A stretch of DNA of 45,076 nt, taken from Candidatus Saccharimonadota bacterium. Lineage in GTDB: Bacteria > Patescibacteriota > Saccharimonadia > Saccharimonadales > Saccharimonadaceae. The stretch covers positions 1 to 45,076 of the forward strand of contig JAFWLE010000003.1 in assembly GCA_017511205.1 (NCBI GenBank), in the 5' to 3' direction. The translations under genes and the position numbers were made by a program. Below are positions 1 through 45,076 of this stretch, piece by piece (within the stretch, counting starts at the first letter, position 1; every line of letters starts with the position of its first letter). The notes beneath the pieces are model-generated. The model had not been told where the DNA came from. It saw nothing but the letters and a program-made list of their open reading frames with translations, and did no database searches.

Positions 1-1
1 G

Positions 2-1261
2 ACCCTATATGCAGGCTATACTCCAACTACTGGTGCCTACGGCTCTGTCACTTTACCAACAATTACCAAGACTGGCAACACTTGTAAATGGCAGAATACA
101 AATGACACTAGTGTTTACTACAATTCCGGTGCTTCGATTACACCAACTACTACTTTGGTATTACAAGGAGTCTGTACCGCTAATACGCAAACTATTACAC
201 TAAATAACAATGGTGGAGTAGGTGGATCAACTTCTACCACCGCAACGTTCGGAGCAAATACTCTAGAAAGTATTACAACTCCAACCAAAGCTAGTACCAC
301 TAATACTAGAACTGTCTCAGGTTTCACTTTAGCCAGCAGTGCTACAGGAGCTACAGTTTCATCAACTACCGCTCTAAATAGTACTAGCACCACTACTTAT
401 ACCTTCAACGGTTGGCATGCTAGTGATGATCAAACTAGCAGTTTAATCGCATCTAGCGCTTCAACTCCAGTGCTTCAAGCAAACACTATTTATACCGATG
501 CAACTGGAAAATGGACAAGTATGAACAGTAACGTCACACTTTACGCAGGCTATACCCCATCAACTAGCGCCTTTAGTACAGTCACTTTACCAACTATCAC
601 CAAAAAGGACGCTACATGTGGCTGGAGCTCCAACAGTTCAGATACTACATATACATACAATTCAGGTGCAACCATCACACCATCTAGCAACCTAGTCCTC
701 TACGGTATATGTAAAGCCAATTCTGATAAACCAGACGATCCAACGCCAGACGATCCAGATAGCGGTTCCGATGGAGAATCTACTTCAAAGAATTATCCAA
801 TTGAGAATAGTGAACAAACCCTAGGTGATGGTGAAGGGCTAATCATTGAAACTTCTGGTGAAGCTGAAAAGATTACCAGCGTAGAGATAGATGGCGAATC
901 AATCCCAGAAAACAAATATAAAGTAACCGTTGATTCAGAAACCGGCAAAACAATCATCACTATAGACCACGACTTAGCAGTTGGTTTAGAAGACGGTGAA
1001 CATACCATTACTATAAACTATGAAGATGGCACTTCTGAAGGCCTTATCACCAAGAGTGGTAACAAATTCATTATTGAAAATGTGGAGATAGAGGTGCCAG
1101 ATACTTCTGGTGTCACACCAGACACTGGCGCAGCTACCAAAAATAATGAAGGAATTATCGCCAACGCTCCATTCATTATTATCGCTACAATCTTGCTCAG
1201 TTCAACTGCGGCGGTAATAGCTAAGCGAAACAGCAAGAAAGTCAGTTTCATCAAACGCTAA
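2..1261 (+). CDS. Repeat-bearing cell-surface protein, C-terminal part
   Basis: The frame is open from base 2, so the gene starts left of the window and only about 420 C-terminal residues are visible. It contains InlB/Listeria-Bacteroides-type units (a glycine-rich strand, a NGW motif, then LYAGYT). Two copies of a Cys-containing block (LYAGYTP to GICKAN) lie about 537 bp apart. A Pro/Asp-rich linker near base 730 leads to a beta-rich region. The C-terminus has a TPDTGA motif, a hydrophobic segment and a basic KRNSKK tail, which is the layout of a sortase-type or membrane-retained anchor. It is probably an adhesin-like protein exposed on the cell surface. The anchor reading is inferred, since no sortase gene is in the window. 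A strong terminator follows. Confidence 0.85.
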   Translation, partial: TLYAGYTPTTGAYGSVTLPTITKTGNTCKWQNTNDTSVYYNSGASITPTTTLVLQGVCTANTQTITLNNNGGVGGSTSTTATFGANTLESITTPTKASTTNTRTVSGFTLASSATGATVSSTTALNSTSTTTYTFNGWHASDDQTSSLIASSASTPVLQANTIYTDATGKWTSMNSNVTLYAGYTPSTSAFSTVTLPTITKKDATCGWSSNSSDTTYTYNSGATITPSSNLVLYGICKANSDKPDDPTPDDPDSGSDGESTSKNYPIENSEQTLGDGEGLIIETSGEAEKITSVEIDGESIPENKYKVTVDSETGKTIITIDHDLAVGLEDGEHTITINYEDGTSEGLITKSGNKFIIENVEIEVPDTSGVTPDTGAATKNNEGIIANAPFIIIATILLSSTAAVIAKRNSKKVSFIKR

Positions 1262-1273
1262 ATAGCAAACATT

Positions 1274-1305
1274 AAAAGTAGCAGGTTAAAACCTGCTACT
1301 TTTTT
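1274..1305 (+). terminator. Rho-independent terminator of the surface protein gene
   Basis: A 14-bp stem (1274-1287 with 1290-1303) with a tiny loop, whose 3' arm runs into a T tract. It separates the surface gene from the proS promoter that begins at 1309. Confidence 0.9.
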
Positions 1306-1308
1306 GAT

Positions 1309-1337
1309 TTGACCTACCCTCTGCATAAGAGTATAAT
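1309..1337 (+). promoter_or_regulatory. proS promoter, leaderless configuration
   Basis: TTGACC (1309-1314), a 17-base spacer and TATAAT (1332-1337). The ATG at 1345 follows after 7 bases, where a sigma-70-type start site is expected, so the mRNA probably begins at or next to the start codon. No Shine-Dalgarno sequence is present. The longer in-frame reading that starts at 1309 would lie inside this promoter. Confidence 0.75.
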
Positions 1338-1344
1338 TACTCTT

Positions 1345-2577
1345 ATGAAAATGTCACAATCTTTCGTTAAAACCTTGCGTCAAGCATCTAGCGAGGAAAC
1401 TACTAAAAACGGCGCATTTCTAACTCGCGCTGGCTATGTCCACAAAGAAATGGCTGGTATCTACGACTATCTTCCACTCGGTCTTAAAGTTCTCGAAAAC
1501 ATCAAAAATATCATTCGCGAAGAATTAAATCAAATCGGCTGCGAAGAACTCTTAATGTCCACATTGCAAAATCCCGAGCCATGGGAAAAAACCGGCCGCT
1601 TTTCTAATCAACAAGTTGATATCTGGTTCAAAACTGAATTATCTAGTGGCGGCGAATTAGGCTTAGCCCCAACCCACGAAGAGCCAATCACTTCGCTCAT
1701 GAAAAACTATGTTAAAAGCTACAAAGATTTGCCAATATCCGCTTACCAGTTTCAAACTAAATTTAGAAACGAAAAACGCGCCAAATCTGGCATCTTACGC
1801 GGTCGTGAATTTCTAATGAAAGATCTATATAGCTTTCATACCACACCAGAAGAGCTAGAAGCTTATTACGATAAAATCATGAAAGTTTATCAAAACATTT
1901 TTAAGCGCGTTGGTATTGGTGATATCACTTTTCCTTGCTTTGCTTCTGGTGGCATTTTTTCAAAATATTCTCACGAATTCCAAACTTTTCTAGAAGTTGG
2001 TGAAGATACCGTTTATTATAATCAAGATAAATCTATTGTCTTAAATAAAGAAGTCTATACAGAAGAAGTATTAAATGACCTTGGCGTGAAACCCGAAGAA
2101 TTACAAACTACCAACGCCGCAGAAGTTGGTAATATCTTCAAACTTCAAACTAAGTTCACTGATCCGCTCGATCTTAAATTTTCTGACGAAAATAACGCCG
2201 AAAAAATTGTTTACATGGGCTGCTACGGTATTGGCGTTTCCAGACTCATGGGTGTCATTGCCGAAGTTTACGCCGACGACAAAGGCCTAGTCTGGCCAGA
2301 ATCCATCGCGCCGTTCAAATATCATTTAATTGCCATCGGCGAAAAAGCTGAAAAAATCGCAAATGATTTATACGACAAAAAACCAGATTCGTTCCTCTAT
2401 GACGATCGTGAAGACCTCCGCGTTGGCGAAAAATTTGCCGATGCCGATCTCATAGGATTAACTTATCGCGTAGTTATTTCTGACAAAACTTTGACCGAAA
2501 ACTCCGTTGAAATCACCGATCGCAAATCCGGAAAATCTAAGTTTTTGTCACTCGAAGCCTTCCAAAACAGCCTTTAG
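1345..2577 (+). CDS. proS: Proline--tRNA ligase, short form lacking the INS editing domain
   Basis: Charges tRNA-Pro with proline in the cytoplasm. Class II synthetase landmarks are visible: an N-terminal helix region (SFVKTLRQ), the APTHEEPIT proline-binding motif, motif 2 (TKFRNEKRAKSGILRGREF) and motif 3 (GIGVSRLMGVIAE), then an anticodon-binding domain. At 410 residues it is far below the roughly 570 of standard bacterial ProRS. The stretch between motifs 2 and 3 is short, so the ~180-residue INS domain that edits mischarged Ala-tRNA is absent. ATG 1345 was chosen because the promoter ends at 1337; ATG 1351 is an alternative. The tRNA-Pro cluster lies about 4.6 kb downstream. It converges on the aminopeptidase gene. 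Confidence 0.93.
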   Translation: MKMSQSFVKTLRQASSEETTKNGAFLTRAGYVHKEMAGIYDYLPLGLKVLENIKNIIREELNQIGCEELLMSTLQNPEPWEKTGRFSNQQVDIWFKTELSSGGELGLAPTHEEPITSLMKNYVKSYKDLPISAYQFQTKFRNEKRAKSGILRGREFLMKDLYSFHTTPEELEAYYDKIMKVYQNIFKRVGIGDITFPCFASGGIFSKYSHEFQTFLEVGEDTVYYNQDKSIVLNKEVYTEEVLNDLGVKPEELQTTNAAEVGNIFKLQTKFTDPLDLKFSDENNAEKIVYMGCYGIGVSRLMGVIAEVYADDKGLVWPESIAPFKYHLIAIGEKAEKIANDLYDKKPDSFLYDDREDLRVGEKFADADLIGLTYRVVISDKTLTENSVEITDRKSGKSKFLSLEAFQNSL

Positions 2578-2593
2578 GATAATATTCAGCTTT

Positions 2594-2727
2594 GTTACAT
2601 AATTCATTCATATCGAAGGATATAAAGGCAAAATCTCTGATTTTGCCGCCGCAAGGGCGAAGCGACGTGGTAAAATCTCTAGATTACCACGTCGCGAAGC
2701 TCCTGAGATATGAATGAATTATGTAAC
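2594..2727. repeat. Nested palindromic element between proS and pepN
   Basis: Perfect 21-bp outer inverted repeats (2594-2614 and 2707-2727) enclose two further hairpins. One is 2627-2635 with 2639-2647 (9 bp, 3-base loop). The other is 2662-2673 with 2684-2695 (12 bp, 10-base loop). The two inner hairpins share the core AAAATCTCT. The interior is more GC-rich than its surroundings. It sits between convergent genes and may act as a two-way terminator, but it is far more elaborate than a simple terminator and resembles a small palindromic mobile repeat. Confidence 0.8.
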
Positions 2728-2731
2728 CCAA

Positions 2732-5089
2732 CTATATATTATATATAGCTTCAAATACGGCTTTTTGGTTCTTTTTGATTAAGTCTAGCCTAGCTTTTAT
2801 CTCATTTGTGCCAATTTTTACTGCACGCGTTAGTGTCGGATCGTCTTTTATCGGCTCAAAGAATTTACAATATTTATCATATTCTTCTTCCGTCCGTGCT
2901 AACCTGCCAATCACCATTGGAAAATCCCCCAACGTCTTCTCGCCACCAGTTTCTTTAATCTTTTCCCAATTCTTTACCATCCAGTCGAATACTTTTTTCC
3001 GCGATTTCGGATTTCTATAAAGCGCCACGAACAAATGCAGTTGATCTTGTGGCTTCACTGCTTCCGTATCATCTAAAAGCGCCAGTACCTTGTCTAGCTC
3101 TTTTTCGTCTCGCACTAAGCTCGCTGCCATTAAATAATCAAATTTAACATCCGGGTCAGTAATTATTCGATACTTCTCCAAATAACCATCAGTTACTTTT
3201 GGTTCTAAGAAAATCTTCGCGCTTAAAATATCCTCCCGAATTTCTGGATCCATTTTGTTGCAATCATTATCATACCAACCAGACAATTCTTTAAATCTTA
3301 CTTCGTCTTCCGCATAATAATCTAGCGCCATTAAGTTCGCTCTTAATCTAATCATATTCTCGTCATCATCCGGCTTTGTTTTCATGCCAATTTCCGCTAG
3401 TTTCTGATCAACTAGTTTCAAAGTATACTTCTTCAGTAGTTTTTCTTCCGGCGATTCATCATCCACATAAATCGACAAGTTGCCAACTAGAGCTGTCACT
3501 TTATTCCAAACTGCCGCAAGATCCTCATTCTTAAACTTCATAGTTAGTGGTAGTAACGACGCCGCACTTTGCATTCCCGCCTTCGTGATTAAATCTCGGT
3601 CAATCAAAAGCCTCAATTTTTCTTCCAAACCTAATTTATCGAAATCTTTTAACCTCGCATCAAACTCACCATCCGTCAAATTTAACACATAATGTCCACT
3701 CATGTCTTCCGTCACTTTCGGGATTGGCCACTCACCTTCCTCGCATGGTCCATCCAAAAGAAATCTCTTCTGGCTAAACTTCTCAAAATTCCCTTCCTCA
3801 TTCGTAATCACTGGGTATCCTGGTTTATCAATAAAAGCATGCATCAGTTTCTTAGGTTCAAACTCGGCAAATGGCTCTAGAGCCTCCCACAAATCGTCCC
3901 CCATCGTATTACTATATTTATATTTCTCAAAGTATTCTCGGATACCTTTGCAAAAATTCTCCCAGCCCATCAAACGAATTAACATCAGCATCAATCTCGC
4001 GCCTTTTGCATATACAATTGCTCCGTCAAATAAAGTCGCAATCTCTTCCGGATTTTTCACGTCTTGATGTACCGACTGCACTCCTTTATAAGCATCACGT
4101 GTCAGCGCTGCACAGCAATCACCAGTAAAGAAGCTCTCAAAAATCTTATACTCCGGATGGATGTGATCCGTCGCATAGTATTCCATAACCGTCGCAAACG
4201 ATTCGTTTAACCACAAATCGTCCCACCATTTCATCGTCACAAGGTCGCCAAACCATTGGTGCGAAAGCTCATGTGAAACCGTGAGTGCCACCGACTTCTT
4301 CGTGCCGAGCGTTGCATTCGGCGAAGCCAGCATCATCGACTCTCGATAAGTTACCAGTCCCCAGTTTTCCATCGCGCCTGCCTCAAAATCTGGCAAAGCC
4401 ACCTGATCTAGTTTCTTCAAAGGATAAGGAATCCCAAAATTGTCATTATAAAACTCCAGCGCTCTCGCGGCAATTTCATTTGCAAAATCTACCGATTCAA
4501 TATCCTGATTTAGAGCACAATAAGTCGTAATCTCCACGCCATGTTTATTCTTCACGGTACGTCCATGGAATTTACCAATCACCCACGCCAGAAGATACGT
4601 AGACATCCGTGGCGTCGGCTCACCCAGTGCCACATTAGTTAGGACCAAATCATCTTTTTCTGGCACCTTAATATTTACTTCAAACACTGCCTTAGCCGCC
4701 GGTTCATCAACACATGGAAAAGCCTCCCTCGCATAATGGCTTTCAAATTGCGTCGCCACAATCGTTTCAGTTTTACCGTTATACTCATAAGTCGATATAT
4801 ATGCCCCCTGCATATTTTCGTTCAGCTTGCCATTATAAGTAATTAAAATATCCGTTTCACCCAGTGGGACATTTTTAACCTCCAAGACTTTCCCATCCGC
4901 CTTAAACTCCATCTCTTCGCCGTTTACCAAAACATCCATAACCTTGAGACCCACCGCATGAAACTTCACCGTCTCGTTTAAGACTTCCCCAGATACTTTT
5001 ACTGTGCCAGAAATAGTCTTCTTGCGCTTATCAATAAACAAGTCTAAAATGTATTTTTCTGGTACAAAGTAATCTAACAATCTTTCCAT
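2732..5089 (-). CDS. pepN: M1 family zinc aminopeptidase (PepN-like)
   Basis: Removes N-terminal residues from peptides, supplying amino acids to an organism expected to make few of its own. The exopeptidase motif GAMEN is at about 238-242. The zinc site HELSHQWF starts at 273, with the third ligand Glu at about 296 in LNES, giving the HExxH-X18-E signature. No signal peptide is present, so it is probably cytoplasmic. At 785 residues it is full length for the family, with an N-terminal beta domain and a C-terminal helical ERAP1-like domain. A weak AAAGGA site lies 12 bases before the ATG. The stop codon lies in an AT-rich 17-mer that recurs at 28482 and 32982. Palindromic elements flank the gene on both sides. 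Confidence 0.93.
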   Translation of the reverse strand: MERLLDYFVPEKYILDLFIDKRKKTISGTVKVSGEVLNETVKFHAVGLKVMDVLVNGEEMEFKADGKVLEVKNVPLGETDILITYNGKLNENMQGAYISTYEYNGKTETIVATQFESHYAREAFPCVDEPAAKAVFEVNIKVPEKDDLVLTNVALGEPTPRMSTYLLAWVIGKFHGRTVKNKHGVEITTYCALNQDIESVDFANEIAARALEFYNDNFGIPYPLKKLDQVALPDFEAGAMENWGLVTYRESMMLASPNATLGTKKSVALTVSHELSHQWFGDLVTMKWWDDLWLNESFATVMEYYATDHIHPEYKIFESFFTGDCCAALTRDAYKGVQSVHQDVKNPEEIATLFDGAIVYAKGARLMLMLIRLMGWENFCKGIREYFEKYKYSNTMGDDLWEALEPFAEFEPKKLMHAFIDKPGYPVITNEEGNFEKFSQKRFLLDGPCEEGEWPIPKVTEDMSGHYVLNLTDGEFDARLKDFDKLGLEEKLRLLIDRDLITKAGMQSAASLLPLTMKFKNEDLAAVWNKVTALVGNLSIYVDDESPEEKLLKKYTLKLVDQKLAEIGMKTKPDDDENMIRLRANLMALDYYAEDEVRFKELSGWYDNDCNKMDPEIREDILSAKIFLEPKVTDGYLEKYRIITDPDVKFDYLMAASLVRDEKELDKVLALLDDTEAVKPQDQLHLFVALYRNPKSRKKVFDWMVKNWEKIKETGGEKTLGDFPMVIGRLARTEEEYDKYCKFFEPIKDDPTLTRAVKIGTNEIKARLDLIKKNQKAVFEAIYNI

Positions 5090-5108
5090 ATTATGATTAA
5101 TCCTTTCT

Positions 5109-5230
5109 AAATTTTTTTGAAAGTTTTTTGCGAATTAAGCGAGCCCAAGAAAGTTTTTGTAAATTTTAGGAAAATTTACGAAAACTTTCCTGGCGCGAGC
5201 ACGACAACGCAAAAAACTCCAAAAAAATTT
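5109..5230. repeat. Nested inverted-repeat element between pepN and ftsH
   Basis: Outer arms 5109-5118 with 5221-5230, then 5123-5132 with 5208-5217, enclose a central hairpin of about 19 bp (5149-5167 with 5171-5189, loop AGG, one G-U pair). Both outer tracts are A/T runs, so it could terminate transcription from ftsH on the minus strand. The layout (long outer palindrome with an inner hairpin, about 120 bp) matches the elements at 2594 and 9728, but the sequence does not. Confidence 0.7.
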
Positions 5231-5237
5231 TAAATTA

Positions 5238-7157
5238 TTAATGTAATTTAGCAGTTGTAGGTAGTTTTGTTTCTTTTAGAAGCGGTTCAAGTTCTGCTTC
5301 TTCCAAAGTCTCATGCGCTAGTAATTCTTCCGCTAATTTATCCAGTGTCTTTTTATTCGCTTTCAAAACTTCTTCTGCTCTTTTTGCAGCTTCATCCGAT
5401 AATTTCTTAATCTCTAAATCAATCAATTCTGCAGTTTTTTCGGAATATGGTTTACCAGCTGTAATAGTATAATATCCTGTCGCTTCATCCGGGAATACCA
5501 AATTTCGTGTACCCTCGCCCATACCTTCCTCCACTACCATCGATTTAGCCAGTTCAGCCACATTTTTTAAATCTGACGAAGCACCAGTTGTAATCGCATC
5601 AGTGCCAAAAATCAATTTCTCTGCTACTCTGCCGCCCATGCCACGTGCTAGGATGTCCTTTAGTTCATAAATATTCTTGTAACTCCGATCTTCTGGTGGC
5701 AAAAACCACGTCACACCACCCGTTGAACCACGTGGAATGATTGTGATCTTATGTACTGGGTCAGAATCTGGTAATACGTGTCCCACAATCGCGTGCCCCG
5801 CCTCGTGATAAGCCGTAATCTTCTTTTCGGTATCATTCATCACCTTTGACTTTCTTTCTGGCCCAATCGCTACCCTCTCAAATGCTTCTGTCAAATCCTT
5901 ATTAGAAATCGCTTTATGCCCTTCCCGTGCGGCTGTGATAGCTGCTTCATTTGCAATATTCGCGAGATCCGCGCCCGAAGAGCCTGCCGTCTTTTTCGCC
6001 AAAGATTCAAGATCCACGTCTTCCGAAACTGGTTTACCCTTGAAGTGCACTTTCAAGATTTCCAAACGGTCTTTTCTTTCCGGCAAAGTCACATTCACAT
6101 GTCGGTCAAACCGCCCAGGACGCAATAACGCTTTATCCAACATATCCACCCGGTTCGTCGCCGCCATCACAATTACGCCCGAATCATTATCAAATCCGTC
6201 CATTTCCACCAAAATCTGGTTCAAAGTCTGCTCATCTTCGCGCCCAGCGCCACCTCGCGCATCACGTTTATGCGCCACTGCATCAATTTCATCGATAAAG
6301 ATAATTGACGGTGCATTTTTCTTCGCTTTACTAAATAAATCCCGTACCCGAGAAGCACCTACACCCACAAACATTTCCGCAAATTCCGAACCAGAAATTG
6401 AGAAAAACGGCACATTAGCTTCGCCCGCTACTGCCCGCGCCATTAAAGTCTTACCAGTACCTGGCTCACCCGCGAGAAGCACCCCACGCGGAATCTTCGC
6501 ACCGAGTTTCTCGTATTTCTTCGGACTCTTCAAGAAGTCTACAATTTCCGTCAAATCTTGCTTAGCCGACTCATTTCCAGCCACGTCCTTAAAAGTCACT
6601 TTTTTCTTATCTGGACCATAAAGTTTGGCTTTCGCTTTACCAAAACCTAGCGACTGACTATTCGCCATATTTGCCTGTTTCATCATCCAGGAGAAGAAGA
6701 TTACGATTGCCACAATTGGAAGAACCGTAAGTGCTACATCAAACACAATTCCCCAAGCGTCCACGTCTTCTTTGTACTCAATAATCGGATAAGTTTCCTG
6801 GCATTTAGTTAGTTCTTCACCTTCTAGATCATCGCAATGGTTTACTAAGCCTTGGTCATAAAGTGTACCAGAATTATCCTTACGTGAAGTTTCCGTCGGC
6901 TGATCCTTACCCTTCAAAGTAATATCAAGTGTGTTGCCAGTTACAGTAATTTTCGAAATATTACCTTCTGGGTCATTCGCCCGCATAATTACGTCCGAAA
7001 TCGGCACTTCAGTTTTTTGTGCCTTTCCATAATCCATATTACTAATTAAAAACGTCGCAAAGAGAACTAAAACCAATGCAAATAGAATACTCCTAATAGT
7101 ATTTGATTTATTATTTACGGGCTTACCCTTTGTCTTATTCGTGATATTATCCGCCAC
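5238..7157 (-). CDS. ftsH: ATP-dependent zinc metalloprotease FtsH
   Basis: Membrane-anchored AAA+ protease that unfolds and degrades damaged membrane and regulatory proteins. The N-terminus has a transmembrane helix (about 22-40), a small outer domain (45-135) and a second helix (137-158). The AAA module has Walker A GEPGTGKT (about 230-237) and Walker B IIFIDEID (about 285-292), followed by an SRH region ending DRHV. The peptidase site HEAGH lies at about 451-455. At 639 residues it is normal length. Start: GTG at 7157, preceded by AAGGAG at good spacing, so this gene uses a conventional ribosome-binding site. The outer domain contains two Cys (CDDLEGEELTKC), unusual for FtsH and possibly a disulfide. 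Confidence 0.96.
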   Translation of the reverse strand: MADNITNKTKGKPVNNKSNTIRSILFALVLVLFATFLISNMDYGKAQKTEVPISDVIMRANDPEGNISKITVTGNTLDITLKGKDQPTETSRKDNSGTLYDQGLVNHCDDLEGEELTKCQETYPIIEYKEDVDAWGIVFDVALTVLPIVAIVIFFSWMMKQANMANSQSLGFGKAKAKLYGPDKKKVTFKDVAGNESAKQDLTEIVDFLKSPKKYEKLGAKIPRGVLLAGEPGTGKTLMARAVAGEANVPFFSISGSEFAEMFVGVGASRVRDLFSKAKKNAPSIIFIDEIDAVAHKRDARGGAGREDEQTLNQILVEMDGFDNDSGVIVMAATNRVDMLDKALLRPGRFDRHVNVTLPERKDRLEILKVHFKGKPVSEDVDLESLAKKTAGSSGADLANIANEAAITAAREGHKAISNKDLTEAFERVAIGPERKSKVMNDTEKKITAYHEAGHAIVGHVLPDSDPVHKITIIPRGSTGGVTWFLPPEDRSYKNIYELKDILARGMGGRVAEKLIFGTDAITTGASSDLKNVAELAKSMVVEEGMGEGTRNLVFPDEATGYYTITAGKPYSEKTAELIDLEIKKLSDEAAKRAEEVLKANKKTLDKLAEELLAHETLEEAELEPLLKETKLPTTAKLH

Positions 7158-7208
7158 TTTTTTATCTCCTTTATCTCTTTATTTTACCACATTTATTATA
7201 ATATATGG

Positions 7209-7214
7209 TATAAT
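7209..7214 (+). promoter_or_regulatory. -10 box of the tRNA-Pro cluster
   Basis: TATAAT 11 bases before the first tRNA-Pro. No good -35 match is seen at the right distance. Confidence 0.6.
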
Positions 7215-7224
7215 TTAAATACAG

Positions 7225-7300
7225 CTGGGTGTGGCGCAGTTGGTAGCGCGCGACTTTTGGGAAGTCGAGGCCGCTGGTTCAAGTCCAGTCACCCAGACCA
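7225..7300 (+). tRNA. tRNA-Pro (anticodon UGG)
   Basis: Cloverleaf: acceptor CTGGGTG/CACCCAG, D arm with GTTGG, anticodon stem CGACT/AGTCG with loop TTTGGGA (anticodon TGG), T loop TTCAAGT, and encoded ACCA. C1-G72 is typical of bacterial tRNA-Pro. First of a tandem proline cluster. Confidence 0.95.
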
Positions 7301-7314
7301 TTTTTATATGTATT

Positions 7315-7391
7315 CTGGGATTGGCGCAGCCTGGTAGCGCGCACGCATGGGGTGCGTGAGGTCAGGAGTTCAAATCTCCTATCCCAGACCA
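7315..7391 (+). tRNA. tRNA-Pro (anticodon GGG)
   Basis: Acceptor CTGGGAT/ATCCCAG, anticodon stem CACGC/GCGTG with loop ATGGGGT (anticodon GGG after U33), T loop TTCAAAT, CCA encoded. It differs from its neighbours in the T arm, so it is an older paralogue. Confidence 0.93.
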
Positions 7392-7397
7392 AACCTT

Positions 7398-7458
7398 CTG
7401 GGTGTGGCGCAGTTGGTAGCGCTTTAGCGTAGGGACGCTGAGGTCGTCAGTTCAAGTC
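7398..7458 (+). pseudogene. Broken tRNA-Pro copy
   Basis: The first 24 bases repeat the neighbouring tRNA-Pro genes. The anticodon loop has lost a base (TAGGGA, 6 nt). The sequence departs from the tRNA after TTCAAGTCAC, so the 3' T-stem strand, the acceptor strand and CCA are missing. It is a decayed duplicate of the CGG copy that begins at 7473. Confidence 0.85.
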
Positions 7459-7472
7459 ACAAATCATCATTT

Positions 7473-7548
7473 CTGGGTGTGGCGCAGTTGGTAGCGCGCA
7501 GCGTTCGGGACGCTGAGGTCGTCAGTTCAAGTCTGATCACCCAGACCA
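7473..7548 (+). tRNA. tRNA-Pro (anticodon CGG)
   Basis: Acceptor CTGGGTG/CACCCAG, D arm identical to the UGG copy, anticodon stem CAGCG/CGCTG with loop TTCGGGA (anticodon CGG), T loop TTCAAGT, CCA encoded. With the UGG and GGG genes, all proline codons are served by adjacent genes. Confidence 0.94.
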
Positions 7549-7559
7549 TTTTTTTATGC

Positions 7560-7565
7560 TATAAT
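7560..7565 (+). promoter_or_regulatory. -10 box for the small membrane protein gene
   Basis: TATAAT just downstream of the tRNA-Pro cluster gives a predicted leader of about 40 bases before the ATG at 7613. Confidence 0.5.
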
Positions 7566-7612
7566 AAACTCACGACAAAAGACAACAATTACTAACAAAT
7601 CATTTGCTATTC

Positions 7613-7960
7613 ATGACAAATCATAATACAAAACAAGAATTTACACAAAACTATTCCACTAATTCCAAATCTACTGCAAAAAGATGCAGTATTATTAATC
7701 TTATTATTGGTATTATCATTTTTATCGGCTCTCTCATAGTTATAAATAATGCACCAGTATACGTTTTATTCGTTTTGATTCGCATTCTAGGCCCCTTTGT
7801 AATTAGTGGAGAAATTATTAACGTCATCCTTTTAGTATCCACAATCATCAATTCAAGCAAACAAAAAAATCAAACGTCGCCAATCTTTATTATCATTGCA
7901 GTATTAGGCACAGTTTTATCATTCTATCCATTCATTTATATTGCACTCGAAAATATATAA
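7613..7960 (+). CDS. Small multi-pass membrane protein, function unknown
   Basis: I do not recognise this 115-residue protein. A polar Asn/Thr/Lys-rich start is followed by three or four hydrophobic segments (an Ile-rich stretch after CSIINLI, one around VLFVLIRILGPFVI, one around INVILLVSTII, and a C-terminal one around PIFIIIAVLGTVLSFYPFIYIAL), so it is an integral membrane protein with short loops. ATG 7613 was preferred over the upstream TTG at 7604; neither has a clear ribosome-binding site. Its stop is one base from the stop of the convergent helicase gene. It follows the tRNA-Pro cluster with its own -10 box. Its AT-rich, Ile-heavy composition could mean recent arrival or relaxed constraint. 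Confidence 0.65.
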   Translation: MTNHNTKQEFTQNYSTNSKSTAKRCSIINLIIGIIIFIGSLIVINNAPVYVLFVLIRILGPFVISGEIINVILLVSTIINSSKQKNQTSPIFIIIAVLGTVLSFYPFIYIALENI

Positions 7961-7961
7961 T

Positions 7962-10064
7962 CTACTCATAAACCGGCAAATCATCTGGAAACGGGTCAAA
8001 ATCTGATTCCTCAAAATCGTCCGAATAATCTTTAAAGCCGTCACCATCTTCATCTTTATATCCCGCTGAACCATACGGATTATACCCTAGCTCCGTCAAA
8101 AATCTCGACGGCATATTATAATTCCTCGAACCATACGAATACCTCGACGCCGCATAAGTTAAATACAACTTTTTCATCGCACGCGTCATCCCCACATAAG
8201 CTAAACGTCTTTCCTCTTCCATCTCTTCTTCTTTTTCTGCCGCTCTGCCACCTGGGAAGAGCCCCTCTTCCATCCCTACTATGAATACCACCGGAAATTC
8301 CAAACCCTTTGCTGCGTGAAGTGTCATCAAAGTCACCGCATTTTTCGCGGTTTTTTCATCTGCCGACGACATCAAACTCGCATCCGCCAAGAAGTTTTCC
8401 AAACTATCATATTCCGCCGCCTGCGTCCCTAAAACCTCCAAGTTTTTCATTCTTTCTTCACTACTCGGTGTACCATCGTCCGTTAACTTTTTAAAATCAA
8501 AATATTCAATTAGCCGCTTAATTATCTCTCCCGGGTTTTCATCCAACTTCACCGATTTCAAAAAGTCAATTAGCTTTAATAAACCTTTCCTGGCCTTCGC
8601 CGCATTCAACACTTCCGGCAAATCTTCGTTAAAAAGCGGCTTTTCGTCTTTTATGGCATCCATACCAGCCAAAACCTTTGCAAGCGATACTTCTCCAATT
8701 CCTGAAAGTACATTCGAAGCTACCCGCGCTAGGCTAACCTTGTCCCGCTGGTCTACCACTAGTCTCAAAATCGCCAGAACATCCTTCACCTCCTTCCGAT
8801 CATAAAATCTCACTCCACCCACAATCTTATAAGGAACCTGCATATTCATAAACGCTTTTTCAAACGCATACGACTGTGCATTCGTCCGATAGAGAATCGC
8901 AAAATCCGATAAATCCGGATAATCCTTCTGCAAATGCAAAATCTGTAACGCTACGTAATTTGCCTCAGCATTTTCGTCCTGCAAGGACTCAATATCCACT
9001 GGCTCACCTTTCCCCTCTTTCGTAAACAAAGTCTTTTCCGTCCGCATCTTATTCTCGTTAATAATTTTTTGCGAAGCCGCCAAAATATTTCCCGTCGAAC
9101 GATAATTTTGCTCCAGTTTTATGACTTTCGCTCCCGGAAAATCTTTTTCAAAATTCAAAATATTAGTAAAATCCGCCCCCCGCCACGAATAAATTGACTG
9201 CCAATCATCTCCCACCACGCAAATATTCCGTTTTTCATTCACTAGAAGTCTTACAATATTGTACTGTACGACGTTCGTATCCTGATATTCATCAATCAGA
9301 ATATGTTCAAATCTGTCTTGCCATTTTTTTCGAATTTCCGGAAAACTTTTCAAAAGCTCCAATTCATATAATAATAAATCATCAAAATCGAGCGCTTCTG
9401 CCTTCTTCTTCTCAGCCTCATACGCATAAAAAATCTTGGCGATTTTCTTCTGATTCGGGTAAAGTGCTTTCATTTCATATTCTTCTGGCCCATTTCCCTG
9501 GTTTTTCTCACTAGAAATAATTGCCTGAATCGATTTCGGCTTCAAACTTTTATCGTCCGTAAATTTCAAATCCTTCATAATTCGTCGGACCAACGAAACC
9601 TGATCGTCCGTATCGTAAATCACGAAATTCCGATCCAAGTTTAACGCCTCCGCCTCCTGTCTCAAAATCTTCACTGCAATTCCATGAAACGTCCCCATAT
9701 AAGGCATAAATGAACGTGGGGGCTCAGTGGAATTTGTTACAAGATGTTCTCGGGGCGCTCCGGAGGTTACGACCGAGGTAGCGAGGGGCGCTCCGCCCGT
9801 GACGACGGGCCGGAGCGACCCCGTCCCCGAAACATTTTGTAACAAATTCCATAACCTTTCCCGCATTTCATTTGCCGCCTTATTGGTAAACGTTACCGCG
9901 AGAATATGTGACGGCTGCACACCTTGAGTAATCAGATTCGCAATCCTATGAGTCAAAGTTTTAGTTTTTCCTGATCCCGCTCCAGCCAAAATTAAAAGCG
10001 GCCCCGAAAGACATTCCACTGCTTCTTTTTGTTGCTCATTCAAACCGTCTAAAATATCATTCAC
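7962..10064 (-). CDS. pcrA: UvrD/PcrA-type superfamily 1 DNA helicase with in-frame palindromic insert
   Basis: 3'-5' helicase for nucleotide excision repair and clearing replication forks. Motif I AGAGSGKT is at about 28-35, motif Ia has TFTNKAANEM, motif II is DEYQDTN, motif III is VVGDDWQSIYSWRGAD, motif IV has LEQNYRS, and motifs V-VI have TLHAAKGLEF and RRLAYVGMTRA. The protein ends in an acidic tail. Between motif Ia and TFHGI the family has about 15-20 residues; here there are about 55, the excess being coded by a GC-rich palindrome at 9728-9851. Start: GTG 10064 lies exactly 6 bases after TATAAT (10071-10076, minus strand), which suggests a leaderless mRNA; TTG 10067 is less likely. 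Confidence 0.93.
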   Translation of the reverse strand: MNDILDGLNEQQKEAVECLSGPLLILAGAGSGKTKTLTHRIANLITQGVQPSHILAVTFTNKAANEMRERLWNLLQNVSGTGSLRPVVTGGAPLATSVVTSGAPREHLVTNSTEPPRSFMPYMGTFHGIAVKILRQEAEALNLDRNFVIYDTDDQVSLVRRIMKDLKFTDDKSLKPKSIQAIISSEKNQGNGPEEYEMKALYPNQKKIAKIFYAYEAEKKKAEALDFDDLLLYELELLKSFPEIRKKWQDRFEHILIDEYQDTNVVQYNIVRLLVNEKRNICVVGDDWQSIYSWRGADFTNILNFEKDFPGAKVIKLEQNYRSTGNILAASQKIINENKMRTEKTLFTKEGKGEPVDIESLQDENAEANYVALQILHLQKDYPDLSDFAILYRTNAQSYAFEKAFMNMQVPYKIVGGVRFYDRKEVKDVLAILRLVVDQRDKVSLARVASNVLSGIGEVSLAKVLAGMDAIKDEKPLFNEDLPEVLNAAKARKGLLKLIDFLKSVKLDENPGEIIKRLIEYFDFKKLTDDGTPSSEERMKNLEVLGTQAAEYDSLENFLADASLMSSADEKTAKNAVTLMTLHAAKGLEFPVVFIVGMEEGLFPGGRAAEKEEEMEEERRLAYVGMTRAMKKLYLTYAASRYSYGSRNYNMPSRFLTELGYNPYGSAGYKDEDGDGFKDYSDDFEESDFDPFPDDLPVYE
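9728..9851. repeat. GC-rich palindromic element inserted in frame in pcrA
   Basis: The outer inverted repeat pairs 9728-9754 with 9825-9851: 15 bp perfect, then one mismatch and a small indel. Inside, GGGGCGCTCCG occurs twice in direct orientation (9752 and 9785), and the second copy pairs with the GGAGCGACCCC-type sequence at 9812-9822. GC content is clearly above the flanking gene. Both strands are open across it. On the helicase strand it adds about 41 Ser/Thr/Gly/Pro-rich residues at about 73-114. It is analogous in form to the Rickettsia palindromic elements that insert in genes. Confidence 0.85.
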
Positions 10065-10070
10065 CAAATT

Positions 10071-10076
10071 ATTATA
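10071..10076 (-). promoter_or_regulatory. pcrA -10 box, leaderless spacing
   Basis: TATAAT on the minus strand, 6 bases before the GTG at 10064. It fixes the start choice and predicts transcription beginning at the start codon. Confidence 0.65.
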
Positions 10077-10117
10077 GCAAAATTCAAACCGTAATTCACT
10101 TTTCTTTCTAGCAAAAA

Positions 10118-11668
10118 CTATATTCCGGTTAACGGTTCAATATCCGCACCTAGATGTCGCAGTCTCACCGCAAAATCCTGATAACCTCGATTAATCGGAT
10201 AAACATTGCGTAGAATCGACTTCCCTGGCGCCGCCAACATACCAATCAAAATCACCACGGCTGGTCTCAAAGCTTGCGGCGCCACTAATTCTGCCGGCCG
10301 CCAATTAGTTGGCCCTTCGATATACACCCGGTGCGCGTCTAGTAATTCCACCTTCACATTTAAATTCGAAAGTTCTGCCGTATAAATGGCCCGGTTTTCA
10401 AACACCCAGTCATGAATTAAAGTTCGCCCCTCCGCCACTGCTGCAATCACCGAGAAAAATGGCAAATTATCAATATTAAGCCCCGGAAACGGCATCGGAT
10501 GAATTTTATCTACCGGTGCCACTAACTTCGATTTTTTTATTGTTAGATCCACTAACCTAGTCCGTCCATTCGTTGACAAATATTCTGGCGATTTTTCGAC
10601 TACGGCATTCATATTTTTAAGCACTTCTAACTCAATTTCCAAAAATTCGATCGGTGCTCTCAGAATGGTAATTTCTGAATTAGTAACTAAAGCTGCCGCA
10701 ATAAAGCTCATTGCTTCAATCGGATCTTCTGAAATCGAATACTCCACATTCATACTATGCCTTATCTTGCCACGCACTACTAATTTAGTAGTACCAATTC
10801 CCTCAATTTTCACGCCAAATTTTTCCAGAAAGAAACAGAGATCCTGCACCATATAGTTCGGCGAAGCTCCAACAATAGTAGTTTTCCCAGCACTCATCGC
10901 TGCCGCCATCAAAACATTTTCAGTCACTGTATCACCACGCTCAGATAAAACAATATATCGATCCTCTTTGCTCTTCAATACTTTCTGATCAACTTCAACC
11001 TCATAGAAACCACTATTGCTCGCCGCATCTACTTTAAGCCCAAACGAAGCTAACGCTTTCAAGTGCGGTTCCACCGTCCTTACACCTAAAGAGCATCCAC
11101 CGGCATACGGTAACGTAAACTTCTTATAACGACGAAGTAAAGGCCCCAAAAACATAATAATCGAACGCGTTCGCCTAGCCGCCTCAATATTCATTTCGTC
11201 TAATTTCAATTCACGTGGTGATATAATTTCTAAGTCTCGGTGCCGATTCATCCAATGGCATCTCACCCCTATAGACTCCAAAACCTCAATAATCCTGAAC
11301 ACTTCCTCAATCCTTGCCACACGATGTAAAACCGTCTTCCCAGTATTTAAAAGTGAAGCGCAAAGCAATGCCACCGCCGCATTCTTTGAAGTATTTATGG
11401 TAATCTCGCCAGCTAATTCCTTACCACCTCTAATCATGAAACTTTGCGAAACCGAATCATTTATAGAGAGAATTTGGGTGCCAAACACCTCCGACATCTT
11501 TTTCACCATTTCCAGTGAAATATTCTGCCCACCTTTTTCGATCCGATGAACCGCCGACTGACTCGTACCAACCGCTTGAGCTAATTCTCCCTGAGTCCAA
11601 CCTTTATCAGTCCTAAGCTGTGCTATCGTCTCACCGATCACCTGTTGATAAGTCTTCATTTTTTTCAT
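10118..11668 (-). CDS. murA: MurA (UDP-GlcNAc enolpyruvyl transferase) fused to an N-terminal XRE-type HTH domain
   Basis: First committed step of peptidoglycan synthesis: transfers enolpyruvate from PEP to UDP-GlcNAc. The MurA/EPSP-synthase body spans about 75-516. It has the substrate-binding SKNAA (Lys95, Asn96) and the catalytic loop AGGCSLGVR with Cys192, equivalent to E. coli Cys115 (the fosfomycin-sensitive type). Residues 8-70 form a complete XRE helix-turn-helix (TQGELAQAVGTSQSAVHRIEKG), so the enzyme may bind DNA or sense its own pathway; this is inference. The ATG at 11668 is 6 bases after TATAAT, so the mRNA is probably leaderless and the HTH is inside the natural product rather than a start-site artefact. 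It is divergent from pgk. Confidence 0.92.
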   Translation of the reverse strand: MKKMKTYQQVIGETIAQLRTDKGWTQGELAQAVGTSQSAVHRIEKGGQNISLEMVKKMSEVFGTQILSINDSVSQSFMIRGGKELAGEITINTSKNAAVALLCASLLNTGKTVLHRVARIEEVFRIIEVLESIGVRCHWMNRHRDLEIISPRELKLDEMNIEAARRTRSIIMFLGPLLRRYKKFTLPYAGGCSLGVRTVEPHLKALASFGLKVDAASNSGFYEVEVDQKVLKSKEDRYIVLSERGDTVTENVLMAAAMSAGKTTIVGASPNYMVQDLCFFLEKFGVKIEGIGTTKLVVRGKIRHSMNVEYSISEDPIEAMSFIAAALVTNSEITILRAPIEFLEIELEVLKNMNAVVEKSPEYLSTNGRTRLVDLTIKKSKLVAPVDKIHPMPFPGLNIDNLPFFSVIAAVAEGRTLIHDWVFENRAIYTAELSNLNVKVELLDAHRVYIEGPTNWRPAELVAPQALRPAVVILIGMLAAPGKSILRNVYPINRGYQDFAVRLRHLGADIEPLTGI

Positions 11669-11674
11669 GTAAAA

Positions 11675-11680
11675 ATTATA
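11675..11680 (-). promoter_or_regulatory. murA -10 box, leaderless spacing
   Basis: TATAAT on the minus strand with a 6-base gap to ATG 11668. It lies in the 96-base divergent region shared with pgk, where the MurA HTH could bind if it autoregulates. Confidence 0.65.
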
Positions 11681-11752
11681 TCACAGGATGAATAAAATTG
11701 TAAAGGCAATTATTTACTAATTCTATAAAAAACTATCAATCTTTTTTCGTGA

Positions 11753-11758
11753 TAAAAT
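11753..11758 (+). promoter_or_regulatory. pgk -10 box, leaderless spacing
   Basis: TAAAAT with a 6-base gap to ATG 11765; no Shine-Dalgarno sequence. Confidence 0.5.
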
Positions 11759-11764
11759 ATAGTT

Positions 11765-12817
11765 ATGAAAACAATTAAAGATCTTAATGCTAAAGATAAA
11801 ACGATTTTAATTCGCGTTGATTACAATGTACCTGTAAAAGACGGCAAAGTCACAAATGACTTGCGTATCCGCGCTAGTCTTCCAACTATAAATTATCTTT
11901 TAGAGCACGGCGCCAAACGTTTAATTCTCATTTCGCACCTTGGCCGTCCTGAAGGAAAACTCACCCCAGAAACTACTCTTCAACCAGTTGTAGATAGTCT
12001 GCAAAAAATTTTTAAAGAGCAGACCATCGGTTTTTATCATTTACCAAATTCAGAAAAACCTATTCCAATTCCAGATAACGTTAAAATAGCCGTTTTAGAA
12101 AATCTTCGCACCAATCCAGGCGAAGAAAAAAATGACCAAACATTTATTGAAAATATCGTCAAAGCCACTGGGGCTGATTTCTACGTCCAAGACGGCTTTG
12201 CTGTCACGCACCGTGCTCACGCCTCCACCGATGCTATTAAAAATGTTTTGCCAGTCTATGCCGGACTTCTTATCGAAAAAGAAATCGCAAATCTCGAAAA
12301 AGTCATCGAAAATCCCGAAAAACCCTTACTCGTCATTATTGGCGGTGCCAAAGTCGAAGACAAACAACCTCTCATTGATAAATTCCTAAAAGTAGCTGAT
12401 CACATTTTCGTCGGTGGCAAAATCGCCAGCGAAGGTTTTAAGTCAGACAATTCTAAAATCACCATCGCCACAGATTTTGATGAGAATTCCGCCGGCGAAA
12501 AACTCGACATCGGACCTCTATCTACTTCCGAACTAGCCAATCTTATCACTGATGCAAAGACCATCATTTGGAACGGTCTCTTAGGCTACGCTGAAGACCC
12601 AGCCTATGCCACCGCCTCAACTATCACTGCCGAATTAATCGGCGAAAAAGAAAATGCCACCACCGTTATTTGCGGTGGCGATACCACGGGATTCGTTGAA
12701 AATTTAATGAAAGAACACAAAAACTTAAATTACACCCTCGTTTCTACTGGTGGCGGAGCTGCCCTTGAATTTCTACTAGGCAAAAAGATGCCTGGTCTTG
12801 AAGCTATATCCAAATAA
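11765..12817 (+). CDS. pgk: Phosphoglycerate kinase, shortened
   Basis: Makes ATP from 1,3-bisphosphoglycerate in lower glycolysis. Visible signatures: IRVDYNVPV near the N-terminus, SHLGRPEG, ENLRTNPGEEKND, the hinge-side GGAKVEDK, WNGLLGYAE (family NGPMGVFE) and the C-terminal STGGGAALEFL. At 350 residues it is about 40-50 shorter than typical PGK. The shortening lies in the C-terminal nucleotide domain, between VGGKIASEGF and the DIGP motif. Nucleotide- and phosphate-contacting motifs remain, so it should be active. It converges on pyk with two bases between stop codons, which puts two glycolytic ATP-forming steps side by side under separate leaderless promoters. Confidence 0.95.
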   Translation: MKTIKDLNAKDKTILIRVDYNVPVKDGKVTNDLRIRASLPTINYLLEHGAKRLILISHLGRPEGKLTPETTLQPVVDSLQKIFKEQTIGFYHLPNSEKPIPIPDNVKIAVLENLRTNPGEEKNDQTFIENIVKATGADFYVQDGFAVTHRAHASTDAIKNVLPVYAGLLIEKEIANLEKVIENPEKPLLVIIGGAKVEDKQPLIDKFLKVADHIFVGGKIASEGFKSDNSKITIATDFDENSAGEKLDIGPLSTSELANLITDAKTIIWNGLLGYAEDPAYATASTITAELIGEKENATTVICGGDTTGFVENLMKEHKNLNYTLVSTGGGAALEFLLGKKMPGLEAISK

Positions 12818-12819
12818 AA

Positions 12820-14250
12820 CTATATTTTTCGAATTTTAATAGTATCGGTCCCAACCTTGTTATCTTTGCCAGACACAATTACAGCGGTTAAGTCTTTTTC
12901 ACCTTCTTTCGTTAATAGATAGCCAGACTCCTTTAATTCTAAACCAAGATTATACCCTGAATTTTTGGCATACGGTCGCATAAACGCCGAATTGGCATAT
13001 ATTAGCGCCAATTGATTTGCTACTCGAGCATTATAAGTTACTGTCACAATCGGCAAATTTGGCCTCTCACCTGCCATTTTCATCGCCGTAGCGCCAGTCG
13101 CCGTCTGGCAAATCATAATATCCGCCTCAATATCTTCTGCTAATCGAGCCGCGGCAGCAGAAATTGCATCATAAATCCCCATTTTTTCTATATCACGCTT
13201 AATCGGTGCAATTCGTGAATGGTTCTGCGTGAAAAGAATTACCTTTTTCATCTCTTTCACCGTTTCAAGGGGATATTTCCCGTTGGCCGTCTCGTCAGAT
13301 AGCATTACCGCATCCGCACCTTGTACTACAGCCGTCGCTACATCCGATACCTCCGCTCGCGTCGGCTCAAGTTCATCCACCATTGAGGCCATCATCTGTG
13401 TTGCCACAATACAAAGTTTCGCATGTTTACGGCAAAGCGCAATCAGCTCCCGCTGCACAATTGGCACCACCTCTGCACCCGCTTCTACCGCCATATCTCC
13501 TCTCGCCACCATAATACCATCTGCCGCTTTTACAATTTCTTCTAAATTTTTCTCACTTTCAATCGCCTTTTTTGTCTCAATTTTCGCAATCACCTTCGCT
13601 GTCGAACCAAGCGATAATAGCAATTGCTTCAGCTTCACAATGTCTGTCGCACTCTGCACAAACGAAAGCGACACATAATCATAATCACAATTAGCACCAT
13701 ATTCAATATCCGCCAAATCTTTCGGCGTCAAAATGTCCCCGCCAAAATCTGTCTCCGGTAAATTCAAACCTTTTTTGCTCATTACAAAACCATCATTCAA
13801 AACTTTCACTTTAATCGCCGTATCAGAAGATATTTCTACTACTTCAGACTTAATTTTACCGTCAAACAAAAATATCGGTTCCCCCACTGCCACTTTCTCA
13901 GCTAAGTTATACTGTACTGGTACAGTTAATCCACCATCATGTTCAAAATCTTTAGATTCTAAAATCATTTCATCACCCGCCTTCAAATCCAGGTGATTAT
14001 CTTTCAGCTCACCTAAACGAATCTTGGGCCCTTGAAGATCCTGCAAAATAGCCACAGAACGACCTTTTTTTGCTGCCGCCGCTCGAATCCATTTTATCTG
14101 CTGGTCACGTTCCTCGTTTGAACCATGCGAGCAATTTAGCCTACAACCATTTACTCCCGCCATAATAATTGACTCAATCATTTCCGCCGAATTTGTTGCT
14201 GGCCCAATCGTTGCTAAAATTTTTGTTCGTTTAAAAAGTCTACTACTCAT
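12820..14250 (-). CDS. pyk: Pyruvate kinase
   Basis: Converts PEP and ADP to pyruvate and ATP. Sequence landmarks: TKILATIGPATNS at the N-terminus, NCSHGS, LQDLQGPKIRLGE, the active-site IAKIETKKA region, the metal/phosphate motif MVARGDMAVE and the TQMMASM...PTRAEVSDVA segment. A C-terminal regulatory domain is present. At 476 residues it is normal for a bacterial enzyme without an extra PEP-utiliser domain. The ATG at 14250 is 6 bases from a TAAAAT box. No terminator separates its 3' end from pgk, so the opposing transcripts must overlap or rely on Rho. Confidence 0.95.
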   Translation of the reverse strand: MSSRLFKRTKILATIGPATNSAEMIESIIMAGVNGCRLNCSHGSNEERDQQIKWIRAAAAKKGRSVAILQDLQGPKIRLGELKDNHLDLKAGDEMILESKDFEHDGGLTVPVQYNLAEKVAVGEPIFLFDGKIKSEVVEISSDTAIKVKVLNDGFVMSKKGLNLPETDFGGDILTPKDLADIEYGANCDYDYVSLSFVQSATDIVKLKQLLLSLGSTAKVIAKIETKKAIESEKNLEEIVKAADGIMVARGDMAVEAGAEVVPIVQRELIALCRKHAKLCIVATQMMASMVDELEPTRAEVSDVATAVVQGADAVMLSDETANGKYPLETVKEMKKVILFTQNHSRIAPIKRDIEKMGIYDAISAAAARLAEDIEADIMICQTATGATAMKMAGERPNLPIVTVTYNARVANQLALIYANSAFMRPYAKNSGYNLGLELKESGYLLTKEGEKDLTAVIVSGKDNKVGTDTIKIRKI

Positions 14251-14256
14251 AATATG

Positions 14257-14262
14257 ATTTTA
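14257..14262 (-). promoter_or_regulatory. pyk -10 box, leaderless spacing
   Basis: TAAAAT on the minus strand with a 6-base gap to the ATG at 14250. Confidence 0.5.
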
Positions 14263-14295
14263 CCATAAGTTTAATAATATGATAATATATAAAGT

Positions 14296-14766
14296 ATGGT
14301 GAAAAAACCTCAAAAAAGGATAGTCCATTCAAACTACCGTCCACAAAAAATCACAGCAGCTCCTCTTGCGAAAAAAATTACGCTCGGCGTTATTTTTGCT
14401 GCAACCTTGACCATCATTATTGCTACCATCCTTAGTCTCATACTTACTCCCGAAAACGTCGTAAAATCTACGATTTCTGACATCGTTTCTGACTATTACG
14501 AAAACTACTTTTACCAAAAATTAGAGAGCTCTCCAAATTTTTCCAAAGAAAATCCCGGCCTCATCCTTGAAAAATATCAAACCACCGGTCTTTCCACCTT
14601 AACTCTACGCGACCTTCTAATCTACGATAACCAAAAACACTATGACAAACACGACTATCTAGCTAAGTATTGCGACGAAGATCACACTTTTATTCGAATT
14701 TTTCCCGAACCGCCCTACGAGAAAAAATCCTACCACACCGATATCACCTACTCTTGCAATTTTTAG
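14296..14766 (+). CDS. Membrane-anchored protein with outer domain, function unknown
   Basis: I do not recognise a family. This 156-residue protein has a basic N-terminus (about 28 residues rich in Lys/Arg/Pro), one hydrophobic helix (about 29-50, ITLGVIFAATLTIIIATILS) and a polar C-terminal domain of about 100 residues. The orientation rule predicts the C-terminal part outside. Two Cys (CDED and the terminal SCNF) could form a disulfide. The start has an AT-rich -10-like stretch (14281-14288) just before it and no Shine-Dalgarno sequence. It is followed by tRNA-Glu and diverges from pyk. A lineage-specific envelope protein is the best guess. Confidence 0.65.
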   Translation: MVKKPQKRIVHSNYRPQKITAAPLAKKITLGVIFAATLTIIIATILSLILTPENVVKSTISDIVSDYYENYFYQKLESSPNFSKENPGLILEKYQTTGLSTLTLRDLLIYDNQKHYDKHDYLAKYCDEDHTFIRIFPEPPYEKKSYHTDITYSCNF

Positions 14767-14775
14767 CCTTTTTGT

Positions 14776-14781
14776 TATAAT
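14776..14781 (+). promoter_or_regulatory. -10 box of tRNA-Glu
   Basis: TATAAT 22 bases before the mature tRNA-Glu 5' end. Confidence 0.5.
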
Positions 14782-14803
14782 ATTATTACTATTTTAACAA
14801 TTT

Positions 14804-14878
14804 GGCCTCATAGTATAATGGTTAGTACAACGGGTTTTCATCCCGTCAATGTGGGTTCAATTCCCGCTGAGGTCACCA
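14804..14878 (+). tRNA. tRNA-Glu (anticodon UUC)
   Basis: Acceptor GGCCTCA/TGAGGTC, anticodon stem ACGGG/CCCGT with loop TTTTCAT (anticodon TTC), D loop with ATGGTTA, normal T loop TTCAATT, encoded ACCA. Confidence 0.95.
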
Positions 14879-14921
14879 AAATTTTCCATTCCCTGGCGTG
14901 TCATCCATAATTTGGCAATAT

Positions 14922-14993
14922 CCCCTATTTAGAGGGGTTATTTTAGTTTTAAAATCATAAAAATAAAGCTATAAGAATAAATCCATAGCTTTA
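14922..14993 (+). terminator. Two hairpins after tRNA-Glu
   Basis: CCCCT/AGGGG (14922-14937) followed by TTATTTT, then TAAAGCTAT/ATAGCTTTA (14964-14972 with 14985-14993) inside A/T tracts. The first suits termination of tRNA-Glu; the second could serve either strand. Confidence 0.55.
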
Positions 14994-15014
14994 CTTTTAT
15001 GTGTTTTTATTAGA

Positions 15015-15110
15015 TGTACGCAAAAATTGTACGAAATAGACCAGCGACCGGACATCACTATTTCATTTTTGCGTACAGTTGCCATGTTTTTGTATGAACT
15101 AGACCAGCGA
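15015..15110. repeat. Inverted plus direct repeat downstream of the repeat-protein gene
   Basis: TGTACGCAAAAAT (15015-15027) is inverted at 15065-15077, and the inner GAAATAG (15033-15039) pairs with 15058-15064. A 20-base unit at 15028-15047 recurs at 15091-15110 with two mismatches, both ending TAGACCAGCGA. The 14879-15144 stretch otherwise holds only the hairpins listed above. Its role is unknown; it may be the 3' end structure of the minus-strand gene or a remnant of a repeat family. Confidence 0.55.
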
Positions 15111-15144
15111 TGCGACGACATATACAATTAGCTAACCTACTCTT

Positions 15145-17430
15145 TCATTGTTGAATATTAGGAGGAAGATTGTCAATATTAGCGCCATGCTTGATGAGGG
15201 TGTCTAGATTATCAGCTATATCGTCTGGAACCAAATTGGAAACAAGATTGTCAATATCTATTTTAGCGCCATGATCGATAAGAATATCTAGGTTGCGGGC
15301 TATGTCGTATGAATACATATTGGAAACAAGATTGTCAATATCTATTTTAGCGCCATGCTTAATGAGGGTATCCAGGTTGTCGGCTATATCGTCGAAATTC
15401 ATATTGGAAACAAGATTATCAATATTAGCACCATGATCGATGAGGGTGTCTAGGTTGCGAGCTATTTGGTATGAATACATATTGGAAACAAGATTGTCAA
15501 TATCTATGTTAGCGCCATGCTTAATGAGGGTATCCAGGTTGTCGGTTATATCGCTTGAATCCATATTGGAAACAAGATTGTCAATATCTATGTTAGCGCC
15601 ATGCTTAATGAGGGTATCCAGGTTGTCGGCTATATCGTCTGGATCCAAATTGGAAACAAGATTGTCAATATCTATTTTAGCGCCATGCTTAATGAGGGTA
15701 TCCAGGTTGTCGGCTATATCGCCTAATAACATATCGGAAACAAGATTGTCAATATTAGCACCATGATCGATGAGAGTATCTAGGTTGTAAGCTAACATGT
15801 ATGGAGGCAATTCAGAGACAAGATTGTCAATTTTAGCGCCATGATCGATGAGAATATCTAGGTTGTGGGGTATATCGCTTGAATCCATATTGGAAACAAG
15901 ATTTTCAATATTAGCACCATGATCGATGAGGGTATCCAGGTTGTCGGCTATATCGCCTGATAACATATTGGAAACAAGATTTTCAATATTAGCACCATGA
16001 TCGATGAGAGTATCTAGGTTGTCGGCTATTTGAACTGAACCCAAATTGGAAACAAGATTGTCAATATTAATACCTGCATCAAGTGCGTAGTTAATATTAT
16101 ATTTCTGTTTTAGTTCGTCAATACGTGGATCACAATCATTGTATGTGTCTAGAGTCTGAATTGGACAATTGATTTCATAGATATATTCTAGTTCTTCTTT
16201 AGTAAGATCTTCGCCTTTTTGCATCTTGTGGTCTAGGTTTATAAGCATATTTTTATCAGCAAAAGCCTTAAGGAATTTTTCTCCGCCGGGGAGAGATTTT
16301 ACTTTCTTTTCTACAACAGGCACAAGTGAATCATCTAAAGCCTGACCGTTTTTTAATCCAGAAATTTCTGCAACGTCTCCATCTGGATCTAGCCTGACTG
16401 AAGCGCAGGCATTCTTGGATAGTTTACCGGTTTTTTCGTCTATTAAATGAAACAAGATGAACTTTGAGTGATTCTGCTGGCTATCACTACCTTCTTCATC
16501 ATAATCATCATCTTGGCCATAAGTGCCATATTCTAAATAATGTCTGCCAACCGATGGAGAGGCAACACACCAGCCAGTACCTCTAGCGGCTCTTGCGATA
16601 TCGTCTTCATCTCCCAATTCATATTCTACCCATTCTCCGTGAACATCTTCTGGTTTTTCTGGTGGCTCTACAATTGGAGCTACATCTTGCTGAATGGCAT
16701 TAAAAATCTTAGGGAAGCTGCCTGATTGAACGATTTGTTCAAGTTTGACGTTACGTTCTCCTTCTTCGGTGTAGAATTCTTTTTCACTATTGCCATAATA
16801 ACGGTTAACAACATCAAAGACGTTTGCTAAAACTTCAGCATCTGGGTTAGGATATGGTGCAACGGTAGTTTCGTTTCTGGTCTCGTACTTCCCTTTTCCT
16901 TTATTGTATCTACCCATTTTGGTCATGCCATCCCAAGCGTAAACTTTAAACCAAAGCGGATACGGTGAGTGTTCATCGCCTAGATAGTTAACCCATTTTT
17001 CTAGAGATTCTTTTTGTAATTCACGTTCTTTATCATAGATTTCGCGCTTATATTCTTCGGTTAATTCAAAATTACCGTAACCATTATCGCGTAGCTCTTG
17101 TTTTTTGGCGTTCCAATATGACTCAGGAATATTATTATATTCTATTAGAAGATCATCTTTAATGGATGCCTGCCAGAGTTTTTGTTCTGCTTTATTACCG
17201 TATTTTTCTATTAAGCCACTAAGACGTTTTATATAACTAAGATTGCGACGTTCAGCATTTTTGCCAGGAAGCTTTTCGCCTTTTTTGTTAGCTTTATTGA
17301 AACTGGATTCTACAATAGGCTGGTGACTAGATTCAAAATGGATCTGAGAAAGAACCTTTGCACCGAGCTGTTGGTTATGTTCCCTATCGTCTGTTTCCTG
17401 ATAATCTAGGACTTCTTTATTGCTTGACAT
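15145..17430 (-). CDS. 761-residue protein with a WC-motif domain and about 12 tandem 26/28-residue repeats
   Basis: No family is certain. Residues 1-250 are charged and helical. A central region around 280-380 has GTGWCVA, a downstream ILFHLID strand and CASVRLDPDGDVAEI, reminiscent of the WC-containing domain in PcfJ-like plasmid proteins (weak resemblance only). From about 450 to the end there are twelve units of the form NLDTLIDHGANIDNLVSNM..DIAD. Units are 26 residues, or 28 where ID is duplicated (IDIDNL). They look like short helical, ankyrin-like solenoid repeats; the LIDHGA core matches the ankyrin turn. No signal peptide or membrane helix is seen. Start ATG 17430 has AGGA upstream and a TATAAT about 30 bases away. 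It is probably a protein-interaction scaffold, perhaps an effector. Confidence 0.85.
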   Translation of the reverse strand: MSSNKEVLDYQETDDREHNQQLGAKVLSQIHFESSHQPIVESSFNKANKKGEKLPGKNAERRNLSYIKRLSGLIEKYGNKAEQKLWQASIKDDLLIEYNNIPESYWNAKKQELRDNGYGNFELTEEYKREIYDKERELQKESLEKWVNYLGDEHSPYPLWFKVYAWDGMTKMGRYNKGKGKYETRNETTVAPYPNPDAEVLANVFDVVNRYYGNSEKEFYTEEGERNVKLEQIVQSGSFPKIFNAIQQDVAPIVEPPEKPEDVHGEWVEYELGDEDDIARAARGTGWCVASPSVGRHYLEYGTYGQDDDYDEEGSDSQQNHSKFILFHLIDEKTGKLSKNACASVRLDPDGDVAEISGLKNGQALDDSLVPVVEKKVKSLPGGEKFLKAFADKNMLINLDHKMQKGEDLTKEELEYIYEINCPIQTLDTYNDCDPRIDELKQKYNINYALDAGINIDNLVSNLGSVQIADNLDTLIDHGANIENLVSNMLSGDIADNLDTLIDHGANIENLVSNMDSSDIPHNLDILIDHGAKIDNLVSELPPYMLAYNLDTLIDHGANIDNLVSDMLLGDIADNLDTLIKHGAKIDIDNLVSNLDPDDIADNLDTLIKHGANIDIDNLVSNMDSSDITDNLDTLIKHGANIDIDNLVSNMYSYQIARNLDTLIDHGANIDNLVSNMNFDDIADNLDTLIKHGAKIDIDNLVSNMYSYDIARNLDILIDHGAKIDIDNLVSNLVPDDIADNLDTLIKHGANIDNLPPNIQQ

Positions 17431-17531
17431 AATGGTTATTCCTATTTAGCCAAGATAATTATAGCATAAATAGTTGAATATCCTATAACGATCTACCCAC
17501 CACCATCCAAATTTCCTGCGAATTGTTTTTA

Positions 17532-18233
17532 TTAACCACACTCAATATCAGTATAACTTACTTCATAATTAATCGTATAATCAGACAGCTTAATCGGCGT
17601 ACTTTCTAGATAATCCATTGCCATTTTCTTATACTTTTCCGGATCGCATGCCGAAACTTCTACATTTATCGTCTTGTCATTCTCATTCCCATACACATAC
17701 ACATTTGATGTCGCATCCTCGTTTTCTGAATCCACCACATATGGCAAATACAAATCAAGTGAATAGGTATTATTATAAGTTCCTTGGCAAACAGTCTCCG
17801 GATATTTCATTAATTTTTGTTGCGGACAATCCACTATTACCTCATAAATCGTACTTTTATCTTTTGTCCAGCCAGTCGAAACCGTATAAGTCTGTTTCAA
17901 AGAATCAATATCTACTATAAAGTTTACGCTTACCGAACCATCATCATTCTCAATTTCTTCATATGTCCCTTCACGAATCACTATGTCGTCTATATTATTC
18001 TTATCTACATTTGGTATATTCGCTTCAATCAACTCCCATATACTATCTGAAATAAAATCTTCCGCTTTGCTCGACATGTCTACATCGTTAGAGTCGTCAA
18101 TAAAAGCATGCTGTCTTTCACCTGTAAAAGTCTGCACAATTGAAACTAGCACCGCAATTATAATAATTTGAACTAACACAAAAATCCCTATTTTTTGATT
18201 CTTGGATAAATTTTGAAATAATGTTTTAAACAC
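17532..18233 (-). CDS. Membrane-anchored extracytoplasmic protein, function unknown
   Basis: A 233-residue protein with a short basic N-terminus, one hydrophobic helix at about 14-36 (IGIFVLVQIIIIAVLVSIVQ) and an acidic, Tyr/Asp-rich outer domain. Four Cys in the outer domain (CPQQ, VCQG, ACDP and the final ECG) suggest disulfides. It is the last gene of a minus-strand set with the wall hydrolase and the PEGA protein, starting 14 bases after the hydrolase stop. That position suggests a role in anchoring, modulating or protecting against the hydrolase; this is context only. Confidence 0.75.
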   Translation of the reverse strand: MFKTLFQNLSKNQKIGIFVLVQIIIIAVLVSIVQTFTGERQHAFIDDSNDVDMSSKAEDFISDSIWELIEANIPNVDKNNIDDIVIREGTYEEIENDDGSVSVNFIVDIDSLKQTYTVSTGWTKDKSTIYEVIVDCPQQKLMKYPETVCQGTYNNTYSLDLYLPYVVDSENEDATSNVYVYGNENDKTINVEVSACDPEKYKKMAMDYLESTPIKLSDYTINYEVSYTDIECG

Positions 18234-18247
18234 TCAGACCTCCTCTA

Positions 18248-20641
18248 TTACTTAAATGCATCCGTCTTAATGACCTCATCCGTATATGCATAATTCCAAG
18301 ATCCAATTTCGCCAAATGATTTCTCAACCGCATGTGGAGCATAATACACTGAATTTTGCCCCATCGAACAAGAAGCCTCACCTACCACCACTTTTTTTCT
18401 CTTTTCATCTACTCCTAAAATCACACCAGTATGACCAGCGCTAGACGGACCAGCATGGCTAAAAATTGCATACGGCCTCGGTTTATTACCAGTCTTCAAA
18501 CCTAAGTCCGTACCTAACTTCCTCGCCACACCCACACCATTCGTAGTACTTCTCCATTCTCCAGCCGTAGTATACGCATTAATAAACCATTGTGAAAAAG
18601 CCACACAATTATTCATAATTCCAAACGGGCAATTCGTATCATGAATCAGTCCTCCCAAAATCACTGTATCACCTGGATGTTTTTTGTAATATTTACCCAT
18701 CGCCGCATCATGATACTTCTTCATGAATGAATTCGCCTCTGCAAGACTTAAACCTCCCTCCTTTAGTCCCATCAAAGAACCATCATCTTCACCCTCTCCT
18801 CCACAAACATCACACTCTGTTGCACCACTTTGATTATTTTTATTACGATATGCCTTTACCGTAGAAAAATAATTACTCGTAATATTACTTGTGTCTTTAA
18901 CTACACCATAATATGGAGGATAGTCACCTCCACCATAAGAAGCTTGCGCAATATAGCCTTTTCCGCCATCTTCCACGTAAATCCCTACATGAGAAATACC
19001 GCCATTACCAAACGCAATAACATCTCCACTTTCGTACTCCTCAGTCGATTTGGGATTAGCCATCTCAACTTCTTCCCATTTGTCACTACCAGCCAGATAC
19101 TCCTGTATATGAGGAGCATCGCCAATTGGGATATCATCATCCAAACCAGAATACATCACCACTGTATGGACGAAACGATCGCAACTCCTTCCCCCTTTCA
19201 CGCCATTCGACTGAGTGATCTTCGGCAAAGTATTATAATAATTCGTAAACTTATCCGTTGCTCTTTTTTCATACACACTAGAATCAGTTCCGTATGGCCA
19301 AGCTAATTCCAAAGCACTTGCGCCAATATCACCATTCCCTGATCCGGCTTTCGCAATAGTCCCAGCCGACACATATTTTGATACTCCGTCTTCCACTGAA
19401 ACCCCAGACGTTGTATTATTACCCCTCTTTGCTCTAAAAATGTATTCATAATTATCACTAAATGATTTTATATGACCAAACTTCTTCTTGTACGCTGCTT
19501 CAGCAATATATAGCTTATTATTATCATCCCGTACTGCAATTGCAATATGTGTTGACCTATATAAAATGTCACCTGATTGCACTTCTGATTCTTTACCATT
19601 AAATTTTATTTTTTCCCATAAATCCTCATTTTTTTCGACATAATCTAAATCCTTACCAAGTGAACGAGGAAAATTCTTATCATAACCAGAGTATCTCACT
19701 ACTGTTCCCACAAACACATCACAAGAAGCTCCAGCACGGCTATATTGATTCCATGAACCACGACTTGGATAAACTTTATTAATTGCTTTATCAAACGCCT
19801 CAGTCGCTTTCCCGCTACCCCATTTATAGTCACTCTCTGGCGTCTTATACGGCCAAGCTAAAGACACTGCCGTAGCATTAATATTTTTATTCCCCGACGC
19901 ATTGCCATTACAAGACGGACTGCCAAGTTGTTCCATTCCCTTACCTGCATACTTATCATAAGCAGCATGAGCTTTTTCCTTACGAAAATTATCACTATAA
20001 ACCCCCGCTCTCTCTACTCTTGCTCTAAACCACACCGTAGCATCATCTATGTCAGTTTTCTTATAATATTCAGTATAACTCTTATCCATTTCGCTTTTCA
20101 AAAACTCTAGTTCCAGCTGAAAAATCCTGTTTGCAGTCTCATCACCAACTTTTTCAATAAATTGATCACCAGTTATTTGGGCATTGCTATCATCTTCAAA
20201 ATACTGCAATAAACTCGAATCCTGTTCTTTTATATAATTCAAAAGATTAACCCGTCTTCCAAATGACCACTGAATGAAACCTAAACCCATCTGCGCACTT
20301 TTATCATATAGACTTCCACCTTGTCCTACTTCACGACGCACCGGATTATAATTTCCATCCTCCTGGCCAATATTACCCATAATTCCCGCTGCTTGCTCAT
20401 CCGTCAAGAAGCTAATTAGTCCACTCCATACTTTTTCCTCCGCCGTATCACCAGCAATTGTTATATCGCCACCAAGCACCGACGAAGAGCTAGCACAAGG
20501 CTCAAAGAAGAAAATACTATTCTCTGAATATTGTTCTAACTTTTCCTGATCTAGTGCCATCGTCGTACTAACAAACAGGCATGAAATCACTACCGATAAG
20601 AATCCAATCAATACATATGTTAAACTAACTCTTTTCTTCAT
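18248..20641 (-). CDS. Secreted multi-domain peptidoglycan hydrolase: lysozyme-like plus three NlpC/P60-CHAP-like domains
   Basis: A signal peptide or N-terminal anchor (about 1-30, ending STTMALD) is followed by a phage-tail-lysozyme-like domain (about 68-235; LTDEQAAGIMGNIGQE, with candidate catalytic Glu94, and GLGFIQWSFGRR). Two papain-like repeats follow: SCDVFVGTVVRYSG (Cys307) with His365, and SCDRFVHTVVMYSG (Cys487) with His551. A C-terminal CHAP-like domain has NNCVAF (Cys679) and GHTGVILGV (His737). The enzyme could cut both glycan and peptide bonds. In an episymbiont it may open the host wall or remodel its own; target choice is inferred. At 797 residues with four catalytic modules it is unusually complex. 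Start codon overlaps the upstream stop (TAATG). Confidence 0.9.
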   Translation of the reverse strand: MKKRVSLTYVLIGFLSVVISCLFVSTTMALDQEKLEQYSENSIFFFEPCASSSSVLGGDITIAGDTAEEKVWSGLISFLTDEQAAGIMGNIGQEDGNYNPVRREVGQGGSLYDKSAQMGLGFIQWSFGRRVNLLNYIKEQDSSLLQYFEDDSNAQITGDQFIEKVGDETANRIFQLELEFLKSEMDKSYTEYYKKTDIDDATVWFRARVERAGVYSDNFRKEKAHAAYDKYAGKGMEQLGSPSCNGNASGNKNINATAVSLAWPYKTPESDYKWGSGKATEAFDKAINKVYPSRGSWNQYSRAGASCDVFVGTVVRYSGYDKNFPRSLGKDLDYVEKNEDLWEKIKFNGKESEVQSGDILYRSTHIAIAVRDDNNKLYIAEAAYKKKFGHIKSFSDNYEYIFRAKRGNNTTSGVSVEDGVSKYVSAGTIAKAGSGNGDIGASALELAWPYGTDSSVYEKRATDKFTNYYNTLPKITQSNGVKGGRSCDRFVHTVVMYSGLDDDIPIGDAPHIQEYLAGSDKWEEVEMANPKSTEEYESGDVIAFGNGGISHVGIYVEDGGKGYIAQASYGGGDYPPYYGVVKDTSNITSNYFSTVKAYRNKNNQSGATECDVCGGEGEDDGSLMGLKEGGLSLAEANSFMKKYHDAAMGKYYKKHPGDTVILGGLIHDTNCPFGIMNNCVAFSQWFINAYTTAGEWRSTTNGVGVARKLGTDLGLKTGNKPRPYAIFSHAGPSSAGHTGVILGVDEKRKKVVVGEASCSMGQNSVYYAPHAVEKSFGEIGSWNYAYTDEVIKTDAFK

Positions 20642-21282
20642 TATTCAGACTCCTGACTAAAAACTATACCATAATCGTCTGGATTATATCCAGCCTCACG
20701 AATCAAGTTCAAAGCTATCTCACGGTTCTTCTCGCCACCATAGACCGTCAAGCACATCACCTTTTCACCACAAAATTCCTCATTTTTTTCTATATAAACG
20801 CCAATCGGGTTCGCAGGATCAGAACGATCATAATACTCTAACGGCAAATCAGCTATAATTCCCGTAATACGATTATAATTCTTTACAAAATCCTTACCGA
20901 CCTCATCATCTGCCGCCTCACTCAATGTTAAAATCTCATCTGGATTTCTCAAATAATAGCCAAATCCACCTTCTTCGTCTAAAAGATACGTCCTGATTCG
21001 TTTAAATTCTCCATCAAAAACCTCAAAATCAAGCTCCTTTGTCTGCATTCCATCCATCGAAATTTTTACATGATAATCTCCTGGCATAATGTCAGGCGAT
21101 GTAAAATTATCGTATTTTTTACCATTTAATTCAATCACCGCCTCAGAAGGCGCTACATAAATATCAATCGTTGCTGTTTTCGCATTATGTAAAACGATTA
21201 CTAAAATCGCTACGAGCACCGCCACAATATTCAAAAAAGCTACTAAACAAGAGATCTTATGCTGTTTAACAAAACTAAACAT
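20641..21282 (-). CDS. PEGA-domain membrane protein
   Basis: Residues about 10-31 form one transmembrane helix. Residues about 36-95 fit a PEGA domain (IDIYVAPSEAVIELNGKKYDNFTSPDIMPGDYHVKI), a beta fold common in surface proteins that bind carbohydrate or support S-layers. The C-terminal 110 residues are acidic with Cys pairs (EFCGEKVMC). It is first in the operon with the wall hydrolase, sharing TAATG with it. A -10 box (TATAAT, 21292-21297 minus) lies 9 bases before the ATG, leaving almost no leader. It probably positions the hydrolase at the envelope or binds glycans; this is inferred from domain and context. Confidence 0.82.
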   Translation of the reverse strand: MFSFVKQHKISCLVAFLNIVAVLVAILVIVLHNAKTATIDIYVAPSEAVIELNGKKYDNFTSPDIMPGDYHVKISMDGMQTKELDFEVFDGEFKRIRTYLLDEEGGFGYYLRNPDEILTLSEAADDEVGKDFVKNYNRITGIIADLPLEYYDRSDPANPIGVYIEKNEEFCGEKVMCLTVYGGEKNREIALNLIREAGYNPDDYGIVFSQESE

Positions 21283-21355
21283 TACTATTTAATTATACAC
21301 CATAAACAAATTGACTACAAGAAAAAACAATAGAGAAGAATAATATTTTAGAAGA

Positions 21356-23359
<2,004 letters not shown>

Positions 23360-23373
23360 CCACAAAACTATTA

Positions 23374-24312
23374 TTAATTATCTAGCAGCCACCGATAATA
23401 CATATATAAATATGTCGTTACTAGAACGTCCGTAAAACTCATCATCACCATTAAAACAATCGGTATAAATGGTACCATAGTTAAAAATCCTGCATTTTTT
23501 ACTGCAAGGTCTAACAAGATCAACGGCAAAGTGACTATTATCCACATAATAACTACTACTAAAATCAAAGCTAGAAGTCGAATGATCAAATTCATCCGTC
23601 TACCTCGCATCAAATCCGCCGCTAAATTTAGTGCCCTCAGTGGATACATTCCCGGTGCACTTACCGCAACAAAGGCCATCAAACTACTTGACAATAAATA
23701 CCCAGAAATCAGAAGCATCAAAGCAGCAAATCCCAAAAATAGTAACGCATAAAACGGCATCGTGAGAAAATCTGTTTGCACTGCTGCTGCATAAGCAATC
23801 GTTAATATTATAATCGGGATACATTCTATCATCACCACTGCTAAAAGTATCGCCGTAGGAATTGTCGGCGCCATCGAATTATACAGCGCATCACGCAAAG
23901 TTATTTTTTTCTTCGCCAGTAAAAACCTCAAAATAAAAATCGTCGTGAGAAATACTACCAAAAAAATCAAAGCCTGAAACACAATCGTAGCACCTGCCGC
24001 CTCACCCGTAGTACCTAGAGTTCCAACTACCGAAAAAAGTAGTAAACTTGCCTTACCAAATCCCGCCGTTGAACCGTCTAACGATTCTTGCAACTCCACA
24101 TAGCTTGCTTCGCTCATCACGCCCACGAACAACATCTGCAAAAGCACCGCTATGAGAACTAGCGGCAAAAACAGCCGCCAGTTTTTAAAAATCATCCGAA
24201 AACTTTCTAAAACATGCTGCATAACACTCGGCAACTTTGTCTCGCGCCAATAGTCTTCTTTATATGAACGCCGAAAACTTTTGTGCCGAAAGCTAGAAGT
24301 TTGTTTTGCCAT
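23374..24312 (-). CDS. Six-helix membrane protein, function unknown
   Basis: A 312-residue integral membrane protein with a basic, soluble N-terminus (about 35 residues) and roughly six hydrophobic segments, the clearest near 45-65, 105-128, 150-180, 185-215 and 240-300. The layout resembles DUF-type proteins of bacterial envelope operons such as glycerophosphodiester phosphodiesterase membrane domains, but I cannot assign it. It overlaps the 3' end of htpX by 20 bases, with a GAGGT ribosome-binding site inside htpX, so it is translated from the lemA-htpX transcript. Its function is probably tied to envelope stress or membrane protein quality control. Confidence 0.75.
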   Translation of the reverse strand: MAKQTSSFRHKSFRRSYKEDYWRETKLPSVMQHVLESFRMIFKNWRLFLPLVLIAVLLQMLFVGVMSEASYVELQESLDGSTAGFGKASLLLFSVVGTLGTTGEAAGATIVFQALIFLVVFLTTIFILRFLLAKKKITLRDALYNSMAPTIPTAILLAVVMIECIPIIILTIAYAAAVQTDFLTMPFYALLFLGFAALMLLISGYLLSSSLMAFVAVSAPGMYPLRALNLAADLMRGRRMNLIIRLLALILVVVIMWIIVTLPLILLDLAVKNAGFLTMVPFIPIVLMVMMSFTDVLVTTYLYMYYRWLLDN

Positions 24313-25171
24313 GCTCTAACCTCTCAATCCGCTTTTCTAGTGGCGGGTGCGAGGAAAACAAATTGCTAAAGAATCCTTTCCGAAGCGGATTATTAATATA
24401 CATCGCTTCCGTCGCAATATTCTGACTTTTCATCGGCGCACTTTGAGCCTGCAGTTTCTTTAGTGCCGCAATCATTCCTTCAGGATATCTTGTAATGTTT
24501 ACCGCCGAAGCATCTGCCAAATATTCTCGCTGCCTGGAAACTGCCATTTGCGCCAAACTCGCAAAAACCGGCGCTAAAATACCTGCAATCACAATCAAAA
24601 CATATCCCACCGGACTACCTTCATTGTTTCGCCTTCTATCACCATAAAACATCATCCGAAAAGCCAAATCCGAAATCAACCCTACCACGCAAACTAATCC
24701 AAACACCATCATCGACACCCGAATATCATAGTTTTTTACGTGTGACATCTCGTGCGCCATCACTGCCGTAAGCTCCTTATCGTTCATAATATCAATTAGT
24801 CCCTTAGTCGCCGCCACCGAAGCATGCTTCGGATCTCGTCCCGTTGCAAAAGCATTAGGCGCTTTATCATCGATAATATAAACTTTGGGCATTGGAAGAC
24901 CTGTCGTAATCGACAGGTTCTCCACAATGTTATAAAATCTTGGATTATCCTTCTTAGTGATTTCCTTTGCACCAGTCATCACCATCGAAAGCGAACTGGC
25001 TGCATAGTATTGTATCACCGCATAAACAATTGCAATTACTACCACCCAAACCGCTAACCAAACGTCATTATAGGCCCAAGCAAACAGTCCAGCAATCACA
25101 CCAATCAGCAAAACAAACCCGATAATAAGATAAATCGTTTTACGTTTGTTTTCTGCAATTTGCTTATACAT
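24293..25171 (-). CDS. htpX: Membrane zinc protease HtpX (M48 family)
   Basis: Integral membrane metalloprotease that degrades misfolded membrane proteins, complementing FtsH. Two N-terminal helices (about 13-33 and 37-57) are followed by the zinc motif HEMSHVKNYD (His140-His144), two more helices (about 155-215) and the downstream Glu ligand in the REYLADASA context (about 226-234). At 292 residues it is normal length. It lies one base downstream of lemA; the lemA-htpX pair recurs widely in bacteria. The start overlaps no other feature. Confidence 0.94.
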   Translation of the reverse strand: MYKQIAENKRKTIYLIIGFVLLIGVIAGLFAWAYNDVWLAVWVVVIAIVYAVIQYYAASSLSMVMTGAKEITKKDNPRFYNIVENLSITTGLPMPKVYIIDDKAPNAFATGRDPKHASVAATKGLIDIMNDKELTAVMAHEMSHVKNYDIRVSMMVFGLVCVVGLISDLAFRMMFYGDRRRNNEGSPVGYVLIVIAGILAPVFASLAQMAVSRQREYLADASAVNITRYPEGMIAALKKLQAQSAPMKSQNIATEAMYINNPLRKGFFSNLFSSHPPLEKRIERLEHGKTNF

Positions 25172-25172
25172 T

Positions 25173-25751
25173 TTAGAACTTTACTTCAGGAGCATCTTTG
25201 ATTTTAGCTTTTTCAGCTTCATCAACTTCAAAATAGTCACGCTTCTTAAAATGACCAATTATATTATTTATCACGTTGGTTGGGAAAGTTTTAATTTTAG
25301 TGTTAAGCTCCTTCGCACCAGCATTATAAAATCTTCGCGCAGCTTGGATTTTGTCTTCCACGTCTTGCAACTGTGATTGTAATTTCACAAAGTTTTCATT
25401 AGCTTTTAGCTCTGGATAAGCTTCTGCAATCGCAAAAATCTTACCAAGTGCACCTTGCATTTCTTTCTCAGCTTCAGCTGCTTGCTTCACGGTTTTCGCA
25501 CCCATCGAAGCGCTTCTAGCTTCCGTCACCATTTGGAAAGTTTCTTTTTCGTGTTTAGCGTAACCTTTTACGGTTTCCACTACGTTCGGAATCAAATCCG
25601 CCCGATATTTGAGTTGCACAGTGATATCCGACCAAGCTTCGTTTACTCGCTCGTCCAGCTTCACTAGGCTGTTATAAATTCCCGCAACCACCGCAATGAT
25701 GAGCACCACCACTGCCACAATCACGATTGCTATAATTGCACCTGTTGGCAT
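25173..25751 (-). CDS. lemA: LemA family membrane protein
   Basis: An N-terminal transmembrane helix (about 5-27) followed by a long helical outer or inner domain. It carries the LemA pattern YNSLVKLDERVNEAWSDI, LKYRADLIPNVVETVKGY and RRFYNAGAKELNTKIKTFP. At 192 residues it is typical. The biochemical role is unsettled; the strong association with htpX points to membrane stress. The ATG at 25751 has AAGGAG upstream and a TATAAT about 30 bases away, so this operon uses a normal leader. Confidence 0.93.
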   Translation of the reverse strand: MPTGAIIAIVIVAVVVLIIAVVAGIYNSLVKLDERVNEAWSDITVQLKYRADLIPNVVETVKGYAKHEKETFQMVTEARSASMGAKTVKQAAEAEKEMQGALGKIFAIAEAYPELKANENFVKLQSQLQDVEDKIQAARRFYNAGAKELNTKIKTFPTNVINNIIGHFKKRDYFEVDEAEKAKIKDAPEVKF

Positions 25752-25775
25752 ATTTTCTCCTTGTTTATATAACCA

Positions 25776-26102
25776 TTATACCATACTAATAAATACTGCA
25801 ATAATAATCCAAACCAAAAGACAAATAGCATAAGTATGCACAAAATCCTTCATCTGCTCTTCCGCATATTTCTTGTATTTTTTATCCTTTACTTCACTGA
25901 TCACTTTATTAATCGAACTATGTGCTATCACAACCCAAAGAATACCTACTCCCACGATTCCATTCAAAAATCCCCACGTCATCCCACTGAATTCTTCTTT
26001 TTTCTTAATTTTTCCTTTAACATTCGCCGCAAAAATCACCGCCAAAATAATCGACAACACAAACCCCACAGCTTGAAATTGTAAACTAAAGTCATTATTC
26101 AT
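25776..26102 (-). CDS. Small three-helix membrane protein, function unknown
   Basis: A 108-residue protein with hydrophobic segments near the N-terminus (FQAVGFVLSIILAVIFAANV), middle (GFLNGIVGVGILWVVIAHSS) and C-terminus (YAICLLVWIIIAVFISMV), and a charged linker (EVKDKKYKKYAEEQMKDF). The frame stays open further upstream to 26198, but that stretch crosses a direct repeat and terminator. The ATG at 26102 has GGAGG exactly five bases away and is the likely start. It lies 24 bases upstream of lemA on the same strand and could be co-transcribed. Confidence 0.7.
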   Translation of the reverse strand: MNNDFSLQFQAVGFVLSIILAVIFAANVKGKIKKKEEFSGMTWGFLNGIVGVGILWVVIAHSSINKVISEVKDKKYKKYAEEQMKDFVHTYAICLLVWIIIAVFISMV

Positions 26103-26144
26103 ATCATCCTCCGAAGACATTGTATCACAAATATATTTTCGTTT

Positions 26145-26183
26145 AAACAAAAAAGCTCCAGCTGGAGCAAATTTGACTGGTGC
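26145..26183. repeat. 39-bp direct repeat, distal copy (tRNA-Gly end plus terminator)
   Basis: Matches 28239-28277 with one mismatch. On the minus strand it reads GCACCA (the tRNA-Gly 3' end), a short spacer, then a GCTCCAGCTGGAGC hairpin and a T tract. It marks the left boundary of an AT-rich insert and is probably one of two attachment or duplication sites. Confidence 0.8.
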
Positions 26184-26317
26184 ACCTAATATCTCCAAAT
26201 TTAATTTTTTCTAGCCCAATTGAATCGTGCGATTTTGATGAGCTAAGTAAAGAACTTAATCGTTGGAAAGATGCACTACATAATGATTATATCAGGTGGC
26301 AGGTAGTTCATAAATAG
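26184..26317 (+). pseudogene. 3' remnant of an unidentified gene at the island edge
   Basis: Starting right at the repeat boundary, one plus-strand frame is open for 44 codons to a TAG (26315-26317) and has coding-like composition: Asp/Glu/Lys/Trp-rich, e.g. FDELSKELNRWKDALHNDY. It has no start of its own beyond the junction. It looks like the truncated C-terminus of a protein, perhaps the lost mobility gene, but I cannot name the family. Confidence 0.4.
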
Positions 26318-26322
26318 TGCAG

Positions 26323-27054
26323 CTACTTATTATCACTAATCATCCTTTTTTTAAATACAATAATTGATAATAAAATAACTGCTATGAAATATATTAAAAA
26401 CACTATTGTATGAATAAGCGTTAAGTTATTAAAATCATTATGCAATGTTCCTTGAATTATAGTTAAACATGCCTCAAATGGCAATGATTTGCATATAATT
26501 TCAAATACTCCGCCTATTGCTTCTACAGGAAAATACATGCCGCTTGTAAAGCATACTAATTGAACAATTATACTTCCTAAACCACCGGTTCCTTTTTCGT
26601 TAACTAGACTTCCTATTAGTATTCCTAATGATATAAAGAATATAGAAATTATCATAGACACTAATACAGTTGGAATTATACTAATTGTAAATTCTAATCC
26701 CATAGCAATTGCAGCTATAAAGAATAAAACATTTTGAATTAGTACTATAGGTAGTAATGATAATATATATCCTAAAATATAATCACTTGATTTCATCGGG
26801 GATGTTCCAAGTCTAATTAAAAGTGATGAAGTTCTATCTTTTGCAATTAAGGTTGCACTAAATAATGTAATGAAAGAAAACCCAAGTAGAAGAATGGATG
26901 GTGTAAAATTCTCTAGCCGATAGTTTTCTGCTGGTATATTAAATTGCTGAAATATAAATAATAAGAATAATGGTAATACAATTTCAAATATCAAACTTAA
27001 AGGATCTCTAATTAATTCTTTAAAATTTCTTTTAGCAAAATTAATCATTCTCAT
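26323..27054 (-). CDS. ABC-2 type transporter permease
   Basis: A 243-residue membrane protein with six hydrophobic segments (about 20-38, 50-70, 98-120, 130-155, 165-190 and 213-235). The FAKRNFKELIRDPLSL start is typical of ABC-2 permeases in drug or peptide export. It overlaps the ATPase gene by ATGA. Ile/Leu codons are nearly all AT-ending and the gene is far more AT-rich than its surroundings, which signals horizontal transfer. With the ATPase it should form a two-gene exporter; the substrate is unknown. Firmicute antibiotic or bacteriocin-immunity exporters are the nearest analogy. Confidence 0.9.
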   Translation of the reverse strand: MRMINFAKRNFKELIRDPLSLIFEIVLPLFLLFIFQQFNIPAENYRLENFTPSILLLGFSFITLFSATLIAKDRTSSLLIRLGTSPMKSSDYILGYILSLLPIVLIQNVLFFIAAIAMGLEFTISIIPTVLVSMIISIFFISLGILIGSLVNEKGTGGLGSIIVQLVCFTSGMYFPVEAIGGVFEIICKSLPFEACLTIIQGTLHNDFNNLTLIHTIVFLIYFIAVILLSIIVFKKRMISDNK

Positions 27055-27776
27055 TTTAGTTTACCCCCAGTTGCAATAGATACAAAAGCATCTTCAAAGT
27101 TTTTGGTTTTAGTTTTTTTAATTAATCCTTCTGAAGTACCAATATCAATAAGACTACCATTTGCCATTATGCCAATTCTATCCGATAATCTTTCTGCTTC
27201 CTCCATATAATGAGTTGTTAATATAATTGTTATTTTGCCTTTTAATGAATTAATAATTTTCCATAGCTCTTTTCTTGCTATAACATCTAATCCTAATGTC
27301 GGTTCATCTAAAAACAGTATTTTTGGATCATTTATCAAACTTATTGCAACGGATACTTTTCTCTGCCAACCACCAGATAAGGTTTTTGCTTTTTTGTTTA
27401 GTACATCATCAAGCTTAAACTGTTTAATAAGTTCATTGATCTTTTTTTCTTTATCTTTTATCTGGTAAACTCCAGCCATAAATTCTAGGTTTTCTTTTAC
27501 TGTTAAATTTGGAGCAATAGCGGTTTCCTGTGGTGATACATTTAAGATTTCTTTAATTTTGAACACATCTTTTTTCATATTCATATTTTCAATTATTATC
27601 TCGCCAGAAGTTGGAAGTACTAAGCCAGAAAGCATCTTTATTGTAGTTGTTTTTCCGGCCCCATTTACTCCTAAAAGTGCAAATATTTCACCTCGTTTAA
27701 TATTTAAATCAACTTCATTTACAGCTACCTTATCTTTAAATTTTTTTGTTAACTTTTTTGTTTTAATTGCAATCAT
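27051..27776 (-). CDS. ABC transporter ATP-binding protein
   Basis: A 241-residue nucleotide-binding subunit: Walker A GVNGAGKTTT (about 36-45), Q-loop in NVSPQETA, signature LSGGWQRKVSVA, Walker B ILFLDEPTLGLD and switch His in LTTHYMEEAERLSDRI. The sequence is of the DrrA/CcmA-like export class. The start ATG overlaps the AbrB stop (ATGA) and has AAGGAG inside the AbrB gene. Codon use is markedly AT-rich, like the permease, so the three genes arrived as a block. It powers the neighbouring ABC-2 permease. Confidence 0.95.
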   Translation of the reverse strand: MIAIKTKKLTKKFKDKVAVNEVDLNIKRGEIFALLGVNGAGKTTTIKMLSGLVLPTSGEIIIENMNMKKDVFKIKEILNVSPQETAIAPNLTVKENLEFMAGVYQIKDKEKKINELIKQFKLDDVLNKKAKTLSGGWQRKVSVAISLINDPKILFLDEPTLGLDVIARKELWKIINSLKGKITIILTTHYMEEAERLSDRIGIMANGSLIDIGTSEGLIKKTKTKNFEDAFVSIATGGKLK

Positions 27777-27979
27777 TTTTTATTATCTCCTTTTGGGAAT
27801 ACTTTATCAGACAAATCTTCAATTGCATTTACTTTTAATAGTGCAATACCCTTTTCTTTATCACATAGTACGATAATAGAATCCCCAGGATTGATATCAA
27901 ACATATCCCTTGCTTCCTTCGGAATTACAATTTGTCCTTTTTCTCCAACTTTAGCAATACCTACAAATTTATCTTTCAT
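27773..27979 (-). CDS. AbrB/MazE/SpoVT-type DNA-binding regulator
   Basis: A 68-residue swapped-hairpin DNA-binding protein: GIAKVGEKGQIVIPKEARDMFDINPGDSI is the AbrB fold signature. It leads the ABC operon with ATGA coupling to the ATPase. A perfect 20-bp palindrome lies between its -10 box and start codon, so it very likely represses its own operon. Without a partner toxin gene, the transporter-regulator reading is favoured over a MazE antitoxin. AbrB-ABC-ABC cassettes are known from Firmicutes. Confidence 0.9.
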   Translation of the reverse strand: MKDKFVGIAKVGEKGQIVIPKEARDMFDINPGDSIIVLCDKEKGIALLKVNAIEDLSDKVFPKGDNKK

Positions 27980-27992
27980 ATAAGCCTTTCTT

Positions 27993-28028
27993 AAGTATAA
28001 CTAGTTATACTTTTCATACTTAATTATA
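27993..28028 (-). promoter_or_regulatory. Promoter and palindromic operator of the AbrB-ABC operon
   Basis: TATAAT on the minus strand (28023-28028), with TTTACT 16 bases upstream. Immediately downstream, 27993-28012 is a perfect 20-bp palindrome (AAGTATAACT and its complement). Two more AAGTAT half-sites lie just upstream. The position over the transcription start suits AbrB autorepression. The rest of 28030-28186 shows no gene. Confidence 0.7.
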
Positions 28029-28158
28029 CTTCATTATTCTAAAAAGTAAACATATTGGGAACTCGAAATATTATGAGTTTTGCAGTCTGAAGATCAGCCC
28101 TAAAATCTGAGATGACGCAGCGCAGGTTTTTATAAGTTTGATATTCATGGTTACAACA

Positions 28159-28182
28159 AAATAAGGCTTCCTAGAGCCTTAG
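28159..28182 (-). terminator. Hairpin past the duplicated tRNA-Gly 3' end
   Basis: AAGGCT/AGCCTT with loop TCCTAG, followed by ATTTTG on the minus strand. It lies just beyond the CCA of the duplicated tRNA-Gly end and is a weak terminator candidate. Confidence 0.45.
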
Positions 28183-28186
28183 GGTA

Positions 28187-28215
28187 TGGTGCGAGCGAAG
28201 AGACTCTAACTCTCG
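28187..28215 (-). repeat. Duplicated 3' end of tRNA-Gly (T arm to CCA)
   Basis: 29 bases identical to 28272-28300, the T arm, acceptor strand and CCA of the intact tRNA-Gly. On the other side it meets an inverted copy of CTAACTCTCG (28206-28215 with 28227-28236). T-arm-to-CCA duplications are the classic footprint of tyrosine-integrase attachment at tRNA genes. Confidence 0.85.
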
Positions 28216-28238
28216 CACCGTAGGTCCGAGAGTTAGCC

Positions 28239-28277
28239 AAACAAAAAAGCTCCAACTGGAGCAAATTTGACTGGTGC
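28239..28277. repeat. 39-bp direct repeat, tRNA-proximal copy, with tRNA-Gly terminator
   Basis: Partner of 26145-26183. On the minus strand it runs from the last bases of tRNA-Gly through GCTCCAGTTGGAGC into TTTTTTG, a good intrinsic terminator. The mismatch sits at the centre of the hairpin. Confidence 0.8.
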
Positions 28278-28348
28278 GAGCGAAGAGACTCTAACTCTCG
28301 ACCTCTTCCTTGGCAAGGAAGCGCTCTAAACAACTGAGCTACGCTCGC
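28272..28348 (-). tRNA. tRNA-Gly (anticodon GCC) with U19-A56
   Basis: Acceptor GCGAGCG/CGCTCGC, D stem GCTC/GAGC with loop AGTTGTTTA, anticodon stem CTTCC/GGAAG with loop TTGCCAA (GCC), variable AGGTC, T stem GAGAG/CTCTT with loop TTAGAGT, ACCA. The normal GG in the D loop is GT and the normal TTC in the T loop is TTA, so the tertiary pair 19-56 changes from G-C to U-A in a compensated way. G18 and T55 are kept. A -10 box (TATAAT, 28357-28362 minus) lies upstream. Confidence 0.9.
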
Positions 28349-28389
28349 ATAAAACTATTATATCACAAACTTTCCAACAAAGAAAGTTC

Positions 28390-28463
28390 TGGAGGTGCCT
28401 ACCGGAATTGAACCGGTGTACGCGGTTTTGCAGACCGCTGCGTAACCACTCCGCCAAAGCACC
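28390..28463 (-). tRNA. tRNA-Cys (anticodon GCA)
   Basis: Acceptor GGTGCTT/AGGCACC, D loop with GTGGTTA, anticodon loop TCTGCAAA region giving GCA, T loop TTCAATT, U73 discriminator typical of tRNA-Cys, encoded CCA. TATAAT (28473-28478 minus) lies 9 bases upstream. Confidence 0.95.
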
Positions 28464-28508
28464 ATCAAAAACATTATATCATATATATTATATATAGCAC
28501 AGCTAGAC

Positions 28509-29432
28509 TTAGACCTGCATTAAAATAATCCCGACTACTATCAAAATTGTAGCAGTAAGATGCACTAAAACCGTCTTTTTATCCAGAGATTCACGTCCAA
28601 ATTTTGGCCAGATCAATGTCAAAATCAATCCTAAGAAAAATATCGCAATCGGCTCCGCCGAATCTGATGAGACCGAAGCAATTGCCACCGCCGGAGCCGC
28701 CGCAAGAGCTCCACGATAAGTAAACTCTTTCGCTATATTCAAAAAGCTATTTGCAATTAGAGGGCGAAAAACTTTAAATTTGCTCGCAATCGCCACTTTG
28801 CGAAATCTTTTGTGCCATTTCGGATTCAGATACACGATCATCACGTCCGTGATTCCCTTCGCCAGAATCACCACTCCCATTTCCTTTACGAAATCTAGCG
28901 TCCCGTTATCCACTTTCACAAAAATTACATTTCCGACTACACTAATAGAAACGTAAAGTAACGATAAAAGCAACGCCCTCATGCGAATTTTTCGGCTTTT
29001 CTTCCGCGCCGTAAATACCACCATTAAAGAAGCCGAAAGAATCAAGAAAAACGCCACGAGCTGCAAAGGCGAAAACGTTTCACCTAAGAAAAACCAACCT
29101 AAGATCAAATATAGAACTGGGCTAAGTTGCACAAAAATTCCGAGATTAGTCGAATCATCAATTTCCAGCACTCGGAAATACGGTATGCTAGCTATTCCAG
29201 CCAATATCCCTGAAATCGCCAATGGTATTAAAAGCTCCGCCGGCACATCCGTAATTCGGAATCCCGTCACCGCAAAGATAATAAATGCCGCTACAACATA
29301 GACGTAGCCGTAAAATAGTTTCTGAGAAACCGCACCTTTTCCTTTAAAGTATACATCCGCCGAATAGTTATCCACAAAAATCCGCAGAGAGTCAGATAAT
29401 ACTGCCAAAACTACTAAAACAATCCAGCTCAA
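28509..29432 (-). CDS. EamA/DMT-family transporter
   Basis: A 307-residue protein with about ten hydrophobic segments in two repeated halves, each ending near a PVLYLILG- or AEPIAIFFLG-like motif characteristic of EamA permeases in the drug/metabolite superfamily. It is likely a small-metabolite importer or exporter; the substrate cannot be read from sequence. It overlaps the upstream cation exchanger by 4 bases (ATGA), so the two are translationally coupled. For a host-dependent cell it may carry nucleotide precursors, amino acids or waste; this is inference. Confidence 0.88.
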   Translation of the reverse strand: MSWIVLVVLAVLSDSLRIFVDNYSADVYFKGKGAVSQKLFYGYVYVVAAFIIFAVTGFRITDVPAELLIPLAISGILAGIASIPYFRVLEIDDSTNLGIFVQLSPVLYLILGWFFLGETFSPLQLVAFFLILSASLMVVFTARKKSRKIRMRALLLSLLYVSISVVGNVIFVKVDNGTLDFVKEMGVVILAKGITDVMIVYLNPKWHKRFRKVAIASKFKVFRPLIANSFLNIAKEFTYRGALAAAPAVAIASVSSDSAEPIAIFFLGLILTLIWPKFGRESLDKKTVLVHLTATILIVVGIILMQV

Positions 29433-30400
29433 GCCAAAGCTCCATATATTATATAACTATAGTATATAGTGAAAATCGCCAACATCAAAACACCCTCTTT
29501 CCTGGTTATGGTTGTATCCGTCTTTGCCACTAACCATAGAATTATTGCTGAGCCAATCAACATCACTAAATCTAATAATTCAAAACTTTCCGGTGTAATC
29601 GAACCAAAAATCGCCACCGGAATTCCCAACACGATACAAATATTAAAGATGTTGCTGCCGATAATGTTGCCAACCAGAAGTTCATTTTCGCCCCTTCGTG
29701 CTGCCGTAATAGTTGTTACAAGCTCAGGCAGGGAAGTCCCAAACGCTACTACAGTTAATGCAATAATCCGATCCGACACTCCAATTTCTGCTGCGATAGT
29801 CGATGCCGAATTCACCACCAATTGGCTACCTAAAACCACGCCCACTAGACCAGTAACAACTAAAAGCATAGCTATGCCAAGCTTATATTTCGGTTTTTCT
29901 ACCTTCTTTTTCTCTTTGCGATTACTTCGTGCCATACTAAAGATGTAGTACAAGAATATCGCAAAGAACAAAATACAAATCAAGGCATCACCTCGATCAA
30001 TCGAATTAGAAATACTGCCAATAATGCTAGTATCTAGAAATAGCACTATCAAAACCGTAGAAATCAAAAGCAGTAGTGGTAATTCCTTCGAAATTGTATT
30101 CTTATTGATTTTAATCGGACGAATCGCCGCCGCAATTCCGATAAGAAGCATAATATTCAAAATATTACTACCAATCACATTACCAAGTAGCATGTCAGTA
30201 TTACCCGAGGCAAGCGACGAAATCGAAACCGCCAGCTCCGGCGCACCCGTACCAAACGCCACAATAGTGAGACCAATTAGTTGTTTACTGACTTTAAAAC
30301 TCGCTGCCGCCGACGAAGCGCCAGAAATCAACCAATCTGCACCTTTAATCAGCAGGACAAACCCTACAACTAGCAAGAAAATCTGTAAAACTATTTCCAT
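29429..30400 (-). CDS. Sodium/calcium exchanger family protein (CaCA, YrbG-like)
   Basis: A 323-residue inner-membrane antiporter with two homologous halves of about five helices. Each alpha repeat is visible: GTGAPELAVSISSLASGNTDMLLGN (about 52-76) and GTSLPELVTTITAARRGENELLVGN (about 222-246), carrying the ion-binding Glu of the (G/S)xPE motif. It exports Ca2+ or exchanges Na+/K+ against it. It is first gene of a two-gene unit with the EamA transporter. The start has a TATA-like box about 35 bases upstream and no strong ribosome-binding site. Confidence 0.93.
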   Translation of the reverse strand: MEIVLQIFLLVVGFVLLIKGADWLISGASSAAASFKVSKQLIGLTIVAFGTGAPELAVSISSLASGNTDMLLGNVIGSNILNIMLLIGIAAAIRPIKINKNTISKELPLLLLISTVLIVLFLDTSIIGSISNSIDRGDALICILFFAIFLYYIFSMARSNRKEKKKVEKPKYKLGIAMLLVVTGLVGVVLGSQLVVNSASTIAAEIGVSDRIIALTVVAFGTSLPELVTTITAARRGENELLVGNIIGSNIFNICIVLGIPVAIFGSITPESFELLDLVMLIGSAIILWLVAKTDTTITRKEGVLMLAIFTIYYSYIIYGALA

Positions 30401-30468
30401 CTTTTTGTTTTAAAGTTATTACGCTAATTATTTTATACTACTTTTTCTAAAAAAGCAAGCACTAACTC

Positions 30469-31440
30469 TTAAAGACTTATTAACGGATCCTTAGTTTCAG
30501 CTAATTTCGCGCCTTTTTCTATTAAAGCCCCAACTTTTTCATGGTCAGCCTTTTGCTTCTCCTCATTAAACGCTTCTTGCTGGCGCTTTAATTCCCCAGT
30601 AAAACCAGTCCCTTTCGCCGCATTCCAAAAAATTCTTTCACACGGCACATTTTTATAATGCCACGGCTTATTAAACAAATTAAAATGCACCAACTTAGCT
30701 CCACGTGGTAAATCTTTTGACGGTTCCATATTCCAATTCGGATCCAAATAAAAAATCTGACCACGCAAAATTACATTCAAATAATCTTGATCTGGAGCCA
30801 CAAGATCTGCATCGTACTTCTTAATCAACCCAATCATCGTCGAAAGATATTTCATTTTCCGCATTTTCTTCAAATCCATCAGCATCACTCCGTCATTAAC
30901 GTATTCAGAATGCGGCACGCCCAAAGCCTTATCTACATAATCTCTAAATTCTTTGATGTCTGTCACCTTAGGATCTCGACGTGCCGCTACCACTTTCTCA
31001 CCTAAATCTATATCATACAGTTTACCAATATCATCGCGCAAAATCGTATCGCTATCAATATATACAGCTTTTTCATAAATTGGAAACAATCGCGGAATAA
31101 AAAAACGATAATAGTAAACTGCCGAAGAAAAGAAATCTCCCGCTCCCTTTCGTTGCCGCATACAGTATTTTACAATCGCCTTCAGATATAGACTCCGCGT
31201 CATTTTCTTAAACTGAATCGCGCAATTTTTCGTTACTAGATGCCGAAGCCTAATCCGATTCACTAAATTCAAACCATCATGTAAAACTATCACCCGATAA
31301 TATCTTTTTGGATCAGCATGTTGCATCAAGGAATTAATCGACGCCGCTGCGTATGGCGCATACGCGCTATTAATCGTCAAAAAAACCGGCACAACTTTCA
31401 ATTTATTCAACGGGTTAATACCTGTGTAAAAAATACTCAT
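30469..31440 (-). CDS. Glycosyltransferase family 8 protein
   Basis: Retaining glycosyltransferase using a UDP-sugar. FLTINSAYAPYAAASINSLM forms the nucleotide-binding start and the metal-binding DxD is in YIDSDTIL (Asp129, Asp131). The NDGVMLMDL and DQDYLN segments are characteristic of GT8. At 323 residues it is typical. It is third in an operon with PlsC-like acyltransferase and another GT8, overlapping by 4 bases. It likely adds hexose to a glycolipid or surface polysaccharide. The C-terminal 45 residues are Lys/Glu-rich and may touch the membrane. Confidence 0.92.
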   Translation of the reverse strand: MSIFYTGINPLNKLKVVPVFLTINSAYAPYAAASINSLMQHADPKRYYRVIVLHDGLNLVNRIRLRHLVTKNCAIQFKKMTRSLYLKAIVKYCMRQRKGAGDFFSSAVYYYRFFIPRLFPIYEKAVYIDSDTILRDDIGKLYDIDLGEKVVAARRDPKVTDIKEFRDYVDKALGVPHSEYVNDGVMLMDLKKMRKMKYLSTMIGLIKKYDADLVAPDQDYLNVILRGQIFYLDPNWNMEPSKDLPRGAKLVHFNLFNKPWHYKNVPCERIFWNAAKGTGFTGELKRQQEAFNEEKQKADHEKVGALIEKGAKLAETKDPLISL

Positions 31441-32258
31441 TTCTTCTTATACTCAAAATAATTATAGCTACTTTTCTTACTATATTTTACCATAGAATCG
31501 TAAGCTTTTTTCGCCAACTCCGCCCGATTCTCATCTTCCGATTTTTTAGGATCCGGGAAAAAAGGCCCATCCACATAAATATCCATCCGCGGTAATTCCC
31601 CACGCTTATTGTCTTTTCGCTTATGGTACGTGGTAATCATGGTGAAAACTGGCAAATTATTCCGCACCGCATACGTGAAAGATCTATCGCCTGCCGGAAA
31701 TTTTCTTATTCCTGTATAGTATGGCCAAAGATGCGCTTCCGGATAAATCACTAGACAATTCCCTTGTTTCAAACGCTTATCAGCCGCTTCGTGAAAAGCC
31801 TTTTTCTCCTCTGTAGTTTTACCAAGTGGTAACCCACCAATGTATGGCAAAAATTTACCAATGCCTGGTACCTTCAAATTCACCGGACTAATAATTGTAA
31901 AAATCCGCCGATTTGCTGCAAGGGCCGGACCAAACACATCATGAAACGGATTAGTGTGATTACAATATAGTACGTAACCTTTACCTTTAGCCTTTTTTAG
32001 CTTTTCCCGTCCATAAAACTTTGCCTGCCAATAACCACGTTCATAATACTGACCGAATAATTTAAAAATCCTATATAGCACCGCAGAATAAATCTTTTTA
32101 AACGGGCCTTTCGGAATAAATTCATAACCCTCTGGCAGCCTCACTTCTTCATGCTTTTCTTGCTCTTTAGTCTGAATCGGATCGTCAGTCTCATTTTCAT
32201 AATAAATCACCCGCTCTTGTTTTGGAATATCTTTTTGAAATAGTTCTGCTTTTGCCAT
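31437..32258 (-). CDS. PlsC-like 1-acylglycerol-phosphate acyltransferase family protein
   Basis: A 273-residue acyltransferase. The catalytic block is CNHTNPFHD (about 99-107), where His and Asp are one residue further apart than the usual HX4D, so either His101 or His106 may act. The downstream VIYPEAHLWPY motif (family FPEG) and the PVFTMIT strand fit the fold. No long membrane helix is seen. It lies between two GT8 genes with overlapping stops and starts (ATGA, TAATG), which suggests a combined glycolipid or lipid-anchored glycan pathway. Substrate lipids may come from the host, since these cells usually lack fatty-acid synthesis; this is inference. Confidence 0.88.
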   Translation of the reverse strand: MAKAELFQKDIPKQERVIYYENETDDPIQTKEQEKHEEVRLPEGYEFIPKGPFKKIYSAVLYRIFKLFGQYYERGYWQAKFYGREKLKKAKGKGYVLYCNHTNPFHDVFGPALAANRRIFTIISPVNLKVPGIGKFLPYIGGLPLGKTTEEKKAFHEAADKRLKQGNCLVIYPEAHLWPYYTGIRKFPAGDRSFTYAVRNNLPVFTMITTYHKRKDNKRGELPRMDIYVDGPFFPDPKKSEDENRAELAKKAYDSMVKYSKKSSYNYFEYKKK

Positions 32259-33085
32259 TACAAATAATCCTTCAAATTATCATATTCTTTCAGTATATCA
32301 TCATATTCATGAATTCCTAATACTTCGTGGACTTTTTCAACTTCAAACGGCTTCACTTTCTGTACGTGAAAAACCGGCCAAAACTTAAAGTTATTACTAA
32401 AATGATGTAAAACCGTATCTTCCTTTGGCCTTTCGGCCTGTTCATTATACTTTCTTGGCATTAATTTACGACGCGAAATCGATTTGTTTAATGCCGCCTG
32501 ATCTGCCAACATCATCCACCTTTCCATACAAAGCTTAACGGCTTTTTCAAACATTTTTGACTTTAAACATTCCGGCACGTTAAATAACATCACGCCAGAA
32601 TTCATATAATCAAAATTAAACAGCCCGTGGTAATGATAAAAGTTTTTACCATAAATATCTAGTACTCCTGCCGCTTCAATACAATTTAGATTCGTATTAT
32701 AGAATTCCTGAATATCTTTCCGGCAGATCACATCATAATCTAAGTACAAAATCCGATCAAGTTTATTCAATTCCGGTATTTTATCAATATATAATCGAAG
32801 CATTGAACACGGTGTAAAATACGAACCCATATTTTTTCCTGGCAAATTTTTCACGAAAACTTCCGTCGCATCAATTAACTTTATCGAATTTTTCTGATTA
32901 TATTTTTTCACTAACTTATCCAAAAACCTTGCCGTCTTCGCCTCAAACGGTTTTACACCCTCATACTTTATCGTCATTATATATATATTATATATAGCAT
33001 CCTCTTTTCCACGCATTAAAAGCGATAGTATCGACACTAAAACTCCATGCACAGTACCAGTATCACCACAATATAATATATTCAT
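32258..33085 (-). CDS. Glycosyltransferase family 8 protein
   Basis: A 275-residue GT8: N-terminal MNILYCGDTG nucleotide-binding strand, DxD in LYLDYDVICRKDI (Asp116, Asp118), FDYMNSGVMLFNV and DQAALN. It differs strongly from the other GT8 in the operon, so the two probably add different sugars or act on different acceptors. First gene of the set; the ATG at 33085 follows TATAAT by 6 bases, so translation probably starts on a leaderless mRNA while the downstream genes are coupled by overlaps. The gene contains the AT-rich 17-mer also found at 2733 and 28482. Confidence 0.92.
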   Translation of the reverse strand: MNILYCGDTGTVHGVLVSILSLLMRGKEDAIYNIYIMTIKYEGVKPFEAKTARFLDKLVKKYNQKNSIKLIDATEVFVKNLPGKNMGSYFTPCSMLRLYIDKIPELNKLDRILYLDYDVICRKDIQEFYNTNLNCIEAAGVLDIYGKNFYHYHGLFNFDYMNSGVMLFNVPECLKSKMFEKAVKLCMERWMMLADQAALNKSISRRKLMPRKYNEQAERPKEDTVLHHFSNNFKFWPVFHVQKVKPFEVEKVHEVLGIHEYDDILKEYDNLKDYL

Positions 33086-33091
33086 AAAACT

Positions 33092-33097
33092 ATTATA
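33092..33097 (-). promoter_or_regulatory. GT8 operon -10 box, leaderless spacing
   Basis: TATAAT on the minus strand with a 6-base gap to ATG 33085. Confidence 0.6.
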
Positions 33098-33160
33098 CCA
33101 AGCAATTAATTCTCCACCAAATTTTATAAAAATCTAATATATTTTAAGTTAAACAAACTC

Positions 33161-33188
33161 TTGACATTACCAGCCAGTGCTTTATAAT
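33161..33188 (+). promoter_or_regulatory. Consensus promoter of the FISUMP surface protein gene
   Basis: TTGACA (33161-33166), a 16-base spacer and TATAAT (33183-33188). The leader to the GTG at 33216 is about 20 bases. This is one of the strongest promoters in the window. Confidence 0.8.
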
Positions 33189-33215
33189 GGTTATAGTTAG
33201 ATAGAGATCAATATT

Positions 33216-34973
33216 GTGAAAAAAGTTATATATCAACCTACATTCATTACGGCCGGCCTAATAGGCCTTACTGTCTTCTCCGGCTTAATCCTAAGCTCTA
33301 CCATTGTTTTAGCCGAAAGTCTAGATTCCAATGAAGTAGGCGCATCTATAATCGTCCCGGAAGCCTGTACTATGAGCGGACAAGGCATGAGCTCTCACAC
33401 TGCAGAAATCTCAAATGGCGCCTACCGAGCCGACATCGGTACGACCACTATTAATGTAGTTTGCAACGATAATTCCGGATTTTCTATTTTTGCTACCGGA
33501 TTTACTGGAGACGCAATCGCAGAAACAAATAGCAACAAACTAGTAGGGACCAGCGCATCTGGTAACGCTACGATTGACACTGGTACTGCCACATCTGCTG
33601 GTAATCCTGATGTTTCTAACTGGGCCATGAAGCTTACTGCTGCTTCTGGAGCAGGAGTAAATTACCCTCTCACTATTTCTACTGGTTATGATAGTTACCA
33701 CGCTGTACCAAATACCTGGACCAAAGTCGCCACCAGATTATCTGGAACTGATTCTGGTACAAATCCCGAAGGTTCTACCATGACTACTACTTACGCCGCT
33801 TATATCAGCAAATCTCAACCAGCCGACACCTATACTGGCAAAGTCAAATACACTCTGGTTCATCCTTCCTCCGAAGTCCCTCCTGCCCCACAACCAAGCC
33901 GTAATAATAACATCGGATACTTCGCTAACAGCGCTCTTGCCACCGGCGTTGTCGGAGACCAATATATCGCCACAGGTGATACTCCAGCCCTCACTGCCAG
34001 TAATTTCTCTAGATCTGGTTATGGTTTTGCTGGTTGGAACGACGCATATGATTATTCCGGCACGTTTTATGGCATGAATGAAACCGTCAACGTCACAGCA
34101 GAAATGGCAGCTAGTGGCATGAGCCTCTATGCCGTCTGGGTAGAATCCAGTGGTTACATGCAAGATTCAAACACTGTGTCAAGTGTTTGCAATAGCCTCA
34201 CCGCCGCCTCAGCTTCTAATCCTAATACTTTGAGTAGCGTAGCTGCTCTAACCGATCGTCGCGACGGTAATACTTATGCCATTGCTAAACTTGCTGACGG
34301 CAAATGCTGGATGATCGAAAATCTCAGGCTAGCTAGCTCCACCGAATTATCCACTTCTAACACTCATAACCCATTCACGATTAATAATGTTGTCTCAATT
34401 GTCAATGATGATAGTACTACTACTAATCATCTTTCGGCTAGCAGTAGTGGTTGGTGCCGAGAAGATTCTGCAACCTGTGATGACCAATCTAAATTAAACT
34501 CCGACAACGTCGATCTTTACCTATCGAATACTACCGGCTCCAAAACTAGCAACATGCATAGCTATGGCAACTATTACAACTGGTACTCTGCTACTGCTGG
34601 TAATGGCACTAGGCTCACTTTATCCGGTTCTACCACTGGAGACATTTGTCCAACTGGCTGGCGCTTGCCTACTGGCGGCACAAATAGCGAAATGACCTCC
34701 ATCAATACCGCAGCCAATGCTGGCTCCACCACTACTAGTGCTGGTCTCAGAACTTTCCCAAATAATTTTGCCTTTGCTGGAATGATTAACTATGACACCG
34801 GAAATGTTTCAGATCGTAGTTGGTACGGCAATTATTGGTCCTCCTCAGCGGCAAATGGTGGAGCTTATGGTATCAGAATCGCCGACGGGGGTGGCGGCAC
34901 CAACCCGACAGATATACCATGGAAATACACTGGCCACAGCGTACGTTGCATTGCGGACCTTCAATATAATTGA
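33216..34973 (+). CDS. Secreted surface protein with InlB-like and FISUMP domains
   Basis: A 585-residue protein. The signal peptide (about 1-34) ends LAES. A beta-rich N-terminal domain follows, with TYTGKVKYTLVHPS closing it near 220. An InlB/Listeria-Bacteroides repeat (about 228-308) has GYGFAGWNDA and LYAVWVE. A C-terminal FISUMP (Fibrobacter major paralogous) domain runs from about 330, with DRRDGNTYAIAKLADGKCWM, ICPTGWRLPTGG and WSSSAANGGAYGIRI. No C-terminal anchor is visible, so it is released or held non-covalently. It is probably an adhesin or host-contact protein. GTG 33216 was chosen from the consensus promoter and signal peptide. It shares repeat type with the protein at the window start. 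Confidence 0.92.
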   Translation: MKKVIYQPTFITAGLIGLTVFSGLILSSTIVLAESLDSNEVGASIIVPEACTMSGQGMSSHTAEISNGAYRADIGTTTINVVCNDNSGFSIFATGFTGDAIAETNSNKLVGTSASGNATIDTGTATSAGNPDVSNWAMKLTAASGAGVNYPLTISTGYDSYHAVPNTWTKVATRLSGTDSGTNPEGSTMTTTYAAYISKSQPADTYTGKVKYTLVHPSSEVPPAPQPSRNNNIGYFANSALATGVVGDQYIATGDTPALTASNFSRSGYGFAGWNDAYDYSGTFYGMNETVNVTAEMAASGMSLYAVWVESSGYMQDSNTVSSVCNSLTAASASNPNTLSSVAALTDRRDGNTYAIAKLADGKCWMIENLRLASSTELSTSNTHNPFTINNVVSIVNDDSTTTNHLSASSSGWCREDSATCDDQSKLNSDNVDLYLSNTTGSKTSNMHSYGNYYNWYSATAGNGTRLTLSGSTTGDICPTGWRLPTGGTNSEMTSINTAANAGSTTTSAGLRTFPNNFAFAGMINYDTGNVSDRSWYGNYWSSSAANGGAYGIRIADGGGGTNPTDIPWKYTGHSVRCIADLQYN

Positions 34974-34987
34974 TTGGGGCTAAACTA

Positions 34988-35212
34988 TTAATCATCAACT
35001 AAATAATCAATTCCTTCATTTTCGATATCTGAAATAATTACCCTTCGACTTCTTAACTCATTACACTGTGCCGTTCTTTTAACTGCTTGATCGTATCCAG
35101 CAAGCGCCGCGTACGGCGCAAATTGTGCTGCCCGCATTTTTCTAGACATACGCGGATGCTGCTTCGGCTCATAATGCGGATGGTTTATAATTTCTTCGTA
35201 TTCACACTTCAT
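34988..35212 (-). CDS. YolD-like protein
   Basis: A 74-residue YolD family member: the EIINHPHYEPKQHPRMS and AAQFAPYAALAGYDQAV stretches are typical. The role is not settled; in Firmicutes it is paired with a UmuC-like polymerase in damage-inducible operons. Here it overlaps the polymerase stop by ATGA, which repeats that arrangement and suggests the pair moved together. Confidence 0.85.
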   Translation of the reverse strand: MKCEYEEIINHPHYEPKQHPRMSRKMRAAQFAPYAALAGYDQAVKRTAQCNELRSRRVIISDIENEGIDYLVDD

Positions 35213-36564
35213 GCTCTGTGCCCTCCAATTTGCTGATTTCTTTCGCGTCCGGTTGCTCCTTCCTCAAAATTAATGCCTTTAAGAATTGCATTTTTACCAT
35301 AGCGTTTTTTGATCGCAATCATTGCTTCATTGGCTCGTTTTTCTTTTGCTAATTTCATTTTTTCCGTTTTTTTATCAAATAGACCTAATTGTCGCGGTAT
35401 TTTCTTCGCATCTTCTTCGCTTTTCACATGACTTACATCTATCATGATTCGTCGGACTTTCAAATCAGGATTTACCGCTTGTTCAAAAATTTTCTCCACC
35501 GCCGAGCAAATTAGATGTGTCGAATTAGTAAAATCTTTCAAATTTTCCGTTCCATGCGCATGTTTTGGTACCATCCGACCATAAAAATCTGCCGCTACTT
35601 CGCCATGATAATTTTCTAGACTAGATTTGTCATATCCCACTGTCAAAATCACTTGGTCAGTTACCAGTTTTTTGTTCAGCAAGTTTAAACCCACATCCTC
35701 TGCCATTTCTAACGCCACCACCTTTGCTTTGTCAAAGCTATATGGTTCCTTCAAAACCTGTCCCGACGAATACGAACTACTTTCCGGGCGATATACCTTG
35801 ATTTCCGAAATCTCACATGGCTCCCAACCCCAAGCATGGTCAATCAAAAGTTCTGCATTAATACCAAACAGCTTATACAAAAGATCTTCGTCTTTCTCCG
35901 AACAAAGCGCCACGTCACCCATCGTAAAAAGTCCGTGTTTTTCTAATCTGGAAGAAATGCCCTTTCCTACTCGCCAAAAATCTGTCAGTGGACGATGCTC
36001 CCATAGCTCCTTCCGGTAGCTCATTTCATTTAGTTCCGCAATCCTCACACCATCTTTATCTGACTCTTTATGTTTTGCTACAATGTCCATCGCCACTTTC
36101 GCGAGATATAAATTCGTGCCAATCCCAGCCGTCGCCGTCACGCCAGTTTCCTTTAAAACCTCCTTAATCATTTTCATCGCGAGTTCCCTGGCTGACATTT
36201 TATAAGTCTTTAAATACGGCGTCGCATCAATAAAAACCTCATCAACCGAATAAACGTGGATATCTTCTTCCGCAATATATCTTAGATAAATATTATAAAT
36301 ACGCGTACTGTAGCTGATATAATACGCCATCCGCGGCCTCGCGATAATGAAATCCTTAGCCTTTTGCTTTACTTCATAGAGCCTAGCCCGCCCAGGAATA
36401 CCTAGCTTTTTCAAAGCCGGCGAAACCGCGAGACATATCGTCTTATCGGTCCGCGATTCATCCGCCACCACCAGCTTCGCCGTCAAAGGATCTAGCCCCC
36501 GCTCCACACACTCCACCGACGCGTAAAAGGACTTTAAATCTATCGCAATATAAACCTTCCCCAT
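35209..36564 (-). CDS. Y-family DNA polymerase (UmuC/UvrX-like)
   Basis: Translesion polymerase that copies damaged templates with low fidelity. The palm has IDLKSFYASVE (metal Asp near the N-terminus) and YSVDEVFID with catalytic Asp and Glu (about 104-106). The fingers carry the Y-family SPALKKLGI and RARLYEV segments, and the HhH thumb (WRVGKGISSRLEKHG) and little finger follow. It has no obvious beta-clamp motif that I can pin down. The frame could start at GTG 36579, but that lies within the -10 box; ATG 36564 is 6 bases after TATAAT. At 451 residues it is close to Firmicute UvrX. Confidence 0.92.
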   Translation of the reverse strand: MGKVYIAIDLKSFYASVECVERGLDPLTAKLVVADESRTDKTICLAVSPALKKLGIPGRARLYEVKQKAKDFIIARPRMAYYISYSTRIYNIYLRYIAEEDIHVYSVDEVFIDATPYLKTYKMSARELAMKMIKEVLKETGVTATAGIGTNLYLAKVAMDIVAKHKESDKDGVRIAELNEMSYRKELWEHRPLTDFWRVGKGISSRLEKHGLFTMGDVALCSEKDEDLLYKLFGINAELLIDHAWGWEPCEISEIKVYRPESSSYSSGQVLKEPYSFDKAKVVALEMAEDVGLNLLNKKLVTDQVILTVGYDKSSLENYHGEVAADFYGRMVPKHAHGTENLKDFTNSTHLICSAVEKIFEQAVNPDLKVRRIMIDVSHVKSEEDAKKIPRQLGLFDKKTEKMKLAKEKRANEAMIAIKKRYGKNAILKGINFEEGATGRERNQQIGGHRA

Positions 36565-36570
36565 AAGACC

Positions 36571-36576
36571 ATTATA
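36571..36576 (-). promoter_or_regulatory. Y-family polymerase -10 box, leaderless spacing
   Basis: TATAAT on the minus strand with a 6-base gap to ATG 36564. It decides the start codon. No LexA-like palindrome is evident. Confidence 0.65.
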
Positions 36577-36652
36577 CACGAATAGCTAAACGATTAAATA
36601 ACTGAAAATCACCAATCTATGCCTATATGGAAATAAATTTTTGCAAGAAAAA

Positions 36653-36670
36653 GGCAGCTTTAAAGCTGCC
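36653..36670 (-). terminator. Terminator of the 59/203-residue operon
   Basis: An 18-base palindrome (GGCAGC/GCTGCC outer stem) followed by TTTTTC on the minus strand. An orphan AAAGGAGGTGA sits just upstream with no credible start after it. Confidence 0.8.
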
Positions 36671-36687
36671 TAATAAATTCACCTCCT

Positions 36688-36867
36688 TTAATCACATTTA
36701 CTCACTAATAATACTTCACAACCAGGATATTTACTAACTATTCTCCTAGCGCCAAGCTCGCTATGTGCAGTCACAGTCTCAGAGTAAACTCCGGGCGTCA
36801 CATACGGATCATAGCAAGTCTTACGCTCTTCATATTTTACAATATACTTATTCAAACCCTTCCTCAT
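36688..36867 (-). CDS. Small 59-residue protein, function unknown
   Basis: A short frame with AAGGAG nine bases before ATG 36867 and a stop at 36688. The protein begins MRKGLNKYIVKYEERK, then CYDPYVTPGVYSETV and ends VLLVSKCD. It is lysine- and valine-rich with two further Cys and no membrane helix. It lies 15 bases downstream of the 203-residue gene in the same operon. Its style resembles small phage or conjugative-element proteins of Firmicutes. The excellent ribosome-binding site and coding-like composition support it as real. Confidence 0.72.
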   Translation of the reverse strand: MRKGLNKYIVKYEERKTCYDPYVTPGVYSETVTAHSELGARRIVSKYPGCEVLLVSKCD

Positions 36868-36882
36868 TCTATATCACTCCTT

Positions 36883-37494
36883 TTACTTATTCCATTCTTC
36901 ACCCAGAACTTCACTTGCAAGCCCGTAAGCCACAAAGTCATTCTCGCTCAGAATATATCGATCACCCACAGCAAGATCATCTGGATCATCCTTGTTGTAA
37001 GGAGCACAGAAGTAGCATTTTTCATCTCCATTCTGTGTACCACCCCAAGGAGCCTCGATCTCAACCGCATCACCAGTATCATTCTGAATGATTCTTGCCA
37101 TACCCTTAGCACGATATACGCCAGGTTTATCCGTAAGCTCGTAACGTTTCTGGAACGTAGCATCCGGAATAGCATAGTTATTATCTCGATCAGTGTCATA
37201 TGCCTTAGGATTAGTAGCGATCCACTCACCAACCTCTACAGGACGCGTGTCCTCAAGCTCAGCTTTGCGAATAAAACCACCTTCACCTTCAGCAGAAACC
37301 TCACGCATTACGTAAGTATCGATCACATACTGTGCTTTCTCATTATCAAAGCGAATGTCCTTATCAGCATATTCACCAGCCTTAAGTCCATCCTCAGTAA
37401 TCTGTATAGCCTTAATAATGCCTTTCTTAGCATAGATATCTGCCATTGCGAACTTGTCGTTGTACTCTCCAGTATTCAAATTAATCTTTTTCAT
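36883..37494 (-). CDS. 203-residue soluble protein, function unknown (possibly PGDYG-like)
   Basis: The start ATG 37494 has AAGGAGGG upstream; the open frame extends 7 codons further without support. The protein is soluble and acidic, with VGEWIATNPKAYDTD, IPDATFQKRYE, GVYRAKGMARIIQN, EIEAPWGGTQNGDEKCYF and DRYILSENDFVAYG. The pattern (WIATNP, FxKRYE, GVYRAKG, APWG) recalls a family of small Firmicute/phage proteins near the PGDYG domain, but I am not certain. Nothing shows a catalytic site. Its consensus promoter, long leader and strong ribosome-binding site contrast with neighbouring leaderless genes, which points to horizontal acquisition. Confidence 0.75.
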   Translation of the reverse strand: MKKINLNTGEYNDKFAMADIYAKKGIIKAIQITEDGLKAGEYADKDIRFDNEKAQYVIDTYVMREVSAEGEGGFIRKAELEDTRPVEVGEWIATNPKAYDTDRDNNYAIPDATFQKRYELTDKPGVYRAKGMARIIQNDTGDAVEIEAPWGGTQNGDEKCYFCAPYNKDDPDDLAVGDRYILSENDFVAYGLASEVLGEEWNK

Positions 37495-37635
37495 GTAGTG
37501 TTCCCTCCTTATCAATCATTTTCAACATTTATACACTACTGCTAATTGAGTAAACTTTTTTAACGTACTATCTGTAAGATTTCATTCACACCAACCTTAC
37601 AACCTAATTATAGCACACTTTTATTAAAATGTCAA
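37495..37635 (-). promoter_or_regulatory. Perfect sigma-70 promoter and about 105-base leader of the 203-residue gene
   Basis: TTGACA (37630-37635), a 17-base spacer and TATAAT (37607-37612), all on the minus strand: a full consensus match. In the leader, GTAGTGT pairs with ACACTAC immediately before the ATG, placing the ribosome-binding site in the loop. GTAAG/CTTAC lies nearer the 5' end. The leader may control translation. Between 37640 and 37816 I see only the hairpins noted next. Confidence 0.75.
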
Positions 37636-37718
37636 TGCTTATAACATCAACCACACCTATTTACCTCATATCAAAACATACACCTGACAGAACAACATAA
37701 AGTACGGCATTTATCCGG

Positions 37719-37781
37719 TCTTATATCATAAAGACCGAACTCATAAATAACAAAATAACCCCTGCAATTCAAGGGTTTTAC
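37719..37781 (-). terminator. Hairpins downstream of tRNA-Leu
   Basis: AACCC/GGGTT around 37757-37777 and CGGTCTT/AAAGACCG around 37719-37741. On the minus strand the first follows tRNA-Leu and ends near ATTTTG. Both are plausible tRNA-Leu terminators. Confidence 0.5.
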
Positions 37782-37816
37782 GTTTAATGGATGACCCTCC
37801 AGTAAATGGAAGATTT

Positions 37817-37901
37817 TGGTGCCCGAGATGGGACTTGAACCCATACGGATTTCTCCATTCGATTTTAAGTCGAACGCGTATACCAATTCCGCCACTCGGG
37901 C
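37817..37901 (-). tRNA. tRNA-Leu (anticodon UAA)
   Basis: Class II tRNA with long variable arm (TGGAGAAATCC). Acceptor GCCCGAG/CTCGGGC, anticodon stem TTCGA/TCGAA with loop CTTAAAA (TAA), T loop TTCAAGT, discriminator A and CCA. TATAAT (37910-37915 minus) lies 8 bases upstream. Confidence 0.95.
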
Positions 37902-37920
37902 ACGCCTCTATTATACCACA

Positions 37921-38694
37921 TCAGGCTAGATATTGCACTGCTGCGTTTGCTGCTACTGCTCCATCCGCTGCCGCCGTTACTAGTTGACGTGTTTCCTTAG
38001 TCCGACAATCTCCCGCCACAAATACACCAGGACAGGAAGTCTCGCAGTTTTCCCCTGCATCAATATATCCATTCTCGTCCAGCTTTACTAGAGATTTTAG
38101 AAACTCCGTATTCGGCACTCGTCCAATCGCTGCAAAAACCGCTACTGCTTCATCCGGAATTGGATCATCATGGTGAATATGATAGACTTTCGAGCAGATT
38201 CCTTCAAGATATTTAATCTCATATTTTGCCGTGTTTCCACTACCTACCACTACCACCGGTTTACCCTTATAAAGTGCCCCGTCACAAGTCGCGCAATAAG
38301 AAATCGGCCGTTTTCCAGCTTCTTTAGTTTGTTTTTCGCTTAATTTCCTAGGTTCCGTCCCAACTGCCAGAATTATCGCACCAGATGAATATTCTTCATC
38401 CTCAATTTTTACCAAAAACTCCCCATTTTCAGCTGTTTTTTGTATCGAAATTACTTCATCATATTCAACTTCCACACCTAGATTATTCACCTGGTGATAT
38501 ATTTTGTTCATTAAATCTGGCCCCGAAACACCTGGATCTCCTGGCCAATTATCAACTTTTAAAGTATTAATAATCTGCCCACCATGGATTTTACCTTCCA
38601 GAACCAAAACCGACTTTCCAGCCCTTCTCGCATAAATCGCCGCTGTGAGACCTGCCATTCCCGCCCCGATGATAATGATATCTTTTTTCGTCAT
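37921..38694 (-). CDS. Truncated thioredoxin reductase-like flavoprotein
   Basis: A 257-residue protein, about 50 short of TrxB. FAD-binding GAGMAGLTAAIYARRAGKSV, the WPGDPGVSGPDLM segment, redox pair CATC (Cys134/Cys137) and the C-terminal GVFVAGDC are intact. The NADPH domain is cut: GSGNTAKYEIKYL replaces the usual GGGDSA motif and, after YHIHHDD, about 45 residues are missing before VFAAIGRVPNTE. It overlaps thioredoxin by 4 bases and follows GPx, so it should reduce thioredoxin. The altered pyridine-nucleotide site suggests NADH or another donor. Confident as a family member, less so on its electron source. Confidence 0.88.
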   Translation of the reverse strand: MTKKDIIIIGAGMAGLTAAIYARRAGKSVLVLEGKIHGGQIINTLKVDNWPGDPGVSGPDLMNKIYHQVNNLGVEVEYDEVISIQKTAENGEFLVKIEDEEYSSGAIILAVGTEPRKLSEKQTKEAGKRPISYCATCDGALYKGKPVVVVGSGNTAKYEIKYLEGICSKVYHIHHDDPIPDEAVAVFAAIGRVPNTEFLKSLVKLDENGYIDAGENCETSCPGVFVAGDCRTKETRQLVTAAADGAVAANAAVQYLA

Positions 38695-38954
38695 TTTGCC
38701 TTTCCTAACATTTTTTCAAGTTTTTTCGTGGTCACAACCCCCACCTCTCTCGTCACTTCTTCCCCGTCTTTTTCTAGAACTAAACAAGGGATACTCGAGA
38801 CATCGTATTCCTCTGCCAAATCTTCCTCGTCATCAATATTGATACGCTGAATCTCTATCTCAGGATGCAATTCTTCAAATTCTTCTACCACGGTTTTGAT
38901 CATCTGACACGGACCACACCAATCTGCATAAAAATCTTTTAAGACTACACTCAT
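38691..38954 (-). CDS. trxA: Thioredoxin
   Basis: An 87-residue thioredoxin with active site WCGPC (12-16) and cis-Pro loop SSIPCLVL. It lacks the first beta strand and helix of E. coli Trx, so it is shorter than the usual 105. It sits between the peroxidase and reductase genes, overlapping both by 4 bases (ATGA), and so belongs to one operon. It likely passes electrons from the flavoprotein to the GPx-like peroxidase. Confidence 0.93.
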   Translation of the reverse strand: MSVVLKDFYADWCGPCQMIKTVVEEFEELHPEIEIQRINIDDEEDLAEEYDVSSIPCLVLEKDGEEVTREVGVVTTKKLEKMLGKAK

Positions 38955-39496
38955 TTCAGAAGCTCCTTAATGTTTTCTTCCATCTCTGCTGGCGTATCAG
39001 TCGGACCAAACCTAAACACTACTTTACCATTTTTATCTACCAAAAACTTCGTGAAATTCCATTTGATAAAGCCCTTTTCCTTTGAAACGCCTGGCATTTT
39101 AGAAATTGCCTTCATCGCTATTTTATTCTTCATGCCTTTTGGCTCTGGGTCCTCACTTATTTCATTCTTTAAAAAAGTATATAGTGGCTCAGCCTCATCT
39201 CCATTCACCTCAATTTTAGCTAGTTGGTCAAAGGTCGTCTTGTATTTAGCCGTGCAAAAAGCATGTATTTCGTTATCATCACCAGGCGCTTGATGCCCAA
39301 ACTGATTACACGGAAAATCCAAAATTAGGAGTCCTTTTTCGCGATATTTTTTGTATAAATTCTCCAAACCTTCATATTGTGGTGTAAAACCACAACCCGT
39401 CGCCGTATTCACAATCAGTAATACTTTACCTTTTAGAGAAGCAAGATCCAGCTCGCTTCCATCGCGCTTTTTTACTTTAAAATCATATATACTCAT
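38951..39496 (-). CDS. Glutathione peroxidase-family thiol peroxidase
   Basis: A 181-residue peroxidase reducing hydrogen peroxide or lipid peroxides. Active-site NTATGCGFTPQYEGLE has Cys35 in place of selenocysteine, DFPCNQFGHQAPG has the family Gln, and IKWNFTKFLVDKNG has the Trp-Asn pair. Bacterial Cys-type members use thioredoxin, fitting the operon. The ATG at 39496 has AGGAG upstream and TATAAT at 39518-39523 (minus). An inverted repeat ACTCATA/TATGAGT spans the start site and ribosome-binding region and could be an operator. Confidence 0.93.
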   Translation of the reverse strand: MSIYDFKVKKRDGSELDLASLKGKVLLIVNTATGCGFTPQYEGLENLYKKYREKGLLILDFPCNQFGHQAPGDDNEIHAFCTAKYKTTFDQLAKIEVNGDEAEPLYTFLKNEISEDPEPKGMKNKIAMKAISKMPGVSKEKGFIKWNFTKFLVDKNGKVVFRFGPTDTPAEMEENIKELLK

Positions 39497-39615
39497 AAAA
39501 ACTCCTATTATGAGTAAATTATAGCACGATGGATTGTTTTTCTAAATGTATTTTCTGGACGCAAAAACTAATTGAATGGGCTGATATATGCCGTAAAGCC
39601 TACTCTACTTTCTAC

Positions 39616-41736
39616 TTAAACTTTATTAATCACCGGAATTACGATCGGTGTATGCCCCGTCGCGTCAAAGAGAATGTGTTCCACATCCTCTTTAATTTCT
39701 TCCTTCAAAACTTTCATCTCAGGGTCAGTTGAAATCGATTTATCAGTCTTCTGTCTGAGATAATGCCGAATTTTGCCAATCAGCTCTTCCGAATTGTCTA
39801 GATAAATAAATGCTCTCGATACAATATCCGGCGTTTTCATCAAATGCCCAGTTTTCTTGCTGAGTGTCAAAATCAACACAAAAATCCCCTCACGCGAAAT
39901 ATGAATCCGATCCTTCACTACTGCTTCATGCACCTGCTGATCTGCATCGTCATAAAGTTTATTCCCTACGTGAATTCTCCCCGCCTTACGAATTGTTTTT
40001 TCCGGTGTTAATTCCACAATATCACCATCATCCGAAATTAAAATTCGCGACTTATCCATTCCAATCACATTCTCCGCCATCTCGGCATTATGTTCTAGCA
40101 TATAAAATTCTCCGTGATATGGCATATAATTTGTCGGATGGAGCCTTGTCACAAAATCTACATGATCCTCAAAATAAGCATGACCCGATAAATGCAAGGG
40201 CCCAATATTAGTTAAATGCGTTTTACCATTTTGAATCACTTGCGCCCCCTCACGCAAAAGTCCATCCACTGTCGAAACCACATGCGGCTCATTTCCGGGG
40301 ATCGGATTCGAAGAAAATACAATTGTATCGGTTGATTTAATCTTAATGTATTTATGCGCGCCCGTCACCATCCGATTCAGCACTGCATTTAGCTCCCCTT
40401 GCGAGCCAGTACACACGATACATATTTTTTCATCCGGCAACTTGATGATGTCTTCCATTTTTACAATCGTATCTTTTGGCACCTTTATAGCCTTTGACCG
40501 AAGTGCTACTTCCACGTTATTAATCATCGAGAAGCCCGAAAACGCCACCTTGCGTCCACGTTTAGCTGCCTCATTCAAAATCAACTCAATTCTCGAAATC
40601 TGCGATGAGAAGCATGAAATAATCACTCGTCCGTTCGCATAGTGGTCCATCACTTTACCCAGATTCTCACCCACATCGTATTCCGAATGCGGATGATGCC
40701 CTGGCGAATCAATATTGGTCGACTCGTTTAGCATCAAATCCACCCCCTCCTTTGCCACAATTTCATCTATGCGTTCATAATCCGTCTGAATACCCATCGG
40801 ATTATTCTCATGTCGCCAGTCACCAGAAAAGTAGATTAGCCCATTAGGTGTCCTCACCACGATCGCCGTATTACCCGGGATCGAATGCAAAGTATGGATA
40901 AATTCCACCGAAAAATGCTCACTCACTTTAATAATCTCATGTTTCAGAGGATCCACACTGATGTAATTCATCTCCGGCTCTTCATCTTCGAGCTCCGACA
41001 TCTGCTTTTTGATCATTCCTAGTGTAAAATCCGTCCCGTAAATCGGTGTCAAGTGTGAAAACTTCGGCAAAAGCTGTTTACATGCCCCGATGTGATCTAG
41101 ATGTGCATGTGTAAAGCAAATCGCCTTTACCTTCGAAATATTATCTTCTAGATATTTAATATCTGGGATCAAATAGTTCACCCCAGGATAATCGTCACCC
41201 GCAAATAGCACCCCCATATCTATCACCACCATCTCGGATTTATATTCAAGAATGGTCATATTTTTACCAATACCGAATTCACCCACCCCACCAATCGGGA
41301 TAATCCGCACCGATTCAGGGTCTGGCCGCATCTGTTTCAACTTCGCATTCGTAACCTGCTCACCACCGTAGCCATTATAGCGTGATTTATTCACCGGCAC
41401 CCCAATGATATGCTGTGTAGCCTGTGCATTCACATCTTGAGAAAGCATTCTCTGATGATGCATTACTTCACCTTTTTTCGCCGAAACCGACAAATTGACT
41501 TTCCTCTGCTCCGCCTCTAACTTCGCTTGAGATTTATCAGCTTTTTTCGCACTTTTCTTAGTACTTTTTTTAGCCTGAGTAGCTTTTGCTACCAATTTTT
41601 CATCTTTACCGCCTGGCTTAAAATTCGCATTAAAATTCCGATTTTGAGCTTCTTCAAACTGCCTCTTAATATCTGGCAATCTCTCTGCTCGCGATTTTAA
41701 CAGCCTAGCACGGCGCTCTTCTTCTTTTGAATTCAT
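39616..41736 (-). CDS. rnj: Ribonuclease J with long basic N-terminal extension
   Basis: Metallo-beta-lactamase/beta-CASP ribonuclease for mRNA decay and rRNA maturation. The core begins near residue 140 (RIIPIGGVGEFGIGKNM). Metal-binding HAHLDHIG is at about 210-217, with beta-CASP motifs including the SGDWRHE region and the late HxSGHA-type motif (HLSGHAYFEDH). A C-terminal domain of about 130 residues follows. The first 140 residues form an added Lys/Ala-rich arm (KSTKKSAKKADKSQAKL), likely disordered and RNA-binding. Start ATG 41736 has AAGGAAC upstream. It diverges from nusA, which keeps RNA synthesis and decay genes together. Confidence 0.95.
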   Translation of the reverse strand: MNSKEEERRARLLKSRAERLPDIKRQFEEAQNRNFNANFKPGGKDEKLVAKATQAKKSTKKSAKKADKSQAKLEAEQRKVNLSVSAKKGEVMHHQRMLSQDVNAQATQHIIGVPVNKSRYNGYGGEQVTNAKLKQMRPDPESVRIIPIGGVGEFGIGKNMTILEYKSEMVVIDMGVLFAGDDYPGVNYLIPDIKYLEDNISKVKAICFTHAHLDHIGACKQLLPKFSHLTPIYGTDFTLGMIKKQMSELEDEEPEMNYISVDPLKHEIIKVSEHFSVEFIHTLHSIPGNTAIVVRTPNGLIYFSGDWRHENNPMGIQTDYERIDEIVAKEGVDLMLNESTNIDSPGHHPHSEYDVGENLGKVMDHYANGRVIISCFSSQISRIELILNEAAKRGRKVAFSGFSMINNVEVALRSKAIKVPKDTIVKMEDIIKLPDEKICIVCTGSQGELNAVLNRMVTGAHKYIKIKSTDTIVFSSNPIPGNEPHVVSTVDGLLREGAQVIQNGKTHLTNIGPLHLSGHAYFEDHVDFVTRLHPTNYMPYHGEFYMLEHNAEMAENVIGMDKSRILISDDGDIVELTPEKTIRKAGRIHVGNKLYDDADQQVHEAVVKDRIHISREGIFVLILTLSKKTGHLMKTPDIVSRAFIYLDNSEELIGKIRHYLRQKTDKSISTDPEMKVLKEEIKEDVEHILFDATGHTPIVIPVINKV

Positions 41737-41789
41737 AAGTTCCTTTTTTATTACAAGTATTAAACAGTAACTCTATTATACCAAACTGC

Positions 41790-41818
41790 TTGCATTTTTT
41801 CAAGACCTTTGCTATAAT
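41790..41818 (+). promoter_or_regulatory. nusA promoter
   Basis: TTGCAT (41790-41795), 17 bases, TATAAT (41813-41818). Predicted start at about 41825, giving a leader of about 55 bases. A minus-strand TATAAT (41775-41780) for rnj lies just upstream. Confidence 0.75.
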
Positions 41819-41835
41819 TAATCTATACAGATTTG

Positions 41836-41864
41836 ACCGACTCTTGAGATAGAGGCGGTTTTTT
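41836..41864 (+). terminator. Terminator-like hairpin in the nusA leader
   Basis: ACCG-a-CTCT, loop TGAGAT, AGAG-g-CGGT, then six T (41859-41864). It lies between the predicted transcription start and the nusA ribosome-binding site. It has the form of an intrinsic terminator and could allow NusA, a termination factor, to set its own level. Confidence 0.65.
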
Positions 41865-41879
41865 AAATGAAAGGAAAAA

Positions 41880-43094
41880 ATGGAAAACCTAGATTTGAAG
41901 CAAATGTCAACCATGGTGGATGTAATTTCAGAAGAAAAAGGTCTACCAAAAGAAACTGTTCTAAATGTGATTGAACAAGCTATCGCCGCTGCCTGGCGTA
42001 AAGATAACGGTGACCGCGAAATGAATGTTCGTGCCGTCTTAAACACCAAAACTGGTGAAGCCGATGTCTTTGTGATTCGTGAAATCATCGAAGATGGTCT
42101 CGCTTACAATCCTTCCACCGAAATTCCTCTAAGTGAAGCTGGCAAAAACGCTAAGATTGGCGATACAGTTGAAGAAAAGTTCAAAGTCAAGAGTTTCGGC
42201 CGCGTTGCCGCTCAAACCGCTAAACAAGTCGTAATCCAGCGCTTACGCGAAGCTGAAAACGACGCCGTACTTGCCGAATTCGAAGACAAAATCGGCCACA
42301 TCGTCACCGGCACCGTCTCTCGCGTCGAGCCCAAACTCGTCCGAATCGACCTTGGCCGTGCCACCGGTATCATGCCTAGAAGCGAGCAAATCGATGGTGA
42401 ATATTATACCGTCGGTAATCGTATCAAGGTATACGTCAAAAACATCGAACACGGTGATCGTGGCGCTCAACTGATTCTCTCTCGTGGTTCAGCCGAATTT
42501 ATCGAATGTCTCTTCCGTCAAGAAGTCCCAGAGCTCGAAACTGGTACTGTAGAAATCAAAGGTATTGCTAGGGAAGCCGGCAAACGTACCAAAATCGCCG
42601 TCATGTCTACCACTCCAGGCGTTGACCCAGTCGGCACCTTTGTTGGCGGTCGCGGTATCCGCGTCGGTGCCGTCATGAACGAAATCGGCGATAAAGAAAA
42701 GATCGATATCGTCACCTGGAGCGACAACGCCTCCGAATATATCCGTGAAGCTTTGAGCCCCGCTGAAATCGTCAAAGTTGAGATTGATGGCAAAAAGGCC
42801 AAAGTCTACGTCACCGAAGATCAACAATCCATTGCCATCGGCAAACAAGGCCAAAACGTCCGCCTTGCTTCTAAACTAACTGGCTATGATCTAGATATTG
42901 AACTCATGAAAGCCACTCACAAGAAGAAAAAGCAAAACGTTGAAGACGCTCTTCTCAGTGCCCTCGAAGAAGAGGAAAGTAAAGAAAAACCTGAAGCAGC
43001 TGAAAAAACCGAAGAGAAAACTGAAGAGAAAGAAGCGAAAAAAACTAGCACCAAAAAAACCAGCACTAAAAAAACTGACACTAGCGAAAAATAG
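41880..43094 (+). CDS. nusA: Transcription termination/antitermination factor NusA
   Basis: Binds RNA polymerase and nascent RNA and modulates pausing, termination and antitermination. The N-terminal polymerase-binding domain has MENLDLKQMSTMVDVISEEKGL. An S1 domain (about 135-205) has GHIVTGTVSRVEPKLVRIDLG. Two KH domains follow, with DPVGTFVGGRGIRVGAVMNEI and SIAIGKQGQNVRLASKLTGYDLDI. A C-terminal tail of about 45 residues is Glu/Lys/Thr-rich and contains repeated TSTKK. At 404 residues it is close to short bacterial forms without the acidic repeats. Start ATG 41880 has AAAGGAA. The leader carries a terminator-like hairpin. Confidence 0.95.
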   Translation: MENLDLKQMSTMVDVISEEKGLPKETVLNVIEQAIAAAWRKDNGDREMNVRAVLNTKTGEADVFVIREIIEDGLAYNPSTEIPLSEAGKNAKIGDTVEEKFKVKSFGRVAAQTAKQVVIQRLREAENDAVLAEFEDKIGHIVTGTVSRVEPKLVRIDLGRATGIMPRSEQIDGEYYTVGNRIKVYVKNIEHGDRGAQLILSRGSAEFIECLFRQEVPELETGTVEIKGIAREAGKRTKIAVMSTTPGVDPVGTFVGGRGIRVGAVMNEIGDKEKIDIVTWSDNASEYIREALSPAEIVKVEIDGKKAKVYVTEDQQSIAIGKQGQNVRLASKLTGYDLDIELMKATHKKKKQNVEDALLSALEEEESKEKPEAAEKTEEKTEEKEAKKTSTKKTSTKKTDTSEK

Positions 43095-43121
43095 CATTTT
43101 ATGCTATAATCAAGCCAAAGG

Positions 43122-43146
43122 ACTGGGCATCAAGCCCAGTTTCTTT
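43122..43146 (+). terminator. Hairpin between nusA and ahcY
   Basis: ACTGGGC/GCCCAGT (43122-43128 with 43134-43140) followed by TTCTTT. It is either the nusA terminator or, since a TATAAT lies at 43105-43110, a hairpin in the ahcY leader. Another small hairpin TAGCAT/ATGCTA lies at about 43092-43106. Confidence 0.65.
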
Positions 43147-43175
43147 ATAGTACCTTTATTCTCAGGAGGTGAAAA

Positions 43176-44411
43176 ATGTCAAACGTACTAGATCCAAACC
43201 TTGCCCCAAACGGTAAGGAAAAAATCGAATGGGTCAAAGATCGTATGCCAGTCCTCACTAAAATCGGTCAAGAACTTGCCGACAATAAAACTCTTAGGGG
43301 CCTCAAGATTGGTATGTCTATTCACCTAGAAGCTAAGACTGCCTATCTTGCATTGATTTTAAAGGAAGCTGGAGCCAGAGTTTATGTCACTGGGTGCAAT
43401 CCCTTATCCACTCAAGACGACGTCGCCGCTGGTCTTGCTAGTCTCGGTGTAGAGGTCTACGCCAAACGTGGCGTCAGTGAAAAAGAATACCGTAATCATT
43501 TACGCATGGTTTTGAGTAGCCACCCCAGCCTCATCATCGATGACGGTGGTGACTTACTAGAAACTTATTGTTCACAAAATGAAAAATGGATTCTCTATGG
43601 TGGTTGCGAAGAAACTACTACCGGCATTTTACGTTTAAAACAGCGCGAAAAAAACGGTACTTTGCCTTTCCCAATGATGGATATAAACGACGCCGATTGT
43701 AAGCACTTTTTCGACAATCGCTTCGGCACTGGCCAATCAGTTTGGGACGGTATTATGCATACCACCAATGTCTTAGTCGCCGGCAAAGTCGTAGTAGTCG
43801 CTGGATATGGCTTTTGTGGCGAAGGCATCGCTATGCGAGCTAGAGGCCTCGGCGCCAAGAGAGTCATCGTTACCGAAATCGACCCAGTGAAGGCTATCAA
43901 AGCTAGCCTAGACGGGTTCGAAGTTATGACGATGAGAGAAGCCGCTCAGGTTGGAGACTTCTTCATCACTGCTACCGGCTGCAAAGACGTCATCACTGGT
44001 GAGCACTTCGAGCTAATGAAAGACAACGTTCTTTTAGCCAACGCAGGACACTTTGACGTAGAGATCAATTTAAAAGATCTTGCCAAAATGTCTTACAAAA
44101 CCGAAGAACGTCGCGAAAACATCGTCGGCTACTATCTCGAAGGTGGACGCATTATCAACGTTCTCGCCGAAGGTAGACTTGTTAACCTCGCTTCTGGCAA
44201 TGGCCATCCGGCCGAAATTATGGATATGAGTTTTTCTCTGCAGGCGCTCGGGCTAAAATGTTTAGTCGACAAATGCGGTATACTCGAAAACAAAGTCTAT
44301 AACATTCCCAAAGAACTTGATAATTATGTCGCAGGAATCAAACTCGCATCCATGGGTATTCGTCTTGACCAGTTATCAAAAGAACAGGCTGCATATCTCG
44401 GTCTTAATTAA
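43176..44411 (+). CDS. ahcY: Adenosylhomocysteinase
   Basis: Hydrolyses S-adenosylhomocysteine to adenosine and homocysteine, relieving product inhibition of methyltransferases. The N-terminus has MSIHLEAKTAYLAL and GCNPLSTQDDVAAGL. The substrate site has EETTTGILRL and the NAD-binding Rossmann motif is VVAGYGFCGEG. The C-terminal NLASGNGHPAEIMDMSF and the FxxQ-like SFSLQAL segment are typical. At 411 residues it is slightly shorter than the roughly 430-470 of common forms and lacks a large insert. Start ATG 43176 is preceded by AGGAGGTG, the best ribosome-binding site in the window. Confidence 0.95.
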   Translation: MSNVLDPNLAPNGKEKIEWVKDRMPVLTKIGQELADNKTLRGLKIGMSIHLEAKTAYLALILKEAGARVYVTGCNPLSTQDDVAAGLASLGVEVYAKRGVSEKEYRNHLRMVLSSHPSLIIDDGGDLLETYCSQNEKWILYGGCEETTTGILRLKQREKNGTLPFPMMDINDADCKHFFDNRFGTGQSVWDGIMHTTNVLVAGKVVVVAGYGFCGEGIAMRARGLGAKRVIVTEIDPVKAIKASLDGFEVMTMREAAQVGDFFITATGCKDVITGEHFELMKDNVLLANAGHFDVEINLKDLAKMSYKTEERRENIVGYYLEGGRIINVLAEGRLVNLASGNGHPAEIMDMSFSLQALGLKCLVDKCGILENKVYNIPKELDNYVAGIKLASMGIRLDQLSKEQAAYLGLN

Positions 44412-44440
44412 AGCGACAAAATCGCGCACCCCCCCAAAAA

Positions 44441-44468
44441 AAACTCCCTACTAAAGTGGGGAGTTTTT
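44441..44468 (+). terminator. ahcY terminator
   Basis: AAACTCCC (44441-44448) pairs with GGGAGTTT (44459-44466), followed by T residues. Confidence 0.85.
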
Positions 44469-44475
44469 CAAAATC

Positions 44476-44512
44476 AAAAAATGAGTTGAAATTCACTTCC
44501 AACTCATTTTTT
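44476..44512. terminator. Bidirectional terminator-like hairpin
   Basis: ATGAGTTG (44481-44488) pairs with CAACTCAT (44500-44507), with A6 before and T6 after, so it can work from either strand: as a backup for ahcY and a stop for the rRNA operon. Confidence 0.6.
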
Positions 44513-44530
44513 ATAATAAGTTCTTTCGTT

Positions 44531-44554
44531 GGGGCTTTCTTTCAAGAAAGCCCC
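44531..44554 (-). terminator. rRNA operon terminator stem
   Basis: An 11-bp perfect stem (44531-44541 with 44544-44554) directly after the 5S gene on the minus strand. Confidence 0.7.
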
Positions 44555-44562
44555 AGCTTTAA

Positions 44563-44670
44563 TTTGGCACCTTCCTAGTTTCCCGCTGTTGCAGTATAAT
44601 CGGCGCGACTGAGCTTGACTTCTGTGTTCGGAATGGTAACAGGTATTTCCTCAGCGCTATGGGCACCAAA
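44563..44670 (-). rRNA. 5S ribosomal RNA
   Basis: The reverse strand reads TTTGGTGCCCATAGCG at the 5' end, then CCATTCCGAACACAGAAGTC, the conserved 5S core, and closes with GGTGCCAAA. The two ends pair. About 108 bases, at the short end for bacterial 5S. A spacer of about 100 bases without a tRNA separates it from 23S. Confidence 0.92.
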
Positions 44671-44769
44671 CTGAGCCCCTCTTCTCTATTGATGTCCATC
44701 AGGTGCGATAAAAAATTTAAAGATTTCACGGTGTAATTAAACACCGGTTGCTAGCTAAGTCCAGGGCAT

Positions 44770-45076
44770 AAAAAGGCGATGGACCTATTAGTACTTCTCA
44801 GCTCCATTGATTACTCAACTTCCACTTAAAGCCTATCAACCTAGTCATCTACTAGGAGTCTCCTTGGGAATCCTTATCTTGGAGTGGGCTTCGCGCTTAA
44901 TATGCTTTCAGCGCTTATCTCTTCCGCACATAGCTACCGGGCAATGCAGCAGGTGGCCACAACCCGTACACTAGAGATGCGTTCATCTCGGTCCTCTCGT
45001 ACTAGAGACAAATCTCCTCAAGATTCCTAACGATCATGCCGGATATAAACCGAACTGTCTCACGACGTTCTGAACC
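44770..45076 (-). rRNA. 23S ribosomal RNA, 3' end (partial)
   Basis: About 307 bases of the 3' terminus continue out of the window. The sarcin-ricin loop AGTACGAGAGGACC is intact, as are the preceding GTTCAGAACGTCGTGAGACA stretch and the terminal AGTACTAATAGGTCCATCG. No intron or open frame is seen in this portion. The exact 3' end is judged from the conserved terminal pairing region. Confidence 0.95.

Follow-up and report, generated by a model that had tools for sequence, protein, structure and literature searches.

The window analysed here, the first 45,076 nucleotides of contig JAFWLE010000003.1 of a Candidatus Saccharibacteria genome (G000), carries on its minus strand a gene for a UvrD/PcrA-type helicase whose top NCBIfam match is TIGR01073 (pcrA), at a score under the equivalog cut-off, and within that gene, in frame, lies a palindrome of 124 nt (9728-9851). 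The plus strand of the element is the plus strand of the window, and the features are as follows.

7962-10067, minus strand: host gene pcrA, coding for a UvrD/PcrA-type helicase of 701 aa, its frame uninterrupted by the insert
9728-9749, plus strand: left outer arm, 22 nt (one extra nucleotide), newly made by inverted copying of the native right arm, missing in empty pcrA orthologs (e.g. L190 of G081)
9750-9830, plus strand: mobile element proper, TCGGGG...CCCCGA, a GC-rich core with a predicted three-way junction, 25 matches in its own genome
9750-9755, plus strand: P1, element side, TCGGGG, pairing with 9825-9830
9760-9778, plus strand: P2 hairpin, CC-GGA-GGT-TACG-ACC-GA-GG, nearly invariant among aligned copies, tip TNACGA
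9785-9822, plus strand: P3 hairpin with bulged A and C, tip TNACGA, its stem sequence variable and covarying
9825-9830, plus strand: right end of the element, CCCCGA
9831-9851, plus strand: right outer arm, 21 nt, native pcrA sequence homologous to empty sites (e.g. L190), from which the left arm was copied

An initial annotation of this DNA had described a GC-rich palindromic element lying in frame in pcrA, and the palindrome is real: the DNA of 9728-9851 folds at -50.1 kcal/mol versus -21.8 kcal/mol for dinucleotide shuffles (z = -10.2, 0 of 200), the RNA of the other strand folds with z = -7.9, the GC content is about 61% against about 41% in the surroundings, and the 701-aa frame is kept. 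The segments 9728-9757 and 9822-9851 are 83% complementary without gaps, the internal repeats that had been reported correspond to a 22-nt direct repeat (GGGGCGCTCCG...) at 9752 and 9785, and the strand opposite pcrA is also open across the insert, as had been stated, in an ORF of 66 aa. The proposed element length of about 124 bases holds for the palindrome but not for the inserted part, which amounts to only about 99 nt, as one of the arms (21 nt) belongs to the host. In the protein, 71 residues separate the same flanking motifs compared with 38 in the closest uninterrupted ortholog (+33), and in the AlphaFold model the inserted residues 80-112 have pLDDT below 50 and are predicted to be disordered, between a helix (62-79) and the GTFHG motif (125-129), with the adjacent helices well predicted.

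Our main result concerns the arms, which had been taken for terminal inverted repeats of the element; comparison of sequences shows that they are instead an inverted duplication of target DNA, lying outside the mobile element itself. Between copies at different loci the outer arms are unalike (7.7 of 22 positions identical, compared with 15.2 of 16 in the core), and within a copy they pair, with a run of at least 6 in 94% of copies versus 12% for swapped partners. Only about 6 nt on each side are shared at the ends (GAGGGG...CCCCGA type), and neither the conserved terminal inverted repeats typical of MITEs nor arms common to copies in the manner of Rickettsia palindromic elements (RPEs) were found. 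The sister of G000, genome G081 (support 97/92), whose PcrA is 86-87% identical, has an empty site that reads ...CTATGGAAAATATTACAAGATACGTCTGATGAGCC in gene direction, where G000 has instead TTATGGAATTTGTTACAAAATGTTTC, the core, GAGAACATCTTGTAACAAATTCCA and then CTGAGCC; the arm at 9831-9851 is therefore native and the arm at 9728-9749 is its inverted copy. The same was seen in LepA of G034 (L030), in which the element has the opposite orientation to the gene and the right arm is again native, containing the conserved TRA codons, so that at both of these single-copy empty sites, in pcrA and in LepA L030, the native arm is on one side only. Further lepA and ileS copies agree with a native right arm, in linkers too variable for proof. 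In the PcrA tree the three inserted rows need three changes, with L001 and L024 each next to an empty sister; compensatory arm evolution between pcrA of G000 and G001 was considered and dropped because the tree makes them separate insertions. Insertion into hairpins that were already there, such as terminators, which would make the arms older than the element, could account for the many intergenic copies right at gene ends, yet no pre-existing inverted repeat is present in the empty pcrA sites or in the empty der and ileS linkers, which refutes this explanation for pcrA and leaves it hardly credible in general.

The core itself behaves as a conserved structure. The P3 stem varies freely, yet double changes that preserve pairing occur in 11 of 20 consensus pairs, and a GA/GA tandem mismatch that is seen at P1 in many other copies also replaces pairs in part of the P3 stems. 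These mismatches would read TC/TC on the opposite strand, and folding is better for the plus strand in 138 of 142 copies (RNA parameters) and in 137 of 142 (DNA parameters); we infer that this strand is the one on which selection works, as RNA or as single-stranded DNA. A known structured RNA family was ruled out by a search of 9500-10100 with Rfam covariance models, which gave no match up to E = 1.

The initial annotation had also proposed a mobile multi-copy element that survives in genes by staying translatable, with relatives that lack the insert and copies at other loci. This was borne out on both counts, by empty pcrA sites (e.g. G081) and by a covariance model of the core, built from 32 copies, which has 25 matches in the 0.8-Mb genome G000 and finds copies in 110 of 118 genomes of its genus, a group of ruminant-gut Ca. 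Saccharibacteria, with 1 to at least 36 matches each. In the rest of the order the core was detected in 3 of 131 other sampled genera, one of these weakly, and the named records that contain it are of Candidatus Saccharibacteria only, mostly from ruminant guts. Two family members lie adjacent and in opposite orientation in three genomes of the sister genus g32 (L355-L357). Viral contigs, phages and plasmids in the searched collections gave no match to the core, and a phage or plasmid origin was ruled out on this basis. Among open-licence papers, we found none that deals with elements of this kind in Saccharibacteria or Patescibacteria.

Of the 142 copies that were analysed, 99 sit within a spanning open frame of 200 aa or more, and these frames belong to about 35 gene families; the hosts include PcrA, Der, LepA, IleRS, ValRS, AlaRS, PheT, UvrB, GyrA, TrmD, GatA and TsaD, all names other than PcrA being our own reading of the sequences. 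Since both orientations to the genes and four main reading phases are used, no conserved peptide is encoded. The remaining copies, about a third, appear intergenic, and many of those are situated right at gene ends. A role at the RNA level, as a self-excising intron or as a translational bypass hairpin that is removed or skipped in the mRNA, would suit the strong covarying structure and the long arms, which bring the flanks together; it is very improbable given that copies occur in both gene orientations, that 99 of them leave a frame of 200 aa or more open, that about a third are intergenic and that Rfam holds no match.

Some genes have been struck more than once. Different palindromes have repeatedly entered the pcrA loop and the der linker, ileS of G000 (L010/L011) holds the element twice within one gene (IleRS), and a TsaD-like gene of G016 (L040) has two copies, at 1513 and 2185, with nearly the same arms, as if one had been copied with its flanks. 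In lepA of G078, G018, G077 and G062 (L414-L417) the gene is split into two ORFs at a palindrome hotspot, with unrelated genes between the halves (e.g. an aquaporin-like gene in L415), and coordinates suggest similar splits in G020, G023, G070, G071, G075, G011 and G030. An almost coreless palindrome of 25 nt lies in frame in the Der linker of G018 (L276) and may be an arm-only product or a remnant, and in pcrA of G079 (L222) a palindrome is accompanied by a TAG just before GTFHG, pointing to a decayed gene or a sequence error.

The insertion product is regular across the 142 copies, which were collected by a conserved search motif that makes no demand on the arms and favours well-preserved copies. 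In copies without indels the arm pairing holds at about 0.75-0.95 as far as 32 nt to the left of the core (L32) and is about 0.4 farther out; from this drop, and from the end of the element at GA...GA, an arm length of about 21 nt follows. The arms are perfect in several copies (e.g. L173, L127, L125), and a clear arm match is missing in only about 6%, though the search did not require one. We found no direct target-site duplication at the outer boundaries, where the longest shared run averages 3.84 compared with 3.72 for swapped partners. There is a weak target motif: purines come first in the native arm, with A at R22 in about 73%, and positions 11-12 of this arm are T in 60-82%. Copies in sense, antisense or intergenic settings show this preference alike. 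One-base bulges occur in many copies close to the middle of the arm, where the target motif also sits. The estimated insertion length varies modulo 3, so a built-in whole-codon length was rejected; the ends are probably imprecise, with selection retaining those insertions that preserve the reading frame. The regularity bears on a two-step origin, in which the core inserts alone and quasi-palindrome template switching during replication then grows and homogenises the arms. Template switching does yield perfect stems with a strand bias (PMC8794818, PMC6357072), as observed here, but apparently fresh copies have perfect arms that end at the same distance and copies without a clear arm match are rare even in a search indifferent to arms, and we consider such an origin rather unlikely.

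Insertion is also polar with respect to the chromosome. For 24 of the 25 copies in G000 the plus strand of the element lies on the strand with C-rich third codon positions (binomial p = 1.5e-6; the loci used for polarity are partly non-independent and p-values are indicative only), the sign of the third-position skew being the same for genes of both directions, and on contig C11, where the skew is opposite, the three copies are on the other strand. In other genomes the plus strand is on the C-rich strand at 77 of 90 loci, the GC3 skew at those 90 loci being -0.31 for genes on the plus strand and -0.30 for those on the minus strand. Since it is the C-rich strand and not gene direction that the copies track, insertion follows replication. 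The G-rich strand is the leading strand in most bacteria; if this assumption, carried over from other bacteria, applies to the Saccharibacteria, the strand that gains the core and the inverted arm at its 3' end would be the nascent leading strand.

The same architecture occurs with other cores. The same DNA contains further palindromes with unrelated middles and locus-specific arms, including a 12-member cluster with GGATATAAAGGCAAAATC... and another type with GGACTTGGCCAGAGCGGCC. Members of the former, a second family, are found at L243, L252, L253, L257, L345, L010, L011 and L016, with several copies in G000, and pcrA of G078 has a different core flanked by perfect arms of 25 nt. By our own reading of the sequences, the GA/GA junction at the arm-core boundary is common to several of these palindromes. 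The larger palindromes at L221 (pcrA of G072) and at L138 each apparently enclose a smaller segment with CGTCCCAAGGGGCGG. Because unrelated cores share one arm architecture, the mode of insertion is probably a property of shared machinery and not of any one core.

Searches for a mover covered the Y1_Tnp and reverse transcriptase families. Y1_Tnp (RAYT) was found in none of the sequences of G000 and in 1 of 40 genomes of the genus, with controls matched, and a RAYT/Y1 transposase as the mover was discarded on its absence from the element's own genome. This result weighs on the reading of an ordinary MITE- or REP-type element that is moved in trans by RAYT/Y1 or an IS and whose arms are its terminal inverted repeats: the small size, palindromic form, multiple copies, similar P2 and P3 tips and preferred target would all be expected of such an element, but the arms are locus-specific, direct target-site duplication was not seen, Y1_Tnp is nearly absent from the 40 genomes and phages and plasmids gave no match, and we regard this reading as unlikely. 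Reverse transcriptase genes are present in 26 of the 40 genomes. Those without a reverse transcriptase match hold as many copies (e.g. 26 in G060 and 20 in G003), and since copy number does not follow its presence a reverse transcriptase was rejected as the sole driver. On contig C7 of G000 (L315:1475-2605), a 376-aa reverse transcriptase, which has the motif IGNLTSQ, adjoins a 290-aa gene that has no Pfam or NCBIfam match; the enzyme would be DGR-like by our own reading of this motif rather than by a family model.

Weighing these explanations, we hold it to be slightly more likely than not that the insert belongs to a small, non-coding and palindromic kind of mobile element in Saccharibacteria, which duplicates about 21 nt of adjacent target in inverted form as it inserts. 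This reading builds on the folded core, the target-derived arms, the single-copy empty sites, the fixed arm length and the lack of direct duplication, as well as on the weak target preference, the replication orientation and the persistence in frame in essential genes. As for the mechanism, nascent 3' ends in E. coli fold back, preferentially on the leading strand (PMC6357072), which together with the polarity leads us to favour a route of copying followed by fold-back. The nascent leading strand (minus strand of the element) would pause at a target and its 3' end would be extended on the plus strand of the element, present as folded RNA or single-stranded DNA; the strand would then fold back on the P1 stem, copy about 21 nt of its own new sequence and return to the template. 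Inserts that break genes would be lost, while those made of whole open codons in loops could persist as selfish, nearly neutral DNA. The one-base arm bulges run counter to plain fold-back, which does not predict them, and the preferred target motif suggests a dedicated enzyme over accidental template switching. That the elements form a distinct mobile class, defined by a fixed-length (about 21 nt) inverted target duplication with one polarity at the fork and by several unrelated cores sharing machinery in Saccharibacteria, has in our estimate an even chance of being correct.

We know of no other mobile element at whose flank about 21 bases of the landing place are duplicated in inverted form. 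To our knowledge, palindromic elements inserted in frame have so far been mainly a Rickettsia curiosity whose way of moving is not worked out. The series described here is a much larger natural one, with 110 of 118 genomes, repeated insertions in the pcrA and der loops and empty neighbours; the insertion product itself is readable, through the inverted target copy and the replication polarity, and thus makes the mechanism testable. It also shows how selfish DNA goes on adding disordered loops to the essential proteins of reduced genomes.

Among known systems, MITEs (Correia, ERIC, RUP) are short, non-coding, multi-copy and palindromic, and are sometimes fused in frame (PMC2229807). They possess conserved terminal inverted repeats, often with TA ends, and direct target-site duplications, neither of which was seen for the Saccharibacteria element. 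REP/BIME sequences are hairpins with bulges and conserved tips and have single-strand polarity, features that the element shares; REPs are, however, intergenic and RAYT-dependent, whereas here Y1 is absent and most copies (99 of 142) lie in long ORFs. IS200/IS605 elements have single-stranded hairpin ends and a replication-linked orientation, and resemble the element in both respects, but they make no inverted target copy, and for the element no Y1 transposase or larger parent was seen. Template-switch (quasi-palindrome) mutations likewise produce a reverse-complement copy of neighbouring sequence with a preference for the leading strand (PMC6357072, PMC8794818). These are local events without a dispersed element, and local sequence alone does not explain the present case, in which the specific core of a dispersed family lies between arms of fixed length. 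The likeness to RPEs drawn in the initial annotation stands for the in-frame habit and falls for the arms, which are here target-derived. RPEs are palindromes of about 100-150 nt that fall into several families and lie, in frame, within numerous conserved genes unrelated to one another, in a reduced genome; no mobilising enzyme is known, their terminal inverted repeats are described as the element's own, and target duplication was left open (PMC10969869, PMC2229807). The Saccharibacteria element resembles them in palindrome size, in its several families and in its in-frame insertion in unrelated genes (99 of 142 copies, about 35 families), and is set apart from these descriptions by target-derived arms of about 21 nt, by its orientation with replication and by its occurrence in a different phylum.
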